A stretch of 64,000 nt of DNA from Pelagibacteraceae bacterium AG-404-P08. GTDB lineage: Bacteria > Pseudomonadota > Alphaproteobacteria > HIMB59. The notes beneath the pieces were generated by a model. The model had not been told where the DNA came from. It did no database searches and was given only the letters and a program-made list of their open reading frames with translations. The stretch is from assembly GCA_003216195.1 (NCBI GenBank), contig QCJF01000004.1, positions 1-64,000 on the forward strand, given 5' to 3'. This document shows positions 1-64,000 of this stretch, in pieces. The translations under genes and the position numbers were made by a program. Position 1 is the stretch's first letter; each line of letters starts with the position of its first letter.

Positions 1-792
1 GAAAATAAAGATTTTAATGGCACAATAAGTTTTATCATAACTGGTGATGAAGAAGCAGACTCCGTAAATGGTGTAAAGAAAGTCGTAAAATGGTTGAAAG
101 AAAATAATATAAGAATAGACGGGTCAATAGCCACTGAGTCATCCTCTGAGAAAATAATCGGTGATCAGATCAAAGTTGGAAGAAAAGGAGCTGTGGATGT
201 TCAAGTTGAAATTATTGGTAAGCAAGGGCATGCTGCGTATCCTCAGCTAGCTCAAAACCCTCTACATTGTTTGTCTAGGGTTATCTCATTTTTTGATGAA
301 CAAAAACTTGATGATGGTGCAGATTACTTTGAACCATCCACTCTGCAATTCACTCAAATCAATTTAAATAACAAGGCAAAGAATGTAATACCAGAAAAAT
401 TGATTACTGTTGGTGATATGCGCTTTAATGACAACTGGGATCAAGAAAAAATACAAAACTATTTTGATGAACACTTGACTAAGATTTGCTCAGAAAATAA
501 TTGTACGTATAAATTGAAATTAACTTTTAGAGGTATGCCTTTCCAATCTTTTGATAATCCATTTACAAAACATTGTATTAAAGCAATTAAAGATGTTACG
601 GGATTAGAAGCTAGCCAAGATACTGGAGGTGGAACATCAGATGCTAGATTTATGCAAGAGGTCTGTCCTGTCTTCGAATTTGGAACGATTAACAAAACCC
701 TGCACAAAGTTAATGAGTGTGTTTCTATTGAGGATCTCAAAACGACCGAACAAATCTATTTCAAAACTTTAGAAAACTTTTTTGATAATTGA
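1..792 (+). CDS. dapE: Succinyl-diaminopimelate desuccinylase, 3' part (cut by window edge)
   Basis: The frame is open from base 1, so the N-terminus lies outside the window; about 263 residues are visible. DapE hydrolyses N-succinyl-LL-diaminopimelate in lysine and peptidoglycan-precursor synthesis using two zinc ions. The visible part opens with ITGDEEAD, which holds the catalytic and metal-bridging glutamates (nt 49-54). A dimerisation segment with GKQGHAAYPQLAQNP follows, then GGGTSDARFM, and near the end LHKVNE with the last metal histidine. All match M20-family DapE. The stop overlaps the next start, so the two genes may be coupled. An internal TTG at 94 is not a credible start because it would remove the GDEE motif. 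The other diaminopimelate gene here, dapF, is 60 kb away. Confidence 0.93.
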   Translation, partial: ENKDFNGTISFIITGDEEADSVNGVKKVVKWLKENNIRIDGSIATESSSEKIIGDQIKVGRKGAVDVQVEIIGKQGHAAYPQLAQNPLHCLSRVISFFDEQKLDDGADYFEPSTLQFTQINLNNKAKNVIPEKLITVGDMRFNDNWDQEKIQNYFDEHLTKICSENNCTYKLKLTFRGMPFQSFDNPFTKHCIKAIKDVTGLEASQDTGGGTSDARFMQEVCPVFEFGTINKTLHKVNECVSIEDLKTTEQIYFKTLENFFDN

Positions 793-1265
793 AACAAGGT
801 GATTTAATTCCTGATATTACTTTAAGATCTGTTTCGGCAGATGGTACAAAAAATTTTGGATTACACGACAACTTCAAATTTAAAAGGGCAATGATAATTT
901 GTGTCCCAGGAGCATTCACTTCAACATGTCACATACAACATCTTCCTCCATTTATTAAAGGTGCAAAAAAGTTGATGTCTGAAAAGCAAATTGATCAACT
1001 TTGTTGTGTGACAACCAATGATCCTTATGTACTTGATTTGTGGAGAAAAGAGTTAGGTGAATCAGAAATTTTATTTTTATCAGATGGAAATAATGAATTT
1101 TTAGTATCTTCTCAATTAATTAGAAATCATGAAAAAAGCTTTATGGGTCAAAGACTTATTCGTTCAATTATCCTAATAAATAATCTTAAAGTTGAGAAAT
1201 TAATTTGCGATAAGCCTGGTGAGCTAAAAGAAACAAGCTATGAGGCAATTTTAGCTAGCATCTAA
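789..1265 (+). CDS. Peroxiredoxin, Prx5-like
   Basis: This 158-residue protein belongs to the redoxin family and reduces hydroperoxides with a peroxidatic cysteine. The signature PGAFTSTCHIQHLP at about residues 40-53 places that cysteine at Cys47; HLPPF matches the Prx5/AhpC-TSA type. The length fits the cytosolic single-domain type, with no signal peptide. Translation has to begin at a TTG that overlaps the dapE stop (ATTGA arrangement); the next residues, KQGDLIPDITL, are the usual start of the fold, so TTG is the likely start although no Shine-Dalgarno is visible. The 3' end overlaps the convergent glycosyltransferase by 15 bases. Substrate and reductant cannot be read from the sequence. 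Confidence 0.88.
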   Translation: MKQGDLIPDITLRSVSADGTKNFGLHDNFKFKRAMIICVPGAFTSTCHIQHLPPFIKGAKKLMSEKQIDQLCCVTTNDPYVLDLWRKELGESEILFLSDGNNEFLVSSQLIRNHEKSFMGQRLIRSIILINNLKVEKLICDKPGELKETSYEAILASI

Positions 1266-2294
1266 ATACTCTTTTATTTTTTTATTTGACTCGAAATTTC
1301 TTGCAAATTTATAACTTTTTCTACTATAACTTTTGTACTTTTTAAAAATACTTATAATTGATTTTACAAGATATTTAGGGTCATTTTCTTTTACAATTAT
1401 ACCGTTGTCCCCAATTGACTCCGGAGTCCCACCACTATTACTAACTATACAAGGTAATCCAAAAGATGCAGCCTCAACATTGGATATTCCAAAACCCTCA
1501 ATACTGTCAGGTGTTGTTAATGTTGGCATAATGTGGATTGAAGAAATTTTAAAAATTTTTTCACTTGGGTAATCATGGTTTATGAAATCTACTTGCCTCT
1601 GCAGCGAAAATTTAATAACTAAATCTTTTAATCTCGATAATTCAGGTCCATCTCCTAAAATCACATATTTAAGTAAAATATTATATTCACTTCTTAGTAT
1701 AGACATCGCTTCAAATACTAAATGATGACCTTTTCTGTATTCTAGTCTAGCTACTGTACATAGATCATATTTTTTTTTTAATTTATTTTTTGAAATCTTA
1801 ATAAATGCTGGGTGGATAATTTTACAATCTACTTTTTTTAAACTTTTAAAATTTTTGATAGATTTATTTTTAGTAAATTTAGAGTTATATATTATTAAAT
1901 CTGCTTTATTTAAAGAATTTAAAATTCTATCTTCATAATTTGTTTTTAATATTTCATTTCCATGAACTAAACAAATTTTTTTTGCATCTGTGTTGTGGTT
2001 AAATGGCTCTAATGATTTCCAACTATCAAAAAAAATAATATCAATTTTATTATCGTCTAAAAAACTCTGGGCAAAATTTGATTTTATTCTTTTTCTAAGA
2101 AATTTGATTTGATCAAATCTAAAAATATCAAACTTACATTTGTTGTCAAAATCTGAAGATGAAAGTTTAGACCCATCAGACAAAACTATTACTTTATTTT
2201 GTTTCGTAAATGCATGTTGTGCTATATTTGTCATTACAGATTCTATGCCTCCTACTTTTGGAGCAAAACATTGTGTATATATGAGAATATTAAT
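1251..2294 (-). CDS. Glycosyltransferase family 4, probable ATT start
   Basis: GT-B fold glycosyltransferase, expected to transfer a sugar from a nucleotide donor to a cell-surface glycan. The C-terminal domain has VARLEYRKGHHLVFEAM, ILGDGPELSRL and the E-x7-E region EGFGISNVEAASFGLP. The first ATG (2234) is too late: the codons before it read INILIYTQCFAPKVGGIESV, the classic glycine-rich acceptor-side N-terminus of this family. That frame is closed by a TAA just upstream (about 2309), and the only plausible initiator is ATT at 2294-2292. It sits 7 bases after AAAGGAG and shares a T with the truA stop. With this start the protein has 347 residues. It is last in the def-fmt-truA run. Donor and acceptor are unknown. 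Confidence 0.85.
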   Translation of the reverse strand: MNILIYTQCFAPKVGGIESVMTNIAQHAFTKQNKVIVLSDGSKLSSSDFDNKCKFDIFRFDQIKFLRKRIKSNFAQSFLDDNKIDIIFFDSWKSLEPFNHNTDAKKICLVHGNEILKTNYEDRILNSLNKADLIIYNSKFTKNKSIKNFKSLKKVDCKIIHPAFIKISKNKLKKKYDLCTVARLEYRKGHHLVFEAMSILRSEYNILLKYVILGDGPELSRLKDLVIKFSLQRQVDFINHDYPSEKIFKISSIHIMPTLTTPDSIEGFGISNVEAASFGLPCIVSNSGGTPESIGDNGIIVKENDPKYLVKSIISIFKKYKSYSRKSYKFARNFESNKKIKEYLDAS

Positions 2295-3030
2295 AAAAAA
2301 TCTCCTTTAAAATCAGTCCTTTTGCGGGAACAGTTGGTCCAGCTAATTTTCTATTTTTAACTTCGATTAATTCTTTTATCCAGTCAATATTTTTATTTTT
2401 TAGTCCAACTTCTAGCAAAGATCCAACCATAATTCTTATTTGTTGATAAAGGAAAGACTTTGCCTTAAATGTAAAAATAATTTTTTTATCTTTAACATCA
2501 ATATATGCATCATCTATAGTTCTAAGTGGTTTACTAGCTTGACATCCTTGTGCTCTAAATGAAGAAAAATCGTGATTACCTATAAATAGCTTAATGGCGT
2601 TTTGCATTGCGTCTAAATCTAAAGGTTGACGAATATGTATACTAAAATCATCCTCAATGACTGATGGTGCTTGACTATTAAAAACTTGATAATTATAAAT
2701 TTTGCTCTTGGCAGTAAAACGTGCATTAAAATCTTGATCTACATTTTCTACTTTACTAATTCTAATCTTTTCAGTTCCAAGGTGAAAATTAATTCCGTTC
2801 AAAATTTGATAATCATCAAATTGTTTTTCTAACTCAAAATTAGCACATTGTCCAATAGCATGTACTCCTGCATCAGTCCTACCAGCACCTTGAATAGTTT
2901 TTTTTTCGCCAGAAAATTTAAATATTGCCTTTTCTATTTCACCTTGCACAGTTTTCTCATTTTTCTGATATTGCCAACCACAATATGGTAAACCATGATA
3001 TTCAATTGTAAGTTTTATATTATTCATCAT
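2290..3030 (-). CDS. truA: tRNA pseudouridine(38-40) synthase
   Basis: TruA isomerises uridines 38-40 in the anticodon stem-loop of many tRNAs. The 246-residue product has the family motif GAGRTDAGVHA at about residues 48-58, with the catalytic aspartate at Asp53, and the expected C-terminal segment FLYQQIRIMVG. Its length is normal. It starts with two ATG codons inside the last 11 bases of fmt, so it is probably translated by coupling. The gene order def-fmt-truA is common in alphaproteobacteria. Its 3' end carries the AAGGAG that appears to serve the next gene. Confidence 0.96.
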   Translation of the reverse strand: MMNNIKLTIEYHGLPYCGWQYQKNEKTVQGEIEKAIFKFSGEKKTIQGAGRTDAGVHAIGQCANFELEKQFDDYQILNGINFHLGTEKIRISKVENVDQDFNARFTAKSKIYNYQVFNSQAPSVIEDDFSIHIRQPLDLDAMQNAIKLFIGNHDFSSFRAQGCQASKPLRTIDDAYIDVKDKKIIFTFKAKSFLYQQIRIMVGSLLEVGLKNKNIDWIKELIEVKNRKLAGPTVPAKGLILKEIFY

Positions 3031-3949
3031 CGATTAAATCATTTATTTGAAATTGATTATTTCCTAAAATAAATTCGTTTATATCTAATGGTTTCTTACC
3101 TTCTGCTTGAATTTCTAAAATATCCAGACTGTTCTTACTGCATGCTATAGTAAGAGGTAAATTAATGATCTTACCTTTTACATCTTGTTTATTAGCAATT
3201 CTAACTTTCAAAATTTTAAATCTCTGTCCTTTGAATCTAAACCACATTGCTGGTGATGGGTAAAATGCTCTTACTTTTTTTTCAATAATATCTGCAGATA
3301 ATCCCCAATCTACTTGAGTTTCAGCTTTATCTATTTTTTTAGCATATGTAGATTGTGAGTGGTCTTGTTCTTTTAATTGGATTTGACCAAGAAAGTACTT
3401 CTTCAAAGTGTTGTATAATAATGAGCAAGAGTCATTACTAATTTGATCAATTAATTTTTTTCCATTAGTTGTTTTTTTAATTTCAATACTATGCTGGGCT
3501 AAAATTGGTCCTTCATCGACTCGATCATTCATTTTCATAATAGTAACGCCTGTAGTTTTGTCATTATTTTCAATGGCTCTTTGAACAGGCGCTGCACCTC
3601 TCCATCTTGGTAGAAGCGAGGCATGGATATTAATAAATCCATGTAAAGGTGTGTTTAACCAACTAAGTGGGACTATCTTTCCATAGGCGAAAAGTATTCC
3701 AACATCTGGCTTTAACGATTGAAATTCTTTTAAAGATTTATCGTCAAGTATTTTGGGAGTAAAAACTGGAAGGAGTTGACTCTCTGCCCATTCCTGAACA
3801 GGTGTATTATATTTTTTTTGTCCTCTATGTTTTTTTTTTGGCTCTTGTGTATAAATTCCCACTATTTCATACCCGCCAAGATAAAGCGTCTTTAGAGGAG
3901 GTAGTGAAAATTCTGGTGAACCAAAATAAACAACACGTTGTTTTTTCAT
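3020..3949 (-). CDS. fmt: Methionyl-tRNA formyltransferase
   Basis: Fmt formylates initiator Met-tRNA with 10-formyl-tetrahydrofolate. The 309-residue protein starts VVYFGSPEFSLPPL and carries the folate-site motif FINIHASLLPRWRGAAPVQ. The catalytic triad expected in the family is visible as Asn107, His109 and Asp145 (DRVDEGPIL). A C-terminal OB-fold domain follows from about residue 205. It lies directly between def and truA. Deformylase and formyltransferase are functional partners in N-formyl-methionine metabolism, so the pairing is expected. Confidence 0.97.
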   Translation of the reverse strand: MKKQRVVYFGSPEFSLPPLKTLYLGGYEIVGIYTQEPKKKHRGQKKYNTPVQEWAESQLLPVFTPKILDDKSLKEFQSLKPDVGILFAYGKIVPLSWLNTPLHGFINIHASLLPRWRGAAPVQRAIENNDKTTGVTIMKMNDRVDEGPILAQHSIEIKKTTNGKKLIDQISNDSCSLLYNTLKKYFLGQIQLKEQDHSQSTYAKKIDKAETQVDWGLSADIIEKKVRAFYPSPAMWFRFKGQRFKILKVRIANKQDVKGKIINLPLTIACSKNSLDILEIQAEGKKPLDINEFILGNNQFQINDLIDDE

Positions 3950-4462
3950 TTAGATTAAATCTTTTTCTTTTTTATATTTTCTCATCTTTCTAATAATAAC
4001 ATCTCTTTTTAATCGACTTAAATGATCAACAAATAAAATACCATTCAAATGGTCTAATTCATGTTGTATTATCCTTGACTCAAAACCTTTAAATGTTGAG
4101 ATTTTTTTTGAGTTTTTTTCATCAAGATATTCTATTTTAATTTTTTCAGGACGGACTATTTCTGCAAAATGTTCAGGGAAAGATAAACAACCCTCCTCAT
4201 ATGGTACTTTATTTTCCTCTAATGATATGATTTTAGGATTTATCATTGTAATTGGCTTTTTTTCTTCATCTCTAGAACCAGCATCAAGAACAAATACTCT
4301 AATATTTAGGCCTATTTGTGGTGCAGCTAAACCTACACCATTTGCGGAATACATAATTTCATACATTTGTTTTATTAATTTTCTATGGTGATCGTCAACC
4401 TGAGGTAAAGATACACTCTCTTTTTTCAAAATGGGATCAGGTGCATATATTAGCTTCAACAT
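3950..4462 (-). CDS. def: Peptide deformylase
   Basis: Def removes the formyl group from nascent chains and is a metal (usually iron) hydrolase. All three family motifs are present: GVGLAAPQIG (42-51), EEGCLSFP with metal-binding Cys92, and QHELDHLNG with HELDH at 134-138. At 170 residues it is the normal bacterial type. It is the first gene of the def-fmt-truA-glycosyltransferase run. The 76-bp gap to recR upstream probably contains its promoter, but no strong -35/-10 pair stands out. Confidence 0.97.
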   Translation of the reverse strand: MLKLIYAPDPILKKESVSLPQVDDHHRKLIKQMYEIMYSANGVGLAAPQIGLNIRVFVLDAGSRDEEKKPITMINPKIISLEENKVPYEEGCLSFPEHFAEIVRPEKIKIEYLDEKNSKKISTFKGFESRIIQHELDHLNGILFVDHLSRLKRDVIIRKMRKYKKEKDLI

Positions 4463-4538
4463 AAAATTAAATATAGTTTAATTTATACAGTTATTAGAGA
4501 CAATAAATCAAACTTTTACAATGCTACCCAAAGATAAT

Positions 4539-5135
4539 TTAACTTAGGTTTTTGCGAGACTCTAGAGCCGCTCCTATAGTATTGTCATCAAGATAATGAA
4601 TTTCACTTCCTACGGGAACGCCATACGCCAATTGAGTAATCTTGATGTTATAATTTTCTAGTTTGTCCTTTATTACCAGAGCTGTGGTTTGTCCCTCAAT
4701 TGTTGCGCTTAATGCCAAAATAATTTCTTGTACTTCATTATTTGTAATTCTTTCTATAAGTTTATTTAGATTTAAATCCTGTTCTGTGAAATTCTTTGAA
4801 GCAGATAGGAGCCCGCCAATAACATGATAAAGGCCTTTATGGTATCCAGATCTCTCAAATGCCCATACATCAGCCATATCTTCGACAATACATATGGTAG
4901 TTTTAAATCTATTATCTGAGGAACAAATTTTACACGGATCTTTAACATCTAATATTCCACAATTACTACATTTTTTTACAGCCGATACAGTTTCTTTGAT
5001 ACTCTCTCCTAAAGGCAACATCAATTCTTGTTTATTTTTAATTAGATATAAGGCTATTCTTTGTGCAGAACGCTGGCCGATACCGGGCAGTCTAGAGATA
5101 AGATTAATTAATTTTTGAAGTGCGTCTTGTGACAA
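4539..5135 (-). CDS. recR: Recombination mediator RecR
   Basis: RecR works with RecF and RecO in loading RecA at gapped DNA. The 198-residue protein shows a helix-hairpin-helix region (LISRLPGIGQRSAQRIA, 12-28), a four-cysteine zinc finger (Cys56, Cys59, Cys68, Cys71) and a Toprim domain beginning ICIVEDMADV at about 81, with the conserved glycine-rich C-terminal GVPVGSEIHYLD. It follows ybaB after 2 bases, giving the conserved dnaX-ybaB-recR operon. Confidence 0.97.
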   Translation of the reverse strand: MSQDALQKLINLISRLPGIGQRSAQRIALYLIKNKQELMLPLGESIKETVSAVKKCSNCGILDVKDPCKICSSDNRFKTTICIVEDMADVWAFERSGYHKGLYHVIGGLLSASKNFTEQDLNLNKLIERITNNEVQEIILALSATIEGQTTALVIKDKLENYNIKITQLAYGVPVGSEIHYLDDNTIGAALESRKNLS

Positions 5136-5137
5136 TT

Positions 5138-5464
5138 TTAAAACGGCATTTTCATTCCTGGAGGTAAAGGTAATCCTCCAGTTATTTTTTTCATTTCTTC
5201 AGCTGACATTTCCTCAACTTTTTCTTTTGCTTGATTAAGTGCTGCTTTAATTAAATCCTCCAATACCTCCTTTTCATCAGAAGACAAAAGTGAAGGATCA
5301 ATATCAATAGATTGAACAATTTGTTTACCGTTCATTATCACTTTGACCAATCCTCCTCCAGACTCAGCTTCAACAGTTTTATTTTCTAGCTCCTTTTGCA
5401 TTTCTTGCATTTTTGTTTGCATTTCCTGAACTTTTTTCATCATACCGCCCATATTGCCCATCAT
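5138..5464 (-). CDS. YbaB/EbfC nucleoid-associated protein
   Basis: This 108-residue protein is the small dimeric DNA-binding protein normally found between dnaX and recR. A methionine- and glycine-rich start (MMGNMGGMMKK) leads into a heptad-like helix (VQEMQTKMQEMQKELE), then the family segment containing GGGLVKVIMNGKQ and a C-terminal GGLPLPPGMKMPF. Its start overlaps the dnaX stop (ATGA), so translation is probably coupled. Function beyond DNA binding is not clear in this family. Confidence 0.94.
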   Translation of the reverse strand: MMGNMGGMMKKVQEMQTKMQEMQKELENKTVEAESGGGLVKVIMNGKQIVQSIDIDPSLLSSDEKEVLEDLIKAALNQAKEKVEEMSAEEMKKITGGLPLPPGMKMPF

Positions 5465-7059
5465 TTTTCATCACCTCTTTCTAATTCTTCAATGTCTATA
5501 ATCTTTGCATTAGGAAATTTAGCAAGAACTTTTTTAAATTCTTCGGTTTTCATCTCCTGGTTTATTAATTCTTTTTTATAAAGAGTCTTAATTGTCTCTA
5601 AAGTTGTTATTTCTGTTTTCACAATAACTTCAAAATTATAATCAGTTTTCAAGTTTTTAAGCAGTTCTTCACTTCCATTAAAGTTTTTGTCTGTTACATG
5701 TATTCGTAGTACTTTCTTTTCCTCTGAAAATTCAACTATTTCAATATTTTCAATAATAATTCCTGCCATTAAAGGAGAAAAGTTTTTTCCATAAAATTCA
5801 AAAAATAATTGGTGCATATCAATTCTATCTTTTAAAGATCTCTCTGATATTTGATTAACTCTGTTTTGAATTACTTTATCGAGGTTTGGAGAGGCTTGAA
5901 TAATATTTTGATTTGTTTCAGACTTTTTTTTTTCTTCTAAAGGTGTTGGTTGATTATCGTTTATTAAAAACGCGCACCTGAGAAGTACCATTTCTAGTGT
6001 TGAGTGTGGTTGCGGAGAAATTTTAATTTCGTTATAACCTTTCATTAAACTTTGCCAGAAAATATTTAATTTTCCATGATCAAATTGAATAACATATTTG
6101 CCAAAATTCTTATCATCCTCAGTTAAAAATTCATCTTTTAGAAGCTCATAATCAATTTTTAATTTACATGACCAATTCATAATATTCATCATATCTTCAA
6201 TGATTTTAGAGGTCTCTGATCCTCTTTTATACATTTCATCTAATATGGATATTAATTCAGTAAGATTGTTATCTAATATACATTTAGATAATTCATATAA
6301 ATCACTTTGCTTTGCAAACCCTAACATATTGACAATTTCCTCAACTTGAATTTCTTTTTTTGATTTAAAAACATTAGCTTGATCTAATATGCTCAGTGAG
6401 TCTCTGACTGAACCTTCACTAGCCTTAACTATTAAATTTAATGCTTCCTTAGAAATTGATATGTCCTCTTTTTCAGCTATATCTCTGAGAAAGTTTAAAA
6501 GAGTCTTATTTTCGATACGTCTTAGATCAAATCTTTGGCATCTTGAAAGAATAGTAATTGGGACTTTGGATATTTCTGTAGTTGCGAATATAAATTTTGA
6601 GTGGGGTGGGGGTTCCTCAAGAGTTTTAAGAAGCGCGTTAAAAGCACTTTTAGATAACATATGAACTTCATCGACAATATATACCTTATATTTCCCAAGC
6701 ACTGGATTATATTTAATGTTCTCTATTATCTCTCTAGCATTTTCAACACTTGTATTAGACGCAGCATCAATTTCTATGACATCTGGGTGTCTATCCTCGG
6801 TAATAGCTTTTGCTTGTTCACAATTATCTAAATCAGGATTATTATTTTTATCAAACACGGAACAGTTCAACATTTTGGCAACAATTCTTGCTGTTGTTGT
6901 TTTGCCTACACCGCGAATACCTGTAAAGATATATGCATTAGGAATTTTATTAAGTTCAATTGACTTTTGTATTGTTTCAACCAAATACTCTTGACCAATC
7001 AAATCTTGGAAGTTAGAAGGTCTATATTTTAATGCTAATATATTTGATTGGTGTTTCAT
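5461..7059 (-). CDS. dnaX: DNA polymerase III subunit gamma/tau
   Basis: DnaX is the ATPase of the clamp loader that places the beta clamp on DNA. The 532-residue protein has a Walker A GIRGVGKTT (about 47-55), a Walker B VYIVDEVHMLS, an SRC sensor motif (ILSRCQRFDLRR), and a C-terminal tau-like domain for replisome contacts. The zinc module after Walker A is reduced. The family usually has four cysteines here, but I see only Cys66 and one in DNCEQAKA, so metal binding may be lost. It heads the dnaX-ybaB-recR operon and has the SRP RNA gene immediately upstream on the same strand. Confidence 0.96.
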   Translation of the reverse strand: MKHQSNILALKYRPSNFQDLIGQEYLVETIQKSIELNKIPNAYIFTGIRGVGKTTTARIVAKMLNCSVFDKNNNPDLDNCEQAKAITEDRHPDVIEIDAASNTSVENAREIIENIKYNPVLGKYKVYIVDEVHMLSKSAFNALLKTLEEPPPHSKFIFATTEISKVPITILSRCQRFDLRRIENKTLLNFLRDIAEKEDISISKEALNLIVKASEGSVRDSLSILDQANVFKSKKEIQVEEIVNMLGFAKQSDLYELSKCILDNNLTELISILDEMYKRGSETSKIIEDMMNIMNWSCKLKIDYELLKDEFLTEDDKNFGKYVIQFDHGKLNIFWQSLMKGYNEIKISPQPHSTLEMVLLRCAFLINDNQPTPLEEKKKSETNQNIIQASPNLDKVIQNRVNQISERSLKDRIDMHQLFFEFYGKNFSPLMAGIIIENIEIVEFSEEKKVLRIHVTDKNFNGSEELLKNLKTDYNFEVIVKTEITTLETIKTLYKKELINQEMKTEEFKKVLAKFPNAKIIDIEELERGDEK

Positions 7060-7072
7060 AATACTCTCTAAG

Positions 7073-7160
7073 GAGAATTACACGACCCAACTTTCAGTGT
7101 TACAGCTGCTTTCTTTCGAACCTGACCGGATTGGCACAAAAAATTGCCCATGTAATTCTC
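7073..7160 (-). ncRNA. ffs: Signal recognition particle RNA (4.5S, small bacterial type)
   Basis: Read on the minus strand this stretch contains CCGGTCAGGTTCGAAAGAA followed by AGCAGCTGTAA, the conserved domain IV that binds Ffh. The apical loop is GAAA closed by UC/GA. The ends pair perfectly over ten bases, GAGAATTACA (7151-7160 read in reverse) with TGTAATTCTC (7073-7082), forming a single long hairpin of about 88 nt. It lies just upstream of dnaX, a frequent position for ffs. Exact transcript ends may extend a few bases beyond the stem. The protein partners Ffh and FtsY are encoded at 59-63 kb. Confidence 0.93.
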
Positions 7161-7197
7161 AAATAATCTTATAACAGTATTAAAAGGAAATATGAAG

Positions 7198-8037
7198 TTA
7201 TTGTCTTACCCGATATGGAGATTTTTCAAAAACTCCTAATTTTCTAACCTTTGAACAATAATGATACATATCGTCCAATGCAAATTTGGTATTTTCTTGA
7301 TCAGGATGTCCTTCGATTTCACAATAAAATTGAGTAATTACAAAATCTGCACCATAATTATAACTTTCAAGTTTGATCATATTTACATTGTTAGTTGCAA
7401 ATCCGCCCATAACTTTGAACAAAGACCCAGGTGTGTTTTTTACAGAAAATAAAAAAGAAGATATATAGATCTTATTTTTGTCAAACTCTAAATTTTCATT
7501 TTTGGACATTACATAAAATCTAGTTATATTATTTAAAGAATTTGCAAAATTTTCATCAATTACTTTTAAACCATAAATATTTCCTGCTAAACTTGATGCG
7601 ATTGCAGCAGTATCATATAATCTTTCTTCAGAAATGGTTTTAGCAGAACCCGCTGTATCAGCGCCAATTAAAATGTTTAAATCTAATTTTTGTATTTTAT
7701 CACTACATTGTGCTAAAGCCTGTTCGTGACTTAAAATATTTTTAATATTTTCTATTTTGCTATCTGGATGAATTAAAAGCTTGTGTTCAACTTTTTGAAA
7801 ATGTTCAAAGTTTATGTGCAAATTAGACTTGGGTATCAAGCGATGGATATCAGCAACTCTTCCTGCGGCAGAATTCTCAATCGGTATCATAGCATAATCA
7901 ACATTTCCCACCTCAGCTTCATTTAAAGCTATCTCAAATGTTTTACAAGGTAGTGTTATTGAACCTGGAAAAAAATCTTGGGCAGCCAAATGACTATAGG
8001 CCCCATCAACGCCTTGAAAAGATATATTTTTACTCAT
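7198..8037 (-). CDS. pheA: Prephenate dehydratase
   Basis: This enzyme decarboxylates and dehydrates prephenate to phenylpyruvate, the committed step of phenylalanine synthesis. The 279-residue protein lacks a chorismate mutase domain and is the monofunctional type. Visible motifs are GVDGAYSHLAA near the start, MIPIENSAAGRV, and the catalytic NNITRFYVM. From about residue 190 an ACT domain (FSVKNTPGSLFKVMGGFATNNVNM, then KLES) is expected to bind phenylalanine for feedback control. It overlaps kdsB by 8 bases, suggesting co-transcription. Confidence 0.95.
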   Translation of the reverse strand: MSKNISFQGVDGAYSHLAAQDFFPGSITLPCKTFEIALNEAEVGNVDYAMIPIENSAAGRVADIHRLIPKSNLHINFEHFQKVEHKLLIHPDSKIENIKNILSHEQALAQCSDKIQKLDLNILIGADTAGSAKTISEERLYDTAAIASSLAGNIYGLKVIDENFANSLNNITRFYVMSKNENLEFDKNKIYISSFLFSVKNTPGSLFKVMGGFATNNVNMIKLESYNYGADFVITQFYCEIEGHPDQENTKFALDDMYHYCSKVRKLGVFEKSPYRVRQ

Positions 8038-8749
8038 TTTTTAGAATTAACCGGTTTACTCTATCTAAATCCTCTTTTGTATCAACTCCCAATATCTCTT
8101 CTTTAATTATGGAAATCCCAATTTTATTAATATTTATTACACGAAGTTGCTCCAATTTCTCATCAAGCTCTCTTTGAGTTGGAGACAAAGAAACAAAATC
8201 TAATAAGAATTGTTTATGATAAGCATAAACTCCAATGTGATGAAAGACATTTTTATTTATTTTTAGTTTGCTTTGAAGCATTCTAGAAAAATCTAAAGCA
8301 TAATTATTATCTTCTATTGTTACTTTTACTTTGGAACTATTTTTTGCCTCATCAAGACTTATGAAAGGACAAGCTAATGTAGCAATTTGAAATTGTAACA
8401 ATTTTTTTTTTAACAAGTTTATATGATGTTTATTTATGAAAGGCATGTCTCCCTGAACATTAATAACAAATTTAAAATTGGTTATATCTTCAAGTTTTTT
8501 TACTGCTTCTCCTATTCTGTCACTGCCGGACTTGTGATTAGGGTCTGTCATTATGAATTTGAGATTCATTTCTTTACAGTATTCTTTTACCTCTTGATCG
8601 CAGATAGCTAAAAATAAATTACTTGTTATAGCCGATACACGCTTATATACATAATGAAGCATGGGCAGATCTCCAATCTTAGCAAAGGGTTTATTTGGAA
8701 ATCGAGAGGCCTTTAATCTTATTGGTATAATTACTACAGTATCGTTCAT
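8030..8749 (-). CDS. kdsB: 3-deoxy-manno-octulosonate cytidylyltransferase
   Basis: KdsB activates Kdo as CMP-Kdo for lipopolysaccharide inner-core assembly. The 239-residue protein begins with the nucleotide-binding signature VVIIPIRLKASRFPNKP and contains GSDRIGEAV and VINVQGDMPFI, all typical of the family. Its presence shows a Gram-negative envelope with LPS. It is read together with pheA and is divergent from the cytochrome c gene, with a 60-bp shared upstream region. Confidence 0.95.
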   Translation of the reverse strand: MNDTVVIIPIRLKASRFPNKPFAKIGDLPMLHYVYKRVSAITSNLFLAICDQEVKEYCKEMNLKFIMTDPNHKSGSDRIGEAVKKLEDITNFKFVINVQGDMPFINKHHINLLKKKLLQFQIATLACPFISLDEAKNSSKVKVTIEDNNYALDFSRMLQSKLKINKNVFHHIGVYAYHKQFLLDFVSLSPTQRELDEKLEQLRVININKIGISIIKEEILGVDTKEDLDRVNRLILKNE

Positions 8750-8809
8750 TAATGCGACAAATATTTGTTTTAAGTGATATATTTTTAAACATAGACTTCT
8801 CTATCAAAT

Positions 8810-9328
8810 ATGGAAACTAATAAAATTTTAGGGGCAATAATTCTTGCCCTTTTGTTGGCTGCAGTTTTCTCAAAAGTAGCTGATATGGCTATACATCCAG
8901 AGTTTCCTGACGAACTTGCCTATAAAATTGAAGTCCCTGAGGGTGGTGTTTCTTCGGAAACGAAGGAAGAAATAAATATATTCGAGGTTCTTCCAGAAAT
9001 TACACCTCTGTTAGCTTCAGCAAGTATGGAAAATGGTGAAAAGATTTTTAAAAAATGTGCATCTTGTCATACTCAAGTCAAAGGTGGAGAAAACAAAGTA
9101 GGTCCTGCAATGTGGGGTATAGTAAACAGGTCAAAGGGATCTATGGAAGGATTTGCTTATTCAGGTGCTTTAGTAGAATTTGGCGGTGATTGGAATGTCG
9201 AAGAGCTAAACAAATTTTTGTTGAAACCTAAAAAGTACATAGTTGGAACAAAAATGAACTACAATGGTATTAAAAAAGACCAAGATAGAGCAGATTTAAT
9301 TAAATGGCTAAGTAGTCTTAGCGATTAG
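8810..9328 (+). CDS. Membrane-anchored c-type cytochrome
   Basis: A 172-residue class I cytochrome c with one uncleaved N-terminal membrane helix (about residues 6-22), an acidic linker, and a periplasmic haem domain. The haem site is KKCASCHTQ (Cys83, Cys86, His87); the Met ligand is probably in GTKMNYNG near the end. The layout matches the cytochrome cy/c552 type (CycM) of alphaproteobacteria, which carries electrons from the bc1 complex to the terminal oxidase. It stands alone, with a 37-bp gap before the AmpG-like gene. Confidence 0.9.
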   Translation: METNKILGAIILALLLAAVFSKVADMAIHPEFPDELAYKIEVPEGGVSSETKEEINIFEVLPEITPLLASASMENGEKIFKKCASCHTQVKGGENKVGPAMWGIVNRSKGSMEGFAYSGALVEFGGDWNVEELNKFLLKPKKYIVGTKMNYNGIKKDQDRADLIKWLSSLSD

Positions 9329-9365
9329 AGTTTTCATTTATAATATTTTCAATATCATCTGAATT

Positions 9366-10904
9366 ATGAGTTCTGTGTCATTAGATTCTAGTAAATTAAA
9401 ATCATTATTTGGGGCCTACTATGATAGAAGAATGATAAGAATACTTCTTTTAGGAATAATAAGTGGCTTCCCTTGGGTGTTAATTGCAAGTGCGCTTTCT
9501 TTGTGGTTGAAAGAAGAAGGCTTAAGTAGGAGTACTATAGGTTGGGCTGGACTTATTTTTGGTGTTTACGCATTCAATTTTTTATGGGCACCTATCATTG
9601 ATCGATTGAGACTACCTTTCCTAACTAATAAAATAGGACATAGAAAATCTATAATCATTTTAATGCAAACAATAATTTTAATTTGTCTTGTTATATGGAG
9701 TGTATTAGAACCAACTCAAAACTTAGCTTTAATTATTGGAGTTGGTTTAGCAATAGCCATTTCATCTGCAACTCAAGATATAACAATTGATGCTTTAAGA
9801 ATTGAACAAATAAAAAAAGATGAAACCTCAAGTATGGCCGCTGGTGCAGCAATGGCAGTTGTGGGATGGTGGACTGGTTTTAAACTTGGTGGTTATATTT
9901 GTTTAGAAATAGCTGAAAGACTTGAAATATCAGGTGTAGAACAGTATTGGCAAGTAACTTTTATATTTTTAATGGCTATAATAGTTTTTTGTAATGTAGG
10001 TTTAACATTTATTCCTGAGTCTAATAAAGAAAGATTTCAAGAAATAACAAAAACAGACTATTCAAATTCTAATTTTAATAGTGTAAAGAATGCTGGATAT
10101 TTATTTGGATCAATAGGAATTTTATGTTTTTTGACTGGCAAATTTTTTGAAAAGATATGGTTTACTAATGGAGGAATAACATTTGTCATTTTAGGTGTGC
10201 TTTTTTACATATTTTCACTTTATATACAAAAATTCGGTGAAGATAATCCCATTTCGCAGACTCTATATTACTTAAACAATGTGATAGCAAACCCGTTAAA
10301 TAGTTTTTTTAATATCAATGGTGTTAAGATAGGTATTACAATTCTTGCTTTTGTATTTTTATTTAAAATAGGTGAAGCTTTTTTGGGAAGAATGAGCTTA
10401 GTATTTTATAAAGAAATTGGTTTTTCAAAGAGTGATATAGCTATATTTTCAAAGGCTTTAGGTTGGATTACAACTATTGTATTTACACTTATTGGAGGAG
10501 CAATTGCAATGAGGTCTGGAATTTTCAAAACTTTAATTCTTGCTGGAATTGCAATGGCTGCAACAAATATTTTATTTTCAATACTTGCTTGGGTTGGACC
10601 ATCTAAAGCTCTTTTTGCTTTCGCAGTTATTTTAGATGATCTTGCAGCTGCGTTTGCAACTGTTGCTTTTGTGGCATTTATCTCACTTCTAGTGGATCGT
10701 AGTTTTACTGCTACTCAATATGCTTTATTAGCTTCTGTGGGAACGGCAGGAAGGACCCTATTAGCATCCTCCTCTGGAGCATTAGTTGATGGACTTGGTG
10801 GTGACTGGGGATTATTTTTTATTATTACCTCTTTAATGGTAGTTCCCTCTTTGATTTGTCTAATTTTTATAAAAAATAAAATTAATTTAGTTAAAGTTAA
10901 TTAG
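9366..10904 (+). CDS. AmpG-family muropeptide permease (MFS)
   Basis: A 512-residue multi-pass major-facilitator protein. The N-terminal SGFPWVLIASALSLWLKEEG and FNFLWAPIIDRLRLP are characteristic of AmpG, which imports anhydromuropeptides from cell-wall turnover. The middle loop and C-terminal half (DDLAAAFATVAFVAFISLL) also fit. Around 12-14 hydrophobic segments are visible. No ampC or ampR is nearby, so a recycling role is more likely than beta-lactamase signalling here; that is inference. The 3' end overlaps the convergent IalB-like gene by 8 bases. Confidence 0.82.
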   Translation: MSSVSLDSSKLKSLFGAYYDRRMIRILLLGIISGFPWVLIASALSLWLKEEGLSRSTIGWAGLIFGVYAFNFLWAPIIDRLRLPFLTNKIGHRKSIIILMQTIILICLVIWSVLEPTQNLALIIGVGLAIAISSATQDITIDALRIEQIKKDETSSMAAGAAMAVVGWWTGFKLGGYICLEIAERLEISGVEQYWQVTFIFLMAIIVFCNVGLTFIPESNKERFQEITKTDYSNSNFNSVKNAGYLFGSIGILCFLTGKFFEKIWFTNGGITFVILGVLFYIFSLYIQKFGEDNPISQTLYYLNNVIANPLNSFFNINGVKIGITILAFVFLFKIGEAFLGRMSLVFYKEIGFSKSDIAIFSKALGWITTIVFTLIGGAIAMRSGIFKTLILAGIAMAATNILFSILAWVGPSKALFAFAVILDDLAAAFATVAFVAFISLLVDRSFTATQYALLASVGTAGRTLLASSSGALVDGLGGDWGLFFIITSLMVVPSLICLIFIKNKINLVKVN

Positions 10905-11400
10905 TTACAGTTGAATATAACTTATTATATCCTGCTGTAAAACCAGCAAGTGAATAAGTAATAGTTGCTTCTCTATTATCTAAAAGAAGAACTTTGATAA
11001 TAATTTGATTTCCAGCTTTAAAAAAATTAATAAAATTCTCTCCGATAATTTCAGCAACAAAACAGGCACTTTGGTTACAGTATGCATAATTAAGTTCTAA
11101 TGGATCTTTTTCATCGATTTGTAATGAAACTGGGTTTTTTAAATTTACCGCATGAGGAAAAGCAATTTGCATTTGAGTTAAATTTTCAGGATTTATAGTA
11201 ATAGAAATATAACTCACTACTTCTTCCGTATTTGGGTCTACTACTAGTTCTCTTAAATCACAAATTTTTTGAGATTTTTCATCGACACATGTAAATTGCC
11301 AAGCATCATAATATTCCTGTTCTAAAACATGATTTTCAGCAAATAGTGTTCCCATGAGGCATAAATAAATTAGTAAAATTCTCATAAAAAAAGCATACAT
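10897..11400 (-). CDS. IalB-like secreted protein
   Basis: A 167-residue protein with a signal peptide (MRILLIYLCLMGTLFA) followed by a domain that looks like the invasion-associated locus B family: an aromatic start (YYDAWQFTCVDEKSQKICDLREL), a central cysteine pair (YAYCNQSACFVAEI) and a beta-rich C-terminus. The family is common and largely uncharacterised in free-living alphaproteobacteria. Met6 (11385) is a better start than Met1 because the signal peptide begins there. Function is unknown; periplasmic location is inferred. Confidence 0.72.
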   Translation of the reverse strand: MYAFFMRILLIYLCLMGTLFAENHVLEQEYYDAWQFTCVDEKSQKICDLRELVVDPNTEEVVSYISITINPENLTQMQIAFPHAVNLKNPVSLQIDEKDPLELNYAYCNQSACFVAEIIGENFINFFKAGNQIIIKVLLLDNREATITYSLAGFTAGYNKLYSTVTN

Positions 11401-11430
11401 AATGTCAATTTTAATCCAATAAGGAAATTT

Positions 11431-12459
11431 TTAATTTTTTAGTTCTATATGTATTATTTCGTTGTTGGATCCAATTCTTATTTTTGGCCCCCAAGTAGCA
11501 GCCCCAGAGCTAACATACAAAAAATTATTTATATTCTTATATAGTCCATAAATTTCAGGGAATTTAAGCTTAACAATTAGGTTAAAGGGGAAAATTTGTC
11601 CATTATGAGTGTGACCGGATAACATTAAATTTACGTTATTACTTACTTTTTTCCAAATTGACGGTTTATGAACTATTAATAAATTAAATAAATCATTTTG
11701 AGAAAGCTTCTTCACACGGTCTATTTTTGATTTATTAGTAATATCATCTGAAAGACCAATCAGATTTAAACCCTGGAATTTTATCGACTCATTATTCAAA
11801 GTTCTAATACCAACTGTTTTTAAATCTTGAAGATGTTTTTGATAGTTTTGAATATAATATTCATGATTACCAGTCACAAAAAATATGGGTTTATCTATTT
11901 TTTTTAACTCATATAAGTCTTCAATTTGAAATGCACTACTATCAATTAAATCACCCCCTATTATTAAGAAATTAAAGTCTTGTAAATTGATTTTGGATAC
12001 TAGCTTAGTTAATGAAGAAGGATGATTTGAGCCTATATGTACATCACTAATGAATATAAATTTAATGTTTTTTTTTATAAGTGTTGACTCTATTGAAAGT
12101 TTTTTAATTTTAAGATTTTTAGAATTAATATACCCATAAAAAATGACTGGAATTTGTATGAAGAAAAATAAAATAACTAGTTGATACTCAATTATAATTT
12201 TAAAATAATTAAATATACATAAAGGTAGAATTATGAAAAAAGATACAGTTCCAATACCAAACCCCTCATAAACAAAAAACTTTATGATCTTATTTGTGCT
12301 TTTGGATCTAAAATAATAAAGACATAACGCAAAAACTATGGTGGTGCATATTAAAACCTCTGATAGTGATGTTGGTTTTCCCAGCCATGATGATAATACA
12401 TCAAATGGAAAAATAAAAATTAAATAAGAAACAACATATAAGACTATAAGAGAGATCAT
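11431..12459 (-). CDS. Membrane-anchored metallophosphoesterase
   Basis: A 342-residue protein with about four to five N-terminal membrane helices (residues 1-115) and a cytoplasmic calcineurin-like phosphoesterase domain. All blocks of the two-metal site are present: FISDVHIGS, GGDLIDS, VTGNHEYY and LSGHTHNGQIFP. This arrangement resembles YkuE/YaeI-type enzymes, some of which act on lipids such as UDP-diacylglucosamine, but the substrate cannot be told from sequence. It starts 3 bases after the EamA gene stop and is probably in one transcript with it. Confidence 0.88.
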   Translation of the reverse strand: MISLIVLYVVSYLIFIFPFDVLSSWLGKPTSLSEVLICTTIVFALCLYYFRSKSTNKIIKFFVYEGFGIGTVSFFIILPLCIFNYFKIIIEYQLVILFFFIQIPVIFYGYINSKNLKIKKLSIESTLIKKNIKFIFISDVHIGSNHPSSLTKLVSKINLQDFNFLIIGGDLIDSSAFQIEDLYELKKIDKPIFFVTGNHEYYIQNYQKHLQDLKTVGIRTLNNESIKFQGLNLIGLSDDITNKSKIDRVKKLSQNDLFNLLIVHKPSIWKKVSNNVNLMLSGHTHNGQIFPFNLIVKLKFPEIYGLYKNINNFLYVSSGAATWGPKIRIGSNNEIIHIELKN

Positions 12460-12462
12460 TAG

Positions 12463-13335
12463 CTAATTATCATTTTCACTTTTATCAAAATAAAAAAGTA
12501 TAAAACCTGCTGCTATGACTATTGTTATCCCTATATAATTATAAAAGGTAGGTAGCTGACTAAAAATAATCCATCCTAACAATACACCAAAAATTATTTG
12601 GACATAACTTGTAAGGCCAAATACTGAAGAAGGAAGTGTTCTAGATCCATAAATTACCGCGCTAATACCAAGACCTGCAAATACACCACCAAGAATAGAG
12701 AGCAATAAGTCGCTTAAAGTCATATACTCAAAATGAAAATTAATTGAAAATAAAAATACAAAAACACTCACAATCATACTAAAAAAAGCAGCTGAATATG
12801 AGGATGTTAAATAATTATATTTCCTAGTTATCAAATGAGTAATCGCAATACAAAAAGCGCCTAAAAAGACAAACACTACTCCTAAGATAGAAACAATGTT
12901 AGTGCCAAATGGTTCTGCTGAAATCACCACACCTAAAAAACCAGTTAAAATGGCTAATACTCTTACTATATTTATATTGTCACTTAAGAAAAAATGGGAC
13001 ATTACTAATAACATTAAAGGTGAAGTGAATAAAACTGGGTAAACCACTGAAAGTGGAAGTAGTAAAACTCCTTTTAAAACAAAAAGAAAGCCGATCGTGT
13101 GAACTATGCCTCTGATAAATTGGAAAGTATAATTTTGGTTTTTATAAAAGTGTATGCCATGTTTTTTATAAATAAAAAAGAATAGAGGTATAAGGGAAAA
13201 TAATGCATTTAAAAATAATAATTGTAAGACAGAATAAGTTTCACCTAAAATCTTTATAACTGAATCCATTGATACCAAAAATAAAAAACCACTAAATGAT
13301 ATTGCGGACGGAAGAATAAATTTTTTATTTAACAT
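12463..13335 (-). CDS. EamA/DMT-family transporter
   Basis: A 290-residue membrane protein with ten predicted helices in two EamA repeats (about residues 8-140 and 150-285). The C-terminal repeat contains YGSRTLPSSVFGLTSYVQII, typical of the drug/metabolite transporter superfamily, which exports amino acids, nucleosides or other small metabolites. The specific cargo is unknown. It is adjacent to the phosphoesterase, with 3 bases between them. A second unrelated EamA protein is encoded at 32814-33704. Confidence 0.85.
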   Translation of the reverse strand: MLNKKFILPSAISFSGFLFLVSMDSVIKILGETYSVLQLLFLNALFSLIPLFFFIYKKHGIHFYKNQNYTFQFIRGIVHTIGFLFVLKGVLLLPLSVVYPVLFTSPLMLLVMSHFFLSDNINIVRVLAILTGFLGVVISAEPFGTNIVSILGVVFVFLGAFCIAITHLITRKYNYLTSSYSAAFFSMIVSVFVFLFSINFHFEYMTLSDLLLSILGGVFAGLGISAVIYGSRTLPSSVFGLTSYVQIIFGVLLGWIIFSQLPTFYNYIGITIVIAAGFILFYFDKSENDN

Positions 13336-13353
13336 TTTGAATAAGATGAAACT

Positions 13354-13743
13354 TTAGTCTTTTTTTAGTGAAACACACTTTAAATCGTATGCCCATTTTT
13401 TATTATATTTTTTATAAGATATAGAAAAAATTAGATCTAGATTTTTTTTGATCAAAATGGAGGAAATATAATCTCGCGTATCATATTCAAATATTAAATT
13501 TTTTTGATCTTTATTTACTAATTGATATTTTTTTTCATCAAAACTACTAAATATAAAAATATTTTTGTTATCTTGGCTATCGATGACATTTAATTGTGTT
13601 CCGGAAAATTTTTGTTTACAATCAAAGTACTTTAGTGCATTTATGCTTTTATCACAAATACAAGCAAGAGGAAAATTTTCTAAATTATCAGCAAATGTCA
13701 AATTAAAGAGAAATAAACATAAAATAATGCTAATGTATCTCAT
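13354..13743 (-). CDS. Small secreted protein of unknown function
   Basis: This 129-residue product is not recognised. It has a clear signal peptide (MRYISIILCLFLFNLTFA) and three or four cysteines (ACICDKS, YFDCKQ, LKCVS) that could form disulphides in the periplasm. The rest is lysine- and isoleucine-rich and predicted to be beta-stranded. It lies 18 bases upstream of the EamA gene on the same strand. Base use matches its neighbours, so there is no sign of recent transfer. Confidence 0.6.
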   Translation of the reverse strand: MRYISIILCLFLFNLTFADNLENFPLACICDKSINALKYFDCKQKFSGTQLNVIDSQDNKNIFIFSSFDEKKYQLVNKDQKNLIFEYDTRDYISSILIKKNLDLIFSISYKKYNKKWAYDLKCVSLKKD

Positions 13744-13763
13744 TATAATTAATTTTATACATC

Positions 13764-13868
13764 ATGATAAATAAACAGTTAATCACAATTATTATATTTT
13801 GTGGAATTGGTTTTGCACTTATAAGGCTATTGTTAGACTCTTTTTTTCCAGGTGGTCTGTCATTGTGA
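13764..13868 (+). CDS. Tiny membrane protein, 34 aa
   Basis: An ATG-initiated 34-codon frame reads MINKQLITIIIFCGIGFALI followed by RLLLDSFFPGGLSL. It has one convincing membrane helix (residues 6-25) with positive charges on the N-terminal side. Its TGA overlaps the GTG start of the next gene (GTGA), the usual mark of translational coupling. No family is recognised. The hydrophobic pattern and the precise overlap are the evidence; a non-coding explanation remains possible. Confidence 0.5.
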   Translation: MINKQLITIIIFCGIGFALIRLLLDSFFPGGLSL

Positions 13869-14092
13869 ATGAATTAAATAAAAAAAGAGTTTGGAAGAAA
13901 ATTCAATTTACTGGCGAAAAACTTCAACCACTTTTGAAACCGTCTCATAACCACCCTGATGGAAGGAATGCATATGCACACATAGCTCTTAGTATTAAAG
14001 AAAAATTTGGTAAAAGTTACAAAGACATTTCTGATGATAAGTTAGATGAAGTATTCATACACATAGAATATTTATTAGAGAAACCAAATTAA
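13865..14092 (+). CDS. Small conserved-looking protein, 75 aa, unknown function
   Basis: A 75-residue soluble protein starting at GTG (VNELNKKRVWKKIQFTGEKL), with a proline/histidine-rich segment PLLKPSHNHPDGRNAYAHI and a helical, charged C-terminus (DDKLDEVFIHIEYLLEKP). AGGTGG at about 13850 gives a reasonable ribosome-binding site. The frame could be extended upstream to a TTG at 13799, but that region is better explained by the 34-codon membrane ORF in another frame. The GRNAYAHIAL segment looks like a conserved surface, but I recognise no family. Confidence 0.6.
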   Translation: MNELNKKRVWKKIQFTGEKLQPLLKPSHNHPDGRNAYAHIALSIKEKFGKSYKDISDDKLDEVFIHIEYLLEKPN

Positions 14093-14139
14093 ATTATCTT
14101 GATTTTTTTTTAATAAATAATAATTGTATTTCTAAATAT

Positions 14140-14538
14140 ATGCCAAGAACAAAAAGTTTAGCTACACTTATTCAGCACTATGGGAGTGAGAGAGTATTTA
14201 AACCTAAAGCTAATAAAATACCTGCAATATATAAAATATTAAACAGAGAGATTTTTAATAATCGTTTAAAAACACCTTGTGTCAAGATAAGAAGAATACG
14301 AGGTGCACTAGGTTTATTTGAATTTAACCCCTATGCCACAAAGCACTGCTATAGAATTACTCTTCATAATAAATTCAAGAATTTCCAGGAATTTGTTGAG
14401 ATTTTAGGACATGAAATGGTTCATTATTATCAAAAACTAGTTTTGAAACAAAATTCAGCAAAACATAATAAAGAATTCTATAGTTTTAGAAAAAGATTTT
14501 CAAAAATGGGTTTAGAATTAAAAAGAATTTACCGTTAG
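14140..14538 (+). CDS. SprT-like zinc metallopeptidase domain protein
   Basis: A 132-residue protein made almost entirely of a SprT-like domain. It has an N-terminal helix (AIYKILNREIFNN), a beta segment (YRITLHNKFKNFQEFVEIL) and the zinc motif GHEMVHYYQK, where HEMVH supplies the two histidines and the catalytic glutamate. Relatives include SprT and the protease domain of SPRTN, which acts on DNA-protein crosslinks; bacterial roles are mostly unproven. Standalone short forms like this are widespread in marine bacteria. It follows the 75-residue gene on the same strand. Confidence 0.8.
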   Translation: MPRTKSLATLIQHYGSERVFKPKANKIPAIYKILNREIFNNRLKTPCVKIRRIRGALGLFEFNPYATKHCYRITLHNKFKNFQEFVEILGHEMVHYYQKLVLKQNSAKHNKEFYSFRKRFSKMGLELKRIYR

Positions 14539-14674
14539 TTACTATATTTTTTTTATTTTAAAGAACACTTCATTTCAATAAGTCAATGATAAATTCAAAA
14601 ATATTGTTTTAAAAAACAAAAAATAAGTTTGCCCTATCTTTACTTTTTAAATTTTTTATAAGAGGTTAGTAACT

Positions 14675-16108
14675 GTGTATGATTTAATTATTATTGGTGG
14701 TGGTATTAATGGTGTAGGTACAGCAAGAGATGCTGTAGGCAGAGGTTTAAATACTTGTCTAATTGAAAAAGGTGATATTGCATCCCAAACTTCTTCATGG
14801 TCCACAAAATTAATTCACGGAGGGATAAGGTATTTAGAAAATTACGACTTTAAACTAGTAAGGGAGTCTCTGAAAGAAAGAGACGTTATAAAGAAGATCG
14901 CACCTCACATTACTAAACCAATAAAATTTGTTCTACCTCACGTTCCTAGTTTACGTCCGAGCTGGATGATAAGAATTGGATTATTTTTGTATGATAGATT
15001 GGGTGGTAAGTCATCATTTGAAAAATCAAGATTTATTAATTTAAATGACCAGTTTGAAGAAAATCCAATCAAAGAAAAGTACATTAGTGGTTATATTTAC
15101 TCTGATTTATATGTTGATGACTCTAGACTAGCTTTACTAAATGCAGAGGATGCTATAAATAGAGGAGCAAAAATATATCTAAACACAAAAATTGTTAAGG
15201 TATTAAGAGATAAGAACTTTTGGCTTATAACTTTAGATAGTGGTGAGGTTTTAAAATCAAAAGTGGTGGTTAATGCAACAGGTCCATTTGCAATATCAGT
15301 TTTAAATAATATTTTTAAATTAAAATCTAATAAAAAATTAAGGTTAGTGCAGGGGAGTCATTTAGTTGTAAAAAAAATTTATGAGGGAGATCAAGCATAT
15401 ATTCTTCAGTTAGATGATAAACGGATAATATTTATGATCCCATATCAAAATAAATATACTTTAATAGGAACTACAGATCATGAGGTTGATAATTTTGAAA
15501 ATCCCAAAATCACTGATGAAGAAAAAGATTATCTTATAAAATCAGTCAATTCTTTTATTAAAAAAGAAATTGGTGAGAGTGATATTTTATGGACATATTC
15601 AGGAATAAGACCATTAATTGAAGATAATAATCAAAAAGCATCTAAAGTATCAAGAGACTATTCTTTTGAGGTTGATGATAAAGATGGAGCACCCATAATC
15701 ACTATTTTAGGTGGAAAACTTACAACATATAGAAAACTCTCTGAACAAATTTTGAAAGAGTTAAACAAGTACCTTGTGTTTTCAAAAAAAAAATGGACAT
15801 CTGAAGAGGCCTTACCAGGAGCTCATAATAAAATAATAAATAATAGAAATATCCCTCAACGAATTTTTAAGCGTCTTATCAAGACTTATGGAGATAAAAT
15901 ATCTAAACTAAATGAATTTTATGATGAATTTGACTCTGGTGGGGAGTTAATTTTTGATGATTTTTATGAGTTTGAAGTAAAATATCTCATTAAAGAAGAA
16001 ATGGCTCAAAATTCTGAAGACATTTTATTTAGGAGAACAAAGCTTGGAATTAATTTCCCTAAAGAAGCGAGGGATAAATTGGAAATTATTTTAAAAAGAC
16101 ACCTTTAG
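14675..16108 (+). CDS. glpD: Glycerol-3-phosphate dehydrogenase (FAD, aerobic)
   Basis: GlpD oxidises sn-glycerol 3-phosphate to dihydroxyacetone phosphate and passes electrons to quinone at the membrane. The 477-residue protein begins with the FAD-binding motif LIIIGGGINGVGTARDAVGRG and has the family segments SSWSTKLIHGGIRYLEN and ILGGKLTTYRKL. Start is GTG, preceded by AGAGG at a good distance. It is followed 21 bases later by glpK, giving a complete route from glycerol to triose phosphate. The 136-bp region upstream is AT-rich and probably holds the promoter. Confidence 0.94.
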   Translation: MYDLIIIGGGINGVGTARDAVGRGLNTCLIEKGDIASQTSSWSTKLIHGGIRYLENYDFKLVRESLKERDVIKKIAPHITKPIKFVLPHVPSLRPSWMIRIGLFLYDRLGGKSSFEKSRFINLNDQFEENPIKEKYISGYIYSDLYVDDSRLALLNAEDAINRGAKIYLNTKIVKVLRDKNFWLITLDSGEVLKSKVVVNATGPFAISVLNNIFKLKSNKKLRLVQGSHLVVKKIYEGDQAYILQLDDKRIIFMIPYQNKYTLIGTTDHEVDNFENPKITDEEKDYLIKSVNSFIKKEIGESDILWTYSGIRPLIEDNNQKASKVSRDYSFEVDDKDGAPIITILGGKLTTYRKLSEQILKELNKYLVFSKKKWTSEEALPGAHNKIINNRNIPQRIFKRLIKTYGDKISKLNEFYDEFDSGGELIFDDFYEFEVKYLIKEEMAQNSEDILFRRTKLGINFPKEARDKLEIILKRHL

Positions 16109-16129
16109 TTCTTATGATATTATAAATTT

Positions 16130-17620
16130 GTGCAAAAATTTATTTTATCAATTGATCAGGGTACAACTTCAACACGTTCAATAATTTTTAACGATAATTT
16201 TGAAATTGTTTCTAGTGATCAACTGGAATTTAAACAATACTTTCCAAAAGATGGTTGCGTAGAACACGATCCTCAAGAGATATTTAATACTGTTTTGCAA
16301 ACAGCACAAAATGTAATTAAAAAAGCAAAAATTAATTCAAGCCAAATATTAAGTATAGGAATAACTAATCAAAGAGAAACAGTAGTCATTTGGGACAAAC
16401 AAACAGGTAAACCTATTTACAGAGCTATTGTTTGGCAAGATAGAAGAACAGTAAATTATTGCAAAGATTTAACTAGGAAAGGATTTTCAAAAAAAATACA
16501 AAAAATTACAGGACTTGTAATTGACTCATATTTTTCAGCGACTAAAATTAAATGGATACTTGACAACATAGAGTCATCAAAAAAACTTTTAAAAGAGAAT
16601 AGGCTTTTATTTGGAACTATTGATACTTGGCTTCTTTGGAAGTTAACAGAAGGGAGGTCTTTTTTCACTGAAGCTACGAATGCTTCAAGAACCATGTTAT
16701 ATGACATCAAAAAAAATTGTTGGTCTAAAGAATTATTAAAATTATTTAATATATCTCATAAAATTCTCCCAGATGTAAAAGATAGTGCAGATGATTTTGG
16801 ACATACAACACTTTTTGGAGATAAGATTAAAATAGGAGGCATGGCTGGTGATCAACAAGCAGCAACAATTGGTCAGGCCTGTTTTAAACCAGGGTCTATC
16901 AAATCTACGTATGGGACTGGTTGCTTTATGATCATGAATATTGGACAAAAACTTAAAATATCTAAAAATAATTTGCTTACGACGATTGCATATAAAATTA
17001 ACAATAAAACTACTTATGCCTTGGAAGGGTCAATTTTTATTGCAGGGGCTGCTGTTCAGTGGTTAAGAGACTCACTTAAAGTAATCAAAACAGCACAAGA
17101 GACAGAGAATTTTTACTCAAAGAGTGATCAAAGTCAAAAAATTTACTTTGTTCCAGCATTTGTTGGTTTAGGAGCTCCATATTGGGACGGGGAAGCTAGA
17201 GGTGCAATTTTTGGAATGACAAGGAATACTGGGATTGCAGAATTTGTAAAAGCCGCAATAGATAGTGTTGCATACCAGACTAAAGACTTAGTCATTGCAA
17301 TGCAAAAGGATAGTGGTGTTCCTATTAAACAACTTAAAGTTGATGGTGGAATGGTTGCAAATGAAGATTTCCTACAATTTTTGTCAAATATTTTAATTTT
17401 AAATTGTGATAGACCAAAAATAACTGAAACAACTGCATTGGGGGCAGCCTATCTAGCTGGACTTTCTTCAGGATTTATTAAAAATACCGAGGAAATCGCC
17501 AAAAAATGGCAAAGCGATAAAATATTTAAACCGAAACTTCATAAAAAAGAGGTTAAATATCTTTACCAAGGATGGCTAAAAGCTGTAAAGAAAACTACAA
17601 CAAAAAAGAATAGCAAATAA
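16130..17620 (+). CDS. glpK: Glycerol kinase
   Basis: GlpK phosphorylates glycerol using ATP. The 496-residue FGGY-family kinase starts FILSIDQGTTSTRSIIFND, has GITNQRETVVIWDKQTGKP, the substrate region GMAGDQQAATIGQ, and the C-terminal glycine-rich LKVDGGMVANEDFLQF. Start codon is GTG. It lies between glpD and a LysR gene. No glycerol facilitator or glycerol ABC transporter is visible in the window, so uptake must be by diffusion or be encoded elsewhere. Confidence 0.96.
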   Translation: MQKFILSIDQGTTSTRSIIFNDNFEIVSSDQLEFKQYFPKDGCVEHDPQEIFNTVLQTAQNVIKKAKINSSQILSIGITNQRETVVIWDKQTGKPIYRAIVWQDRRTVNYCKDLTRKGFSKKIQKITGLVIDSYFSATKIKWILDNIESSKKLLKENRLLFGTIDTWLLWKLTEGRSFFTEATNASRTMLYDIKKNCWSKELLKLFNISHKILPDVKDSADDFGHTTLFGDKIKIGGMAGDQQAATIGQACFKPGSIKSTYGTGCFMIMNIGQKLKISKNNLLTTIAYKINNKTTYALEGSIFIAGAAVQWLRDSLKVIKTAQETENFYSKSDQSQKIYFVPAFVGLGAPYWDGEARGAIFGMTRNTGIAEFVKAAIDSVAYQTKDLVIAMQKDSGVPIKQLKVDGGMVANEDFLQFLSNILILNCDRPKITETTALGAAYLAGLSSGFIKNTEEIAKKWQSDKIFKPKLHKKEVKYLYQGWLKAVKKTTTKKNSK

Positions 17621-17644
17621 AAAAATTTTTGATATTTATGTTGT

Positions 17645-18535
17645 ATGCGCATTAATATTGAAATTGGTGATATTGAAGCATTTATTGAATTAACAGAGAC
17701 TAACTCTTTTGCTAAAGCTGCAAATAATTTAAATTTATCTCAACCCGCTCTCTCAAGAAGAATTCAAAAATTAGAGCACGAATTAGGAACTACTCTTTTT
17801 GATAGGACTACTAGAAAAGTTCAACTTTCTTATTCCGGGAGAAATTTTTATGATCGAGCAAGAGGAATAATAGAAGCAGTCAAAACTGCAACAAAAACTC
17901 TTAATGAAAAGTATAGTTTTCCTTCAATAATTAAAATTGGTGTCGTTCATTCAGCGTTAAGAAATATTTTGTTTTCATCACTCAAACAATTCAAAGAAAT
18001 TGAACCAAGGTGTAAAGTTCAAATCATTGAAAGGTCATCTAATAATGTTGTTGATAGTGTTTTGGGAGGTGAATGTGATTTTGGTATTAATTTTACTGGT
18101 AAACAAGAACCTGGAATTAGCTTTGAGAATTTATTTGTGGAAGATTACGTCGTTGTATTTCCTAAAGGAGACAAGTTAGAGAAAAAAAGAAAAATAAAGA
18201 TATCTGAAATTAAAGGTAGGAATTTTATTTCAATATGGAAAGGTTCTGGGAGTAGAATTTATATTGAGAATGCACTTGCTCTCCAAGAAGAAGATATCGA
18301 TTGGGCGTATGAAGTAAGGCACATACCAACTGCATTAAATATGGTTGAGCAAGGTCTTGGAATAACTCTAGCCCCAAAATTGGCTATTTCAAAGGATTAT
18401 TCTTCTCTGTCATATAGGCCTTTAATTGATCCCTCTGTAACTAGGACAATTGGATTAATAAAAAGATCTGGAAGAGATTTAAGCTATGATTCTCAAAAAT
18501 TATATGACCTTTTAAAAGAAAAATTCAAAAAATAA
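17645..18535 (+). CDS. LysR-family transcriptional regulator
   Basis: A 296-residue LysR regulator: winged helix-turn-helix at residues 1-65 (DIEAFIELTETNSFAKAANN, then LNLSQPALSRRIQKLE) and a periplasmic-binding-protein-like effector domain from about 90. It is the third gene after glpD and glpK in the same direction, 24 bases after glpK, so it may be transcribed with them. Alternatively it controls acnA, which begins 53 bases downstream. The effector cannot be deduced. Confidence 0.9.
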   Translation: MRINIEIGDIEAFIELTETNSFAKAANNLNLSQPALSRRIQKLEHELGTTLFDRTTRKVQLSYSGRNFYDRARGIIEAVKTATKTLNEKYSFPSIIKIGVVHSALRNILFSSLKQFKEIEPRCKVQIIERSSNNVVDSVLGGECDFGINFTGKQEPGISFENLFVEDYVVVFPKGDKLEKKRKIKISEIKGRNFISIWKGSGSRIYIENALALQEEDIDWAYEVRHIPTALNMVEQGLGITLAPKLAISKDYSSLSYRPLIDPSVTRTIGLIKRSGRDLSYDSQKLYDLLKEKFKK

Positions 18536-18588
18536 TTAATTAGTATAATGCATAAATAAATTTACTAATTAATGTTTATAATAAAAAT

Positions 18589-21222
18589 ATGTTGTCAGTA
18601 AATAGTTTTAAAACACTTGATCAATTCTCAAATAATGGAAAAAAGTACATTTTCTATAACCTATCTAAATTGGAAGATAATTTCCCTAAAATAAAGAATT
18701 TACCTAAATCAAAAAAGATACTCATTGAAAATTTACTTAGATTAGAAGATGGCAAAGATGTAAATAAAGACCTTATCGAAAATGTATTAGAAAATCCTGA
18801 GAAAAAACATGAAATATTTTTTCTTCCTTCAAGAGTGTTAATGCAAGACTTTACTGGCGTGCCTGCTGTTGCAGATTTAGCAGCAATGCGTGATGCTGTT
18901 TCAAAAAAAGGAGGTAATCCATCAAAAGTTAATCCTATGTCCCAAGTTGATTTAGTAATAGATCATTCTGTAATGGTTGATTATTTTGCTAGCCCAAATG
19001 CATTTCAAAAAAATGTAGATATCGAATTTGGAAGAAATGCAGAGAGATATGAGTTTTTAAAATGGGGACAACAAGCTTTTAAAAATTTTAGGGTTATTCC
19101 ACCTGGCACAGGAATATGCCATCAAGTAAATTTAGAGTATTTAGCTCAAGTAGTCTGGAGCAAGGAACTTGGTGACAAAGATTTGTTATATCCTGACACA
19201 TTAGTTGGAACAGACAGTCATACGACAATGGTAAATGCACTTGGTGTTCTAGGTTGGGGTGTAGGAGGAATTGAGGCTGAGGCTGCTATGCTTGGCCAAT
19301 CTGTATCAATGCTTTTACCAGAAGTTGTTGGTTTTGAAGTATCGGGGAAAATGAAAGAGGGTGTTACAGCAACAGATCTAGTTTTAACAATTGTACAAAT
19401 GCTTCGAGAAAAAGGAGTAGTTGGAAAATTTGTTGAATTCTACGGTGATGGTTTAAAGAATTTATCCCTCGCTGACAGAGCAACTATTGCTAATATGGCT
19501 CCAGAATATGGAGCAACTTGTGGTTTTTTCGCAGTTGATGAAGAAACTATCAAGTACTTGAAGTTGACATCTAGAGGCTCCGATCTGATAAATACTGTTG
19601 AAAAATATAACAGAATTCAAGGTTTGTGGGCCGATGACAAATGTAATTATAATGATACCGTTCATTTAAAACTAGAAAATGTTCAAGCATCATTAGCAGG
19701 GCCTAAAAGACCTCAAGATAGAATTAATCTTGAAAGCGTGAATTTAAATTTTAAAGAATTTTCAAAAAACAAACCTGTTGATAAAGAAATTAAAAATCAC
19801 AATTATAAAATGCAAGACGGTAACGTCGTAATTGCTGCTATTACTTCATGCACTAATACCTCTAATCCAGATGTTTTAATTGCAGCAGGCTTAGTCGCAA
19901 AAAAGGCTTGTAAATTAGGTCTACAAGTAAAACCTTGGGTTAAGACTTCTTTAGCACCTGGTTCAAAAGTTGTTACTGATTATTTGGCTAAATCGGGTTT
20001 GAATAAATATTTAGACCAACTTGGTTTTCATCTAGTTGGTTATGGATGCACTACGTGTATAGGAAACTCAGGGCCACTTGATAAAGATATTGCCGAGTGT
20101 ATCTCAAAACATGATTTAACAGTTGCTTCTGTACTTTCAGGTAATAGAAATTTTGAAGGCAGAGTTAACCCACATGTAAAAGCTAATTATCTTGCCTCAC
20201 CGCCTTTAGTTGTAGCATATGCTTTAGCAGGGTCTGTTCGCATAAATTTAATAAGCGATCCAATTGGTATTGACACAAATGGTAATGAAGTATTTTTAAA
20301 AGACATTTGGCCTAACAATAGCGAAATCCGAAATGTTGTTGAAAAAAATGTATCACCTGAAATGTTTAAAAGACAATACTCTAATGCTTTAGATGGGCCA
20401 AAAGAATGGCAAAAAATTAATACTTCTACAGGAGATCTGTATAATTGGAATCCTTCATCAACTTACGTACAAAAACCTCCATTTTTTGATAATCAATCAA
20501 ATGATGATAAAAAGATTAATCTAATTGAGAATGCAAGACCTTTATTACTTCTAGGCAATAGTGTTACTACAGATCACATTTCACCTGCAGGGGCTATTAA
20601 AGTTGATAGTCCTGCTGGCAACTACTTCATGGAACGGCAAATACGTCAAAATGATTTTAATTCATATGGTGCTAGAAGGGGTAATCATGAAGTAATGGTC
20701 AGAGGTACTTTTGCCAATATAAGAATTAAAAACCAACTGCTATCAAACGTTGAGGGCGGATACTCAATTTTAGAACCTGATAAGAAAAAAATGAGTGTTT
20801 ATGATGTTGCTATGGAGTATGCAAAAAGGTCTGAAAATGTTGTAGTTTTTGCAGGAGAAGAATACGGAACTGGATCATCGCGTGATTGGGCTGCAAAAGG
20901 TACGAAGTTATTAGGGATTAAGGCAGTTATTGCTGAAAGTTTTGAAAGAATACACCGATCAAATTTGGTTGGAATGGGAGTTCTGCCTATACAACTTAAA
21001 AGTCACACAATAAATGATTTAAATATTCAATCGTCTGATTTGATAAATATAAAACTTACTGAAGACCTGAAGCCTTTACAAGAATTAGAAGTCTTTATTC
21101 AAAATGATATGAGAAATATAAAAATAGATTGTATTTTAAGAATTGATACTATCAATGAGCTACAATATTATAAAGCGGACGGCATATTAAATTTTGTTTT
21201 AAAAAATATTCTTAAAAATTAA
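18589..21222 (+). CDS. acnA: Aconitate hydratase A
   Basis: AcnA isomerises citrate and isocitrate through cis-aconitate using a [4Fe-4S] cluster. The 877-residue protein has [20 protein letters not shown], the cluster cysteines in SCTNTSNP and [10 protein letters not shown], and the C-terminal swivel domain with [12 protein letters not shown] and [16 protein letters not shown]. The length is slightly below the roughly 890 typical of the IRP/AcnA type. It converges on sucB with a 4-base overlap. It is the only citrate-to-isocitrate step visible here. Confidence 0.97.
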
Positions 21223-22304
21223 GTAATTTTTGGATTTTCTAACAGTTCTTTCAATCTAACTAAAAAGGTTACCGCTTGCTTACCATCTATTAATCTGTGG
21301 TCGTAACTTAATGCAATATACATCATTGGTTTTATAACAATCTTCTTTTTTACAGCGATAGGTCTATCAATTATTGAGTGCATACCTAATATAGCACTTT
21401 GAGGTGGGTTGATAATTGGAGTGCTCATCATAGAGCCATATATTCCTCCATTTGTAATTGAGAATGTTCCGCCCGATAAATCACTCATGGCAAGTTTATT
21501 TGAATTTGCTTTCTCAGATAACTCAGTAATATACTTTTCAATTTCTGCGTTTGATAAATCTCCAGCATTTCTAATTATTGGAACAACAAGCCCCTTTTCA
21601 GATCCAATTGCAATACCTATATCAAAGTAGTTTTTATAAATTATTTTATCTTCGTGAATTTCTGAATTAATCTCTGGTATTTCTTTTAGAACTTCTGTGC
21701 AGGCTTTAACAAAAAAAGACATAATGCCAAGTTTCACACTATGTTTTTTTTGAAAACTCGTTTGTTCTTTTTTTCTAAGAGACATAATTGCTGACATATC
21801 AACTTCGTTAAATGTTGTGAGAATGGCAGCTGTATTTTGAGCTTCTTTTAACCTTCTGGCAATTGTTTGCCTTAACTTTGACATTGGGATAGTTTTTTCA
21901 TCTAACGTAGAGTCATCCTTGTCGAAGTTTGGGAGATCAATTACTTCAGCTGGAGTTTTTGTTTGATTTTCCGTAACTTTGGAAACATTAGGTGGGTCTA
22001 TTGCTTGTTTTTCTTCATTTATTTCTTCGATTTGACTTGCCTCTGGTTTGGGCTTTTGTTCTGTAGTCGTATTTTCTGATATTTCAGCAATAGATTGACC
22101 AACATTCACAGTAGATCCCTCTGGGGTTATTATCTTTGTTAATTTTCCAGAGGTCTGAGCAGGAATTTCAATTGTTATTTTCTCTGTTTCAATTTCAGCT
22201 AAATTATCGCCAGACTCAAAGCTATCTCCCTCTTTGATCAACCAAGATGTAAGCGTGCCTTCAATGATCGACTCTCCAAGCTCAGGTACTGTTATGTTTT
22301 TCAT
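21219..22304 (-). CDS. sucB: 2-oxoglutarate dehydrogenase E2, dihydrolipoyl succinyltransferase (no E3-binding domain seen)
   Basis: The 361-residue protein has one N-terminal lipoyl domain (residues 1-76; the lipoylated lysine lies in [11 protein letters not shown]), an acidic, proline-bearing linker, and a C-terminal catalytic domain from about 140 with [16 protein letters not shown] holding the catalytic His and Asp. The small peripheral subunit-binding domain that normally tethers E3 between these parts is absent: residues 77-135 are a low-complexity linker. That explains the short length (family usually about 400). It overlaps sucA by one base. No lpd gene lies nearby. Confidence 0.95.
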
Positions 22305-25153
22305 TACTCTTTGGGTAAGTTTTTAAATTTCATAAAACTGACACCACTTCTCTCTTTTATAACACGTTTTAGTGATGATTTAAGAGCTAATTCTTTGATT
22401 AGTTGCTGATTAGTAATATGTCTTTTTGATATACCTGTAGCAGGAGCTGCTGCAGGGCGCCTTCCAACATAATGAACTTTTTTGGTTAAATTATTTTTTA
22501 CTAAAACATGTCTAATACGACTTTTAACAAAACTCCATGCTCCCATATTTTTTGGCTCCTCTTGAACCCATAAAATCTCACTTTCTTTATGTTTTAATAT
22601 AACTTCTCCTATGGCATCAAATGGAAATGGATAAATTTGCTCAATACGAACTATTTTTACATCTTTAATATTATTCTTTGTTCTAAAGTCATCTAATTCA
22701 TAAAATATTTTTCCAGAGCAGAAAATTATTCTTTTTGGGTTTTTGATTTCATCTTCAATAAGGCGATGAAATGATGAGCGTCCAGTAAATTCACTAATAA
22801 AGGATACATTATTTGGGTGTCGCAGTGTGGATTTTGGAGTAAATACTATTAGCGGTTTTCTAAAATTTCTATGTATTTGTCTTCTCAAAGCATGAAAGTA
22901 GCTCGCAGGAGTAGTGCAATTTACAATCTGAACGTTATCTTCTGCTGCCATTTGAAGAAATCTTTCTATTCTTGCACTGGAGTGTTCAGGGCCCATACCC
23001 TCATGACCATGGGGTAATAGCATAACTAATCCACTCATTTGCATCCATTTTCTCTCACTTGAAGCAATAAACTGGTCAATAATAATTTGGGCACCGTTGG
23101 CAAAATCTCCAAATTGGGCCTCCCATAAAACCAAAGTATTTGGGTCTGCTAATGAGTACCCATATTCAAAACCTAAGACACCTAATTCAGAGAGAAAACT
23201 ATCAATTACTTCAAACTGTTTTTGATTTTTAGCAATGTGATTGAGTGGAATATATCTCTCTTCTGATTTTTGATCATAAAAAACTGAGTGTCTCTGACTG
23301 AAGGTTCCCCTTCCAGAATCTTGACCTGCAAGTCTGACTCTATATCCTTCCTTTAACAATGATCCAAATGCTAAAGCCTCAGCAAAAGACCAGTCAATAT
23401 TCTTACCTGATTTTATTGAAGATAATCGAGATTTATTAAACTTTTCTAATTTCGGATGAAGATTAAACCCTTTAGGTATTTGTGAAATTTTTGTGCCAAT
23501 TTCCTTTAAGGATTTTTCTGACTCAGCTGTTCTACCTCTTCTAAGTGGGTCTTTTGGTGCAAGACTTAATCCACTCCATTGTCCACCCATCCAAGATTTT
23601 GTTTTTAATTTATAGTTTTTTGCTTTTTCAAATTTCTTCTCGAGATCAGACCATATTCTGTCTTTGATGAAGTCTACCTGTTTTGTATTTACTACTTCTT
23701 GGCTTATAAGTTTATTTGCATAAATACTAGCCACTGTTTTTTTCTTTTTTATAGTTTGATACATCAATGGTTGAGTAAAAGAGGGCTCGTCACCCTCGTT
23801 GTGTCCATGTTTTCTGTAACAAAACATATCGACAAGTGTATCTTTTTTGAATGTGTTTCTAAATTCTGTTGCAGCTCTTGAGGCTAAAACAACAGCCTCT
23901 GGGTCATCTCCATTTACATGAAATATTGGGGATTGAACAATTTTTCCTATCTCTGAGGAGTAAGGCGCAGATCTGCTATATTGAGGACTAGTTGTAAATC
24001 CAATTTGATTATTAATAATAAAGTGAATTAGTCCACCAATTCTGTAGCCATTTAATTGTGACATAGTAAAGGTTTCAGCAACAATTCCTTGTCCTGCAAT
24101 TGCTGCGTCTCCGTGAATAAGTAGACCTGAAACTTTCGTATTATTTTTGTCTTGAATGATTGTTTGTTTTGCTCTTATTTTGCCGGCTACAACTGGATTT
24201 ACCGCCTCTAAGTGAGAGGGATTAGCTGCCATACTCACATGAATAATCTTACCTCCAAAACTTCTATCAGAGCTTGCACCTAAATGATATTTAACATCAC
24301 CAGAGCCCTGGTCACTAAGGGCATTTTCTCCTCCATGGATAAATTCTCCAAAAATTTGAACATGAGGTTTTTTTACTATGTTAGCTAATATATTTAGTCT
24401 TCCTCTGTGGGCGCATGCAAAGGAAAAATCTTCTACACCATATTCTGAGGATCTTTTTAAAATCTGTTCAAGTGCTGGTATAGTAGACTCAGCTCCTTCA
24501 AGTCCAAATCTTTTGGTGCCTCTATACTTTGTATCTAGAAACTTTTCAAAATATTCAGCTGTAATTAGTCTCTCCAAGATTGTTCTTTTACCCTTAGGGG
24601 TTAATTGCATATCTTTTTTTTCTTCTATTCTATCCTTAAGCCATTTGTATTCTTCGGCGGACTGAATATGTTTATATTCAATTGCTAAGGTGCCAGAATA
24701 GATACTCTGAAGTTTTTCAAAAACTTCGCGAACAGTAGCTTTCTGAAATCCTAAATATCCAAATAAAAAAATTTTTCGATCATAATCTTTTTTTTGGAAA
24801 CCGTAATACTCGGGATCTAAACCTGATGGATTGTTCTTTGCCATTAAACCTAAAGGATCAAGATCAGCTATAAGGTGCCCTATCTCTCTGTAAGCTCTTA
24901 TCATCATTACAAGGCGAAGAGAGTCAGTAATTGCCTGATCAAGAGAAATCTGATTGAAATCAATGTCTCTTGAGGTCTGTGACCAATTTATTTTTTGATA
25001 GTCAGCTAGAATAGAGATTTCCTCAGGAGCGAGAGCTTTAAAGAATTCATGCCAGCTCTTATCAACAAGACTTGGGTCTTTAATATAATCTCTATATATC
25101 GCTATTACTTGAGAGGCATTATTAGTAGTGAGAAATGAATTATAAGATCTCAT
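22304..25153 (-). CDS. sucA: 2-oxoglutarate dehydrogenase E1
   Basis: SucA is the thiamine diphosphate-dependent E1 that decarboxylates 2-oxoglutarate and succinylates the E2 lipoyl arm. The 949-residue protein shows the E1 N-terminal extension ([11 protein letters not shown]-like, [16 protein letters not shown]), the ThDP region ending in [16 protein letters not shown] and [11 protein letters not shown], and the C-terminal [20 protein letters not shown]. It begins 51 bases downstream of mdh and runs into sucB. The succinyl-CoA synthetase genes sucC and sucD, often in this cluster, are not in this window. Confidence 0.97.
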
Positions 25154-25204
25154 TAATAGGTTTATGTATACGCCTATCTAATAAAGATGTCATTCGATTT
25201 TTGA

Positions 25205-26149
25205 TCATAAAAGCTTATCAACAGCTGATACTAAACCCTGCACAGATTTGACAGATTTTTTTAACATTAATTTCTCTTTGGCTGTAAGTTTTACCTCAAT
25301 AATTTTTTCAATTCCTTTATTTCCAATAATTGTAGGTACTCCCATATACATATTTTTAAGGCCATATTGGCCATTGATATAAGCAGCACAAGGTAAAAGT
25401 TTTTTTTGATTTAATAAAAAAGCCTCTGCCATCTGAATTGCCGAACTAGCAGGTGCGTAGAAAGCTGATCCATTTTTTAATAATTTTACGATTTCACCAC
25501 CGCCCATTCTTGTTCGATCGACTATTTTTTTAATTTTTGAATAAGAAAATTTTTTAAGCTTTATAAAATCGATTAAAGGGACACCTCCTATTGTTGTGTA
25601 ATTAATTAGAGGCACCATGTCATCTCCATGGCCTCCTAATACAAATGTTTCAACATCATTCACGGATACCTTCAAAGCATCTGATAAGAAGTATTTCATT
25701 CGGGAGGAGTCCAATACTCCCGCCATGCCCACACACATGTTTTTGGGTAGTTTAGAATATTTCTGGAGAACGTATACCATCGCATCTAGTGGGTTTGTAA
25801 TACAAATAACAAATGCTTTTGGAGCATATTTTTTTATATCTAGTGCAATTTTTTTTATTATTTTTCCATTGATCTCAAGTAAATCATCTCTACTCATTCC
25901 AGGTTTACGGGGTAAACCAGCAGTTATGATGATAACGTCAGATCCCTTCATTTTTGAAAAATCATTGGTGCCCTCTATTGACCCTGTGAAACCTTCGACT
26001 GCTGATGATTGACTAAGATCTAAAGCTTTTCCTTGAGGCATCCCGGTAACAACATCAATAAGTGTTATATTACCGAGTTTTTTTAAAGCTAATAAATGTG
26101 CGAGTGTGCCTCCAATATTTCCAGCACCAATTAATGATATTTTATTCAC
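25205..26149 (-). CDS. mdh: Malate dehydrogenase (LDH-like type)
   Basis: NAD-dependent malate dehydrogenase of 314 residues. The nucleotide motif is [30 protein letters not shown] carries the arginines that bind malate and close the loop; [13 protein letters not shown] has the catalytic histidine. Arg rather than Gln in the loop supports malate, not lactate. Its start overlaps the sdhB stop by 4 bases (ATGA-type), linking it to succinate dehydrogenase in one operon. Confidence 0.96.
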
Positions 26150-26949
26150 TTATTATCCATTTTGGATATTTCATGTTTTATTTCAGCTATCGCTTTAGCT
26201 GGATTTAATCCTTTCGGACAAGAGTTCGTGCAATTCATAATCGAATGACATCTATATAGTTTAAAACTATCATCTAATTCATTCAACCTTTCTTTTTTTT
26301 CTTCATCTCTACTATCTTGTATCCAGCGATTTGCTTGAAGCAATACAGCTGGTCCTAAATATTTATCCTCGTTCCACCAATAACTAGGACAAGAAGTGCT
26401 ACATGAGAAACACATAACACATTCCCATTTACCATCTAACTTATCTCTGTTTTCGACTGATTGTAAGTTTTCACGTTTATTATTTGGGGACTTTTTATTT
26501 AACCATGGTTTTATAGATTTAAATTGTTCAAATGCTTTTTTTAAATCAACCACTAGATCTTTTAAAACCTTCATATGAGGAAGAGGATAAATATTTATTT
26601 CATCCGAACACTCTTCTATATGTTTTTGACATGCAAGTGTATTTACTCCATCTATGTTCATTGCACATGATCCACAAACACCTTCTCTACAAGATTTTCT
26701 AAAAGTTAAACTTGGATCAACTTCAGCTTTAATTTTATTTAATATATCTAGAACCATTGTTCCTGCTTTAGCTACATCAATTTCAAATCGATCGATTTGA
26801 GGAGGGGTATTTTCATCACCAGACCACCTATAAACATTTATAATTCGGATATCATGATTTTGTTGAGATTGCTCGTCAATGAGATCAACATTGGAATAAG
26901 ATTTTCCTTTAACTGGGACTGAGTTTTTTGGAAGAGTAAGTTGTACCAT
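26146..26949 (-). CDS. sdhB: Succinate dehydrogenase iron-sulfur subunit
   Basis: SdhB carries electrons from the flavin subunit to quinone. The 267-residue protein has all three cluster sites: [2Fe-2S] in [15 protein letters not shown] plus a later cysteine, [4Fe-4S] in [12 protein letters not shown], and the [3Fe-4S] region [17 protein letters not shown]. The tryptophan in CPSYWWNED is also conserved. It is adjacent to sdhA with no spacer and coupled to mdh. Confidence 0.97.
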
Positions 26950-28728
26950 TTAATAAACCCTTACTTGTGGTTGGATGACAGAGATTTGATTACTCAGTGT
27001 AGTCATTCTCACTGGTCTATGGGTGACTTTATAATCAGTGACATCACCCCAAAAAAGAGTGTGTTTTAACCAATTGTCATCATCTCTGTCTGGAAAGTCC
27101 TCTCTAGCGTGAGCACCTCTACTTTCAGTTCTTTGCTCAGCAGAAACACCAACACTTCCAGCAACCTGCATTAAATTATGTAGCTCTAAAGCTTCAACTA
27201 AATCTGTATTAAAAACATCTGACTGATCTTTAACTTTAATATGTTTTAAATCTTGTGACATCGAGGCTAATTCATCATTGCCTAATTTCAAAGTTTCACT
27301 TTCTCTGTAAACACCAAATCTTTTTTGAACAGTCTTTTGCATCCTCTCTCTTAGCTCACCGACTGAAACATCTCCTTTGTTACTTTTAATGGACTCTAAT
27401 CTCTCTATGATAGAATTTGTTTGCGACACAGATGGGGTTCTCAATGACTCTTTGGTATCAATAACTTGGCCGGCCTGAATTGCTGCACCCCTTCCAAAAA
27501 CTACGAGCTCAGCTAAAGCATTTGTTCCAAGTCGATTAGCTCCATGAACTGAAGCGCATGCAGCTTCTCCGATAGCCATTAGTCCCTCACAGACTTCTTC
27601 TGTATTAGAGTCATTTGGTTTCAAAACCTCTGCTTTAAAGTTTGTAGGAATTCCGCCCATACAATAATGAACAGTTGGAATTACTGGGATTGGCTCTTTT
27701 GAAATATCTCTTCCACAAAAGGCTTTAACTGACTCAGAAATACCAGGTAATCTTTTTGCAAGCATATCAGCATCAAGATGTTCCAAATGGAGATTTATAT
27801 AATCTTTGTTAGGTCCACATCCTCTACCTGCACTAATCTCTTTACTTATGTATCTTGATATAACATCTCTAGCAGCAAGATCTTTTGCATTAGGAGCATA
27901 TTCTAACATAAACCTTTTGCCTTCGTTGTTCTTAAGAATACCTCCTTCACCTCTAGCTGCTTCTGAAATTAAAACACCCACACCATATATTCCTGTTGGA
28001 TGGAATTGAATAAACTCCATATCAGATAGAGGAAGGCCGGCTCTCAGCGCTATGCCTGCTCCATCACCAGTGCAAATATGGGCACTTGTTGAGGATTGAA
28101 AAATTCTTCCATAACCCCCAGTTGCAAGAATTGTCATTTTTGCAATAAAACGATGCAACGATCCATCTTCTATACTAATTGCTAGAAGACCACAAATTGT
28201 ATCATTGTCATCTTTTAGTAAGTCTATAGCGAAATATTCATTATAAAAATCAACGTTATTTTTGAGGCTTTGTTGATACAGAGTATGGAGTAATGCATGG
28301 CCAGTCCTGTCAGCTGCAGCGCAAGCTCGGCTTGCTGGCTCGCCCTTACCATTTTTTGTCATATGGCCACCAAAAGGTCTTTGATAAATCTTACCATCAT
28401 CTGTTCTTGAAAATGGCATACCATAATGTTCAAGCTCAACAATTGAGTCAACTGCATTTGAGCATAAATATTCAATACTGTCTTGATCACCCAGCCAGTC
28501 TGAGCCTTTTACAGTGTCAAACATATGCCACTGCCAGCTATCCTCGCCCATATTAGCTAGGGCAGCTCCAATTCCACCTTGGGCAGCAACAGTATGACTT
28601 CTTGTAGGGTAAACTTTTGAGACACATGCAGTTTTAAGGCCCTGTTCAGAGCACCCTAAAGCTGCTCTCAAGCCCGCTCCACCAGCACCTAATACAACTA
28701 CATCTAATTTATGATCTGTATAATTCAT
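26950..28728 (-). CDS. sdhA: Succinate dehydrogenase flavoprotein subunit
   Basis: SdhA oxidises succinate to fumarate with covalently bound FAD. N-terminal [17 protein letters not shown] binds [17 protein letters not shown] holds the flavin-linked histidine; [21 protein letters not shown] and [15 protein letters not shown] are conserved active-site segments. I place the start at the ATG at 28728, giving 592 residues that begin [11 protein letters not shown]. The longer frame to 28773 would add residues that lie inside sdhD. The sdhD stop is one base upstream, so translation is probably coupled. Confidence 0.97.
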
Positions 28729-28729
28729 A

Positions 28730-29041
28730 TTAAATAAATAACACCGGTAAAAAGAAGAGAAAAGAAATAACAATAATGCCGTCTGTTATTAAAGAATAAA
28801 GTTTCATTTTATTTAATTGAAAATAATCCTCATAAACTTTGCCCAGTTGAATTCTAATATGAAGCATTGATATGATAAAAAAAATTAATAATAAAATCTT
28901 ATTAGCGGAAGCTGATAATGAGATATTAAAAGAATTTACATCGGAGTAAGAACTTAAAAAAAATAAAATAAACCAATAGCTAATAGGAATTAACACTAGA
29001 TATAAAACTCTCTCTATTTTCCACTTTTGAGAAGCTTTCAT
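28730..29041 (-). CDS. sdhD: Succinate dehydrogenase membrane anchor subunit D
   Basis: About 103 residues with three membrane helices. The second helix region carries the haem b histidine in [17 protein letters not shown], a pattern typical of SdhD. The start is taken as ATG at 29041, which overlaps the sdhC stop as TAATG and gives the usual N-terminus [20 protein letters not shown] longer start at 29056 exists but would overlap sdhC by 16 bases. Together with SdhC it anchors the complex and forms the quinone site. Confidence 0.88.
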
Positions 29042-29406
29042 TAAAATATCATCCAAGTAAAAATCAAAGTCATTATAATATTTGCTACTAGAATAAGATA
29101 TGTCACTAAGTAGACATTTTTAAGATCCATTCCAATTGAAAATGACCATAAGAAATATTTTAAACCATTTAACAAATGATGATTGAAGATAAAAAACCAA
29201 AAGACAAATATTAGCTTTATAGGTAACAAGTTTATCAACAATGTTAATACTTGATTAAGTTGAGGGAGAAAATTTAAGCTTCCTAACCAAATTGCAAAAA
29301 AAGGTAAAGAAAATGCAAATGCAATTACTCCTATTCTGCTGGAGATAGAAAATACCATTGTCAAAAAAGGCCTATAAATTTGCAAATGGGGTGATATTGG
29401 AGCCAT
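29041..29406 (-). CDS. sdhC: Succinate dehydrogenase cytochrome b556 subunit C
   Basis: A 121-residue three-helix membrane protein. It begins with the conserved MAPISPHLQIYRP; the quinone-site segment is SISSRIGV. The haem histidine probably lies in FNHHLLNGLKYFLWS. It is the first gene of sdhCDAB-mdh-sucAB as read on the minus strand. The 296-bp region upstream separates it from the divergent TRAP genes and holds a palindrome and a structured RNA. Confidence 0.9.
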   Translation of the reverse strand: MAPISPHLQIYRPFLTMVFSISSRIGVIAFAFSLPFFAIWLGSLNFLPQLNQVLTLLINLLPIKLIFVFWFFIFNHHLLNGLKYFLWSFSIGMDLKNVYLVTYLILVANIIMTLIFTWMIF

Positions 29407-29459
29407 AGAAAGGCAATATATTTAAAAATGTCTTATAGTAAAAAACTATTATTTTATTA

Positions 29460-29478
29460 ATTCATGCGTAACATGAAT
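29460..29478. promoter_or_regulatory. Palindrome ATTCATG-N5-CATGAAT upstream of sdhC
   Basis: Seven bases pair perfectly around a five-base centre (CGTAA), 54 bases upstream of the sdhC start codon. A symmetric site at this distance could be an operator for a dimeric regulator of the sdh operon or a short hairpin in its leader. No regulator family is identified from the motif, and a single copy is seen. Confidence 0.3.
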
Positions 29479-29568
29479 AAATAAGGCTGTGGAAAAAATG
29501 TTAATCAAATTGCCCATTCATTAAAATTAAGGTTCTGAAAATGCCCTATATTCAATTAAAATTCAATT

Positions 29569-29652
29569 AGGTCGTGAACATTTTTGTTTAAATGTGCCGA
29601 ATCTCACCCCGCATGAGAAAGCTTTATTCTTATAAAGTTGGCACCACGACCT
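29569..29652 (+). ncRNA. Structured RNA candidate between sdhC and the TRAP operon
   Basis: The 84-base segment is closed by a perfect 8-bp stem AGGTCGTG (29569-29576) with CACGACCT (29645-29652). Inside are a hairpin ACATTT/AAATGT (29578-29583 with 29590-29595), a second closing stem GCC/GGC (29596-29598 with 29640-29642), and within it two hairpins TCTCA/TGAGA (29602-29606 with 29614-29618) and CTTTAT/ATAAAG (29622-29627 with 29632-29637). It is richer in G and C than its surroundings. It ends 50 bases before the dctQ start, so a cis-regulatory leader (riboswitch-like) for the TRAP operon is the leading idea. The strand is inferred, because the complement folds similarly. No known family is recognised, and there is no TpsiC loop, so it is not a tRNA. 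Confidence 0.5.
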
Positions 29653-29702
29653 ATCAATATACTCTCTTTAATATGTTTATTGTCTATATATAATCTGCTG
29701 CT

Positions 29703-30230
29703 ATGTCTGCTTTGGCACAATTATCCAAGTTTATTGATCGATTTAATACATTCATAGGATATCTATGTGCTTTTTTTGTTTTCTCTATGGTCATAGTTGT
29801 ATTCACTGTTGTTGTCTTAAGATATGGGTTCAATATTGGATTTATATGGATGCAAGAGGTTTATGTTTGGCTTCATAGTTTTGTTTTTATGTTGGGTGCT
29901 GGTTTTACTTATTTAGCAAATGAGCATGTCAGAATAGACGTCTTTTACCGAGAGGCATCAAAAAAGTATAAAGCTATCGTTGACCTGTTAGGAAATATTT
30001 TTTTACTTCTCCCATTTTTGTATATTATCTGGAAATACAGCTATCATTTTGTCTATAGATCTTTTTTAATGAATGAAGTATCCAGAGAAGCCGGGGGTAT
30101 GCCAGCTTTATATATTTTAAAAAGTGCAATTTTATGGTTTTGTATAGTTTTATTTCTTCAATTAATTTCAAATGTAATTAAATCAATATTAACACTCACA
30201 AATCATCAAGGGTCTGGTGAGAAAAAATGA
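29703..30230 (+). CDS. TRAP transporter small permease (DctQ-like)
   Basis: A 175-residue protein with four hydrophobic segments. VVLRYGFNIGFIWMQEVYVWL and AGFTYLANEHVRIDVFY are hallmarks of DctQ subunits, which partner the large permease in sodium-driven solute uptake. Its stop overlaps the dctM start by 4 bases. The binding protein is encoded downstream on the other strand rather than in this operon. Confidence 0.92.
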   Translation: MSALAQLSKFIDRFNTFIGYLCAFFVFSMVIVVFTVVVLRYGFNIGFIWMQEVYVWLHSFVFMLGAGFTYLANEHVRIDVFYREASKKYKAIVDLLGNIFLLLPFLYIIWKYSYHFVYRSFLMNEVSREAGGMPALYILKSAILWFCIVLFLQLISNVIKSILTLTNHQGSGEKK

Positions 30231-31603
30231 TTAGCCCTGAAATTTTAGCGATCATAATGTTCTTAACAACATTGGGGTTATTACTTTTTGGTTTTCCTGT
30301 AGCCTTCACACTTGCAGGAACAGCTCTTTTATTTGGATTTTTGGGTGATTTTTTAGAAATCTTTAATTTTAGAATGCTAGGATTTTTTCCTCAGCGCATA
30401 TTTGGAACAATGATCAATGAACCCCTTGTAGCGGTGCCTCTTTTTATTTTTATGGGAATTATGCTGGAAAAAACAAAAATTGCAGCTGGTCTTTTACAAT
30501 CTATTGGTGAGCTTTTTGGGGCTACAAAAGGAGGTCTAGGTATTGGTGTTGTGATAGTAGGTATGCTACTTGCTGCATCAACAGGAATTGTTGGGGCAAC
30601 GGTTGTTACAATGGGAATGCTCTCTTTGCCATCTATGATGAAAGCTGGATATGATCAAAAAATAGCTACTGGCACTATTTGTGCTGCTGGAACATTGGGA
30701 CAAATAATTCCACCTTCAATTGTTTTAGTTTTATTAGCAACAATTTTACAAGGAGCAAATGAAGAAGCGGCAATGTTAGTTGGTAATTTAGCTCCTGATC
30801 CAGTAACTGCAATTGATTTGTTTGCAGGCGCAATATTGCCTGGACTAATGTTGGTAGTATTATTCATTATATTCATTTTTTTTTACGCAAGAATAAATCC
30901 GCTATCCTGTCCTCCGGTAGAAACGACAAGGTCAAGAGGGGAGATTTATATTGAAGCAGCTAAATCTGTTATTCCTCCAATAACTCTCATTGTATTAGTT
31001 TTAGGGTCCATACTTTTTGGCATTGCAACACCTACAGAGTCTGCTTCAGTTGGTGCAGTAGGTGCAGCAATGATAGCACTTTTAAAAGGTGAATTGAATT
31101 TTAAGAACCTCAAGGAAACAGCAATAGGAACAGTAAAGCTTAGTTCATTTGTGTTTGTAATATTAATTGGAGCGTCAATGTTTTCATTAGTTTTTCGTGC
31201 TTTTGGTGGTGATGAAATGATTGAACATTTTCTCGGTAATTTGCCAGGTGGACTTTACGCAGCTCTAATTTTAGTTATGGTAGTTATATTTCTTTTGGGT
31301 TTCTTTCTAGATTATATAGAGATAATTTTTGTCATTGTACCATTAGTGGGTCCAATATTAATTGCAAATGGAGCTGATCCATTGTGGCTTGGTATTCTCA
31401 TATCGTTGAATCTACAAACAAGTTTCCTAACTCCACCATTTGGTTTTTCCTTATTTTTTTTAAGAGGAGTAGCTCCAGACAATATTCAAACTAGAAACAT
31501 GTATAAAGGTGTAATTCCATTTATTGGAATTCAAATATTAGCAATATTAATTGTTGGTTTTTATCCAGAAATTGCAACTTGGTTACCAAGTAAAATGTTT
31601 TAA
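30227..31603 (+). CDS. TRAP transporter large permease (DctM-like)
   Basis: A 458-residue membrane protein with about 12 helices. GGLGIGVVIVGMLLAASTGIVG and ICAAGTLGQIIPPSIVLVLL are diagnostic of DctM. The later part GIATPTESASVGAVGA is equally typical. It forms the ion-coupled translocation pathway. A strong hairpin follows the stop and probably terminates both this gene and the convergent binding-protein gene. Confidence 0.95.
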   Translation: MISPEILAIIMFLTTLGLLLFGFPVAFTLAGTALLFGFLGDFLEIFNFRMLGFFPQRIFGTMINEPLVAVPLFIFMGIMLEKTKIAAGLLQSIGELFGATKGGLGIGVVIVGMLLAASTGIVGATVVTMGMLSLPSMMKAGYDQKIATGTICAAGTLGQIIPPSIVLVLLATILQGANEEAAMLVGNLAPDPVTAIDLFAGAILPGLMLVVLFIIFIFFYARINPLSCPPVETTRSRGEIYIEAAKSVIPPITLIVLVLGSILFGIATPTESASVGAVGAAMIALLKGELNFKNLKETAIGTVKLSSFVFVILIGASMFSLVFRAFGGDEMIEHFLGNLPGGLYAALILVMVVIFLLGFFLDYIEIIFVIVPLVGPILIANGADPLWLGILISLNLQTSFLTPPFGFSLFFLRGVAPDNIQTRNMYKGVIPFIGIQILAILIVGFYPEIATWLPSKMF

Positions 31604-31610
31604 TGAAATA

Positions 31611-31637
31611 ATCACCCCCGAATATTTCGGGGATGAT
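31611..31637. terminator. Bidirectional hairpin terminator between dctM and dctP
   Basis: CCCCGAA (31616-31622) pairs with TTCGGGG (31626-31632) around a 3-base loop, and ATCA/TGAT extends the stem across one mismatch. The hairpin lies in the 49-bp gap between two convergent genes. A poly-T tail is weak on both sides, so termination strength is uncertain. Confidence 0.65.
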
Positions 31638-31652
31638 ATTAATATTATGAAT

Positions 31653-32780
31653 TTATGCTGATGGGTAAGTAAATGGGAGACTTCTAACTCTCATGTACTC
31701 TTTCTCAGACGTATTTGTCCATCTTAGAATTGAGGATCTAAATTCAACAATATGTGAAAAAAGAGCCTGTGAAACTGGGTCTTCAGCAGCAATAGCGCTA
31801 CAAACCTCACCTGCTCTTTGACCTAGAGCATTCATAACAGGATCTGGAAGTTGTCTCATTTGAACACCGTGTTCGTTAATAAGTTTTTGGTATGAACTAT
31901 CATTAACAGCTTGGAAAAAAGATAGCACTTCCATATTGACAGCTTTTGAAGCAACAGTAATTAGTTCTCTTGTTGCATCATCTAGCTTCTCCCACTCAAA
32001 CATATCTATTGAACAGTCTAGGATTGTTGCTGGCTCATGCCATCCAGGATTGTAGTAATATTTAGCTGCTTGATGTAAACCTTTACCTAAGTCAGCTGCT
32101 GGACCAATCCATTCTGTAGCATCGATAGCACCAGAAGCAAGTGAAGGAAGCACATCCGCACCTGCTAAAAGAACAGTGTTAGCACCAAATGATTTTAATA
32201 CTTCACCGCCAAGACCAGGCATTCTTATTTTTAAACCTTCAAAATCTGCGAGTGAGTTAATTTCTTTATTAAACCAACCACCCATCTGGTTACCCGTATT
32301 TCCCATTGGAAGAAACTTTACACCAATAGCATTGTATGCTTTGTCTGCTGCTTCAATTCCTCCACCATAATAACACCATGCATTTTGTTCTTGAGCTGTA
32401 AGACCAAAAGGTAAAGCCGCAGAAAACGAAGGTGCCATACTGATGTTAGTCCAATAGTAACCAGCGCCATAAGCCATTTGAGCAGCACCAGATCTAACTG
32501 CATCTAGTGACTCAAGAGGTGGCACTAATTCCCCGCCATGATATACAGTGACTTTTAACTTATCAGATGCATTATTGATATAACTAGCAAATCTATCTAT
32601 TGCTTTGCCAAGACCACTTGCTTTGCCAAAAGCAGAACATGCAATCCATTCCATGTGTCCACCTGATATTGCTGGTGCTGGAAATGAAGAAACTGCTGCG
32701 GCACCCAGTGCTGCAGCACCTGCACCTTTAAGGAAATTTCTTCTTTTCATGGTCTTATTATTAGTCTTTTTTTTTGCCAT
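31653..32780 (-). CDS. TRAP transporter substrate-binding protein, Tat-exported, TakP/FcbT-like
   Basis: A 375-residue periplasmic binding protein with a twin-arginine signal (MKRRNFLKGAGAAALGAAA, residues 11-29). The mature part resembles the 2-oxoacid/mannitol-chloroaromatic TRAP branch: VYHGGELVPPLESLDAVRSG, LKIRMPGLGGEVLKSFGA, DATEWIGPAADLGKGLHQAA, and YYYNPGWHEP. Known members of this branch bind pyruvate and other 2-oxoacids, often with a metal ion. A carboxylate ligand is therefore likely but unproven. It converges on dctQM rather than being in their operon. Confidence 0.9.
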   Translation of the reverse strand: MAKKKTNNKTMKRRNFLKGAGAAALGAAAVSSFPAPAISGGHMEWIACSAFGKASGLGKAIDRFASYINNASDKLKVTVYHGGELVPPLESLDAVRSGAAQMAYGAGYYWTNISMAPSFSAALPFGLTAQEQNAWCYYGGGIEAADKAYNAIGVKFLPMGNTGNQMGGWFNKEINSLADFEGLKIRMPGLGGEVLKSFGANTVLLAGADVLPSLASGAIDATEWIGPAADLGKGLHQAAKYYYNPGWHEPATILDCSIDMFEWEKLDDATRELITVASKAVNMEVLSFFQAVNDSSYQKLINEHGVQMRQLPDPVMNALGQRAGEVCSAIAAEDPVSQALFSHIVEFRSSILRWTNTSEKEYMRVRSLPFTYPSA

Positions 32781-32813
32781 AAATATTCCCCTCCTAAATT
32801 AAGAAATAATTAA

Positions 32814-33704
32814 TTATTTTTTATTAGCTATCATTATACCAACAATCACAGATAAAATTCCAGCGTAATGATAACTCTGTAATGTTTCTTGAAAGACTAA
32901 ATATGCAAGAATTCCGCCAAAAATAGGCATTAAGTGAAGAAAAGGGCCTGATTTATTTGGGCCAATTAAAGCCACTCCAGTATTCCAACAAATATATGAC
33001 AAGATGCTAGGAAAAGTTCCGGTATAGCCAATTACTAATAAGGTTTTGTGGTCAAATGTTATGAAATTATTTTGAATTATAATGTCATACAAATAAACAG
33101 GTAGGAGTAAGATTACTGTAAATACGAATGATAAATATAAAAAACTAAATCCTGAAACACCTGTTTCATTTTTTTTTAGAAATATTGAATATAATGCCCA
33201 AGATATAACAGCTAGTAAGATGAATAAATCTCCAGAATAAAATTTTGAATCAAATATATTTTGATAGTTACCTTTTGTTATAACATAACTAACACCAATA
33301 AGAGATAAAATGACACCTAACATTTGAAACAAGTTTGTTTGATTTTTATAAATCAATTTGTTTAAAAGGATTATCAACATGGGGGTTGTCGAAATAACCA
33401 ATAAAGAATTAATAACAGTTGTCGCTGTTAGACCAATATAAGTTAAGGTGTTAAAAAGTGTCGGACCAGTTAAAATGATCAAAAAAACCATTCCTGGTTG
33501 TTTTTTTAAAAGGGGTAAGTCAACTAAAGCATTTTTTAAACAAAAGGGAGTTAAAATTATTAAAGCAATTACCCATCTGTAAAAAGATAAAGATAGCGGT
33601 GATACTAATTCCTCAACTGAGGATAATCTTCCTACTATAAAATTGCCTGACCAAAATAAGGAGGCAAAACATAAAAATATGGCTGCTTTAAGAGAAACAC
33701 TCAC
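32814..33704 (-). CDS. EamA/DMT-family transporter
   Basis: A 296-residue protein with ten membrane helices in two EamA repeats. FLCFASLFWSGNFIVGRLSS at the start and LMPIFGGILAYLVFQETLQ near the end are characteristic. It is expected to move a small metabolite across the inner membrane; the direction is usually export. It sits between dctP and the thiolase on the same strand and follows the thiolase by 9 bases, so it may be in the acetoacetate transcript. Confidence 0.87.
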   Translation of the reverse strand: MSVSLKAAIFLCFASLFWSGNFIVGRLSSVEELVSPLSLSFYRWVIALIILTPFCLKNALVDLPLLKKQPGMVFLIILTGPTLFNTLTYIGLTATTVINSLLVISTTPMLIILLNKLIYKNQTNLFQMLGVILSLIGVSYVITKGNYQNIFDSKFYSGDLFILLAVISWALYSIFLKKNETGVSGFSFLYLSFVFTVILLLPVYLYDIIIQNNFITFDHKTLLVIGYTGTFPSILSYICWNTGVALIGPNKSGPFLHLMPIFGGILAYLVFQETLQSYHYAGILSVIVGIMIANKK

Positions 33705-33713
33705 TATGATTTT

Positions 33714-34865
33714 TTATATTAAGTTTTCAATGGCAATTGCTAGGCCCTGACCACCACCGATACACATACTTGCAACACCAAACTTTTGTTTTGTTCTTCT
33801 GAGTTGATGAGACAAGGTTGTAATAATTCTTGCACCTGAACAGCCAATAGGGTGTCCTAATGCAATAGCGCCCCCAGCAATATTTAATTTACTTGGATCA
33901 ATCTTTAAAGATCTTTGGACTGCAACTGAAGTTGCAGCAAACGCCTCATTGACCTCAACCAAATTAAAATAATTAATATTTACACTCATTTTCTTCATTA
34001 ATTTCTGTATAGCTGTAATTGGAGTAACACCCATATAATCGGGATTACCGGCTGAGGACGCCCAAGATAGTACTTTTGCTATTGGTTTAATTTTGTTTGA
34101 AGTTATATATTTTTCAGAAGCTAAAGCCAAAAAACTAGCTCCATCATTTAATGAAGAAGCATTTCCAGCAGTAACTGTTCCAGATTTTTTAAAAACAGCT
34201 TTTAATTGTCTTAATTTTGGCAAAGTTGTGTCTTTTCGAACTTCATCTTTGAGAGGTGTTTTGATCAATTCGTTTTTGAAGTAATTATTTTTAATTGCCT
34301 TATAAGTTTTTAGATAAGACTGATAAGCAAATTGATCTTGGTCTTGTCTTGTAACATTGTATTTTCTTGAAACGTTTTCAGCTGTTATGCCCATATGTTC
34401 TTTTGAAAAAGCATCTGTTAGGCCATCATTAACTAAAGTGTCTATAAAGATATTGTTTCCTAATTTTTTTTCTCCAGTTCTACTCAGATACGCATGGCGT
34501 GCCCTTGACATACTTTCTTGACCACCAACAATTAATAAATTTGACTCACCAGAATAAATTTTAGATGAACCATCTATTGTAGCTCTCATACCACTTCCAC
34601 AAACTTGATTTACTACATAAGCAAAGGATGTCTGTTGCATTCCGGAACCTAATGCAACTTGCCTTGCTGTATTCATTCCTAGTCCACTAGTTAATACTTG
34701 TCCTAAAATTAATCCTTCAACTTCTTTAGTATTGATTGTTTTATTTCTATCAAATAATTCTTTGAGACAAGAGGTTCCTAATTCTACTGATTCAGTTTTT
34801 TTGTAATTACCTAGATAAGCTCCTATTGGTGTTCTAACTGCATCAATTATAAAAACATCACTCAT
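33714..34865 (-). CDS. Acetyl-CoA acetyltransferase (thiolase)
   Basis: A 383-residue thiolase. The nucleophilic cysteine is in VNQVCGSGMRA (about residue 89); NEAFAA, GGAIALGHPIGCSGARI and the second active-site cysteine in MCIGGGQGLA complete the site. The biosynthetic/degradative acetoacetyl-CoA type (AtoB/PhaA) fits best. It overlaps the upstream acetoacetyl-CoA synthetase by 8 bases, so the pair can convert acetoacetate plus CoA to two acetyl-CoA. Confidence 0.93.
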   Translation of the reverse strand: MSDVFIIDAVRTPIGAYLGNYKKTESVELGTSCLKELFDRNKTINTKEVEGLILGQVLTSGLGMNTARQVALGSGMQQTSFAYVVNQVCGSGMRATIDGSSKIYSGESNLLIVGGQESMSRARHAYLSRTGEKKLGNNIFIDTLVNDGLTDAFSKEHMGITAENVSRKYNVTRQDQDQFAYQSYLKTYKAIKNNYFKNELIKTPLKDEVRKDTTLPKLRQLKAVFKKSGTVTAGNASSLNDGASFLALASEKYITSNKIKPIAKVLSWASSAGNPDYMGVTPITAIQKLMKKMSVNINYFNLVEVNEAFAATSVAVQRSLKIDPSKLNIAGGAIALGHPIGCSGARIITTLSHQLRRTKQKFGVASMCIGGGQGLAIAIENLI

Positions 34866-36774
34866 TAATATTTATCTTTCTGTATTCAATTACTGACTCA
34901 GGATTTGCCAACGATCCCAAGTTTTGCACTTTATCATTATTGATAATTTTTTTGACAAGTATTTCAGAGTTTTTACCACTTTTTGTTCTTGGAATGTCTT
35001 TGACTATAAATATTTTCCAAGGAACATGCCTTGGACTAAGCGATGTCTTGAGGTGTTTTTTCAATATTGTATTAAAATCAACATTAATTTTTGTGTTTAA
35101 CAATTTCAAAAAAAGGACAATTTTTTCATCATTTTTAGTCAAATAACCTGTTGCCAAACAGTCCTCGATCCAATGAAATTTTTGCAAGCAACTATATATT
35201 TCACCTGTTCCTATTCTGACACCACCTGGATTTAAAGTAGCATCTGATCTTCCAAAGATTACATAACCTCCATTTTTGGTTTTTTTCACATAATCTCCAT
35301 GAGACCATATGTTTGGAAATTTTTTAAAGTATGCGGATTTATACTTATCATTCAATCTGTCATTCCAAAAGTAGATAGGCTTAGAGGGGAAAGGGGTCTT
35401 GCAGACTAGCTCTCCTGTCTTTTTGGTTGGCTTGCCATTATCATTGAAAACATCAATATCCATGCCCAAGCCCGGTCCTTGAATTTCACCTGAATAGACA
35501 GGTAAAGTTGGTATTCCTAACATAAAACACGAGACTATATCTGTACCGCCACTCACCGAATGTATAAAAGATTTTGAATTTAAACTTTTATTAATAAACT
35601 TAAAAGTGTCTGGGCTTAAAGGAGAGCCAGTTGATATAAAACAATTAATTTTTTTTAAAATATCTTTTTTATTAGATTTATAATTATTTTGGATAGTTTC
35701 ATAAACTTTTGCTCCCGCACCTAGCATTGTTGAATTAGTATCTTTTGTAATATTGATAACTCGATTTATATTTGGATAAAATGGGGAGCCATCATAAAGA
35801 ACGATTGAGGAACCTAAAAGTAAATTTGAAACTGTCCAGTTCCACATCATCCACCCGCAAGTAGTTAAGAAAAGCATTTTATCTTCAGATTTGACATTTG
35901 TGTGCAATGCTAATTCTTTTAAATGTTGCAGGAGTGAGCCACCGTGGCCGTGCGTGATACACTTGGGGAGCCCTGTAGTTCCACTAGAAAATAAAACATA
36001 TAGCGGATGATTAAAGCTCAATGATATACTCTTATTTAGTTTTGAATATTTTTTTTGATTGTAAATTTTTTTTAATTCAGATGTGTTATTTTTTGAAGGA
36101 TAGCTAGTTTTTAAAATTAGTGGGTTATTTAAATTTGCTTTTAATGTTCTTATGTTTTTTGAATATTGAAATTTCTTACCGTTATAAAAATAATAGTCAG
36201 CAACAATTAAAAGCTTAGGCTTAAGCTGGGAAAATCTGTCAATCACTGCTTGTGTTCCAAAGTCAGCAGAGCAAGAAGACCAAACTGCACCAATTTTTGC
36301 CGCAGAAAGGAAGCTTATTACTGTATCAGGTATATTTGGCAGATATCCAACAATTACATCGCCTTTTTTAATGCCTTTATCTCTAAAGAAATTGCTTAAA
36401 GCATTAATTCTTTTATTTAAATCACTATAAATAATTTTTTCGCTGAATTTGTTTTCTCCAATAAATTCAATGGCCAAATCTGATGAATTATTTTTAGAAA
36501 TTAAATTGTAATAATTGAGATTACTGTTGTAAAAAAAAATTGAATTCCAAAAAGATTTTTTTTTGTAAGCTTTAAAAAATCTTTTCCTCTCAAGATCAAT
36601 GTTAAAATACTCAACTATAGACTCCCAAAACTCACCAGGGTTCTTATTAGTCCATAACCAAAGCTTGTTATAATTTAAAAATTTCTTAGAAAGTTTTTGT
36701 TCTAAATATGACTGAAATTTATAAAGATTTGTAGTTTTAATAAATTTTCTACTTGGCTCAAATAACTTATCCAT
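34858..36774 (-). CDS. Acetoacetyl-CoA synthetase
   Basis: A 638-residue adenylate-forming enzyme. The P-loop is VLFSSGTTGLPKCITHGHGG, followed by TTCGWMMWNWTVSNLL, a segment specific for acetoacetate-CoA ligases, and the C-terminal IPRTKSGKNSEILVKK with the catalytic lysine. The N-terminal extension (about 1-80, FWESIVEYFNI) is also typical. Its overlap with the thiolase gene points to use of acetoacetate or of 3-hydroxybutyrate-derived carbon. No PHB synthase or depolymerase is in the window. Confidence 0.92.
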   Translation of the reverse strand: MDKLFEPSRKFIKTTNLYKFQSYLEQKLSKKFLNYNKLWLWTNKNPGEFWESIVEYFNIDLERKRFFKAYKKKSFWNSIFFYNSNLNYYNLISKNNSSDLAIEFIGENKFSEKIIYSDLNKRINALSNFFRDKGIKKGDVIVGYLPNIPDTVISFLSAAKIGAVWSSCSADFGTQAVIDRFSQLKPKLLIVADYYFYNGKKFQYSKNIRTLKANLNNPLILKTSYPSKNNTSELKKIYNQKKYSKLNKSISLSFNHPLYVLFSSGTTGLPKCITHGHGGSLLQHLKELALHTNVKSEDKMLFLTTCGWMMWNWTVSNLLLGSSIVLYDGSPFYPNINRVINITKDTNSTMLGAGAKVYETIQNNYKSNKKDILKKINCFISTGSPLSPDTFKFINKSLNSKSFIHSVSGGTDIVSCFMLGIPTLPVYSGEIQGPGLGMDIDVFNDNGKPTKKTGELVCKTPFPSKPIYFWNDRLNDKYKSAYFKKFPNIWSHGDYVKKTKNGGYVIFGRSDATLNPGGVRIGTGEIYSCLQKFHWIEDCLATGYLTKNDEKIVLFLKLLNTKINVDFNTILKKHLKTSLSPRHVPWKIFIVKDIPRTKSGKNSEILVKKIINNDKVQNLGSLANPESVIEYRKININE

Positions 36775-37165
36775 CTTTATTTTTCATTAATTGTTGAAGA
36801 TCATCTGGTATTTTACTTGGAGCCCCTTGAGAATTGACGCAAACCATCAAAATCTTTGATTTAAAAATAATATTATTTTGTTTGTAAATATTTTGTTCGA
36901 GCTCAAATGATGCATTTTTAAGAGACAAAATATTGCTTTTAACAGTTAATTGATCCTCTAGTTTGCATGATTCAATATAATCACATTCAATCTTTTTTAC
37001 TAAAAAAAGTCGATCATGATCTTTCAATAGAGAATTAAGTGTAAATCCCAATTCATTGATGATTTCAGTACGGGCTCTTTCAATAAATTTTAAATAATTT
37101 GCGTAATATACAACTCCACCAGAGTCTGTGTCTTCATAATATATTTTGAAGTTGTATTGGAACAT
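36767..37165 (-). CDS. YbgC-type acyl-CoA thioesterase
   Basis: A 132-residue hotdog-fold protein starting FKIYYEDTDSGGVVYYANYL, then KFIERARTE, the YbgC signature with the catalytic aspartate. YbgC proteins hydrolyse acyl-CoA and are normally encoded with tol-pal. No tol-pal genes are next to it here; it overlaps the acetoacetyl-CoA synthetase by 8 bases instead. A role linked to CoA-ester turnover is possible. Confidence 0.88.
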   Translation of the reverse strand: MFQYNFKIYYEDTDSGGVVYYANYLKFIERARTEIINELGFTLNSLLKDHDRLFLVKKIECDYIESCKLEDQLTVKSNILSLKNASFELEQNIYKQNNIIFKSKILMVCVNSQGAPSKIPDDLQQLMKNKDG

Positions 37166-37245
37166 TAAGTAGTCAGACCTAAATACAATATATAAGTTAT
37201 AATAATTATAACTATTCCAAATATTAAATATCTATATTCATTCAT
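37165..37245 (-). CDS. Tiny membrane protein, 26 aa
   Basis: An ATG frame of 26 codons reads MNEYRYLIFGIVIIIITYIL followed by YLGLTT. It is almost entirely one membrane helix. Its TAA overlaps the ATG of the YbgC-type thioesterase gene (TAATG), the pattern of translational coupling. The gene is too short for normal ORF calling and no family is recognised. Confidence 0.45.
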   Translation of the reverse strand: MNEYRYLIFGIVIIIITYILYLGLTT

Positions 37246-37272
37246 TAAATTAAATACCTATTATAGAAATTT

Positions 37273-37488
37273 TTAAGATATTTTTTCTCTCTTAAAATAA
37301 TAAATCATTTTGTGTTTTGAAGGGATATCAGATTTGTCCTTAATTACATTGACCAGCTCCCAACCTTCTTTGCCCCCCTTATTAAGCCAGTCATTTTCGG
37401 ATTTTAATTCTTCATCATCCAAATATTGAGTGTAAATTCTATACTCCCACTTTGAATTTTCTTTTTTCTCGAAAGTTGGATTAATCAT
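37273..37488 (-). CDS. Small DUF4177-like protein, 71 aa
   Basis: A 71-residue soluble protein. The pattern KWEYRIYTQYLDD, then WLNKGGKEGWELVNVI, then HKMIYYFKRE resembles the DUF4177 family, small beta-rich proteins of unknown role in which GxxGWELV is the most conserved part. It lies 11 bases after a 79-residue membrane-protein gene on the same strand. No function can be assigned. Confidence 0.62.
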   Translation of the reverse strand: MINPTFEKKENSKWEYRIYTQYLDDEELKSENDWLNKGGKEGWELVNVIKDKSDIPSKHKMIYYFKREKIS

Positions 37489-37499
37489 TTATTTTAAAC

Positions 37500-37739
37500 T
37501 TACACATTTAAATTATAGAAAAACCAAGCTGCAGATAGACACCAAAGTGTTAAAAAGATCTTCCCTAGTTTATCTGCCTTTTTAAAATGTGATTTCATTT
37601 CAATTAGTTGGTCCTCATTTTGCTGATCAGAGCTTTGAGAAAAGTCTTTCAATTTTTTTTGGTAAAAAAATTTGTATATATTTATCGCACAAGTCCATCC
37701 AGTTAAAATATAGAAGATAGAACTGGATAGCGTACTCAT
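37500..37739 (-). CDS. Small membrane protein, 79 aa, unknown
   Basis: A 79-residue product with two hydrophobic segments (about 5-25 and 59-77) flanking a charged loop rich in Gln, Asp and Lys. It is not recognised. Its place directly upstream of the DUF4177-like gene suggests the two are co-transcribed. Confidence 0.5.
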   Translation of the reverse strand: MSTLSSSIFYILTGWTCAINIYKFFYQKKLKDFSQSSDQQNEDQLIEMKSHFKKADKLGKIFLTLWCLSAAWFFYNLNV

Positions 37740-37874
37740 AGTATTACTTTAAAGAAATAAAATATTAATAAAATCAATAAATATATAACTCTTTCTGAGC
37801 TTTTATATTTTTAATAAAATCACAATTTATTTCATTTTTTATTATCAAAAATTTCATTCTAACAAAATTTAAAA

Positions 37875-38948
37875 TTACTTGCTCATATCCCAGTCAGTGA
37901 TTATGGATTTATTTACAAAATCTGCTAGTGAATTGTTATTGTTTTGGTCGTTAAATTTCTGATTACTTCTTGTTCTTGAATTATTATCAGAGTAACTAAG
38001 TTCAGCACAAAAAGCTAAATTGGTTCCTGCAATAATTTTAAACCTTGATTGGGATAGAAAATATGATGGTAAAACTCTATCATGTTCTGACCATGTTTTC
38101 ATATTGTTAAATAATGATAGATCTTGCTTTTTAAAATTAATTGCGAAATGTCCTAATATACCAGGAACAACTGCTAAATGGTTATCATTTATTTTTCTCC
38201 AGGAAATACCATTATGCGTCTTATTTTTATCTAAATTATCATTCATTAATTTAAAATCATTAATGAAGTATAATACTGATAATTTAGCAAGATTTCTTGA
38301 TGAGATTTTAATAAATCCCTTTTTATTTTTATATTTATTTATTTCGTTTATAAATTTTTTTGCTTTGACTCTTGAACTAATATGAGTAAAACAAAAATTT
38401 TTACCATAGGCAATTAAGCATAAATTTTTCAAATAATTATCTGGGTATACTAAATCTGGAGATATTTGAATACTCAATGCCTCGTCTAAAATAGAAATAC
38501 CTGCGTGGTGTTTCAAAGCTTCAATATTTATATCTGTATCTTTTTTGAAGGATTTTTTCTTTAGATCCTGATTTTTATAAACAACAAAATTAAATTTATC
38601 AAAATAGTTTGAAATTCTTGGATATAAACTTTGATAATATTCAATGTCTCTCTCTAAATAAAGAAATATCTTTAAATTATAATTTTTATTTATATATGGA
38701 ATATTATTAGGTGCTAGAAGAGTAGGTAGACAGTAATCAAAAAATAGTTTGTTATATTTTTTCCCCCAAATTGGCACGCAGAATAAATAAACATTTTTAT
38801 TATTATTTTTTCTATATAATTTATTTTTTTTAAACAAAAAGTTAATTGAATATGAATTTAGGTAATTGGCTATAATTTTAGTAAAAAAAAATTTTGATAA
38901 ATATTGCTTTAAATAAAAATGAGATGTGATCTTATTTAAAAAAGTCAT
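37875..38948 (-). CDS. Probable glycosyltransferase-like protein, unknown
   Basis: This 357-residue protein is not firmly recognised. A segment VYLFCVPIWGKKYNKLFFDY then CLPTLLAPNNIP followed by LKIFLYLERDIEYYQ has the look of the first beta strand and donor-loop region of GT-A-type glycosyltransferases, and WSEHDRVLPSYFLSQ resembles a conserved C-terminal block. It is very rich in Lys, Asn and Ile. It lies beside an FkbM methyltransferase and not far from other glycan genes, which supports surface-polysaccharide work. The 135 bp upstream of the preceding small gene show nothing clear. Confidence 0.55.
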   Translation of the reverse strand: MTFLNKITSHFYLKQYLSKFFFTKIIANYLNSYSINFLFKKNKLYRKNNNKNVYLFCVPIWGKKYNKLFFDYCLPTLLAPNNIPYINKNYNLKIFLYLERDIEYYQSLYPRISNYFDKFNFVVYKNQDLKKKSFKKDTDINIEALKHHAGISILDEALSIQISPDLVYPDNYLKNLCLIAYGKNFCFTHISSRVKAKKFINEINKYKNKKGFIKISSRNLAKLSVLYFINDFKLMNDNLDKNKTHNGISWRKINDNHLAVVPGILGHFAINFKKQDLSLFNNMKTWSEHDRVLPSYFLSQSRFKIIAGTNLAFCAELSYSDNNSRTRSNQKFNDQNNNNSLADFVNKSIITDWDMSK

Positions 38949-39026
38949 TTTTATTAAAATTTTTTTCTGAACATTTTTGTTAAATTAATGATATTTTGAT
39001 ATTAAACAATATTCATAAAAACTATA

Positions 39027-39998
39027 TCAATCTGGATTAAACAGTATAGACGAATTATACGCATGCCCTTGAGGATATTTTGAGTCAAAGATATCTTCAT
39101 AAAATTTAGCATGTTTAGCAATTTTTTGATTTGGTGTCCATTTGATTGAATGAAAATGATGAATTGTCAAAAACTTTGCATAATCATAGTGACTTGTATT
39201 TGATATTTTTTTTAAAATCTTTGATGATTTTTTTAATAAATGAAGTGATAGATCTGGAGCATTATTTTTAAATAAGAAGTTAATGAGTTTTATTAAAATA
39301 ATTGGGTCCTTAGTCTTTAGTATTATATTTGGGTCTTTAATCCATACAGCATCAGTTTGTTGACACACACCATACTTCTGTTTTGAGTCTATAAATTCAG
39401 AGAAATAATCGCCTCTCCCCTCGTAGTCAAGGTTTAGAAGAATGAAGTTATGTTTCCTAAGCAAACTGTGAATGGCACCAAATGATCCCTCTTTGGCAAG
39501 ATTTTTTTTATATGCAGAGTCAAAACTAATCTCTGATCTTATACCTATGACTTCATCAAAATAATTATAATTTTTTAAAATTGAATACTCTGATCCCTCA
39601 ACATCAATTTTATAAAAATCTACTCTTTTTTTTATAGACTTTCTTAAGTCATTTAAAGACTGTGAATAAACTTTAGAAACTTTAGATTTAAGTTGGCTTT
39701 TTCTGTCACCTTTAAAAAGAGGAGAGATATTTTTTCTCTCATAAATTCCACTCATTGCAGGATTTGAGAGATTAAAGAAGTTTACTTTTCCTTTAATATC
39801 AGAAATAGCAGTATTAATGTATTCAATTTTTTTAATTTTATCTTTATATTTTTTTTTTAGTCTTTTTATTTCATTTAAATCAGGTTCAATTAAATAAAAA
39901 AATGTATCAGACTTGTAATTTTTCCAAGTGGAATGAAGTCCAAATCTTGCACCTATATCAACTACTACATTTGGAGTATTTCGAAAATTTTTTTTCAC
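39027..39998 (-). CDS. FkbM-family methyltransferase
   Basis: A 323-residue S-adenosylmethionine-dependent methyltransferase. The AdoMet-binding motif I is VVVDIGARFGLHS; FYLIEPDLNEI follows, and FYKIDVEGSEYSILKNYN is the diagnostic FkbM block. Members O-methylate sugars or small molecules, and many sit in surface-glycan clusters. The C-terminal 80 residues are an unassigned helical extension. The neighbouring glycosyltransferase-like gene supports a glycan substrate. Confidence 0.8.
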   Translation of the reverse strand: MKKNFRNTPNVVVDIGARFGLHSTWKNYKSDTFFYLIEPDLNEIKRLKKKYKDKIKKIEYINTAISDIKGKVNFFNLSNPAMSGIYERKNISPLFKGDRKSQLKSKVSKVYSQSLNDLRKSIKKRVDFYKIDVEGSEYSILKNYNYFDEVIGIRSEISFDSAYKKNLAKEGSFGAIHSLLRKHNFILLNLDYEGRGDYFSEFIDSKQKYGVCQQTDAVWIKDPNIILKTKDPIILIKLINFLFKNNAPDLSLHLLKKSSKILKKISNTSHYDYAKFLTIHHFHSIKWTPNQKIAKHAKFYEDIFDSKYPQGHAYNSSILFNPD

Positions 39999-40013
39999 TT
40001 TAATTTTATCAAG

Positions 40014-40124
40014 TTAAATATCTTTATAAAATATACATTTAATTTGATGATTGTACGAACTTTTAAGTACAATTAAATTTCCCCAACCTAGAGAGGGAGT
40101 TAATAACAGTGAAGCGAGTCTCAT
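40014..40124 (-). pseudogene. Signal-peptide stump (36 codons) of a lost secreted-protein gene
   Basis: The frame begins MRLASLLLTPSLGWG, a clear relative of the signal peptides of the genes at 41056, 42268 and 43691 (for example MKTLLALLLLIPSFAWS), and then runs into 21 unrelated residues before TAA. Similarity is also visible in the DNA. The ATG shares its A with the TGA of the upstream lyase-like gene (TGATG). I read it as the 5' remnant of a gene whose body was deleted or replaced. It accounts for most of the gap between the lyase-like gene and the FkbM gene. Confidence 0.6.
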
Positions 40125-41056
40125 CAGTTTTGAAATTTAATGAAATAAGGATTTATAACTTGGTTGTCTTTATCTCCCAGTAAGTCACAAGAGTACCCTA
40201 AGTCATGTAACAATTCAGAAAAATTTTTATCTGTACATTTTTTTGCTCTGGCAATACCATCATACCAAGCTGTGATTTTACCATTAAAACTTTTAGGAGC
40301 ATTATTTTGATATATACCATATCGAAAAGAAGGTCCGTAAGATTTACCATTGTAAGAATAAATATTAGTTATAAATCCCTCTTCAACATATTTTAAATCA
40401 CCATTTATATAAAGTTTTAGAAATCCATCATTGCCCCAACTTGCATGAATAATTACATCATGCCATTGATTAAATAAAATATTTTCTGGAATTACCGTTG
40501 CAGTCTCATTAGTCTCTACAACAGTTTTTTTTGTACAGTGCGTTCTATTAATGGCTAACCCTTTATATCTCTTCTTATATTGAAAAATGAAAACGTTTTC
40601 AGAACCATTATCTCTGCAGTGTGAAAAAACTTTATTTTCATATGATAATTTCATTTGTCCAAACTGAATTAAATGATTGTCAATTTCTTTATGCGAAATT
40701 GACGAATAAGTAAGCTCAGAATTATCTATAAAAAATGACCATGCATACCAATTTTCTCCTCTCTCTTTTGTATTTATATAAGTCTCAGTTCTTCCAAAAG
40801 AACCTTTAAATTTTCCCCTATCACAATCAAAGCCTTTACAGTCAAGTGCTCTAAACTCAAATTTATGTGATGACTCACCAAGTCTAGAAAATTCAGTATC
40901 GACACTTTGACTCCAATCTTTACCAGCATCTAATCCATGTTTTTCAATAGTTGGCCAACCAATACCCTTGTAACTTCCAACTTGTTCTCCATTTTTAAAT
41001 GTTAAGCCCAAACAGAAACTAGGAATAAATAACAACAAGGTTAAGAGAGTTTTCAT
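40124..41056 (-). CDS. Secreted polysaccharide-lyase-like protein (heparin lyase I-like fold)
   Basis: A 310-residue protein with signal peptide MKTLLTLLLFIPSFCLG. The mature part resembles the polysaccharide lyase/concanavalin-type beta-jelly-roll family (PF14099-like): KFEFRALDC, YAWSFFIDNSEL, IQFGQMKL, NQWHDVIIHASWGNDGFLKL and YINGDL followed by RYGIYQNN and WYDGIARAKKC. Catalytic residues cannot be assigned with confidence, so it may bind rather than cleave glycans. It stands just outside the left tRNA half-copy and shares its signal module and leader with two other genes here. Confidence 0.7.
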   Translation of the reverse strand: MKTLLTLLLFIPSFCLGLTFKNGEQVGSYKGIGWPTIEKHGLDAGKDWSQSVDTEFSRLGESSHKFEFRALDCKGFDCDRGKFKGSFGRTETYINTKERGENWYAWSFFIDNSELTYSSISHKEIDNHLIQFGQMKLSYENKVFSHCRDNGSENVFIFQYKKRYKGLAINRTHCTKKTVVETNETATVIPENILFNQWHDVIIHASWGNDGFLKLYINGDLKYVEEGFITNIYSYNGKSYGPSFRYGIYQNNAPKSFNGKITAWYDGIARAKKCTDKNFSELLHDLGYSCDLLGDKDNQVINPYFIKFQN

Positions 41057-41076
41057 CAGTAAAACTATATCTTTAG

Positions 41077-41093
41077 TGTCCCATATTTGTCCC
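41077..41093 (+). repeat. Direct repeat pair TGTCCC, 11-bp period (leader of 41056 gene)
   Basis: Two copies of TGTCCC start 11 bases apart in the divergent leader between the secreted-protein gene and the first tRNA half-copy. An identical pair in an almost identical 70-base context lies at 43712-43728. The spacing of one helical turn suggests side-by-side binding of one protein, for example recombinase arm sites or a repressor. Confidence 0.6.
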
Positions 41094-41147
41094 TTAAAAA
41101 AATATATCCTCTATGAATTAATTAAAAAGTTAATAAAATCAATAATT

Positions 41148-41185
41148 GGTTCCGTGGTGTAACGGATAGCACAAATGACTTCGGA
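41148..41185 (+). repeat. Partial tRNA-Arg: 5' 38 bases only (att-like copy 1)
   Basis: Bases are identical over 38 of 38 positions to the intact tRNA-Arg(TCG) at 43783, from the first acceptor base through the end of the anticodon loop (CTTCGGA). After that the sequence is unrelated (AATTCTAGTAGTC instead of the 3' half), so it cannot fold into a tRNA. It marks the left end of a 1211-bp unit. The 303-bp gap 41057-41359 between coding genes contains this copy, two repeat pairs and a signal-peptide stump. Confidence 0.88.
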
Positions 41186-41277
41186 AATTCTAGTAGTCGT
41201 TCACCTTTCTTGTCTTCTTTTACTTTAGGGACTTTTTTTTTCTATGTTAGTTAAATTTGATTAATTTTTATTAGTAC

Positions 41278-41294
41278 TGTCGGATAAGTGTCGG
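41278..41294 (+). repeat. Direct repeat pair TGTCGG, 11-bp period (left arm of unit A)
   Basis: TGTCGG at 41278 and again at 41289. The pair lies about 95 bases inside the left tRNA half-copy. The right end of the same unit carries the same TGTCGG variant (42288), whereas the neighbouring unit has TGTCCC at both ends. That end-matching suggests element-specific recombinase arm sites. Confidence 0.6.
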
Positions 41295-41300
41295 ACAAGG

Positions 41301-41360
41301 TTAAAAATCATACCAAGTTAAACTAGGGATACATAACAATAGTGCTAAGAGGGTTTTAAT
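41301..41360 (-). pseudogene. Signal-peptide stump with ATG mutated to ATT
   Basis: Reading from ATT at 41360 the codons give IKTLLALLLCIPSLTWYDF and a stop. The hydrophobic core and IPSLTW end match the signal peptides of the three neighbouring secreted-protein genes, and the DNA (for example AAACTAGG and AACAATAG on the plus strand) is clearly homologous. The first base is also the last base of the TAA that ends the 302-residue lyase-like gene, the same junction as in the stump at 40124. It is a dead remnant. Confidence 0.65.
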
Positions 41361-42268
41361 TAGTCTACAGCCTGTTTACTAGCAGTTATATCTACTTCTT
41401 CTCTAGTACTACCTAGTCTTATCTCATCAAAGTAAATTACTCTTTTTGGAATTTCTACACCCCAATCATACTTAAAAGGTTCATTGGTCTTACTTGTATG
41501 TATAGTTCCTGTTTTTTCATCAACATCTTTCCACTCACCTACATCAACTTCCTTTGTTTTGTTTTTATCAAGCCATTTACTTATAAAACCATTATAAAGT
41601 CCGTAGTTTAAAAAAAACTCTTCTTGATCTCTAGGACGATTTTCATAGGACTCTTTTGTAAAAATAGGATACCTCCGCGAGCACTCATTTACCTTTTTTC
41701 CATTCAAATATAATTCCGTATAACTCTCGCCTATTTCTTTTCTTCCACCTTCGTAGGCAAGCTCAGTTTTTATAATTATGTCATTCCACTTTCCTTTAAA
41801 GCTTTTAGCAGACCCTACATAGCAGTTATTTGTACCAGCACCTAAAATATTAAACTCCAAAATAATAGATACGTTTATTTGTCGGAGCATCCAAATTGCA
41901 TCCCGCCAACCATTTACTTTCATCTGCACAAGAGAGGTTGTTAAATCTTTATCAGATATTGACTCTTCCACATATAAACTAAAACCTAACCATTTTGTTT
42001 GATTAACACCATTCCAACCATAATTTCTCTCAACTCTTTGCCTATCATTTTCACAATCATTCCAGTCTTTGTATGCTCCACACTCCCCATGATTTAATTC
42101 AAACCTTTGTGAATATTCACCAGCTCTGACAATATTCTTATTTAATTGATAATTATGTTTTTCTTTTGATGAAGAACCACCCAAATCAGTCGTTTCTTTG
42201 TTAAGACTAATAGTTGAACTCCAACTCAAACTAGGAATTAATAACAACAGGGTTAGAAGGATTTTCAC
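41360..42268 (-). CDS. Secreted polysaccharide-lyase-like protein, cargo of unit A
   Basis: A 302-residue protein starting at GTG with signal peptide VKILLTLLLLIPSLSWS (first residue read as Met). The mature part has the same general build as the 310-residue neighbour: QRFELNHGECGAYKDWNDC, KWLGFSLYVEES, GKWNDIIIKTELAYEGG, SYTELYLNGKKV, NYGLYNGFISKW and RVIYFDEIRLG. This supports the heparin-lyase-I-like jelly roll family, but identity between the two is low outside the signal peptide. Enzymatic activity is not established. The gene is enclosed by two partial tRNA-Arg copies. Confidence 0.7.
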   Translation of the reverse strand: MKILLTLLLLIPSLSWSSTISLNKETTDLGGSSSKEKHNYQLNKNIVRAGEYSQRFELNHGECGAYKDWNDCENDRQRVERNYGWNGVNQTKWLGFSLYVEESISDKDLTTSLVQMKVNGWRDAIWMLRQINVSIILEFNILGAGTNNCYVGSAKSFKGKWNDIIIKTELAYEGGRKEIGESYTELYLNGKKVNECSRRYPIFTKESYENRPRDQEEFFLNYGLYNGFISKWLDKNKTKEVDVGEWKDVDEKTGTIHTSKTNEPFKYDWGVEIPKRVIYFDEIRLGSTREEVDITASKQAVD

Positions 42269-42287
42269 CTATTTAATTTATCATATC

Positions 42288-42304
42288 TGTCGGAAATTTG
42301 TCGG
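42288..42304 (+). repeat. Direct repeat pair TGTCGG, 11-bp period (right arm of unit A)
   Basis: TGTCGG at 42288 and 42299, in the leader between the 302-residue gene and the second tRNA half-copy. The position relative to the tRNA copy (about 71 bases) equals that of the TGTCCC pairs in the other two leaders. The variant matches the left end of the same unit. Confidence 0.6.
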
Positions 42305-42358
42305 ATGATTTTTGAAAAGTTGTATTAATTATTTAAAAAGCAAATAAAATCAACATTC

Positions 42359-42396
42359 GGTTCCGTAGTGTAATGGATAGCACAAATGACTTCGGA
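42359..42396 (+). repeat. Partial tRNA-Arg: 5' 38 bases only (att-like copy 2)
   Basis: It matches the intact tRNA-Arg at 36 of 38 positions (differences in the D-arm region: GTAGTG for GTGGTG and AATGG for AACGG) and ends at the same base, the last base of the anticodon loop. Downstream is AATTCTTGTAGTC, nearly the same as after copy 1. It forms the boundary between two tandem units. Confidence 0.87.
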
Positions 42397-42489
42397 AATT
42401 CTTGTAGTCTTTCATCTTGCCTATCTTCATTTACTTTAGCGACTTTATTTTCTGATATTAATTGAATTTGGTTAAAATTTGTTTCGTTG

Positions 42490-42506
42490 TGTCCCATATT
42501 TGTCCC
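42490..42506 (+). repeat. Direct repeat pair TGTCCC, 11-bp period (left arm of unit B)
   Basis: TGTCCC at 42490 and 42501, about 95 bases to the right of the second partial tRNA and just beyond the 3' end of the ankyrin gene. The right end of the same unit carries the same TGTCCC form at 43712. Confidence 0.6.
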
Positions 42507-42514
42507 ATATAATT

Positions 42515-43312
42515 TTATTCATATGCATCTGGTTCCATATCAAATACATCTTTATTTGGAGCATTTTTATCTAGTAAATATTTTTTAAAATTATTTGTAA
42601 TTTTCTTTTGCATATAGACAGATATATCTGTGCACCCCCATGGAAGTCTGTAGGCAACGTTAAATAAAGACATTATAGTGAAGTTTTTTTTGCCAAAGCC
42701 TTTTACTTCGAAATTATCTACCAAATCTACTTTTGCAGAGTATTTTTCTATAAGATATTTAGCTGTATGTTCGTCTCTTGCAGCAATAGACATAAATAAT
42801 GGAGTACAAGAAAAATCCTCATCATTAATATTTGCTTGTTCTAGGTTAACTCCTGCGTCTACTAACAAATCAATTATTTCGAAAAGAGGTTTTAAGTATA
42901 TTTTTCTGATTAGATTTGAGTCTTTTTCCTTTCTGTGCATAAGGTGGTAGTAATTTGGCGTCATACCCCTAGTGATTTGTTTTGGAAGCATTTGTTTTTT
43001 GAAAAAACCTCCAAGGGTATGACCACTAAAATTGAAATGATTCACAGCATAGTGGAGAGGATTTTGGTCATATTCATCTAATTGATGCACTAGTTTTCTT
43101 CTATGTAATAAAATCTCTTTAACTAATTCGACTCTATAAAAATAACAAGCATAATGAAGTGAGTAGGGATAAGTTCTAACAACCTCTTTATCATGGAACA
43201 TTCTAATTGCTTTTTCATCTTCTCCATATTGTAGGTGTTCAAAAAAAAGTTTTACATAATTTTTTGTAATTCTAAAATCTAATAAACCCATATCAAATAT
43301 TTCACTCTGCAA
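42515..43312 (-). CDS. Ankyrin-repeat protein, cargo of unit B
   Basis: A 265-residue protein with no signal peptide. At least three ankyrin-like repeats can be seen: SLHYACYFYRVELVKEILLH (about 53-72), NPLHYAVNHFNFSGHTLGGF (about 84-103), and CTPLFMSIAARDEHTAKYLI (about 169-188). Ankyrin repeats bind other proteins; no catalytic domain is visible. A cytoplasmic interaction role, possibly in phage or host conflict given the mobile context, is only a guess. It follows the 122-residue membrane-protein gene by 10 bases. Confidence 0.72.
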   Translation of the reverse strand: MQSEIFDMGLLDFRITKNYVKLFFEHLQYGEDEKAIRMFHDKEVVRTYPYSLHYACYFYRVELVKEILLHRRKLVHQLDEYDQNPLHYAVNHFNFSGHTLGGFFKKQMLPKQITRGMTPNYYHLMHRKEKDSNLIRKIYLKPLFEIIDLLVDAGVNLEQANINDEDFSCTPLFMSIAARDEHTAKYLIEKYSAKVDLVDNFEVKGFGKKNFTIMSLFNVAYRLPWGCTDISVYMQKKITNNFKKYLLDKNAPNKDVFDMEPDAYE

Positions 43313-43322
43313 ACATTATTCA

Positions 43323-43691
43323 TTAACCAGAAAAGAAATTCATATAGACATAGATTATACCACCCAAGGGGAGCCAAATAATCCCCATAATTGTTTCCAT
43401 AAATGGAATTTCTTTAAGTTCATCATTAAAAATAATTGTTATAGCTAAGCAAAAAAAATAAATTAGAACCCAATCAAAAATTTTTTCAAATAGGTTTTTA
43501 GGTGGGGGTGGCTCATTTAATTTGTGGTAGATTTTTTTTATTAACTTCCATAAAAAAATACCAACAAATCCAACAACTATAATTGCTGTTGCATTAAAAG
43601 CTCCGCCCAATGCCGCTTCAATATATTCCCATCTAGCATTTGACCATGCGAAACTAGGAATTAATAACAATAGGGCTAAGAGGGTTTTCAT
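43323..43691 (-). CDS. Membrane protein with shared signal-peptide module, cargo of unit B
   Basis: A 122-residue product starting MKTLLALLLLIPSFAWS, the same module as the lyase-like genes, then two or three membrane segments (about 31-50, 74-88, 97-118) separated by a proline-rich loop NEPPPPKN. It is not recognised. The signal peptide being attached here to a membrane protein of different design is strong evidence that the 5' module is shuffled between unrelated bodies. Confidence 0.6.
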   Translation of the reverse strand: MKTLLALLLLIPSFAWSNARWEYIEAALGGAFNATAIIVVGFVGIFLWKLIKKIYHKLNEPPPPKNLFEKIFDWVLIYFFCLAITIIFNDELKEIPFMETIMGIIWLPLGGIIYVYMNFFSG

Positions 43692-43711
43692 TGATAAAAT
43701 TATATCTTTAG

Positions 43712-43728
43712 TGTCCCATATTTGTCCC
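43712..43728 (+). repeat. Direct repeat pair TGTCCC, 11-bp period (right arm of unit B)
   Basis: TGTCCC at 43712 and 43723 in the leader between the 122-residue gene and the intact tRNA-Arg. The surrounding 70 bases are nearly identical to those at 41077-41147, so the same leader exists in at least two copies. Confidence 0.6.
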
Positions 43729-43782
43729 TTAAAAAAATATATCCTCTATGAATTAATAAAAAAGTTAATAAAATCAGGACAG

Positions 43783-43857
43783 GGTTCCGTGGTGTAACGG
43801 ATAGCACAAATGACTTCGGATCATTTAGTCAGGGTTCGAATCCTTGCGGAACCGCCA
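43783..43857 (+). tRNA. tRNA-Arg(TCG)
   Basis: It folds as a complete cloverleaf: acceptor GGTTCCG with CGGAACC, D-arm GTGT/GCAC, anticodon stem AATGA/TCATT with loop CTTCGGA (anticodon TCG, reading CGA), and T-arm with GGTTCGAATCC. Discriminator G and an encoded CCA follow (43854-43857). Its 5' 38 bases recur at 41148 and 42359, so this gene is the integration target of the units to its left. The promoter must lie in the leader brought by the last unit. Confidence 0.95.
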
Positions 43858-43864
43858 ATTTAAT

Positions 43865-44743
43865 TTATAAAAAATTCCCTAAACCTTGGAGTTTATTTAT
43901 GAAGTCTCTAATTTGTTCGTTAATTTTTTGATTATCAATTTCTATTTGATCATTTTCACTGAAATCTAAATCAAATAGACCCTCTCTATCTTGAAGTATT
44001 TCTTCTAGTGTGAGATCTGCGCTGTTGTCAAAATCAAAATTATTTAAAATAACTTTAGTAAGCAAAGGGGTGATAGCATAACTAGAAATTATTCCAAACA
44101 GACCTGCCTCATCAAATTCTTGCCCATTTATTGTGCTAAAAAAAACTAAAAGTTTAGAAGCTCGATTAATCTCAGCATTTGAAAGTGCATTATTTCTAGA
44201 GACATCTAAAAAACTAAAAACATCTTCAAAGCACTCTCCCTTATTCTTGGAGAAATTTGAGCAAGATAAAGATGCCTTTGAATTCATATATGATAATACC
44301 TCTCCAAATAATAGAGTTAAACTAGCAGGCGTGTTATCACATTTAGCATATGTAAAAGTGTTGTTTGTATTATTTAAAAAATCATAGGATCCATCAAGAT
44401 TATCTTGCTCTTCAAATACAACCTCTAAAATATCGTCATTCAGTTTCATAAAAATATTTTTAAATTCAAATATTTCTCCATCTAGATAAATCCAATCTTT
44501 ATATGTCTTTGAGTCAGAAAACTGAAGATAGAAATACGCATACTCGTCAATTTCATCCTGACTTTCATAGAGATTGAAGTAGCTACTTTCAGTAATAATA
44601 AAAACATCTTGTTCTTTTGAACAATCATTGCTCCAAGTACCATGGAATTTTTCGGGAATTAAATCCTCTGCAAATAATAAAAATGGGTAAAATAAAATAA
44701 CTACAAATAGACTAAAAAAAAATCTCACAATATAAAGTAGCAT
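43865..44743 (-). CDS. Secreted protein with EF-hand-like calcium motif
   Basis: A 292-residue protein with an N-terminal signal peptide or anchor (residues 4-25, ending LLFAED). A beta-rich domain (FHGTWSNDCSKEQDVFII) resembles small secreted lipocalin-like or META-type folds but is not assigned. In the C-terminal half DFDNSADLTLEEI is a good EF-hand loop (Asp-x-Asp-x-Ser) and DVSRNNALSNAEI a degenerate one. It lies on the far side of the tRNA, outside the repeat units. Confidence 0.6.
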   Translation of the reverse strand: MLLYIVRFFFSLFVVILFYPFLLFAEDLIPEKFHGTWSNDCSKEQDVFIITESSYFNLYESQDEIDEYAYFYLQFSDSKTYKDWIYLDGEIFEFKNIFMKLNDDILEVVFEEQDNLDGSYDFLNNTNNTFTYAKCDNTPASLTLLFGEVLSYMNSKASLSCSNFSKNKGECFEDVFSFLDVSRNNALSNAEINRASKLLVFFSTINGQEFDEAGLFGIISSYAITPLLTKVILNNFDFDNSADLTLEEILQDREGLFDLDFSENDQIEIDNQKINEQIRDFINKLQGLGNFL

Positions 44744-44775
44744 ATAAATCTATAGTTATGAAATTATAATAAATT

Positions 44776-46212
44776 TTAATTAGAATTTTTTCGAGATAGC
44801 CAAGAGGGTTTTTTTAATTGATTTAAATTTAGATCCTCTGGAAAATTCTTAAAAATATCATTGAGCCCCTTAATTATTACATATGTAATTATAAAACTCA
44901 TAATCGTATCACTCAAAAAATGATCACCCTCCATGATTCTTAATAATGATATTAGAAGAATTGAAGCATATGCAAATGTGTTCCAAGATGTTTTGTTGAA
45001 TATAATTAGTAAAGCTAAAGATAACGTAAAAAAAGATACGTCACCTGAAACGAAACTACAATTGGTGCTACAATAATCAACATTTAACCATGGAATGGTA
45101 AATGGCTCTTCTCCTCCAAATTGAATGGTATCATTTGGCCTTGCACGACCCCACAAATTTTTAAAAATAGAGTTTACAACAATACCTGTTCCAATAGTAA
45201 GACAAGAAAACAAGTAAACCCACTCTCTGACTGCAATATTTAAAATTTTTTCTTTATAATAAATTTGTTTGAAAACAGCAGCTATGGGGACAAAGAAAAC
45301 TAATAAAGCCATAAGAGGTAAGAGCATTTTACGGACAAAATAGATAAACCAGTCAGACTCTGAAGCAATAAATTTACCGTCTTGTCCAAAAAATAGACCA
45401 CTAACAGTTATATCTAAAGTGGGAAATATAAAAAATACAATAGAAAGTAGGAGTGTTATAGTGAGGGTTTTAAAATAAAAATTAAAATTCAAGTAAAGAG
45501 AGAAAATGTTTTGATAAAAATTGGCAATATTACTTGAAATTATTTCAACGTTATTGTTTGGGATTAATTTGTCATTTTCAGATGTAAATAGCTTGTTTTT
45601 ATCTTTTAGTTTTTTTGAAATAAATATTGTTGAAAGATATGCAACAAGTGTGCCACCAAAGATATCACTAATAAAGTGGGCACCAACTATAACTCTGGTG
45701 GATGCAATAATAATTGCCATGGTTATCAATGCATTTTTAATTTTCGGAAAGAGAAATATCATACAAAAGATAAAAGCAAAAATAGTTGCGGTATGACCTG
45801 ATGGGAATGAATGCCATTTGGAGTCAAATTGTATTATATCTAAAGATTTTAATTCAAAGCCATTATATAAAACTGGTCGTGGTCTTCCAATTATATGTTT
45901 TAAAATTTGTGTAACTATACCACTTAATAAGATATTTAAAAAAATAAATAGACTAATGTCACTTATAGTTTCCATAATTTGATTTTTACTTTTAATAATT
46001 TTTATTAACCCCCAGATTAAAATAGTAGGTACAAAAAAATATAAAGAGTCACCAAAGTGAGTAAGTGTTCCAAAAAGAGACTTTGTTTGATGATTAATAC
46101 TGTCAAAAAAAGAAGCTACTGAATAATCAAATAATAAGAAAAAAAAAGCTCCAATTAAAAGATAAATACTTATTCTTTTTTCTTGCGAGTTTAACTGATT
46201 GAAGAAAGTCAT
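44776..46212 (-). CDS. Double-domain PAP2 phosphatase membrane protein
   Basis: A 478-residue membrane protein with two PAP2 (type 2 phosphatidic acid phosphatase) domains in tandem. The first has KHIIGRPRP, FPSGHTATIF and STRVIVGAHFISD, a complete site. The second has KNLWGRARP and LLRIMEGDHFLSD, but CSFVSGDVSF has Asp where the family normally has His. Substrates in this family are lipid phosphates, such as undecaprenyl diphosphate or lipid A. It overlaps the GT39-like gene by 4 bases, suggesting joint work on lipid-linked sugars. Confidence 0.87.
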   Translation of the reverse strand: MTFFNQLNSQEKRISIYLLIGAFFFLLFDYSVASFFDSINHQTKSLFGTLTHFGDSLYFFVPTILIWGLIKIIKSKNQIMETISDISLFIFLNILLSGIVTQILKHIIGRPRPVLYNGFELKSLDIIQFDSKWHSFPSGHTATIFAFIFCMIFLFPKIKNALITMAIIIASTRVIVGAHFISDIFGGTLVAYLSTIFISKKLKDKNKLFTSENDKLIPNNNVEIISSNIANFYQNIFSLYLNFNFYFKTLTITLLLSIVFFIFPTLDITVSGLFFGQDGKFIASESDWFIYFVRKMLLPLMALLVFFVPIAAVFKQIYYKEKILNIAVREWVYLFSCLTIGTGIVVNSIFKNLWGRARPNDTIQFGGEEPFTIPWLNVDYCSTNCSFVSGDVSFFTLSLALLIIFNKTSWNTFAYASILLISLLRIMEGDHFLSDTIMSFIITYVIIKGLNDIFKNFPEDLNLNQLKKPSWLSRKNSN

Positions 46213-47699
46213 AATTTATTAAAGTTGATATTAATGAATGATTTTGTTGTCATATCGAGTATGGTTTTATTTATTGAGTCACCATCTTCTATTGGCATTG
46301 TATCAAGGGAACTAAATTTTAATTCTATTTGGCAATCTGAAAAATAGTCTGGTTTCACTTTGTCACTAAAAAACAACATTAAATCTAGTGGATAATTTTC
46401 TTCCAATATAAATTCGGATTTTTTTATATCACAATTTAAATCATTTTTTAAAGTATCATAGATAACAGGACTCAATGTTTTATTCTTATATTGTGAATAA
46501 AAAAAGACTGAAGTGAAAAATACAACTAAAATCAAAGAAAATGAGATAGTTTTATATACTGTAGTTAAGGATTTTTCTTGCAGAGAAAAAACTGGATTAA
46601 TTAATGATACTAAAATTATCATTAAATAAAAAATATAATTCATCTGTGGTATCTCTGAAGTACTTTGATAAAGGGAGGTATCAAAATAAATTATGCTTGC
46701 TGGTATAAAAAAAAGGGTTACTAAAACTATTTTCGACCATTTTAATTCAACGAATTCTAGTGTTCTAAAAATATAAATAGACATTATTGGTAATAAAAAG
46801 ATTAAAATTGATATATTTGATTTATTAGAAAAAATAAATATAAACCAACAAAGAATTATTGAAAAAAGGAATATAATCAATTCTTTATTCCAGTTAATTC
46901 TTTTTATGCCATTGTAAAAAATAGAAATAATTAGCAAACTTAATAAAGGTAGTAAAAAAATAACACTCTTTAAAAGTTTCTTTAATAAAATATTTGGATC
47001 AAAATTAAGTATGGAATAGTAATCCGTATTATTAATACCCTGAATAATCAGAAAAACTAAAAAAGATATATAAATAAAACTTAGATAAGAAATTAAGTTA
47101 AGACGTTTTTTTTTCTCTAGCTTTAAATTAAATAATTTTATGAATATCAAAAATGTTATTAATATAACAAAATAGAAATTATTGAGAATTAATGCAATTA
47201 AACTAAATAATATAAAAAAAAATACATTATAAAAATTTTCATCATCAAAAATTTTTAATAAATAATAGAAAATTAATAAAGTCACCAAGCCTGAAATAAG
47301 AGAACCTTCAATAGTTGTCATTGAAATTATAATTGTGCCACTCAACATCACTGCTGTAAGAGGCATTAAGTAATTGAGGTCATAAAATTTTAATTTAATA
47401 ATTTTATATGAGACAAAAATTAATAATCCTAAGTATATAAAATTCGGTAGTCTAAATAGAAAGTAATTGTTAAAACCAAAAAAATTTGTGAGCTTTGATA
47501 CGATATTTAGAAATATCAAATGTGGATTGAAAAACTTTGAAAAATTTGAAACTAATTCATTATCTTTAATTGTGATAAGAATTTTTATGTCTTCAATAGA
47601 AATATATGGTGCACCTAAAGTTATTGCACCGAGTAATCCAATCCAAATGATTGTGAAAAGAACAGTCGGAATATTATCTAGGAATCTAAAGATACTCAT
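46209..47699 (-). CDS. Multi-spanning GT39-like membrane glycosyltransferase (weak)
   Basis: A 496-residue protein with about 11-12 membrane helices and a short C-terminal soluble tail with two or three cysteines. The N-terminal loop GAPYISIEDIKILITIKDNE and the FRLPNFIYLGLLIF segment fit the ArnT/PMT (GT39) superfamily, where an acidic residue in the first periplasmic loop is catalytic. This is a fold-level judgement. Overlap with the PAP2 gene supports a polyprenyl-phosphate sugar role. Confidence 0.6.
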   Translation of the reverse strand: MSIFRFLDNIPTVLFTIIWIGLLGAITLGAPYISIEDIKILITIKDNELVSNFSKFFNPHLIFLNIVSKLTNFFGFNNYFLFRLPNFIYLGLLIFVSYKIIKLKFYDLNYLMPLTAVMLSGTIIISMTTIEGSLISGLVTLLIFYYLLKIFDDENFYNVFFFILFSLIALILNNFYFVILITFLIFIKLFNLKLEKKKRLNLISYLSFIYISFLVFLIIQGINNTDYYSILNFDPNILLKKLLKSVIFLLPLLSLLIISIFYNGIKRINWNKELIIFLFSIILCWFIFIFSNKSNISILIFLLPIMSIYIFRTLEFVELKWSKIVLVTLFFIPASIIYFDTSLYQSTSEIPQMNYIFYLMIILVSLINPVFSLQEKSLTTVYKTISFSLILVVFFTSVFFYSQYKNKTLSPVIYDTLKNDLNCDIKKSEFILEENYPLDLMLFFSDKVKPDYFSDCQIELKFSSLDTMPIEDGDSINKTILDMTTKSFININFNKL

Positions 47700-47770
47700 T
47701 TTCTGATTTAACTAAGTTTAGTAGCATATAGATCTAATTTATTCTATATATTGTGGTTATTTCAATTTTC

Positions 47771-47799
47771 TTGAAGTTATTTTTACCCCTAATTATAAT
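47771..47799 (+). promoter_or_regulatory. Sigma-70-type promoter TTGAAG-N17-TATAAT
   Basis: TTGAAG at 47771-47776 and a perfect TATAAT at 47794-47799 with 17 bases between. It is the best promoter-like pair I saw in the window. Transcription would start near 47806 and run through the leader hairpins toward the 41-codon ORF and the aminotransferase gene. The 358-bp gap 47700-48057 holds this promoter, the leader and the small ORF. Confidence 0.6.
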
Positions 47800-47805
47800 C
47801 AAAAA

Positions 47806-47906
47806 TAAGAGATTAATCTCTTTTTACAGCCTTATAGAAGCGGCTTTTTTCTTAGTGGGCCACTTCTTTCTTAAAGGGTTAGGACAAATTGTTCTAACCC
47901 TTTTTT
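47806..47906 (+). ncRNA. Leader or small RNA with stacked terminator-like hairpins
   Basis: After the promoter come AGAGATTAATCTCT followed by T (47808-47825), then AGCC/GGCT with a T-run (47828-47850), then a competing stem AGAAG-c-GGC with GCC-a-CTTCT (47836-47867), and finally AAGGGTTAG/CTAACCCTT followed by six T (47874-47906). The second and third cannot form together. Either this is a free-standing small RNA of about 100 nt or an attenuation leader controlling the downstream genes. No known family is recognised. Confidence 0.5.
47874..47906 (+). terminator. Strong intrinsic terminator
   Basis: AAGGGTTAG (47874-47882) pairs with CTAACCCTT (47894-47902), with further pairing inside, and is followed by TTTTTT. 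It lies between a good promoter and the next genes, so it either ends a small RNA or acts as a regulated terminator. Confidence 0.75.
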
Positions 47907-47931
47907 GATTTCTATATTATCTTTTTTAAAG

Positions 47932-48057
47932 ATGTTGAAGTTAATTTTCATGATACTCTTCTTTTTTATTGGATATTTTCTTGCTGATACAGGATTAGTG
48001 GATATTCCATTTAGAAATATTCCAATTTTAGAAAGTTTATATGAGGTTGTAGATTAA
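47932..48057 (+). CDS. Tiny membrane protein, 41 aa
   Basis: The frame reads MLKLIFMILFFFIGYFLADT followed by GLVDIPFRNIPILESLYEVVD. It has one N-terminal membrane helix and a short amphipathic tail. The stop TAA touches the ATG of the aminotransferase gene (TAAATG). The gene is too short for normal calling, but the helix and exact abutment make it plausible. Function is unknown. Confidence 0.45.
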   Translation: MLKLIFMILFFFIGYFLADTGLVDIPFRNIPILESLYEVVD

Positions 48058-49407
48058 ATGATTAATACAGATAAAGTTTTGCATGGTTTTACCGATCTTA
48101 AAAATTTAAATGTGCTTGGTCCTATTGTTTTAAACCAAGCGAAGGGAATATATGTTTACGATCAAGATGGAAAAAAATATTTAGATGCCAATTCAGGATT
48201 ATGGAATTCTGTGGTTGGTTTCGATCATCCCAGAATGGTTGAAACAGCAAAAAAACAATATGAAAAATTTTCTGGTTACCACGCTTTTTTTGGAAGAATA
48301 TCTGAACCAGCTGTAGAACTTGCAGATAAGTTAATTGAAATATCTCCTTTCACGGATGGTAAAGTTTTTTTTACAAACTCAGGATCTGAAGCTAATGACA
48401 CTACTGTAAAATTATTATGGTTTATTAATAAAAGAAAAGGGCATCCCAATCGAAGGAAAATAATTACTCGAATAAATTCATATCATGGTGTAACGGCTGT
48501 TTCTGCTTCGATGACAGGAAAACCATACAATAGTGAATTTGGATTACCCTTAGATGGTTTTTTACATTCAGCTTGTCCTCATTATTGGAAATATGGCTTA
48601 GAAAAAGAGAGTGAGGAAATGTTTACCAAAAGAATGGGTGAAGATTTAGAAAATTTAATTTTAAGAGAGGGACCTGATACCATTGCAGGTTTTTTTGCAG
48701 AACCTGTTATGGGGGCAGGTGGTGTAATACCTCCTTCAAAGGGATATTTTGAGATAGTTCAAAAAATTTTAAAAAAATACAATATTCCATTTATTGCTGA
48801 TGAGGTAATTTGTGGTTTTGGTAGAACTGGTAACTTATGGGGATCTCAAACATACAATATTGATCCCGATGTTATTATTGCCTCTAAATGTATCACATCA
48901 GGTTTCTTTCCACTTGGTGCAGTTATTTTGGGAGAAAAAATGACAAAAGAAATGATGGAGGCTTCTTATGAGGCAGAGGAATTTTTTCATGGCTTCACAG
49001 CCGGTGGACACCCTGTAGGTTGTGCCCTAGCACTAGAAGCAATTGATATTATCATTAATGAGAAAATGATTGAAAATGTTAGACACCTTGAGCCAATTTT
49101 TATGGGTGGTTTAAAGAACTTTGAAGATTTAGAGTTTATAGGTGAGTCTCGCGGCATTGGACTTATGGGTGCTTTAGAGATGGTTCAAGATAAAAAAAAT
49201 AAACTACCCTTCGATGGTTCTATATCCATTGGCGAGCGTGTTGCTAATAAGTGTATTGAAAATGGTTTGATATGTAGACCTCTTGGCCCATCAATTGTGT
49301 TATGTCCCCCCTTTATTACATCAGAGGAGGAGATGGGTATAATATTTGATACTCTAGAGAAAACTCTTAAAGAAGTATTTAGTGAAGTTAAATCTTTAGG
49401 ACAATAG
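48058..49407 (+). CDS. Class III aminotransferase (omega-amino acid:pyruvate type)
   Basis: A 449-residue PLP enzyme. It has YLDANSGLWNSVVGFDHPRM near the start, FTNSGSEANDTTVKLLW for the phosphate cup, FIADEVICGFGRTG before the active site, and the PLP lysine in IIASKCITSGFFPLGAV (about residue 280). It resembles beta-alanine/taurine/polyamine:pyruvate aminotransferases of marine alphaproteobacteria; the amino donor cannot be fixed from sequence. It converges on the quinone reductase gene with a 20-base overlap. Confidence 0.9.
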   Translation: MINTDKVLHGFTDLKNLNVLGPIVLNQAKGIYVYDQDGKKYLDANSGLWNSVVGFDHPRMVETAKKQYEKFSGYHAFFGRISEPAVELADKLIEISPFTDGKVFFTNSGSEANDTTVKLLWFINKRKGHPNRRKIITRINSYHGVTAVSASMTGKPYNSEFGLPLDGFLHSACPHYWKYGLEKESEEMFTKRMGEDLENLILREGPDTIAGFFAEPVMGAGGVIPPSKGYFEIVQKILKKYNIPFIADEVICGFGRTGNLWGSQTYNIDPDVIIASKCITSGFFPLGAVILGEKMTKEMMEASYEAEEFFHGFTAGGHPVGCALALEAIDIIINEKMIENVRHLEPIFMGGLKNFEDLEFIGESRGIGLMGALEMVQDKKNKLPFDGSISIGERVANKCIENGLICRPLGPSIVLCPPFITSEEEMGIIFDTLEKTLKEVFSEVKSLGQ

Positions 49408-50359
49408 ATCCCGAAGTTTTTCTATTTTCCATATCTGTGTGAGCATCAGCAACATTATTAAGATCATATTTTGTAATTTTATCCAATTTAATTTTATCTT
49501 TTACAATCATCTCAAATAATTTATGGCTTGCAATTTCAAGCCACTCTCTATTAGCGTAAAAATGGAAAAGTGTAGGTCGAGTTAAATAAAAAGAACCAAA
49601 TGCTAGATCTGTCATTTGAATGTCTTTATATGGTCCAGATGATTGACCAAAGCTAACTAACATCCCATGTTTTTTTAAACATTTAAATGATTGAAACATT
49701 GTATCTTTACCTACGCTGTCATAAACCACGTCAAGACCTTTGTTATTTGTAATTTTTAATACTTCATCTAAAAAATTTTTTTCAGAGTAGTTTATAACCT
49801 CGTCAAAGCCTCTTTGTTTTGCTAACTCACATTTATCTGAATTACCAGCTGTACCTATTAATTTTGCACCAATGTCTTTTATCCATTGGCCTGCGATCAA
49901 TCCTACGCCTCCAGCCGCAGCATGAAATAATACCTCATGATTACTTTGTAAGTTATAACTATCACAAACAAGATACTTTACTGTTAGCCCTTTAAGAATT
50001 GATGCGGCTGCTTGATCGAAAGATATGCTATCTGGGATAGAAACTACGAGATCCTCTGATATCATTCTATGTGTTGCGTATGCATTATTAGGTTGCGCAT
50101 ATGCTACGCGATCCCCTATTTTAAACTTTGTAACATTAGAGCCTATAGCTTCAACCTCGCCTGCACCTTCCGAGCCTAAAACAAGATCTTTGTCAATAGG
50201 CCAAGGATATAACCCTGCTCTAAAATAAATATCGATGAAATTTACTCCAATTGCTCTATTTTTAATCAAAATTTCATTCGATTTAAGGTCAGTTAGATCA
50301 ATACTTTTCCTTTGAAGAACGCTTGTATCACCTGGCTTAATTGCAACAATTGAATACAT
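49388..50359 (-). CDS. Quinone oxidoreductase (zinc-less MDR family)
   Basis: A 323-residue medium-chain dehydrogenase/reductase. NFIDIYFRAGLYPWP and LGSEGAGEVEAIG are the quinone-oxidoreductase N-terminal motifs, and VLFHAAAGGVGLIAGQWIK is the NADPH-binding site. The zinc-ligand cysteines of alcohol dehydrogenases are absent. Members reduce quinones with NADPH by one electron. It is not visibly in an operon. Confidence 0.92.
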   Translation of the reverse strand: MYSIVAIKPGDTSVLQRKSIDLTDLKSNEILIKNRAIGVNFIDIYFRAGLYPWPIDKDLVLGSEGAGEVEAIGSNVTKFKIGDRVAYAQPNNAYATHRMISEDLVVSIPDSISFDQAAASILKGLTVKYLVCDSYNLQSNHEVLFHAAAGGVGLIAGQWIKDIGAKLIGTAGNSDKCELAKQRGFDEVINYSEKNFLDEVLKITNNKGLDVVYDSVGKDTMFQSFKCLKKHGMLVSFGQSSGPYKDIQMTDLAFGSFYLTRPTLFHFYANREWLEIASHKLFEMIVKDKIKLDKITKYDLNNVADAHTDMENRKTSGSIVLKI

Positions 50360-50408
50360 TAAAGGAGCCTATCATCTAAAAAAATGATCCAACAGTCAAT
50401 TTGAAAGT

Positions 50409-50436
50409 CTTGAAATTCACAATTGAAATCCCAAAT
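50409..50436 (+). promoter_or_regulatory. Heat-shock (RpoH-like) promoter of hsp20
   Basis: CTTGAAA (50409-50415) and CCCAAAT (50430-50436), 14 bases apart, fit the RpoH consensus (CTTGAAA, then CCCCAT-like) reasonably well. It lies about 90 bases upstream of the small heat-shock protein gene, leaving a long 5' leader. Confidence 0.5.
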
Positions 50437-50494
50437 TAATAGTAAGAGAAGTTGCCATTTGGAATTTCTTTATTAACGCAGGTTTAAAAACTGC

Positions 50495-50525
50495 AATTAA
50501 CAATTAACGCTTAAGGAGGTTAATT
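50495..50525 (+). promoter_or_regulatory. Possible RNA thermometer sequestering the hsp20 ribosome-binding site
   Basis: Two tandem AATTAAC copies (50495-50501 and 50502-50508) can each pair with GTTAATT (50519-50525), which overlaps the end of AAGGAGG and directly precedes the ATG. The resulting weak AU-rich stem places the Shine-Dalgarno in or next to the loop. An upstream GCAG/CTGC hairpin (50478-50494) may add a second element. Such structures melt with heat in small heat-shock genes; function here is inferred. Confidence 0.45.
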
Positions 50526-50975
50526 ATGACTACATTTGACTTATCTCCACTGTGGAGATCATCAGTTGGTTTCGATGAGTTTGATAAACTTTTTGATACC
50601 GTCTTTTCTACGAACAATAAAGGTGCTTCTTATCCACCTTATAATATCGTCAAACATGACAAAAACATTTACCAAATTACCATGGCAATCGCTGGTTTTG
50701 GTGAGGACCAAATAGATATATCCCAAGAGGGTAATCTTTTGACTGTAAAAGGTGAAATGGGTGAAGATAAAACTATGAATAAATCAGAATATCTTTATCG
50801 AGGAATTGCCAACAGAAATTTTGAGAGAAAGTTTGAGTTAGCTGATACTGTAAAAGTTATAGAGGCTGATTTAAATAATGGTCTGTTAAGTATAAATCTT
50901 GAAAGAGAAATACCTGAACACCAAAAACCTAGAAAAATAAAAGTTAATACGAATTCTAAACTTTTACCAGCTTAA
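50526..50975 (+). CDS. Small heat-shock protein, Hsp20/IbpA type
   Basis: A 149-residue alpha-crystallin domain chaperone that holds unfolding proteins. YNIVKHDKNIYQITMAIAGF begins the domain, KGEMGEDK and YRGIANRNFERKFELADTV follow, and GLLSINLEREIPEHQKPRKI ends it. N-terminal SPLWRSSVGFDEFDKLFD is the IbpA-type start. A strong AAGGAGG and a heat-shock-like promoter precede it. Confidence 0.94.
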   Translation: MTTFDLSPLWRSSVGFDEFDKLFDTVFSTNNKGASYPPYNIVKHDKNIYQITMAIAGFGEDQIDISQEGNLLTVKGEMGEDKTMNKSEYLYRGIANRNFERKFELADTVKVIEADLNNGLLSINLEREIPEHQKPRKIKVNTNSKLLPA

Positions 50976-50984
50976 ATATAAAAA

Positions 50985-51011
50985 TAGGGCTGTTTTTTAT
51001 AAGCAGCCCTA
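50985..51011. terminator. Bidirectional terminator between hsp20 and sodB
   Basis: TAGGGCTG (50985-50992) pairs with CAGCCCTA (51004-51011). A T-run in the loop and A/T flanks are present. It lies in the 40-bp gap between two convergent genes and should end both transcripts. Confidence 0.8.
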
Positions 51012-51015
51012 CTAT

Positions 51016-51609
51016 TTAATCTAATTGAGAAGCAACAAATTCCCAGTTGACTAAACTATCTAAAAAAGCTTTTAGATAATCAGGTCGTTTATTTCTATAA
51101 TCTATGTAATAAGAGTGTTCCCATACGTCACATCCTAGTATTGGCTTCATTCCATCAACTAGAGGATTAGAAGCATTAGGTGACTTTGTGACCACTAATT
51201 TACCATTATCTATGGCAAGCCAAGCCCATCCAGAACCAAATTGAGTTGTTCCTGCCTGAATAAAAGCTTCTTTGAATTGATCAATCCCTCCTAGGTCTGA
51301 TGTAATTCTACTCTCCAATTCGGACGGCATAGAGCCTCCCCCATTGGGTTTCATACATTGCCAAAATAAAATATGGTTCCAATGTTGACCTGCATTATTA
51401 AAAATTCCTGCCATCGATGAGTCTTTACTTGATTTTACAACTATTTCCTCAAGAGAAGAGTCTTTCATATCAGTGTCTTTAACAAGATTATTTAAATTTG
51501 TTACATATGTTTGATGATGTTTGCCATGATGGAAATCAAGAGTTTCTGATGACATATATGGAGCTAAAGCATCATTTGCATAAGGTAAGCTTGGTAATTC
51601 AAAAGTCAT
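51016..51609 (-). CDS. sodB: Superoxide dismutase, Fe type
   Basis: A 197-residue Fe/Mn superoxide dismutase without signal peptide, so cytoplasmic. Metal ligands are in DFHHGKHHQTYV, QHWNHILFW and DVWEHSYYIDY. Glutamine in FNNAGQHWNH and the GTTQFGSGWAWL segment favour the iron form. The gene is single, with an AT-rich 85-bp region separating it from the divergent pyridoxal-kinase-like gene. Confidence 0.95.
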   Translation of the reverse strand: MTFELPSLPYANDALAPYMSSETLDFHHGKHHQTYVTNLNNLVKDTDMKDSSLEEIVVKSSKDSSMAGIFNNAGQHWNHILFWQCMKPNGGGSMPSELESRITSDLGGIDQFKEAFIQAGTTQFGSGWAWLAIDNGKLVVTKSPNASNPLVDGMKPILGCDVWEHSYYIDYRNKRPDYLKAFLDSLVNWEFVASQLD

Positions 51610-51694
51610 ATTTATTTCCTTTAATTAAAATTCTTAATGCGTATTTTTTATATTATTGTGGAAACAATGACAACCTTTGAAGAAATAGATAAAT

Positions 51695-52495
51695 ATGAGG
51701 AATATAGTTAGTATTCAGTCTACTGTCTTAAATGATAAAGTTGGAAATCATGCCGCTCGATCAATCTTAAGTGACAAAGGTTATAATATTTATGAGATAC
51801 CGACTGTAATTTTAACATCTCATAAAGCTGTAAAGGGCACCCTTCAAATCAATAACAACAGTTTAAATCCATGGGTAATTTTTAATAAAGTCAGGAAAAC
51901 ATATAAATTAAGCTTAAATGATTTAACAATTATTGGCTACACCCCCAACTCAAAGATTTCAAAATCGATTGGTAAAATTATTAATGTGCAAAATAGAATT
52001 GTTTTAGACCCTGTAATGGGAGATATAGGAATAGGTCTATATGTAGAAAAAGATGTTGCAAATTTTTTTAAAAAAGTAATAACAAAAGTTAAATATATAT
52101 CAGCAAATTTTTTTGAGTGGTCATACTTAAATAATAAAGATGTAAAAAACTATAGTATTAGCGAGATCATAACTGACCTCAAATCGTTTACAAGGAAGTT
52201 TAATAGTCAAGTATTAATAAGAAGCATTCCAAAAAATAAAAAAATATTAAATATTATTTGTAATAAAAGAGAAATTTTTGTAATAGAAACACCTTACATA
52301 AATTTTAAAGAAAGATTTCATGGAGCTGGCGACCAATCTACAGCTTTATATGCTCACTATATCTACAAAAAAAATACAACAAGAGAAATACTAGAAAATG
52401 TTACGAATGATATTTATGATATTTTGCTAAAAAATAAAATACGTTCTAAAAAAAGAAAAAAAAGATTTAAAGCTAAGAGCTTAAATAATCTTTGA
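51695..52495 (+). CDS. Pyridoxal kinase-like protein (PfkB/ribokinase-like)
   Basis: A 266-residue protein resembling PdxY/PdxK. SIQSTVLNDKVGNHAARSIL matches the substrate-binding start, VLDPVMGDIGIGLYV the central motif, and FHGAGDQSTALYAHYI the anion hole and catalytic aspartate (GAGD). It is expected to phosphorylate pyridoxal to PLP. The C-terminus is very basic. It converges on asd with a 23-base overlap. Confidence 0.8.
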   Translation: MRNIVSIQSTVLNDKVGNHAARSILSDKGYNIYEIPTVILTSHKAVKGTLQINNNSLNPWVIFNKVRKTYKLSLNDLTIIGYTPNSKISKSIGKIINVQNRIVLDPVMGDIGIGLYVEKDVANFFKKVITKVKYISANFFEWSYLNNKDVKNYSISEIITDLKSFTRKFNSQVLIRSIPKNKKILNIICNKREIFVIETPYINFKERFHGAGDQSTALYAHYIYKKNTTREILENVTNDIYDILLKNKIRSKKRKKRFKAKSLNNL

Positions 52496-53519
52496 TCAAG
52501 ATTTCTGCTATTTGTACAGTGTTTAAAGCAGCTCCCTTTCTTAAATTGTCAGACACGCACCAGAAATTTAGACCATTTGGAATAGTAGGGTCTCTTCTAA
52601 TTCTGCTAACGTAAACAGGGTCTAAACCTGCAGACTCAATCGGAGTTACGTACCCCTCATCAGCACGGTAATCAATCATTTTTAGACCAGGGGATTTCTT
52701 AAAAATTTCTCTTATTTGGTCCTCATCATAAGGCTTTTCAAACTCGATGTTTACAGCTAGTGAATGAGATATAAATACTGGTACTCGAACACAAGTTGCA
52801 GTTAGTTCAATGTTTTGATCAAGAATTTTTTTTGTTTCATTGTACATTTTCCACTCTTCTTTGGTTTGACCGTCCTCTAGGAAAACATCTATATGCGGGA
52901 TAACATTAAAAGCAATCTGTTTAGTAAATTTTTCCTTCACTACTGCTTCATTTGCATAGATTGATTTAGTTTGATTAAACAATTCATCTGCAGCTTCTTT
53001 ACCTGCACCAGATACTGATTGATAAGTTGAAACAACAATTCTTTTAACTTTGAAATGATCATGCAAAGGTTTAACCGCAACTAGCATCCCCATAGTTGAA
53101 CAATTAGGATTAGAAATGATATTTTTTTTTCTAAAGTCTTTTAGCGCCTCAGGATTGACCTCAGCGACTACTAATGGGACATCTGGATCTGTTCGAAAAT
53201 GAGAGGTATTGTCAATTACTATACAACCTTGCTTGGCTGCTTTAGGAGCAAACTCGCTTGAAACTTTCGCACCTGGCGAAAAAATAGCTATGTCAGTATC
53301 AGAAAAATCATATTCAGCTAAGTCTGCTACTACAACAGACTTGTTTTCTCCGTAATCAATTGTGCTTCCTTTAGAACGAGAAGAAGCTAAAGCGATTAAA
53401 TCAGAATATTGAATTTCTTTTTCGTCAATAATATCTAAAACCTCTCTACCAACATTTCCAGTTGCTCCGACAACAGCAATTTTTGGTTTTTTAGAAGAAG
53501 CCAACTTAAATTCTCTCAA
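52473..53519 (-). CDS. asd: Aspartate-semialdehyde dehydrogenase
   Basis: Asd reduces aspartyl phosphate to aspartate semialdehyde for lysine, methionine and threonine synthesis. The 348-residue protein has the NADP motif VGATGNVGREVLDI, the catalytic cysteine in ISNPNCSTMGMLVAVKPLH, and VSGAGKEAADELFNQT. It directly follows leuB with a 14-base overlap. The grouping with leuCDB is standard in alphaproteobacteria. Confidence 0.96.
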   Translation of the reverse strand: MREFKLASSKKPKIAVVGATGNVGREVLDIIDEKEIQYSDLIALASSRSKGSTIDYGENKSVVVADLAEYDFSDTDIAIFSPGAKVSSEFAPKAAKQGCIVIDNTSHFRTDPDVPLVVAEVNPEALKDFRKKNIISNPNCSTMGMLVAVKPLHDHFKVKRIVVSTYQSVSGAGKEAADELFNQTKSIYANEAVVKEKFTKQIAFNVIPHIDVFLEDGQTKEEWKMYNETKKILDQNIELTATCVRVPVFISHSLAVNIEFEKPYDEDQIREIFKKSPGLKMIDYRADEGYVTPIESAGLDPVYVSRIRRDPTIPNGLNFWCVSDNLRKGAALNTVQIAEILIKDYLSS

Positions 53520-54588
53520 TTATTAAATCGCCCATTTTAGAACAGGAAACAAGAGTTTGGTCTTCATTTGTGTAAATGTCTCCAGTTCTGTAACCCTCAG
53601 AAAGAATTTTTTGGACAGCACTTTCTACTTTGTTAGATAACTCTGGTTTATTAAGGTTATATTTTAACATCATGGACAAACTTAAAATGGTAGCGATTGG
53701 ATTTGCTTTATCTTGACCTGCAATATCAGGGGCACTTCCATGAACGGGCTCAAAAAGTCCATGTCTTTTGCCATTTTTTTCTTCTCCTAATGATGCCGAT
53801 GGTAACATTCCAAGCGAACCAGTGAGCATAGCAGCACAATCACTCAGCAGATCTCCAAAGAGGTTATCTGTAACTATTACATCAAATTGTTTTGGGTTTC
53901 TGACAAGTTGCATGGCACAATTATCTGCTAACATATTTTCTAGTGTAATATCTGAAAAATCTTTATGAGTTTCTTTCACAATCTCTCTCCAGAGTACACC
54001 TGTTTCCATAACATTAGCTTTCTCAACAGATGTTACTTTATTATTTCTTTTTCTGGCTAAATCAAAAGCAACTCTGGCAATTCTATCTATTTCGTAATCG
54101 TAATAAATTTGTGTGTCGATTGCTTTCTTACCATTTGGTGTGTCTTCAATTCCTCGAGGTTGACCAAAATATACTCCACCAGTCAATTCTCTTACAATCA
54201 TAATATCTAAATTGTTTACCACTTCATTTTTTAAAGTTGAAGCTGAAACAAGAGCATCAAAAACTAATGCAGGTCTCAGATTTGCAAAAAGTTCTAATTC
54301 TTTCCTCAAACCTAAAAGCCCAGCTTCTGGTCTTTTTGATCTTTCAACGTCATCCCACTTTGATCCACCAACTGCACCCAATAATATAGCATCTGAATTT
54401 TTTGCTTTCTCTAAAACAGAGTTAGTTAAAGGTTCGCCATTAACATCATATGAAGCGCCTCCAACTAAATCTTTTTCATAACTTGCATTAAGACCTTGCT
54501 CATTTAATTTTTCAATTACTCTTATGGCTTGATCTGCAACTTCCACACCTATGCCATCTCCAGGTAAAACTAAAATTTTAGAACTCAT
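53506..54588 (-). CDS. leuB: 3-isopropylmalate dehydrogenase
   Basis: LeuB oxidatively decarboxylates 3-isopropylmalate in leucine synthesis. The 360-residue protein has VLPGDGIGVEVADQAIRVI at the start, RELTGGVYFGQPRG, and the NAD/metal region VTDNLFGDLLSDCAAMLTGS and EPVHGSAPDIAGQDKANP. It starts just 1 base from leuD, in leuC-leuD-leuB-asd order. Confidence 0.97.
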   Translation of the reverse strand: MSSKILVLPGDGIGVEVADQAIRVIEKLNEQGLNASYEKDLVGGASYDVNGEPLTNSVLEKAKNSDAILLGAVGGSKWDDVERSKRPEAGLLGLRKELELFANLRPALVFDALVSASTLKNEVVNNLDIMIVRELTGGVYFGQPRGIEDTPNGKKAIDTQIYYDYEIDRIARVAFDLARKRNNKVTSVEKANVMETGVLWREIVKETHKDFSDITLENMLADNCAMQLVRNPKQFDVIVTDNLFGDLLSDCAAMLTGSLGMLPSASLGEEKNGKRHGLFEPVHGSAPDIAGQDKANPIATILSLSMMLKYNLNKPELSNKVESAVQKILSEGYRTGDIYTNEDQTLVSCSKMGDLIIERI

Positions 54589-55197
54589 TTAATTTTTTTT
54601 AAATAACCAAGGTTTTTTATTTTTTTTATCCTCTTCGTATGCATTAATTTTATCTTGGTAACCAAGGGTAATGCCTATATCGTCTAATCCCTGCAAAAGT
54701 CTTTCTTTTCTGAATTCTTCAATTTCAAAATTGATTGAATGATTGCCAGCTTTAATGATTTGCTCCGGAAGGTCGATAGTGAACTCAATTTGATTTTTAG
54801 CTGCTGTCATTAATTGATCGAGGTTTTCAGGGCTGACAACTATCGGTAAAATTCCATTTTGAAAGCAATTATTATAGAAAATATCTGCAAAACTTGTTGA
54901 AATTACGCTTCTTATTCCAAAATCTTTAAGAGACCAAGGTGCGTGTTCTCTACTTGATCCACAACCAAAATTATCACCAGCAACCAAAATTTTTGACTGA
55001 TCAAAAGGAGATGTATTTAAAACAAAATCTTTAATGAGGTTTCCATCGTTATCATATCTCATCTCATAAAACAAACTTACACCAAGACCAGTTCTTTTAA
55101 TTGTTTTGAGAAATTGCTTTGGGATGATCATATCAGTATCGATATTAACAATTGGTAAAGGAGCTGCGATACCTTTTAAAGAATGAAACTTATCCAT
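54589..55197 (-). CDS. leuD: 3-isopropylmalate dehydratase small subunit
   Basis: A 202-residue swivel-domain subunit. [20 protein letters not shown] and [20 protein letters not shown] are the family motifs. It works with LeuC to isomerise 2- to 3-isopropylmalate. Placed tightly between leuC and leuB. Length is normal for the LeuD1 type. Confidence 0.97.
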
Positions 55198-55198
55198 T

Positions 55199-56608
55199 TT
55201 ATGTAAAATCTCTTATATCTGAAATGTTTCCCGTAATAGCAGATGCTGCAGCAAGCTCAGGACTCATTAAATGAGTTCTACCACCTCGGCCTTGTCTACC
55301 TTCAAAATTTCTATTAGAAGTTGATGCGCACCTTTCACCTGGTTTTAATTGATCGGGATTCATACCAAGGCACATTGAGCATCCAGCCTCTCTCCATTCG
55401 AAGCCAGCATCTTTTAAAATTATATCAATTCCTTCTTCTTCTGCTTGTTTTTTAACTAAGCCTGATCCTGGTACTATCATTGCTTGAACGTGTGAGGCAA
55501 TCTTTTTGTCCTTTACAATAGATGCAACTTTTCTTAAATCCTCAATTCGACCATTTGTGCAAGAGCCAATAAATATTTTATCTAATTTTATGTCTGTAAT
55601 TTTTGTTCCGGGCTTAAGACCCATATACTCAAGTGATCTTTCAATACTTTTCTTTTTATTTTCTGTTTTAGCACTACTTGGATTTGGCACCGTGCCTTTC
55701 ACTGACACAACATCCTCAGGGCTAGTTCCCCATGTCACCATTGGGTCAATTTCTGAACTATCTATAACTATTTCATGATCGTAATTTGCATCATTATCTG
55801 AGGGAAGAGACGACCAGTATTCTACTGCTTGATCCCAGTGTTCAGTTCCAGGGGCATAAGGTCTACCTTTTATATAATTAAAAGTTGTTTGATCTGGGCT
55901 AATTAATCCAGCACGAGCACCAGCTTCAATGCTCATATTACAAATAGTCATTCTGCCTTCCATAGAAAGGCCCATGATAGATGAACCAGCATACTCAATT
56001 ACATGACCAGTTCCCCCAGCTGTTCCAATTTTTCCAATTATGTACAAGATTAAATCTTTAGAATTTACTCCGAAAGGAAGTTCACCATTGACCGAAATTC
56101 TCATATTTTTTGCAGGATTTTGAACAATTGTTTGCGTAGCCAGAACATGCTCAACTTCACTTGTTCCGATACCAAAAGCGAGAGCTCCGAAAGCTCCATG
56201 GGTAGACGTGTGACTGTCGCCACAGACAATTGTCATGCCCGGTTGGGTAATTCCCTGCTCAGGACCAATGATGTGAACAATACCTTGTCTTTGGTCCATT
56301 AAATCAAAATATTGAATTCCATGCTCTTTAGTGTTTTTTGCTAAAGTTTCGACTTGAATTTTACTTTGTGGGTCCTCAATATTTTGTCTATTTATAGTAG
56401 GAACATTATGGTCTGCGACAGCTATCGTAGCCTCTGGTCTATGAACGGGACGATTGGATAGTTTTAATCCTTCGAAAGCTTGAGGGCTAGTTACTTCATG
56501 AACTAAATGACGATCAATATATAAAAGATTAGTCCCATCTTCTCTTTGACCGACAAGATGCTCAGACCAGATTTTATCAAAAAGTGTTTTTGGGCCTTGG
56601 TTGCTCAA
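55199..56608 (-). CDS. leuC: 3-isopropylmalate dehydratase large subunit
   Basis: A 469-residue [4Fe-4S] hydro-lyase subunit. [20 protein letters not shown] and the cluster cysteines in [15 protein letters not shown] and [13 protein letters not shown] are present, with [18 protein letters not shown] near the end. It heads leuCDB-asd and follows rplS by 10 bases. Confidence 0.97.
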
Positions 56609-56618
56609 GATAATACTT

Positions 56619-57290
56619 TTAGCTTTTAGTTTCTACCTCTTCTATTTTTTTCTCTACAGGCTTTTCCTCTTTTGGCTCATCTTCAACTTTGGGTTCTTCT
56701 TGTGGTGATGATTCCTCTGATTTAGTTTCTTTAATTTCTTCTTTAGAGTTGTCTTCAGAATTAGGGGCTTCTTGAGATGAAGTTTCCTCTGTTTTGGTCT
56801 CTTTAGCTTCTTCCTTTGGTGTTTCGTCAGTTACAGGTGTATCTGATTTATTTTCTTCAGTACTAACCTCTGAAATTTCTTCAGCATCTTCGATTGTAGA
56901 TACAAATTGGTTATCATCATATGATCGACCGTCAGTTCTTTCTGCAATTCTTGCTTTTTTACCAGACAAACCTCTTAGATAATATAATTTAGCTCTTCTT
57001 ACATCACCAACTTTTACACGTTCGATTGAGTCGATAACATTACTGTATAATGGAAAAACCCTTTCAACACCTTCTCCACTAGAAATTTTTCTAACAGTAA
57101 ATGAAGAATTAAGACCGTTATTTTTTTTACCAATACAAACACCTTGAAATGCTTGCACTCTCTCTTTATTTCCTTCTTTAATCTTAACGTTAACTTTGAC
57201 AGTGTCACCTGGCGCGAAGTCTGAAACCTTTGAACTTTTTAAAATCTGCTGAATTTGTGATTGTTCGTAATTTTTAATAATTTCATTCAT
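56619..57290 (-). CDS. rplS: Ribosomal protein L19 with long acidic C-terminal tail
   Basis: L19 lies at the 30S-50S interface. The canonical part (about residues 1-120) includes [31 protein letters not shown] and [18 protein letters not shown]. Beyond it runs a tail of roughly 100 residues of Glu, Lys, Ser, Thr and Pro, with a repeated [13 protein letters not shown] pattern. Canonical L19 is about 115 residues. The start is placed at the second ATG (57290) because GGAG lies 6 bases before it. The longer form would add only four residues. Confidence 0.93.
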
Positions 57291-57340
57291 TGTGTGCTCC
57301 ATCCAATATTAATATATGGGTGGTATCGGAGCGGCATATT

Positions 57341-58066
57341 CTACTCATTTTTGTTTTTTTTTAAATAGTTTTTAAATAAATCTGGTCTATTTTTTTCAGT
57401 ATTTTCCAACGAATTTTGGTGTTTCCAAAGATCTATATCAGCATGTTTACCACTCACGAGTATAGAAGGTACTTCTATTTCTGAATGATCAGGGGTTATC
57501 CAAGGGTTTGGTCTAGTGAATTGATCATGTTCAACTAGTCCATTTTGAAATGACTCAATAATGTGGGTATCATTATTTCCAAGAACACCAGGTTGGAGTC
57601 TCATTAACGCCTCAATAAATAATAATGATCCTATCTCTCCTCCGTTTAATATGACATCGCTCACAGAAATTTCTTGAAATTCATAATAATCAATTACTCT
57701 TTGGTCAATGCCCTCATATCTACCATTTAGTAAAATAAAATCTTTATTTAAATTATAATTAGTTAATTTTTTTTGAGTGAGTTTTTTACCTTTGGCAGAA
57801 AAACATATTTTAATACAGCTATCTAATTCATTTTTATTAAAGTTTGCTTCGATAGATTTTGAAATTATATCAGGTCTTAATACCATACCTGCGCCACCAC
57901 TAAATGGTTTATCATCAACAGAGTTCGCAGATAAATCACTGTAATCTCTTATGTTGATAGTATTGATTTCGAAATGATTTTTTGACAGAGCTTTGCCCAA
58001 CAAGCCATGTTGTAAAATTCCAGGAAAAACTTCTGGAAATAAAGTAAGGATATTGAATTTTAACAT
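57341..58066 (-). CDS. trmD: tRNA (guanine37-N1) methyltransferase
   Basis: TrmD methylates G37 next to the anticodon using S-adenosylmethionine. The 241-residue SPOUT-family protein starts FNILTLFPEVFPGILQHGLL, with FSGGAGMVLRPDII and the trefoil-knot AdoMet region ILLNGRYEGIDQRVI and VLNGGEIGSLLF. Standard place between rimM and rplS. Confidence 0.97.
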   Translation of the reverse strand: MLKFNILTLFPEVFPGILQHGLLGKALSKNHFEINTINIRDYSDLSANSVDDKPFSGGAGMVLRPDIISKSIEANFNKNELDSCIKICFSAKGKKLTQKKLTNYNLNKDFILLNGRYEGIDQRVIDYYEFQEISVSDVILNGGEIGSLLFIEALMRLQPGVLGNNDTHIIESFQNGLVEHDQFTRPNPWITPDHSEIEVPSILVSGKHADIDLWKHQNSLENTEKNRPDLFKNYLKKNKNE

Positions 58067-58563
58067 TAATTTTTAATTATAATTTTTTTTTCTTTAATAT
58101 TTACAAATGGAAAGTTTTGTTCAGTAAATCTGAAAAATTCCTTTTTTTTACTTTTAATAAAATATATTTCCAATAAATCCCCTGCACCAAAATTTACAAC
58201 TGAAGCAACTTCTCCAACTCTCTGGTCTTTATTATCAAATACCTCAAGGCCCTCTAAATCGTGGAAATAATATTCATTTCCTTTTACTGGTGATAGTTGT
58301 TCTTTTTTTAAAAAAATTTTTTTATTAACAAACTTTTCAATTTCTGTTCTATTATTTATTTCGTCGATTGTTATAAGTGGGCTTTTTTTATCAAAAGATA
58401 CTAGTTTTAAGTTAATAGTTTTTTCATTATCTAAATAAAATCTTTTAAATTGATTTACATCACGATCATCATTTAAATAACTGTGAAACCTTAGCAGACC
58501 CTTAGTTCCTTTAGGTCTGCCAATTACACCAACTTGTATGAAACGCTTCTCAAAGGGAGTCAC
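58066..58563 (-). CDS. rimM: Ribosome maturation factor RimM
   Basis: RimM assists 30S head assembly around S19. The 165-residue protein has an N-terminal domain VGVIGRPKGTKGLLRFHSYL and a PRC-barrel C-terminal domain (YYHDLEGLEVFDNKDQRVGE). The stop overlaps the trmD start by one base. It is typical of the rpsP-rimM-trmD-rplS operon. Confidence 0.94.
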   Translation of the reverse strand: MTPFEKRFIQVGVIGRPKGTKGLLRFHSYLNDDRDVNQFKRFYLDNEKTINLKLVSFDKKSPLITIDEINNRTEIEKFVNKKIFLKKEQLSPVKGNEYYFHDLEGLEVFDNKDQRVGEVASVVNFGAGDLLEIYFIKSKKKEFFRFTEQNFPFVNIKEKKIIIKN

Positions 58564-58569
58564 AAGTAA

Positions 58570-59163
58570 TTACTCTTTAGTTTCGGGTTTATCCTCTGAA
58601 ACCTCAGTTGAACCCTCTTCCTCTTTAGGCTCTTCTTTTGCAGGAGCTTCTTCTTTCTTCTCCTCCGGCTCAGAAGTCTCCTCTGTCTTTACCTCTTCAG
58701 CTGGTTTTTCAGCTACTGCTTCTTCAACAGGCGGTTGCTCTTCTGTGGCAGTCACCTCCTCAGCAGGTTTTTCATCCTCTGCTTTAGCTGCTTCTTCAGT
58801 AGCTTTTGCATCTTCTGCAGCTTTTGATGCTGCTTCTTCTTTCGCTTTAACTCTTTCTTGAGCCTTTGCCTTTGGTAAATGCTTTTTTGTTTTCTCAGTT
58901 ATTTTTGGAGCTTCCATCATTCCTAATTCAGAGAGAATTTTTTGAACTCTTTCTGTTGGCAGGGCTCCAACTTTAAGCCAATGTTCAGCTCTTTCTTTGC
59001 TAAGCACTACTCTTTCCTTGTGATCCTTGGGAACCATTGGATTGAAGTTGCCTATTTTTTCAATGAAATTACCATCTCTTGGTGCTCTCTCATCTGCAAC
59101 TACAATTCTATAGAAAGGTCTTTTTTTTGAACCTCCTCTTGCTAGTCTTATTTTTGTCGCCAT
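58570..59163 (-). CDS. rpsP: Ribosomal protein S16 with long acidic C-terminal tail
   Basis: The first 80 or so residues are canonical S16: [20 protein letters not shown] and [13 protein letters not shown], then [11 protein letters not shown]. The remaining roughly 105 residues are a low-complexity Glu/Ala/Lys/Pro tail with [20 protein letters not shown] and many EEP blocks. S16 with long tails is known from some alphaproteobacteria, but this one exceeds the domain itself. It sits in ffh-rpsP-rimM order. Confidence 0.94.
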
Positions 59164-59181
59164 GATTTCTCCCTTCTGTAT

Positions 59182-60534
59182 TTATTCAGTCGTTGGCATT
59201 TGGTTTCCGCCTAATAAACTTTTAATTTTATTTGCAAAACCTGGTTTTTGAGCTTGTTTCATAAGTTTTTTAGTTTGCTCAAATTGTTTTAAGAGCCTGT
59301 TGACCTCGTGTACCTGTCTACCAGACCCTGTTGCTATTCTTCTTTTTCTTGAAGCTTTTAGTAAATCAGGGTCAACTCTCTCTTCTTTTGTCATTGAGCA
59401 AATAATTGCTATTTGATGATCAATAACTTTTTCGTCAAAATCTCCACTCTCCATCATATTTTTAATTTTGCTGACACCTGGCATGTGTGACATTAGTCCA
59501 GACATTCCGCCCATTTTTTTCATTTGAGTAAACTGTTTTAAAAGATCATTCATATTGAATTTCCCACTCATCATCTGAGATTGAAGATTTTCAATTTCTT
59601 TTTGATCAAAATCTTTTTGTGCTTTTTCAACTAATGAGACAACATCTCCCATACCAAGAATTCTAGAAGCTATTCTCTCTGGGTGAAAAACTTCAAAATC
59701 TCCAATATTTTCTCCGGATCCGAAGAAACGAATTGGTAAACCTGTTTGATATTTTGCTGAAAGTGCTACTCCTCCTCTAGGGTCTGCGTCTAATCTTGTT
59801 AATATAAATCCAGTAAGTGGTGCTTTGGAGTTAAAAGACTCTACAACGCTTAGGGCTTGTTGACCCATCATTGAGTCTAAAACAAGTAAATTCTCTTGTG
59901 GTTTTGCTAGATCATGAATTGTTTTAAGTTCTAAAAGTAATTCCTCATCTGTACTAATTCGACCTGAGGTATCTATAATTAAAACATCCGATAAGAGTTT
60001 TTTACTTTGTTCAAGTGCATTATTGACAATATCTTTTATATTTTCATTTATTGGCTCGATAAACTGAATATTATTTTTTTGAGATAAAATACGAAGTTGG
60101 TCTATAGCGGCTGGTCTTCTTAAATCTGTTGACACAAGTGCTACAGATTTATTAAGAGAATTTTGACAGTAATGAGCAAGTTTTGCAATTGATGTTGTTT
60201 TACCTGCACCCTGCAAACCACACATTAAAAAAGTTGAGGGTTTATTTTTAAAGTTTAACTCGCTACTTTGAACGCCAAGTATTTCTGTTAATTCATCACT
60301 TACTATTTTAATTATTTGTTGCCCTGGCTGGACGTTTTCAATTACTTTTTGACCAAGTGCTTTTTCTTGGATTTTTTTAATAAGATCTTTAGATACTTTA
60401 AGAGAGACATCTGCCTCTAACAAAGCAACTCTAACCTCTCGCAGAGTTGTCTCTAAATCCTTTTCAGTGATAGCACCTTTATTTGAGAGACCTTGAAAAA
60501 TTCCGGTTATCTTATTTGTTATATTTTCTAACAT
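59182..60534 (-). CDS. ffh: Signal recognition particle protein Ffh
   Basis: Ffh is the GTPase of the signal recognition particle that binds signal sequences and the 4.5S RNA. The 450-residue protein has an N domain, a G domain with GLQGAGKTTSIAKLA and VLIIDTSGR, TRLDADPRGGVALS, and a methionine-rich M domain (FTQMKKMGGMSGLMSHMPGV) with the SGSGR RNA-binding loop as TGSGRQVHEV. It is first in the ffh-rpsP-rimM-trmD-rplS run. Its RNA partner is at 7073. Confidence 0.97.
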   Translation of the reverse strand: MLENITNKITGIFQGLSNKGAITEKDLETTLREVRVALLEADVSLKVSKDLIKKIQEKALGQKVIENVQPGQQIIKIVSDELTEILGVQSSELNFKNKPSTFLMCGLQGAGKTTSIAKLAHYCQNSLNKSVALVSTDLRRPAAIDQLRILSQKNNIQFIEPINENIKDIVNNALEQSKKLLSDVLIIDTSGRISTDEELLLELKTIHDLAKPQENLLVLDSMMGQQALSVVESFNSKAPLTGFILTRLDADPRGGVALSAKYQTGLPIRFFGSGENIGDFEVFHPERIASRILGMGDVVSLVEKAQKDFDQKEIENLQSQMMSGKFNMNDLLKQFTQMKKMGGMSGLMSHMPGVSKIKNMMESGDFDEKVIDHQIAIICSMTKEERVDPDLLKASRKRRIATGSGRQVHEVNRLLKQFEQTKKLMKQAQKPGFANKIKSLLGGNQMPTTE

Positions 60535-60551
60535 TTAAAAAATAAAAAAAA

Positions 60552-60576
60552 TCGGCGAATGATACTCATCGGCCGA
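60552..60576 (-). promoter_or_regulatory. Terminator-like hairpin directly upstream of ffh
   Basis: TCGGC (60552-60556) pairs with GCCGA (60572-60576), with inner ATGA/TCAT pairs. Read on the minus strand the stem is followed by eight T and then the ffh ATG 17 bases later. No minus-strand gene lies upstream, so this could be an attenuator for the ffh operon, or simply the end of antisense transcription from the dapF side. Confidence 0.4.
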
Positions 60577-60625
60577 CTAATTTTTCCTTTATTTAGTGAG
60601 GAATTTATATCACTATAGCTGGTCT

Positions 60626-61438
60626 ATGAAAATACCTTTTATGAAAGCTCAAGGAGCAGGAAATGACTTTATTATTGTGGATAAAAACGTTGATTTCATT
60701 AGAAAGTCAAAAAAGGTTATTAAAAGACTTTGCGACAGGCGTTTTGGGGTAGGTTGCGATCAATTAATTCTATTAAAAAAAATCAGCTCATATTATCAAG
60801 TTACATTTTATAACTCAGATGGCTCACTTGGGAAAAATTGTGGGAATGGATTGCGATGTGCCTACAAATATTTAGTTGAAGTAAAAAAAGTTAAAAAGGC
60901 AGTCATAAAAACTCATAAATTTTTACATTTTGGTAAGAAAGCTCAAAAGGAATACAAAATCAATGTTGGGAAAGTAACTTTAGATTGGAAAAAAATTCCT
61001 TTATCAAAAAAAATGGACTCTCAAAGTATTCAAATTAAAAGAATAAAGATACCTGGGTTAATAAAAATAATGGGGGCAAATATTGGAAACCCTCATTGTG
61101 TAGTATTAGTAAAGAATTTAAAGCTAATTAAATTAAATATGTTAGGGCCTTCACTTGTAAAAAATAAATTATTTCCTGATCAAGCTAATATTACTTTTGT
61201 AGAGGTATTAAAAAAATCTAAAGTGAAAGTATTATTTTGGGAGAGAGGTGGCGGACATACACTAGCATGTGGTTCAGGAACTTGTGCTACTGCTTTTGTT
61301 TTAAATTATAATGGCTTTGTGTCCTCTAAAATCGAAGTGGTTACTGAACGATCAGTATTAAAAACAGAAATCAAGGACAAGATGGTGTTCCTTCAAGGCC
61401 CTGCAGAGTTAGTTTATCAATCGTCAATTAATATTTAA
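60626..61438 (+). CDS. dapF: Diaminopimelate epimerase
   Basis: DapF converts LL- to meso-diaminopimelate for lysine and peptidoglycan synthesis. Both catalytic cysteines are visible: NCGNGLRC (Cys72) and ACGSGTCATAF. FMKAQGAGNDFIIVD is the conserved N-terminus. I start at ATG 60626, giving 270 residues. A GTG 30 bases upstream would add ten residues outside the family. It touches mtaB with no spacer. Confidence 0.95.
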   Translation: MKIPFMKAQGAGNDFIIVDKNVDFIRKSKKVIKRLCDRRFGVGCDQLILLKKISSYYQVTFYNSDGSLGKNCGNGLRCAYKYLVEVKKVKKAVIKTHKFLHFGKKAQKEYKINVGKVTLDWKKIPLSKKMDSQSIQIKRIKIPGLIKIMGANIGNPHCVVLVKNLKLIKLNMLGPSLVKNKLFPDQANITFVEVLKKSKVKVLFWERGGGHTLACGSGTCATAFVLNYNGFVSSKIEVVTERSVLKTEIKDKMVFLQGPAELVYQSSINI

Positions 61439-62644
61439 ATGTCTAAAGTTGTTAATTTTGGATGTCGACTAAATAACTTTGAAGGAAAAAAAATTGAAGA
61501 ATTATTAGTAAATAATAATGAAAATATGGTTGTTATAAACTCTTGTGCCGTCACAAATGAGACTGAGAGGCAGGTAAGACAGACTATTAGAAAAATTAAA
61601 AAAGAATATCCTGATAAAAAAATTGTTATGACTGGATGTGCTGCTCAAATATCTCCAGATAAGTATTCTTCAATGACTGAGGTCGATAAAGTTATTGATA
61701 ATATAAGTAAACTGAAATCAGAAACTTGGACAACTTTACTTGATGAAGAACTCGAAGTAGATTTCAAGGAAGACATCTTCGACTCTCCTCAAGATATCCG
61801 ACCGTCTTTGGATAATAAAAACCTTAACATCAGAGAAAGCCTTGTAATTCAGCAAGGATGCAATCACAGGTGTACGTTTTGTATCATTCCTTTTGGTAGA
61901 GGTAATAATAGGAGTTTTGATCCATTTTACTTAATTGATGAGGTGGAAAGAGTTGTAGAAAATGGTGTCAAAGAAATTGTTCTAACAGGTGTTGATATTT
62001 CAGATTATGGAAGTGATTTTGATCACAAATATAAAATGAGCAATTTAATTTTAGATATTTTAGATAAAACTAAATTACAACGTCTTCGACTCTCGTCGAT
62101 AGATTGTGTTGAAGTTGATGAAAGTTTTAATGAAGTGCTAGAAAATCAAAGGGTTATGCCACATCTTCATCTTAGTATACAGTCTGGTGATGACATGATA
62201 CTGAAAAGAATGAAAAGAAGACATAATTCGAAAGATGTATTTCAATTTGTCGAGCGTTGTAAAAAAATTAGAAAAGATATTTCATTTGGTGCAGATATTA
62301 TTGCTGGATTTCCTACAGAAACAGATGCTATGTTCGGAAATACATACAAACTATTAAGAGACAATGAAATTTCTCACCTCCACATATTTCCTTTTTCTCC
62401 AAAAAATAATACTCCTGCATCAAGGATGCCTCAGGTTTCTAAACCAATTATTAAAAAAAGAGCAAAAAATTTAAGGGATCTAGGTGAATTAATTTTAAAG
62501 AAAGTAAAGTCCAAACTTTCATTACCAAGGGAGATCCTTATTGAAGAATTAAATTCAGGATTAGCTATTGGATATGATCAAAATTATATCAAACATAAAG
62601 TACCCTTAGTAGGTGTACCTGTTGGAGAAGTAATCAGGGTTTAA
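61439..62644 (+). CDS. mtaB: tRNA t6A37 methylthiotransferase MtaB-like
   Basis: MtaB adds a methylthio group to t6A37 in tRNAs reading ANN codons. The 401-residue protein has the N-terminal cluster cysteines (FGCRLNNFE, INSCAVTNE, TGCAAQ) and a radical SAM motif CNHRCTFC with GRGNNRS. The C-terminal TRAM domain is small. It belongs to the MiaB-like family; MtaB rather than MiaB is chosen from the NFGCRLN start and the RQVRQTIRK segment. It ends one base into ftsY. Confidence 0.9.
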   Translation: MSKVVNFGCRLNNFEGKKIEELLVNNNENMVVINSCAVTNETERQVRQTIRKIKKEYPDKKIVMTGCAAQISPDKYSSMTEVDKVIDNISKLKSETWTTLLDEELEVDFKEDIFDSPQDIRPSLDNKNLNIRESLVIQQGCNHRCTFCIIPFGRGNNRSFDPFYLIDEVERVVENGVKEIVLTGVDISDYGSDFDHKYKMSNLILDILDKTKLQRLRLSSIDCVEVDESFNEVLENQRVMPHLHLSIQSGDDMILKRMKRRHNSKDVFQFVERCKKIRKDISFGADIIAGFPTETDAMFGNTYKLLRDNEISHLHIFPFSPKNNTPASRMPQVSKPIIKKRAKNLRDLGELILKKVKSKLSLPREILIEELNSGLAIGYDQNYIKHKVPLVGVPVGEVIRV

Positions 62645-63462
62645 TGTTTTTTTTAAAAAAAATCTTACAAAAGAATTTAAATTTAGATGAGATAGAGGAT
62701 CTTTTGTTTGATAATGGTGTAGAACCAAAATTTGCTGATTTAATTATTTCAAAAATAAAAGAAAATAAATCACAAGAAGAGGATATTAAAAAAGTTATTA
62801 AAGATGAACTGCTTACAAAATTCAAAGAAAATAAATTTGGTGGTTTTTCTCCTCAAAATAAAAGCTTATATATAATTGCTGGAAATAACGGCTCGGGAAA
62901 AACAACATTCATAGGTAAATTTATAAATTTAATTCAAAAAAATGGCTTAAAGCCTGCTGTAATTGCAGCAGATACATTTAGGGCTGCAGCAATAGATCAA
63001 CTTGAATATTTCACAAATCAATTTGAAGTGCCCATTCATAAGGGTAATAATATGGAGGATCCATCTGCTGTTATTTTTCAAGGTATTGATAATCTGAAAG
63101 AGAGTGATGTTATTATTGTTGATACTTCTGGGAGACAGCATAATAACAAAAACTTAATGGCTGAGCTAAAAAAAATCTCAGATATAGTTTCAAAAAAATC
63201 TGATCAATTTAATTTAATAAGCACTTTTTTGACATTAGATGCTAATACTGGCCTTGCATCAAAACATATAATTGAAGGTTTTCAAGAATATATCACTTTA
63301 GATGGTATTATTTTAAATAAGGTAGACTCTAATGCCAAGTATGGGGCTCTTCTAACAATAATAAATGATTTTGATATTCCTGTAGTATTTGAAGGATATG
63401 GCGAAGGCATGAATGACTTAAGAGAGTTTCAATTTGAAGGATATTTAGATAGACTATTATAA
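62644..63462 (+). CDS. ftsY: Signal recognition particle receptor FtsY
   Basis: FtsY binds Ffh at the membrane. The 272-residue protein has only the NG core: N domain helices (about 1-70), then AGNNGSGKTTFIGKFI, VIAADTFRAAAIDQLEYF, IIVDTSGRQHNN and NKVDSNAKYGALL. The long acidic A domain of enterobacterial FtsY is absent, which is common in compact genomes. The N-terminal end, FFLKKILQKNLN, is basic and amphipathic, consistent with lipid contact. Confidence 0.94.
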   Translation: MFFLKKILQKNLNLDEIEDLLFDNGVEPKFADLIISKIKENKSQEEDIKKVIKDELLTKFKENKFGGFSPQNKSLYIIAGNNGSGKTTFIGKFINLIQKNGLKPAVIAADTFRAAAIDQLEYFTNQFEVPIHKGNNMEDPSAVIFQGIDNLKESDVIIVDTSGRQHNNKNLMAELKKISDIVSKKSDQFNLISTFLTLDANTGLASKHIIEGFQEYITLDGIILNKVDSNAKYGALLTIINDFDIPVVFEGYGEGMNDLREFQFEGYLDRLL

Positions 63463-63463
63463 A

Positions 63464-64000
63464 ATGAAACAACTTTTTGAATTTTTTCCCTTAATTGTTT
63501 TTTTCGTAGTCTATTATAAATCAGATAAAGATCTCTATTTAAGTATTGCTGCTGTAATAGTTGCAACATTTATTTCCCTTATAGCCATCTATTTCAAAGA
63601 AAAAAAAATTTCAACAATGATGTTAGTAAGTACAATTATCTTAGTTGTTTTTGGTGGTTTAAGTATTTTTCTAAAAAATGAGATATTTTTTAAAATGAAA
63701 CCAACAATTATAAATGCTCTTTTTGCTGCAGTTTTGATTGGAAGTACGTTAATTAATAAACCTGTTTTAAAGTTATTATTAAACTCATCATTAAAATTGA
63801 CTGATGAGGGTTGGGGATTAATGAATAAAATGTGGTCAAGTTTTTTTATTCTTTTAGCTGTTTTAAATGAAATAGTTTGGCGGACTCAAACAACTGATGT
63901 TTGGGTAAATTTTAAAGTATTTGGAATAATGGGAATTACTATTGTGTTTACAATAATTCAAATTCCATTGCTAAAAAAACATTTTATTAATCAGCCATAA
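63464..64000 (+). CDS. YciB/IspA-family inner membrane protein
   Basis: A 178-residue protein with five membrane helices. KQLFEFFPLIVFFVVYYKSD at the start, KPTIINALFAAVLIG, and EIVWRTQTTDVWVNFKVFG are the YciB (septation protein A) signature. It has been linked to cell envelope and division. The start is the second base after the ftsY stop, and the stop is the last three bases of the window, so the gene is complete. Confidence 0.92.
   Translation: MKQLFEFFPLIVFFVVYYKSDKDLYLSIAAVIVATFISLIAIYFKEKKISTMMLVSTIILVVFGGLSIFLKNEIFFKMKPTIINALFAAVLIGSTLINKPVLKLLLNSSLKLTDEGWGLMNKMWSSFFILLAVLNEIVWRTQTTDVWVNFKVFGIMGITIVFTIIQIPLLKKHFINQP

Follow-up and report, generated by a model that had tools for sequence, protein, structure and literature searches.

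Locus and fold of the element

Within the window, by which we mean the whole 64,000-nucleotide stretch of DNA that was analysed, the spacer between the divergent genes sdhC and dctQ contains an 84-base element that folds into a multi-branched structure on the dctQ strand (Table 1). The element has a G+C content of 42% compared to 23–24% in the flanking spacer. It ends 50 bases before the dctQ ATG, and the start of sdhC lies 162 bases away on the other strand. The closest solved relatives of the linked DctP-type protein include the binding protein 2hzk, which is TakP and was deposited as SmoM, and the ketoacid-binding 7ug8, which suggests that the transporter may carry 2-oxo acids.

Table 1. 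Positions of genes, helices and promoter motifs around the element, numbered from the first base of the window
Feature	Position	Strand	Characteristics
sdhC	29041..29406	−	first gene of a divergent TCA-cycle operon; TIGR02970, E 2.7e-17
−35-like CTGAAA	29535..29540	+	weak consensus; alone within shuffle expectation
−10 element TAAAAT	29557..29562	+	putative own promoter of the RNA; 7 nt before GG of P1; consensus scan match
Structured RNA	29569..29652	+	closing stem P1, side hairpin P2, inner stem P3 with hairpins P4 and P5; fold z, covariation, wobbles
P1, 5' strand AGGTCGTG	29569..29576	+	pairs with 29645–29652, 8 pairs
P2 hairpin	29577..29588	+	variable sequence and length
P3, 5' strand GTGCC	29594..29598	+	pairs with 29640–29644
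P4 hairpin TCTCA-CCCCGCA-TGAGA	29602..29618	+	near-invariant stem and loop
P5 hairpin	29620..29639	+	variable; compensatory and wobble changes keep pairing
P3, 3' strand GGCAC	29640..29644	+	pairs with 29594–29598
P1, 3' strand CACGACCT	29645..29652	+	pairs with 29569–29576
TATAAT	29689..29694	+	follows the RNA; probable −10 from which dctQ would be transcribed separately
dctQ (TRAP small permease)	29703..30230	+	PF04290, E 2.9e-16
dctM (TRAP large permease)	30227..31603	+	TIGR00786, E 9.2e-93
dctP-type solute-binding protein	31653..32780	−	convergent to dctQM; TakP-like 2-oxo-acid binders among the closest solved relatives

The minimum free energy of the plus strand amounts to −27.5 kcal/mol, compared to −12.9 ± 2.5 kcal/mol for dinucleotide shuffles (z −5.78, none of 200 as good). 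Of the 3196 segments of 84 bases in the 64 kb, only 0.13% match or exceed this stability, and those listed as better begin within genes. In the proposed structure P1 and P3 would stack on each other, with the variable side hairpin P2 and, on the inner stem, the invariant P4 with its loop CCCCGCA and the variable P5. The fold reproduced, part by part and in place, what the original prediction, made from the sequence without database searches, had described in the AT-rich spacer: eight closing pairs around one hairpin and a second closed domain with two more. Its distances to both genes were likewise right, and its organic-acid permease agrees with the relatives of the binding protein.

Two further conserved features were observed in the spacer upstream of sdhC. 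The segment 29487–29510 (TGTGGAAAAAATGTTAATCAAA) contains the DnaA-box-like TGTGGAAAA, a 9-mer that is kept in the ten representatives with a short P2 that were checked and that is rare, with four occurrences in 400 kb of G002, a complete relative; it is possibly a regulator site of sdhC. At about 29436–29452 (ATAGTAAAAAACTAT), near the probable sdhC promoter, a conserved inverted repeat ATAGTAAAAANCTAT is found, also in the relatives with a long P2.

Conservation, covariation and distribution

For the pair analysis, 25 distinct sequences of relatives were compared at 22 pairs. Standard pairs filled 94.3% of the pair cells, and this value dropped to 35–47% when the partners were slid against each other. 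Compensatory changes on both sides occurred in 7 of the 22 pairs, with none of 500 shuffles attaining the covariation score, and an independent MAFFT alignment gave a similar result. When changes were mapped by parsimony onto a tree built from the neighbouring dctQ region, five double changes kept the pair, several of them independently; 17 single changes also kept it, all involving G·U on the plus strand. Examples are CG>TA and GC>AU changes in P1 of one relative and the alternatives UA/CG/UG and GC/AU in P3. Because relatives keep the structure with compensatory changes, it is strongly supported that the element is an RNA whose structure is real and beyond chance. The RNA is most likely read toward dctQ since 18 wobbles fit a plus-strand RNA only, compared to 5 that fit a minus-strand RNA only. 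A loss of the stems in close relatives, which would have spoken against the original prediction, was not seen.

Conservation is unevenly distributed over the helices. While the sequence CTCACCCCGCATG of P4 is identical in every distinct relative aligned, three divergent relatives (L048, L054 and L055) have a P2 that is branched and measures about 55 nt, with P1, P3, P4 and P5 being the same. This long P2 contains a common hairpin around GYGCAACCTTA. As the tree does not clearly group the three sequences, the long form may be ancestral. An apparent loss of P1 pairs in their rows of one alignment turned out to be an alignment artefact. A small open reading frame across the element (ATGTGCCGAATC... 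in the window) was rejected as well: insertions or deletions of one or two bases in P5 break the frame in relatives, and other relatives lack the ATG.

With a covariance model, 42 genomes of the window's genus, marine Alphaproteobacteria of the HIMB59 type, were matched at E 8e-7 or better with one copy each, and an exact 16-mer of the P4 core occurred once in each of 37 genomes of the genus. Wherever the context could be read, the element is located between sdhC and dctQ; in the 31 relatives that were fetched it lies between the same genes, except for one contig that starts too late. The window comes from an AT-rich alphaproteobacterium; its nearest records belong to marine single-cell genomes and to an assembly with the label alpha proteobacterium HIMB59. 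Where a genome of the genus gave no match, its assembly does not contain the dctQ orthologue or the locus, with one contig beginning at dctQ and another ending inside sdhC, and thus no true loss was seen within the genus.

Neither the exact core nor the models gave anything convincing in the sister family, where dctQ follows gyrA without such a leader and sdhC has other neighbours. In samples of 385 genomes of the class and 398 of the phylum, the element was found in the genus only. The weak covariance matches outside the genus, in six genomes, lie inside protein-coding frames and were assigned to chance, as was a second weak match in the window's own genome. No second copy and no other gene context was found in the genus or in the class and phylum samples. 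Phage records gave no match to the element; the exact core 16-mer occurred ten times in viral contigs, in no case with the flanking structure and mostly in one shared, coding-looking sequence.

Putative promoter motifs of the RNA and of dctQ

Upstream of P1 the representatives with a short P2 share a −10 hexamer. Counted from the GG of P1, T, A and T are found at −13, −12 and −8 in all ten of them and an A before the final T in nine, whereas the inner positions vary (TAAAAT, TAATAT, TACAAT, TAAAGT, TATTAT, TATGAT). Apart from this hexamer their upstream DNA is only about 43% identical. In the three members with a long P2, the motif is not at the same offset. The pattern is of the sigma-70 type and would place the start of transcription at the first bases of P1. 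Three relatives (L031, L032 and L034) show a palindrome TTTTGANTCAAAA about 22 nt upstream of this −10, which is partial in other relatives and absent from the window's clade; an activator or repressor of the RNA may bind there.

A second motif, TATA[AC]T, follows P1 after 33–37 nt in all 13 divergent representatives. Since 8–9 bases separate it from the downstream dctQ ATG in ten of the 13, the dctQ message probably starts after the RNA and within a few bases of the ATG, being nearly leaderless. Divergent genes within a 400 kb sample of G002 showed no clear enrichment of a −10 at the fixed spacing of 8–9 nt before their starts; hence it is the conservation across relatives that carries the leaderless reading. 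No Shine–Dalgarno motif was found before dctQ, and in the genus sample few open reading frames are preceded by a similar one (70 of 425). Between the RNA and dctQ the search gave zero terminator-like sites, the 3' flank being only T-rich. Within the spacer no alternative partner for P1 was found, and no ribosome-binding-site switch is visible.

Relation to known RNAs and possible function

Rfam 15 gave no match at the element at the gathering threshold in the window, nor in five divergent relatives. With E values up to 10, only a partial MS2 match of 14.2 bits, far below threshold, appeared there on the minus strand. No tRNA or tmRNA lies at the locus; the single tRNA match of the window and the tmRNA of the genome lie at other positions. 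A bacterial small SRP RNA (RF00169, 50.4 bits) was detected at 7068–7162 on the minus strand of the window. None of the papers searched prints the core sequence. The original prediction had called the RNA unassigned, and it is a candidate for a new family absent from Rfam.

The nearest parallel in the literature may be drawn to 'Candidatus Pelagibacter ubique', for which candidate non-coding RNAs were described, among them a 'fourth motif' with a three-stem junction that was judged to be separately transcribed (Meyer et al. 2009, PMC2704228). Both are small RNAs of a streamlined marine alphaproteobacterium, confined to one locus, with a multi-stem junction and a conserved stem. The 'fourth motif' is flanked by SAR11_0635/0636, however, and the text of PMC2704228 names no sdh or TRAP genes, so that the two are set apart here by description and not by sequence. 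Similar to trans-encoded small RNAs of alphaproteobacteria, the element is intergenic, has a putative promoter of its own, judged by comparative −10 conservation, and exposes an invariant C-rich loop, but neither an intrinsic terminator nor a conserved target was found for it.

For the conserved fold, its strand, the single locus and the two conserved −10 motifs observed, we favor with moderate confidence a lineage-specific, separately transcribed small structured non-coding RNA acting via the invariant P4 loop. We regard an independent transcript as probable, judging from the promoter motifs. A sigma-70-type promoter with its −10 at 29557–29562 would drive the RNA from a plus-strand start at, or within 1–2 bases of, the first base of P1; the transcript would presumably end near the base of P1, and dctQM would be transcribed separately from TATAAT at 29689–29694. 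The role of P4 is more tentative. The near invariance of its stem and loop, while other helices vary, suggests a contact site that acts through its sequence, and the exposed loop may pair with an RNA or bind a protein in trans. A search with the only 8-mer used, GCGGGGTG, which is complementary to the P4 loop, revealed no conserved mRNA site in nine genomes. The only recurrent match in these genomes apart from the element itself is on the strand opposite to what we take to be 16S rRNA.

A stand-alone RNA has to account for the fact that the element always adjoins dctQ, as a cis role would also predict. The main rival is accordingly a cis-acting leader of dctQM on a read-through transcript, either a riboswitch, sensing for example a 2-oxo acid, or a protein-responsive element. 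The shared strand, the promoter directly before the structure and the invariable synteny agree with it, as do a transporter for small organic acids whose binding protein is related to 2-oxo-acid binders and a multi-branched, aptamer-like fold of 84–130 nt with an invariant core. Compact covarying folds with an invariant core beside a transporter operon are also what orphan riboswitch candidates look like. We nevertheless consider such a leader unlikely. A conserved −10 separates the RNA from dctQ, no terminator or anti-terminator, no Shine–Dalgarno motif and no alternative pairing were found in the spacer, hence no expression platform, and dctQ of the sister family does without the element. 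Where a riboswitch would be expected before several genes of a pathway or in several lineages, the element is confined to a single locus in one genus and never precedes any other gene. Of the original prediction, the covarying multi-branched RNA on the dctQ strand thus stands, whereas its ligand-sensing transporter leader, though possible, is disfavored and not well supported. A more specific variant, a new aptamer class in which P4 and the inner junction would bind a 2-oxo acid or TCA-cycle intermediate and coordinate sdhCDAB-mdh-sucA with dctQM in HIMB59-type bacteria, is speculative and we give it little credence.

It is improbable, too, that the RNA titrates a protein or binds polymerase in the manner of CsrB or 6S RNA with P4 as the protein site. 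A hairpin that stays near-invariant among varying helices is typical of recognition by a protein, and 6S RNA (RF00013) likewise comes from a structured regulatory RNA gene present in one copy. In six genomes of the genus, all with a detected alpha tmRNA, no match to 6S RNA appeared, but this proves little since the Rfam model recovers 6S RNA in only 5 of 14 control genomes. The element differs from 6S RNA in length and architecture, with no rod and central bubble, does not match its model at the locus, and contains one motif copy per RNA and no GGA loops. Far less can be said for a minus-strand leader of the divergent sdhCDAB operon: this strand folds well (z −4.1) and the sdhC start is close, but the wobbles point the other way, no conserved minus-strand −10 lies beside P1, and the right flank diverges except for TATAAT. 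We hardly expect an element acting as DNA either, be it a cruciform, a protein-binding site or a mobile repeat. Inverted repeats leave both strands foldable, as seen here, yet tolerance of G·U-type changes is largely confined to one strand sense, a promoter motif sits at the 5' edge, and a single copy per genome with no others does not agree with a mobile repeat.

HIMB59-type genomes are very small with little non-coding DNA, and an RNA of 84–130 bases that is kept throughout the genus is therefore unlikely to be neutral. The new family would have TCA-cycle genes on one side and those of an organic-acid transporter on the other.
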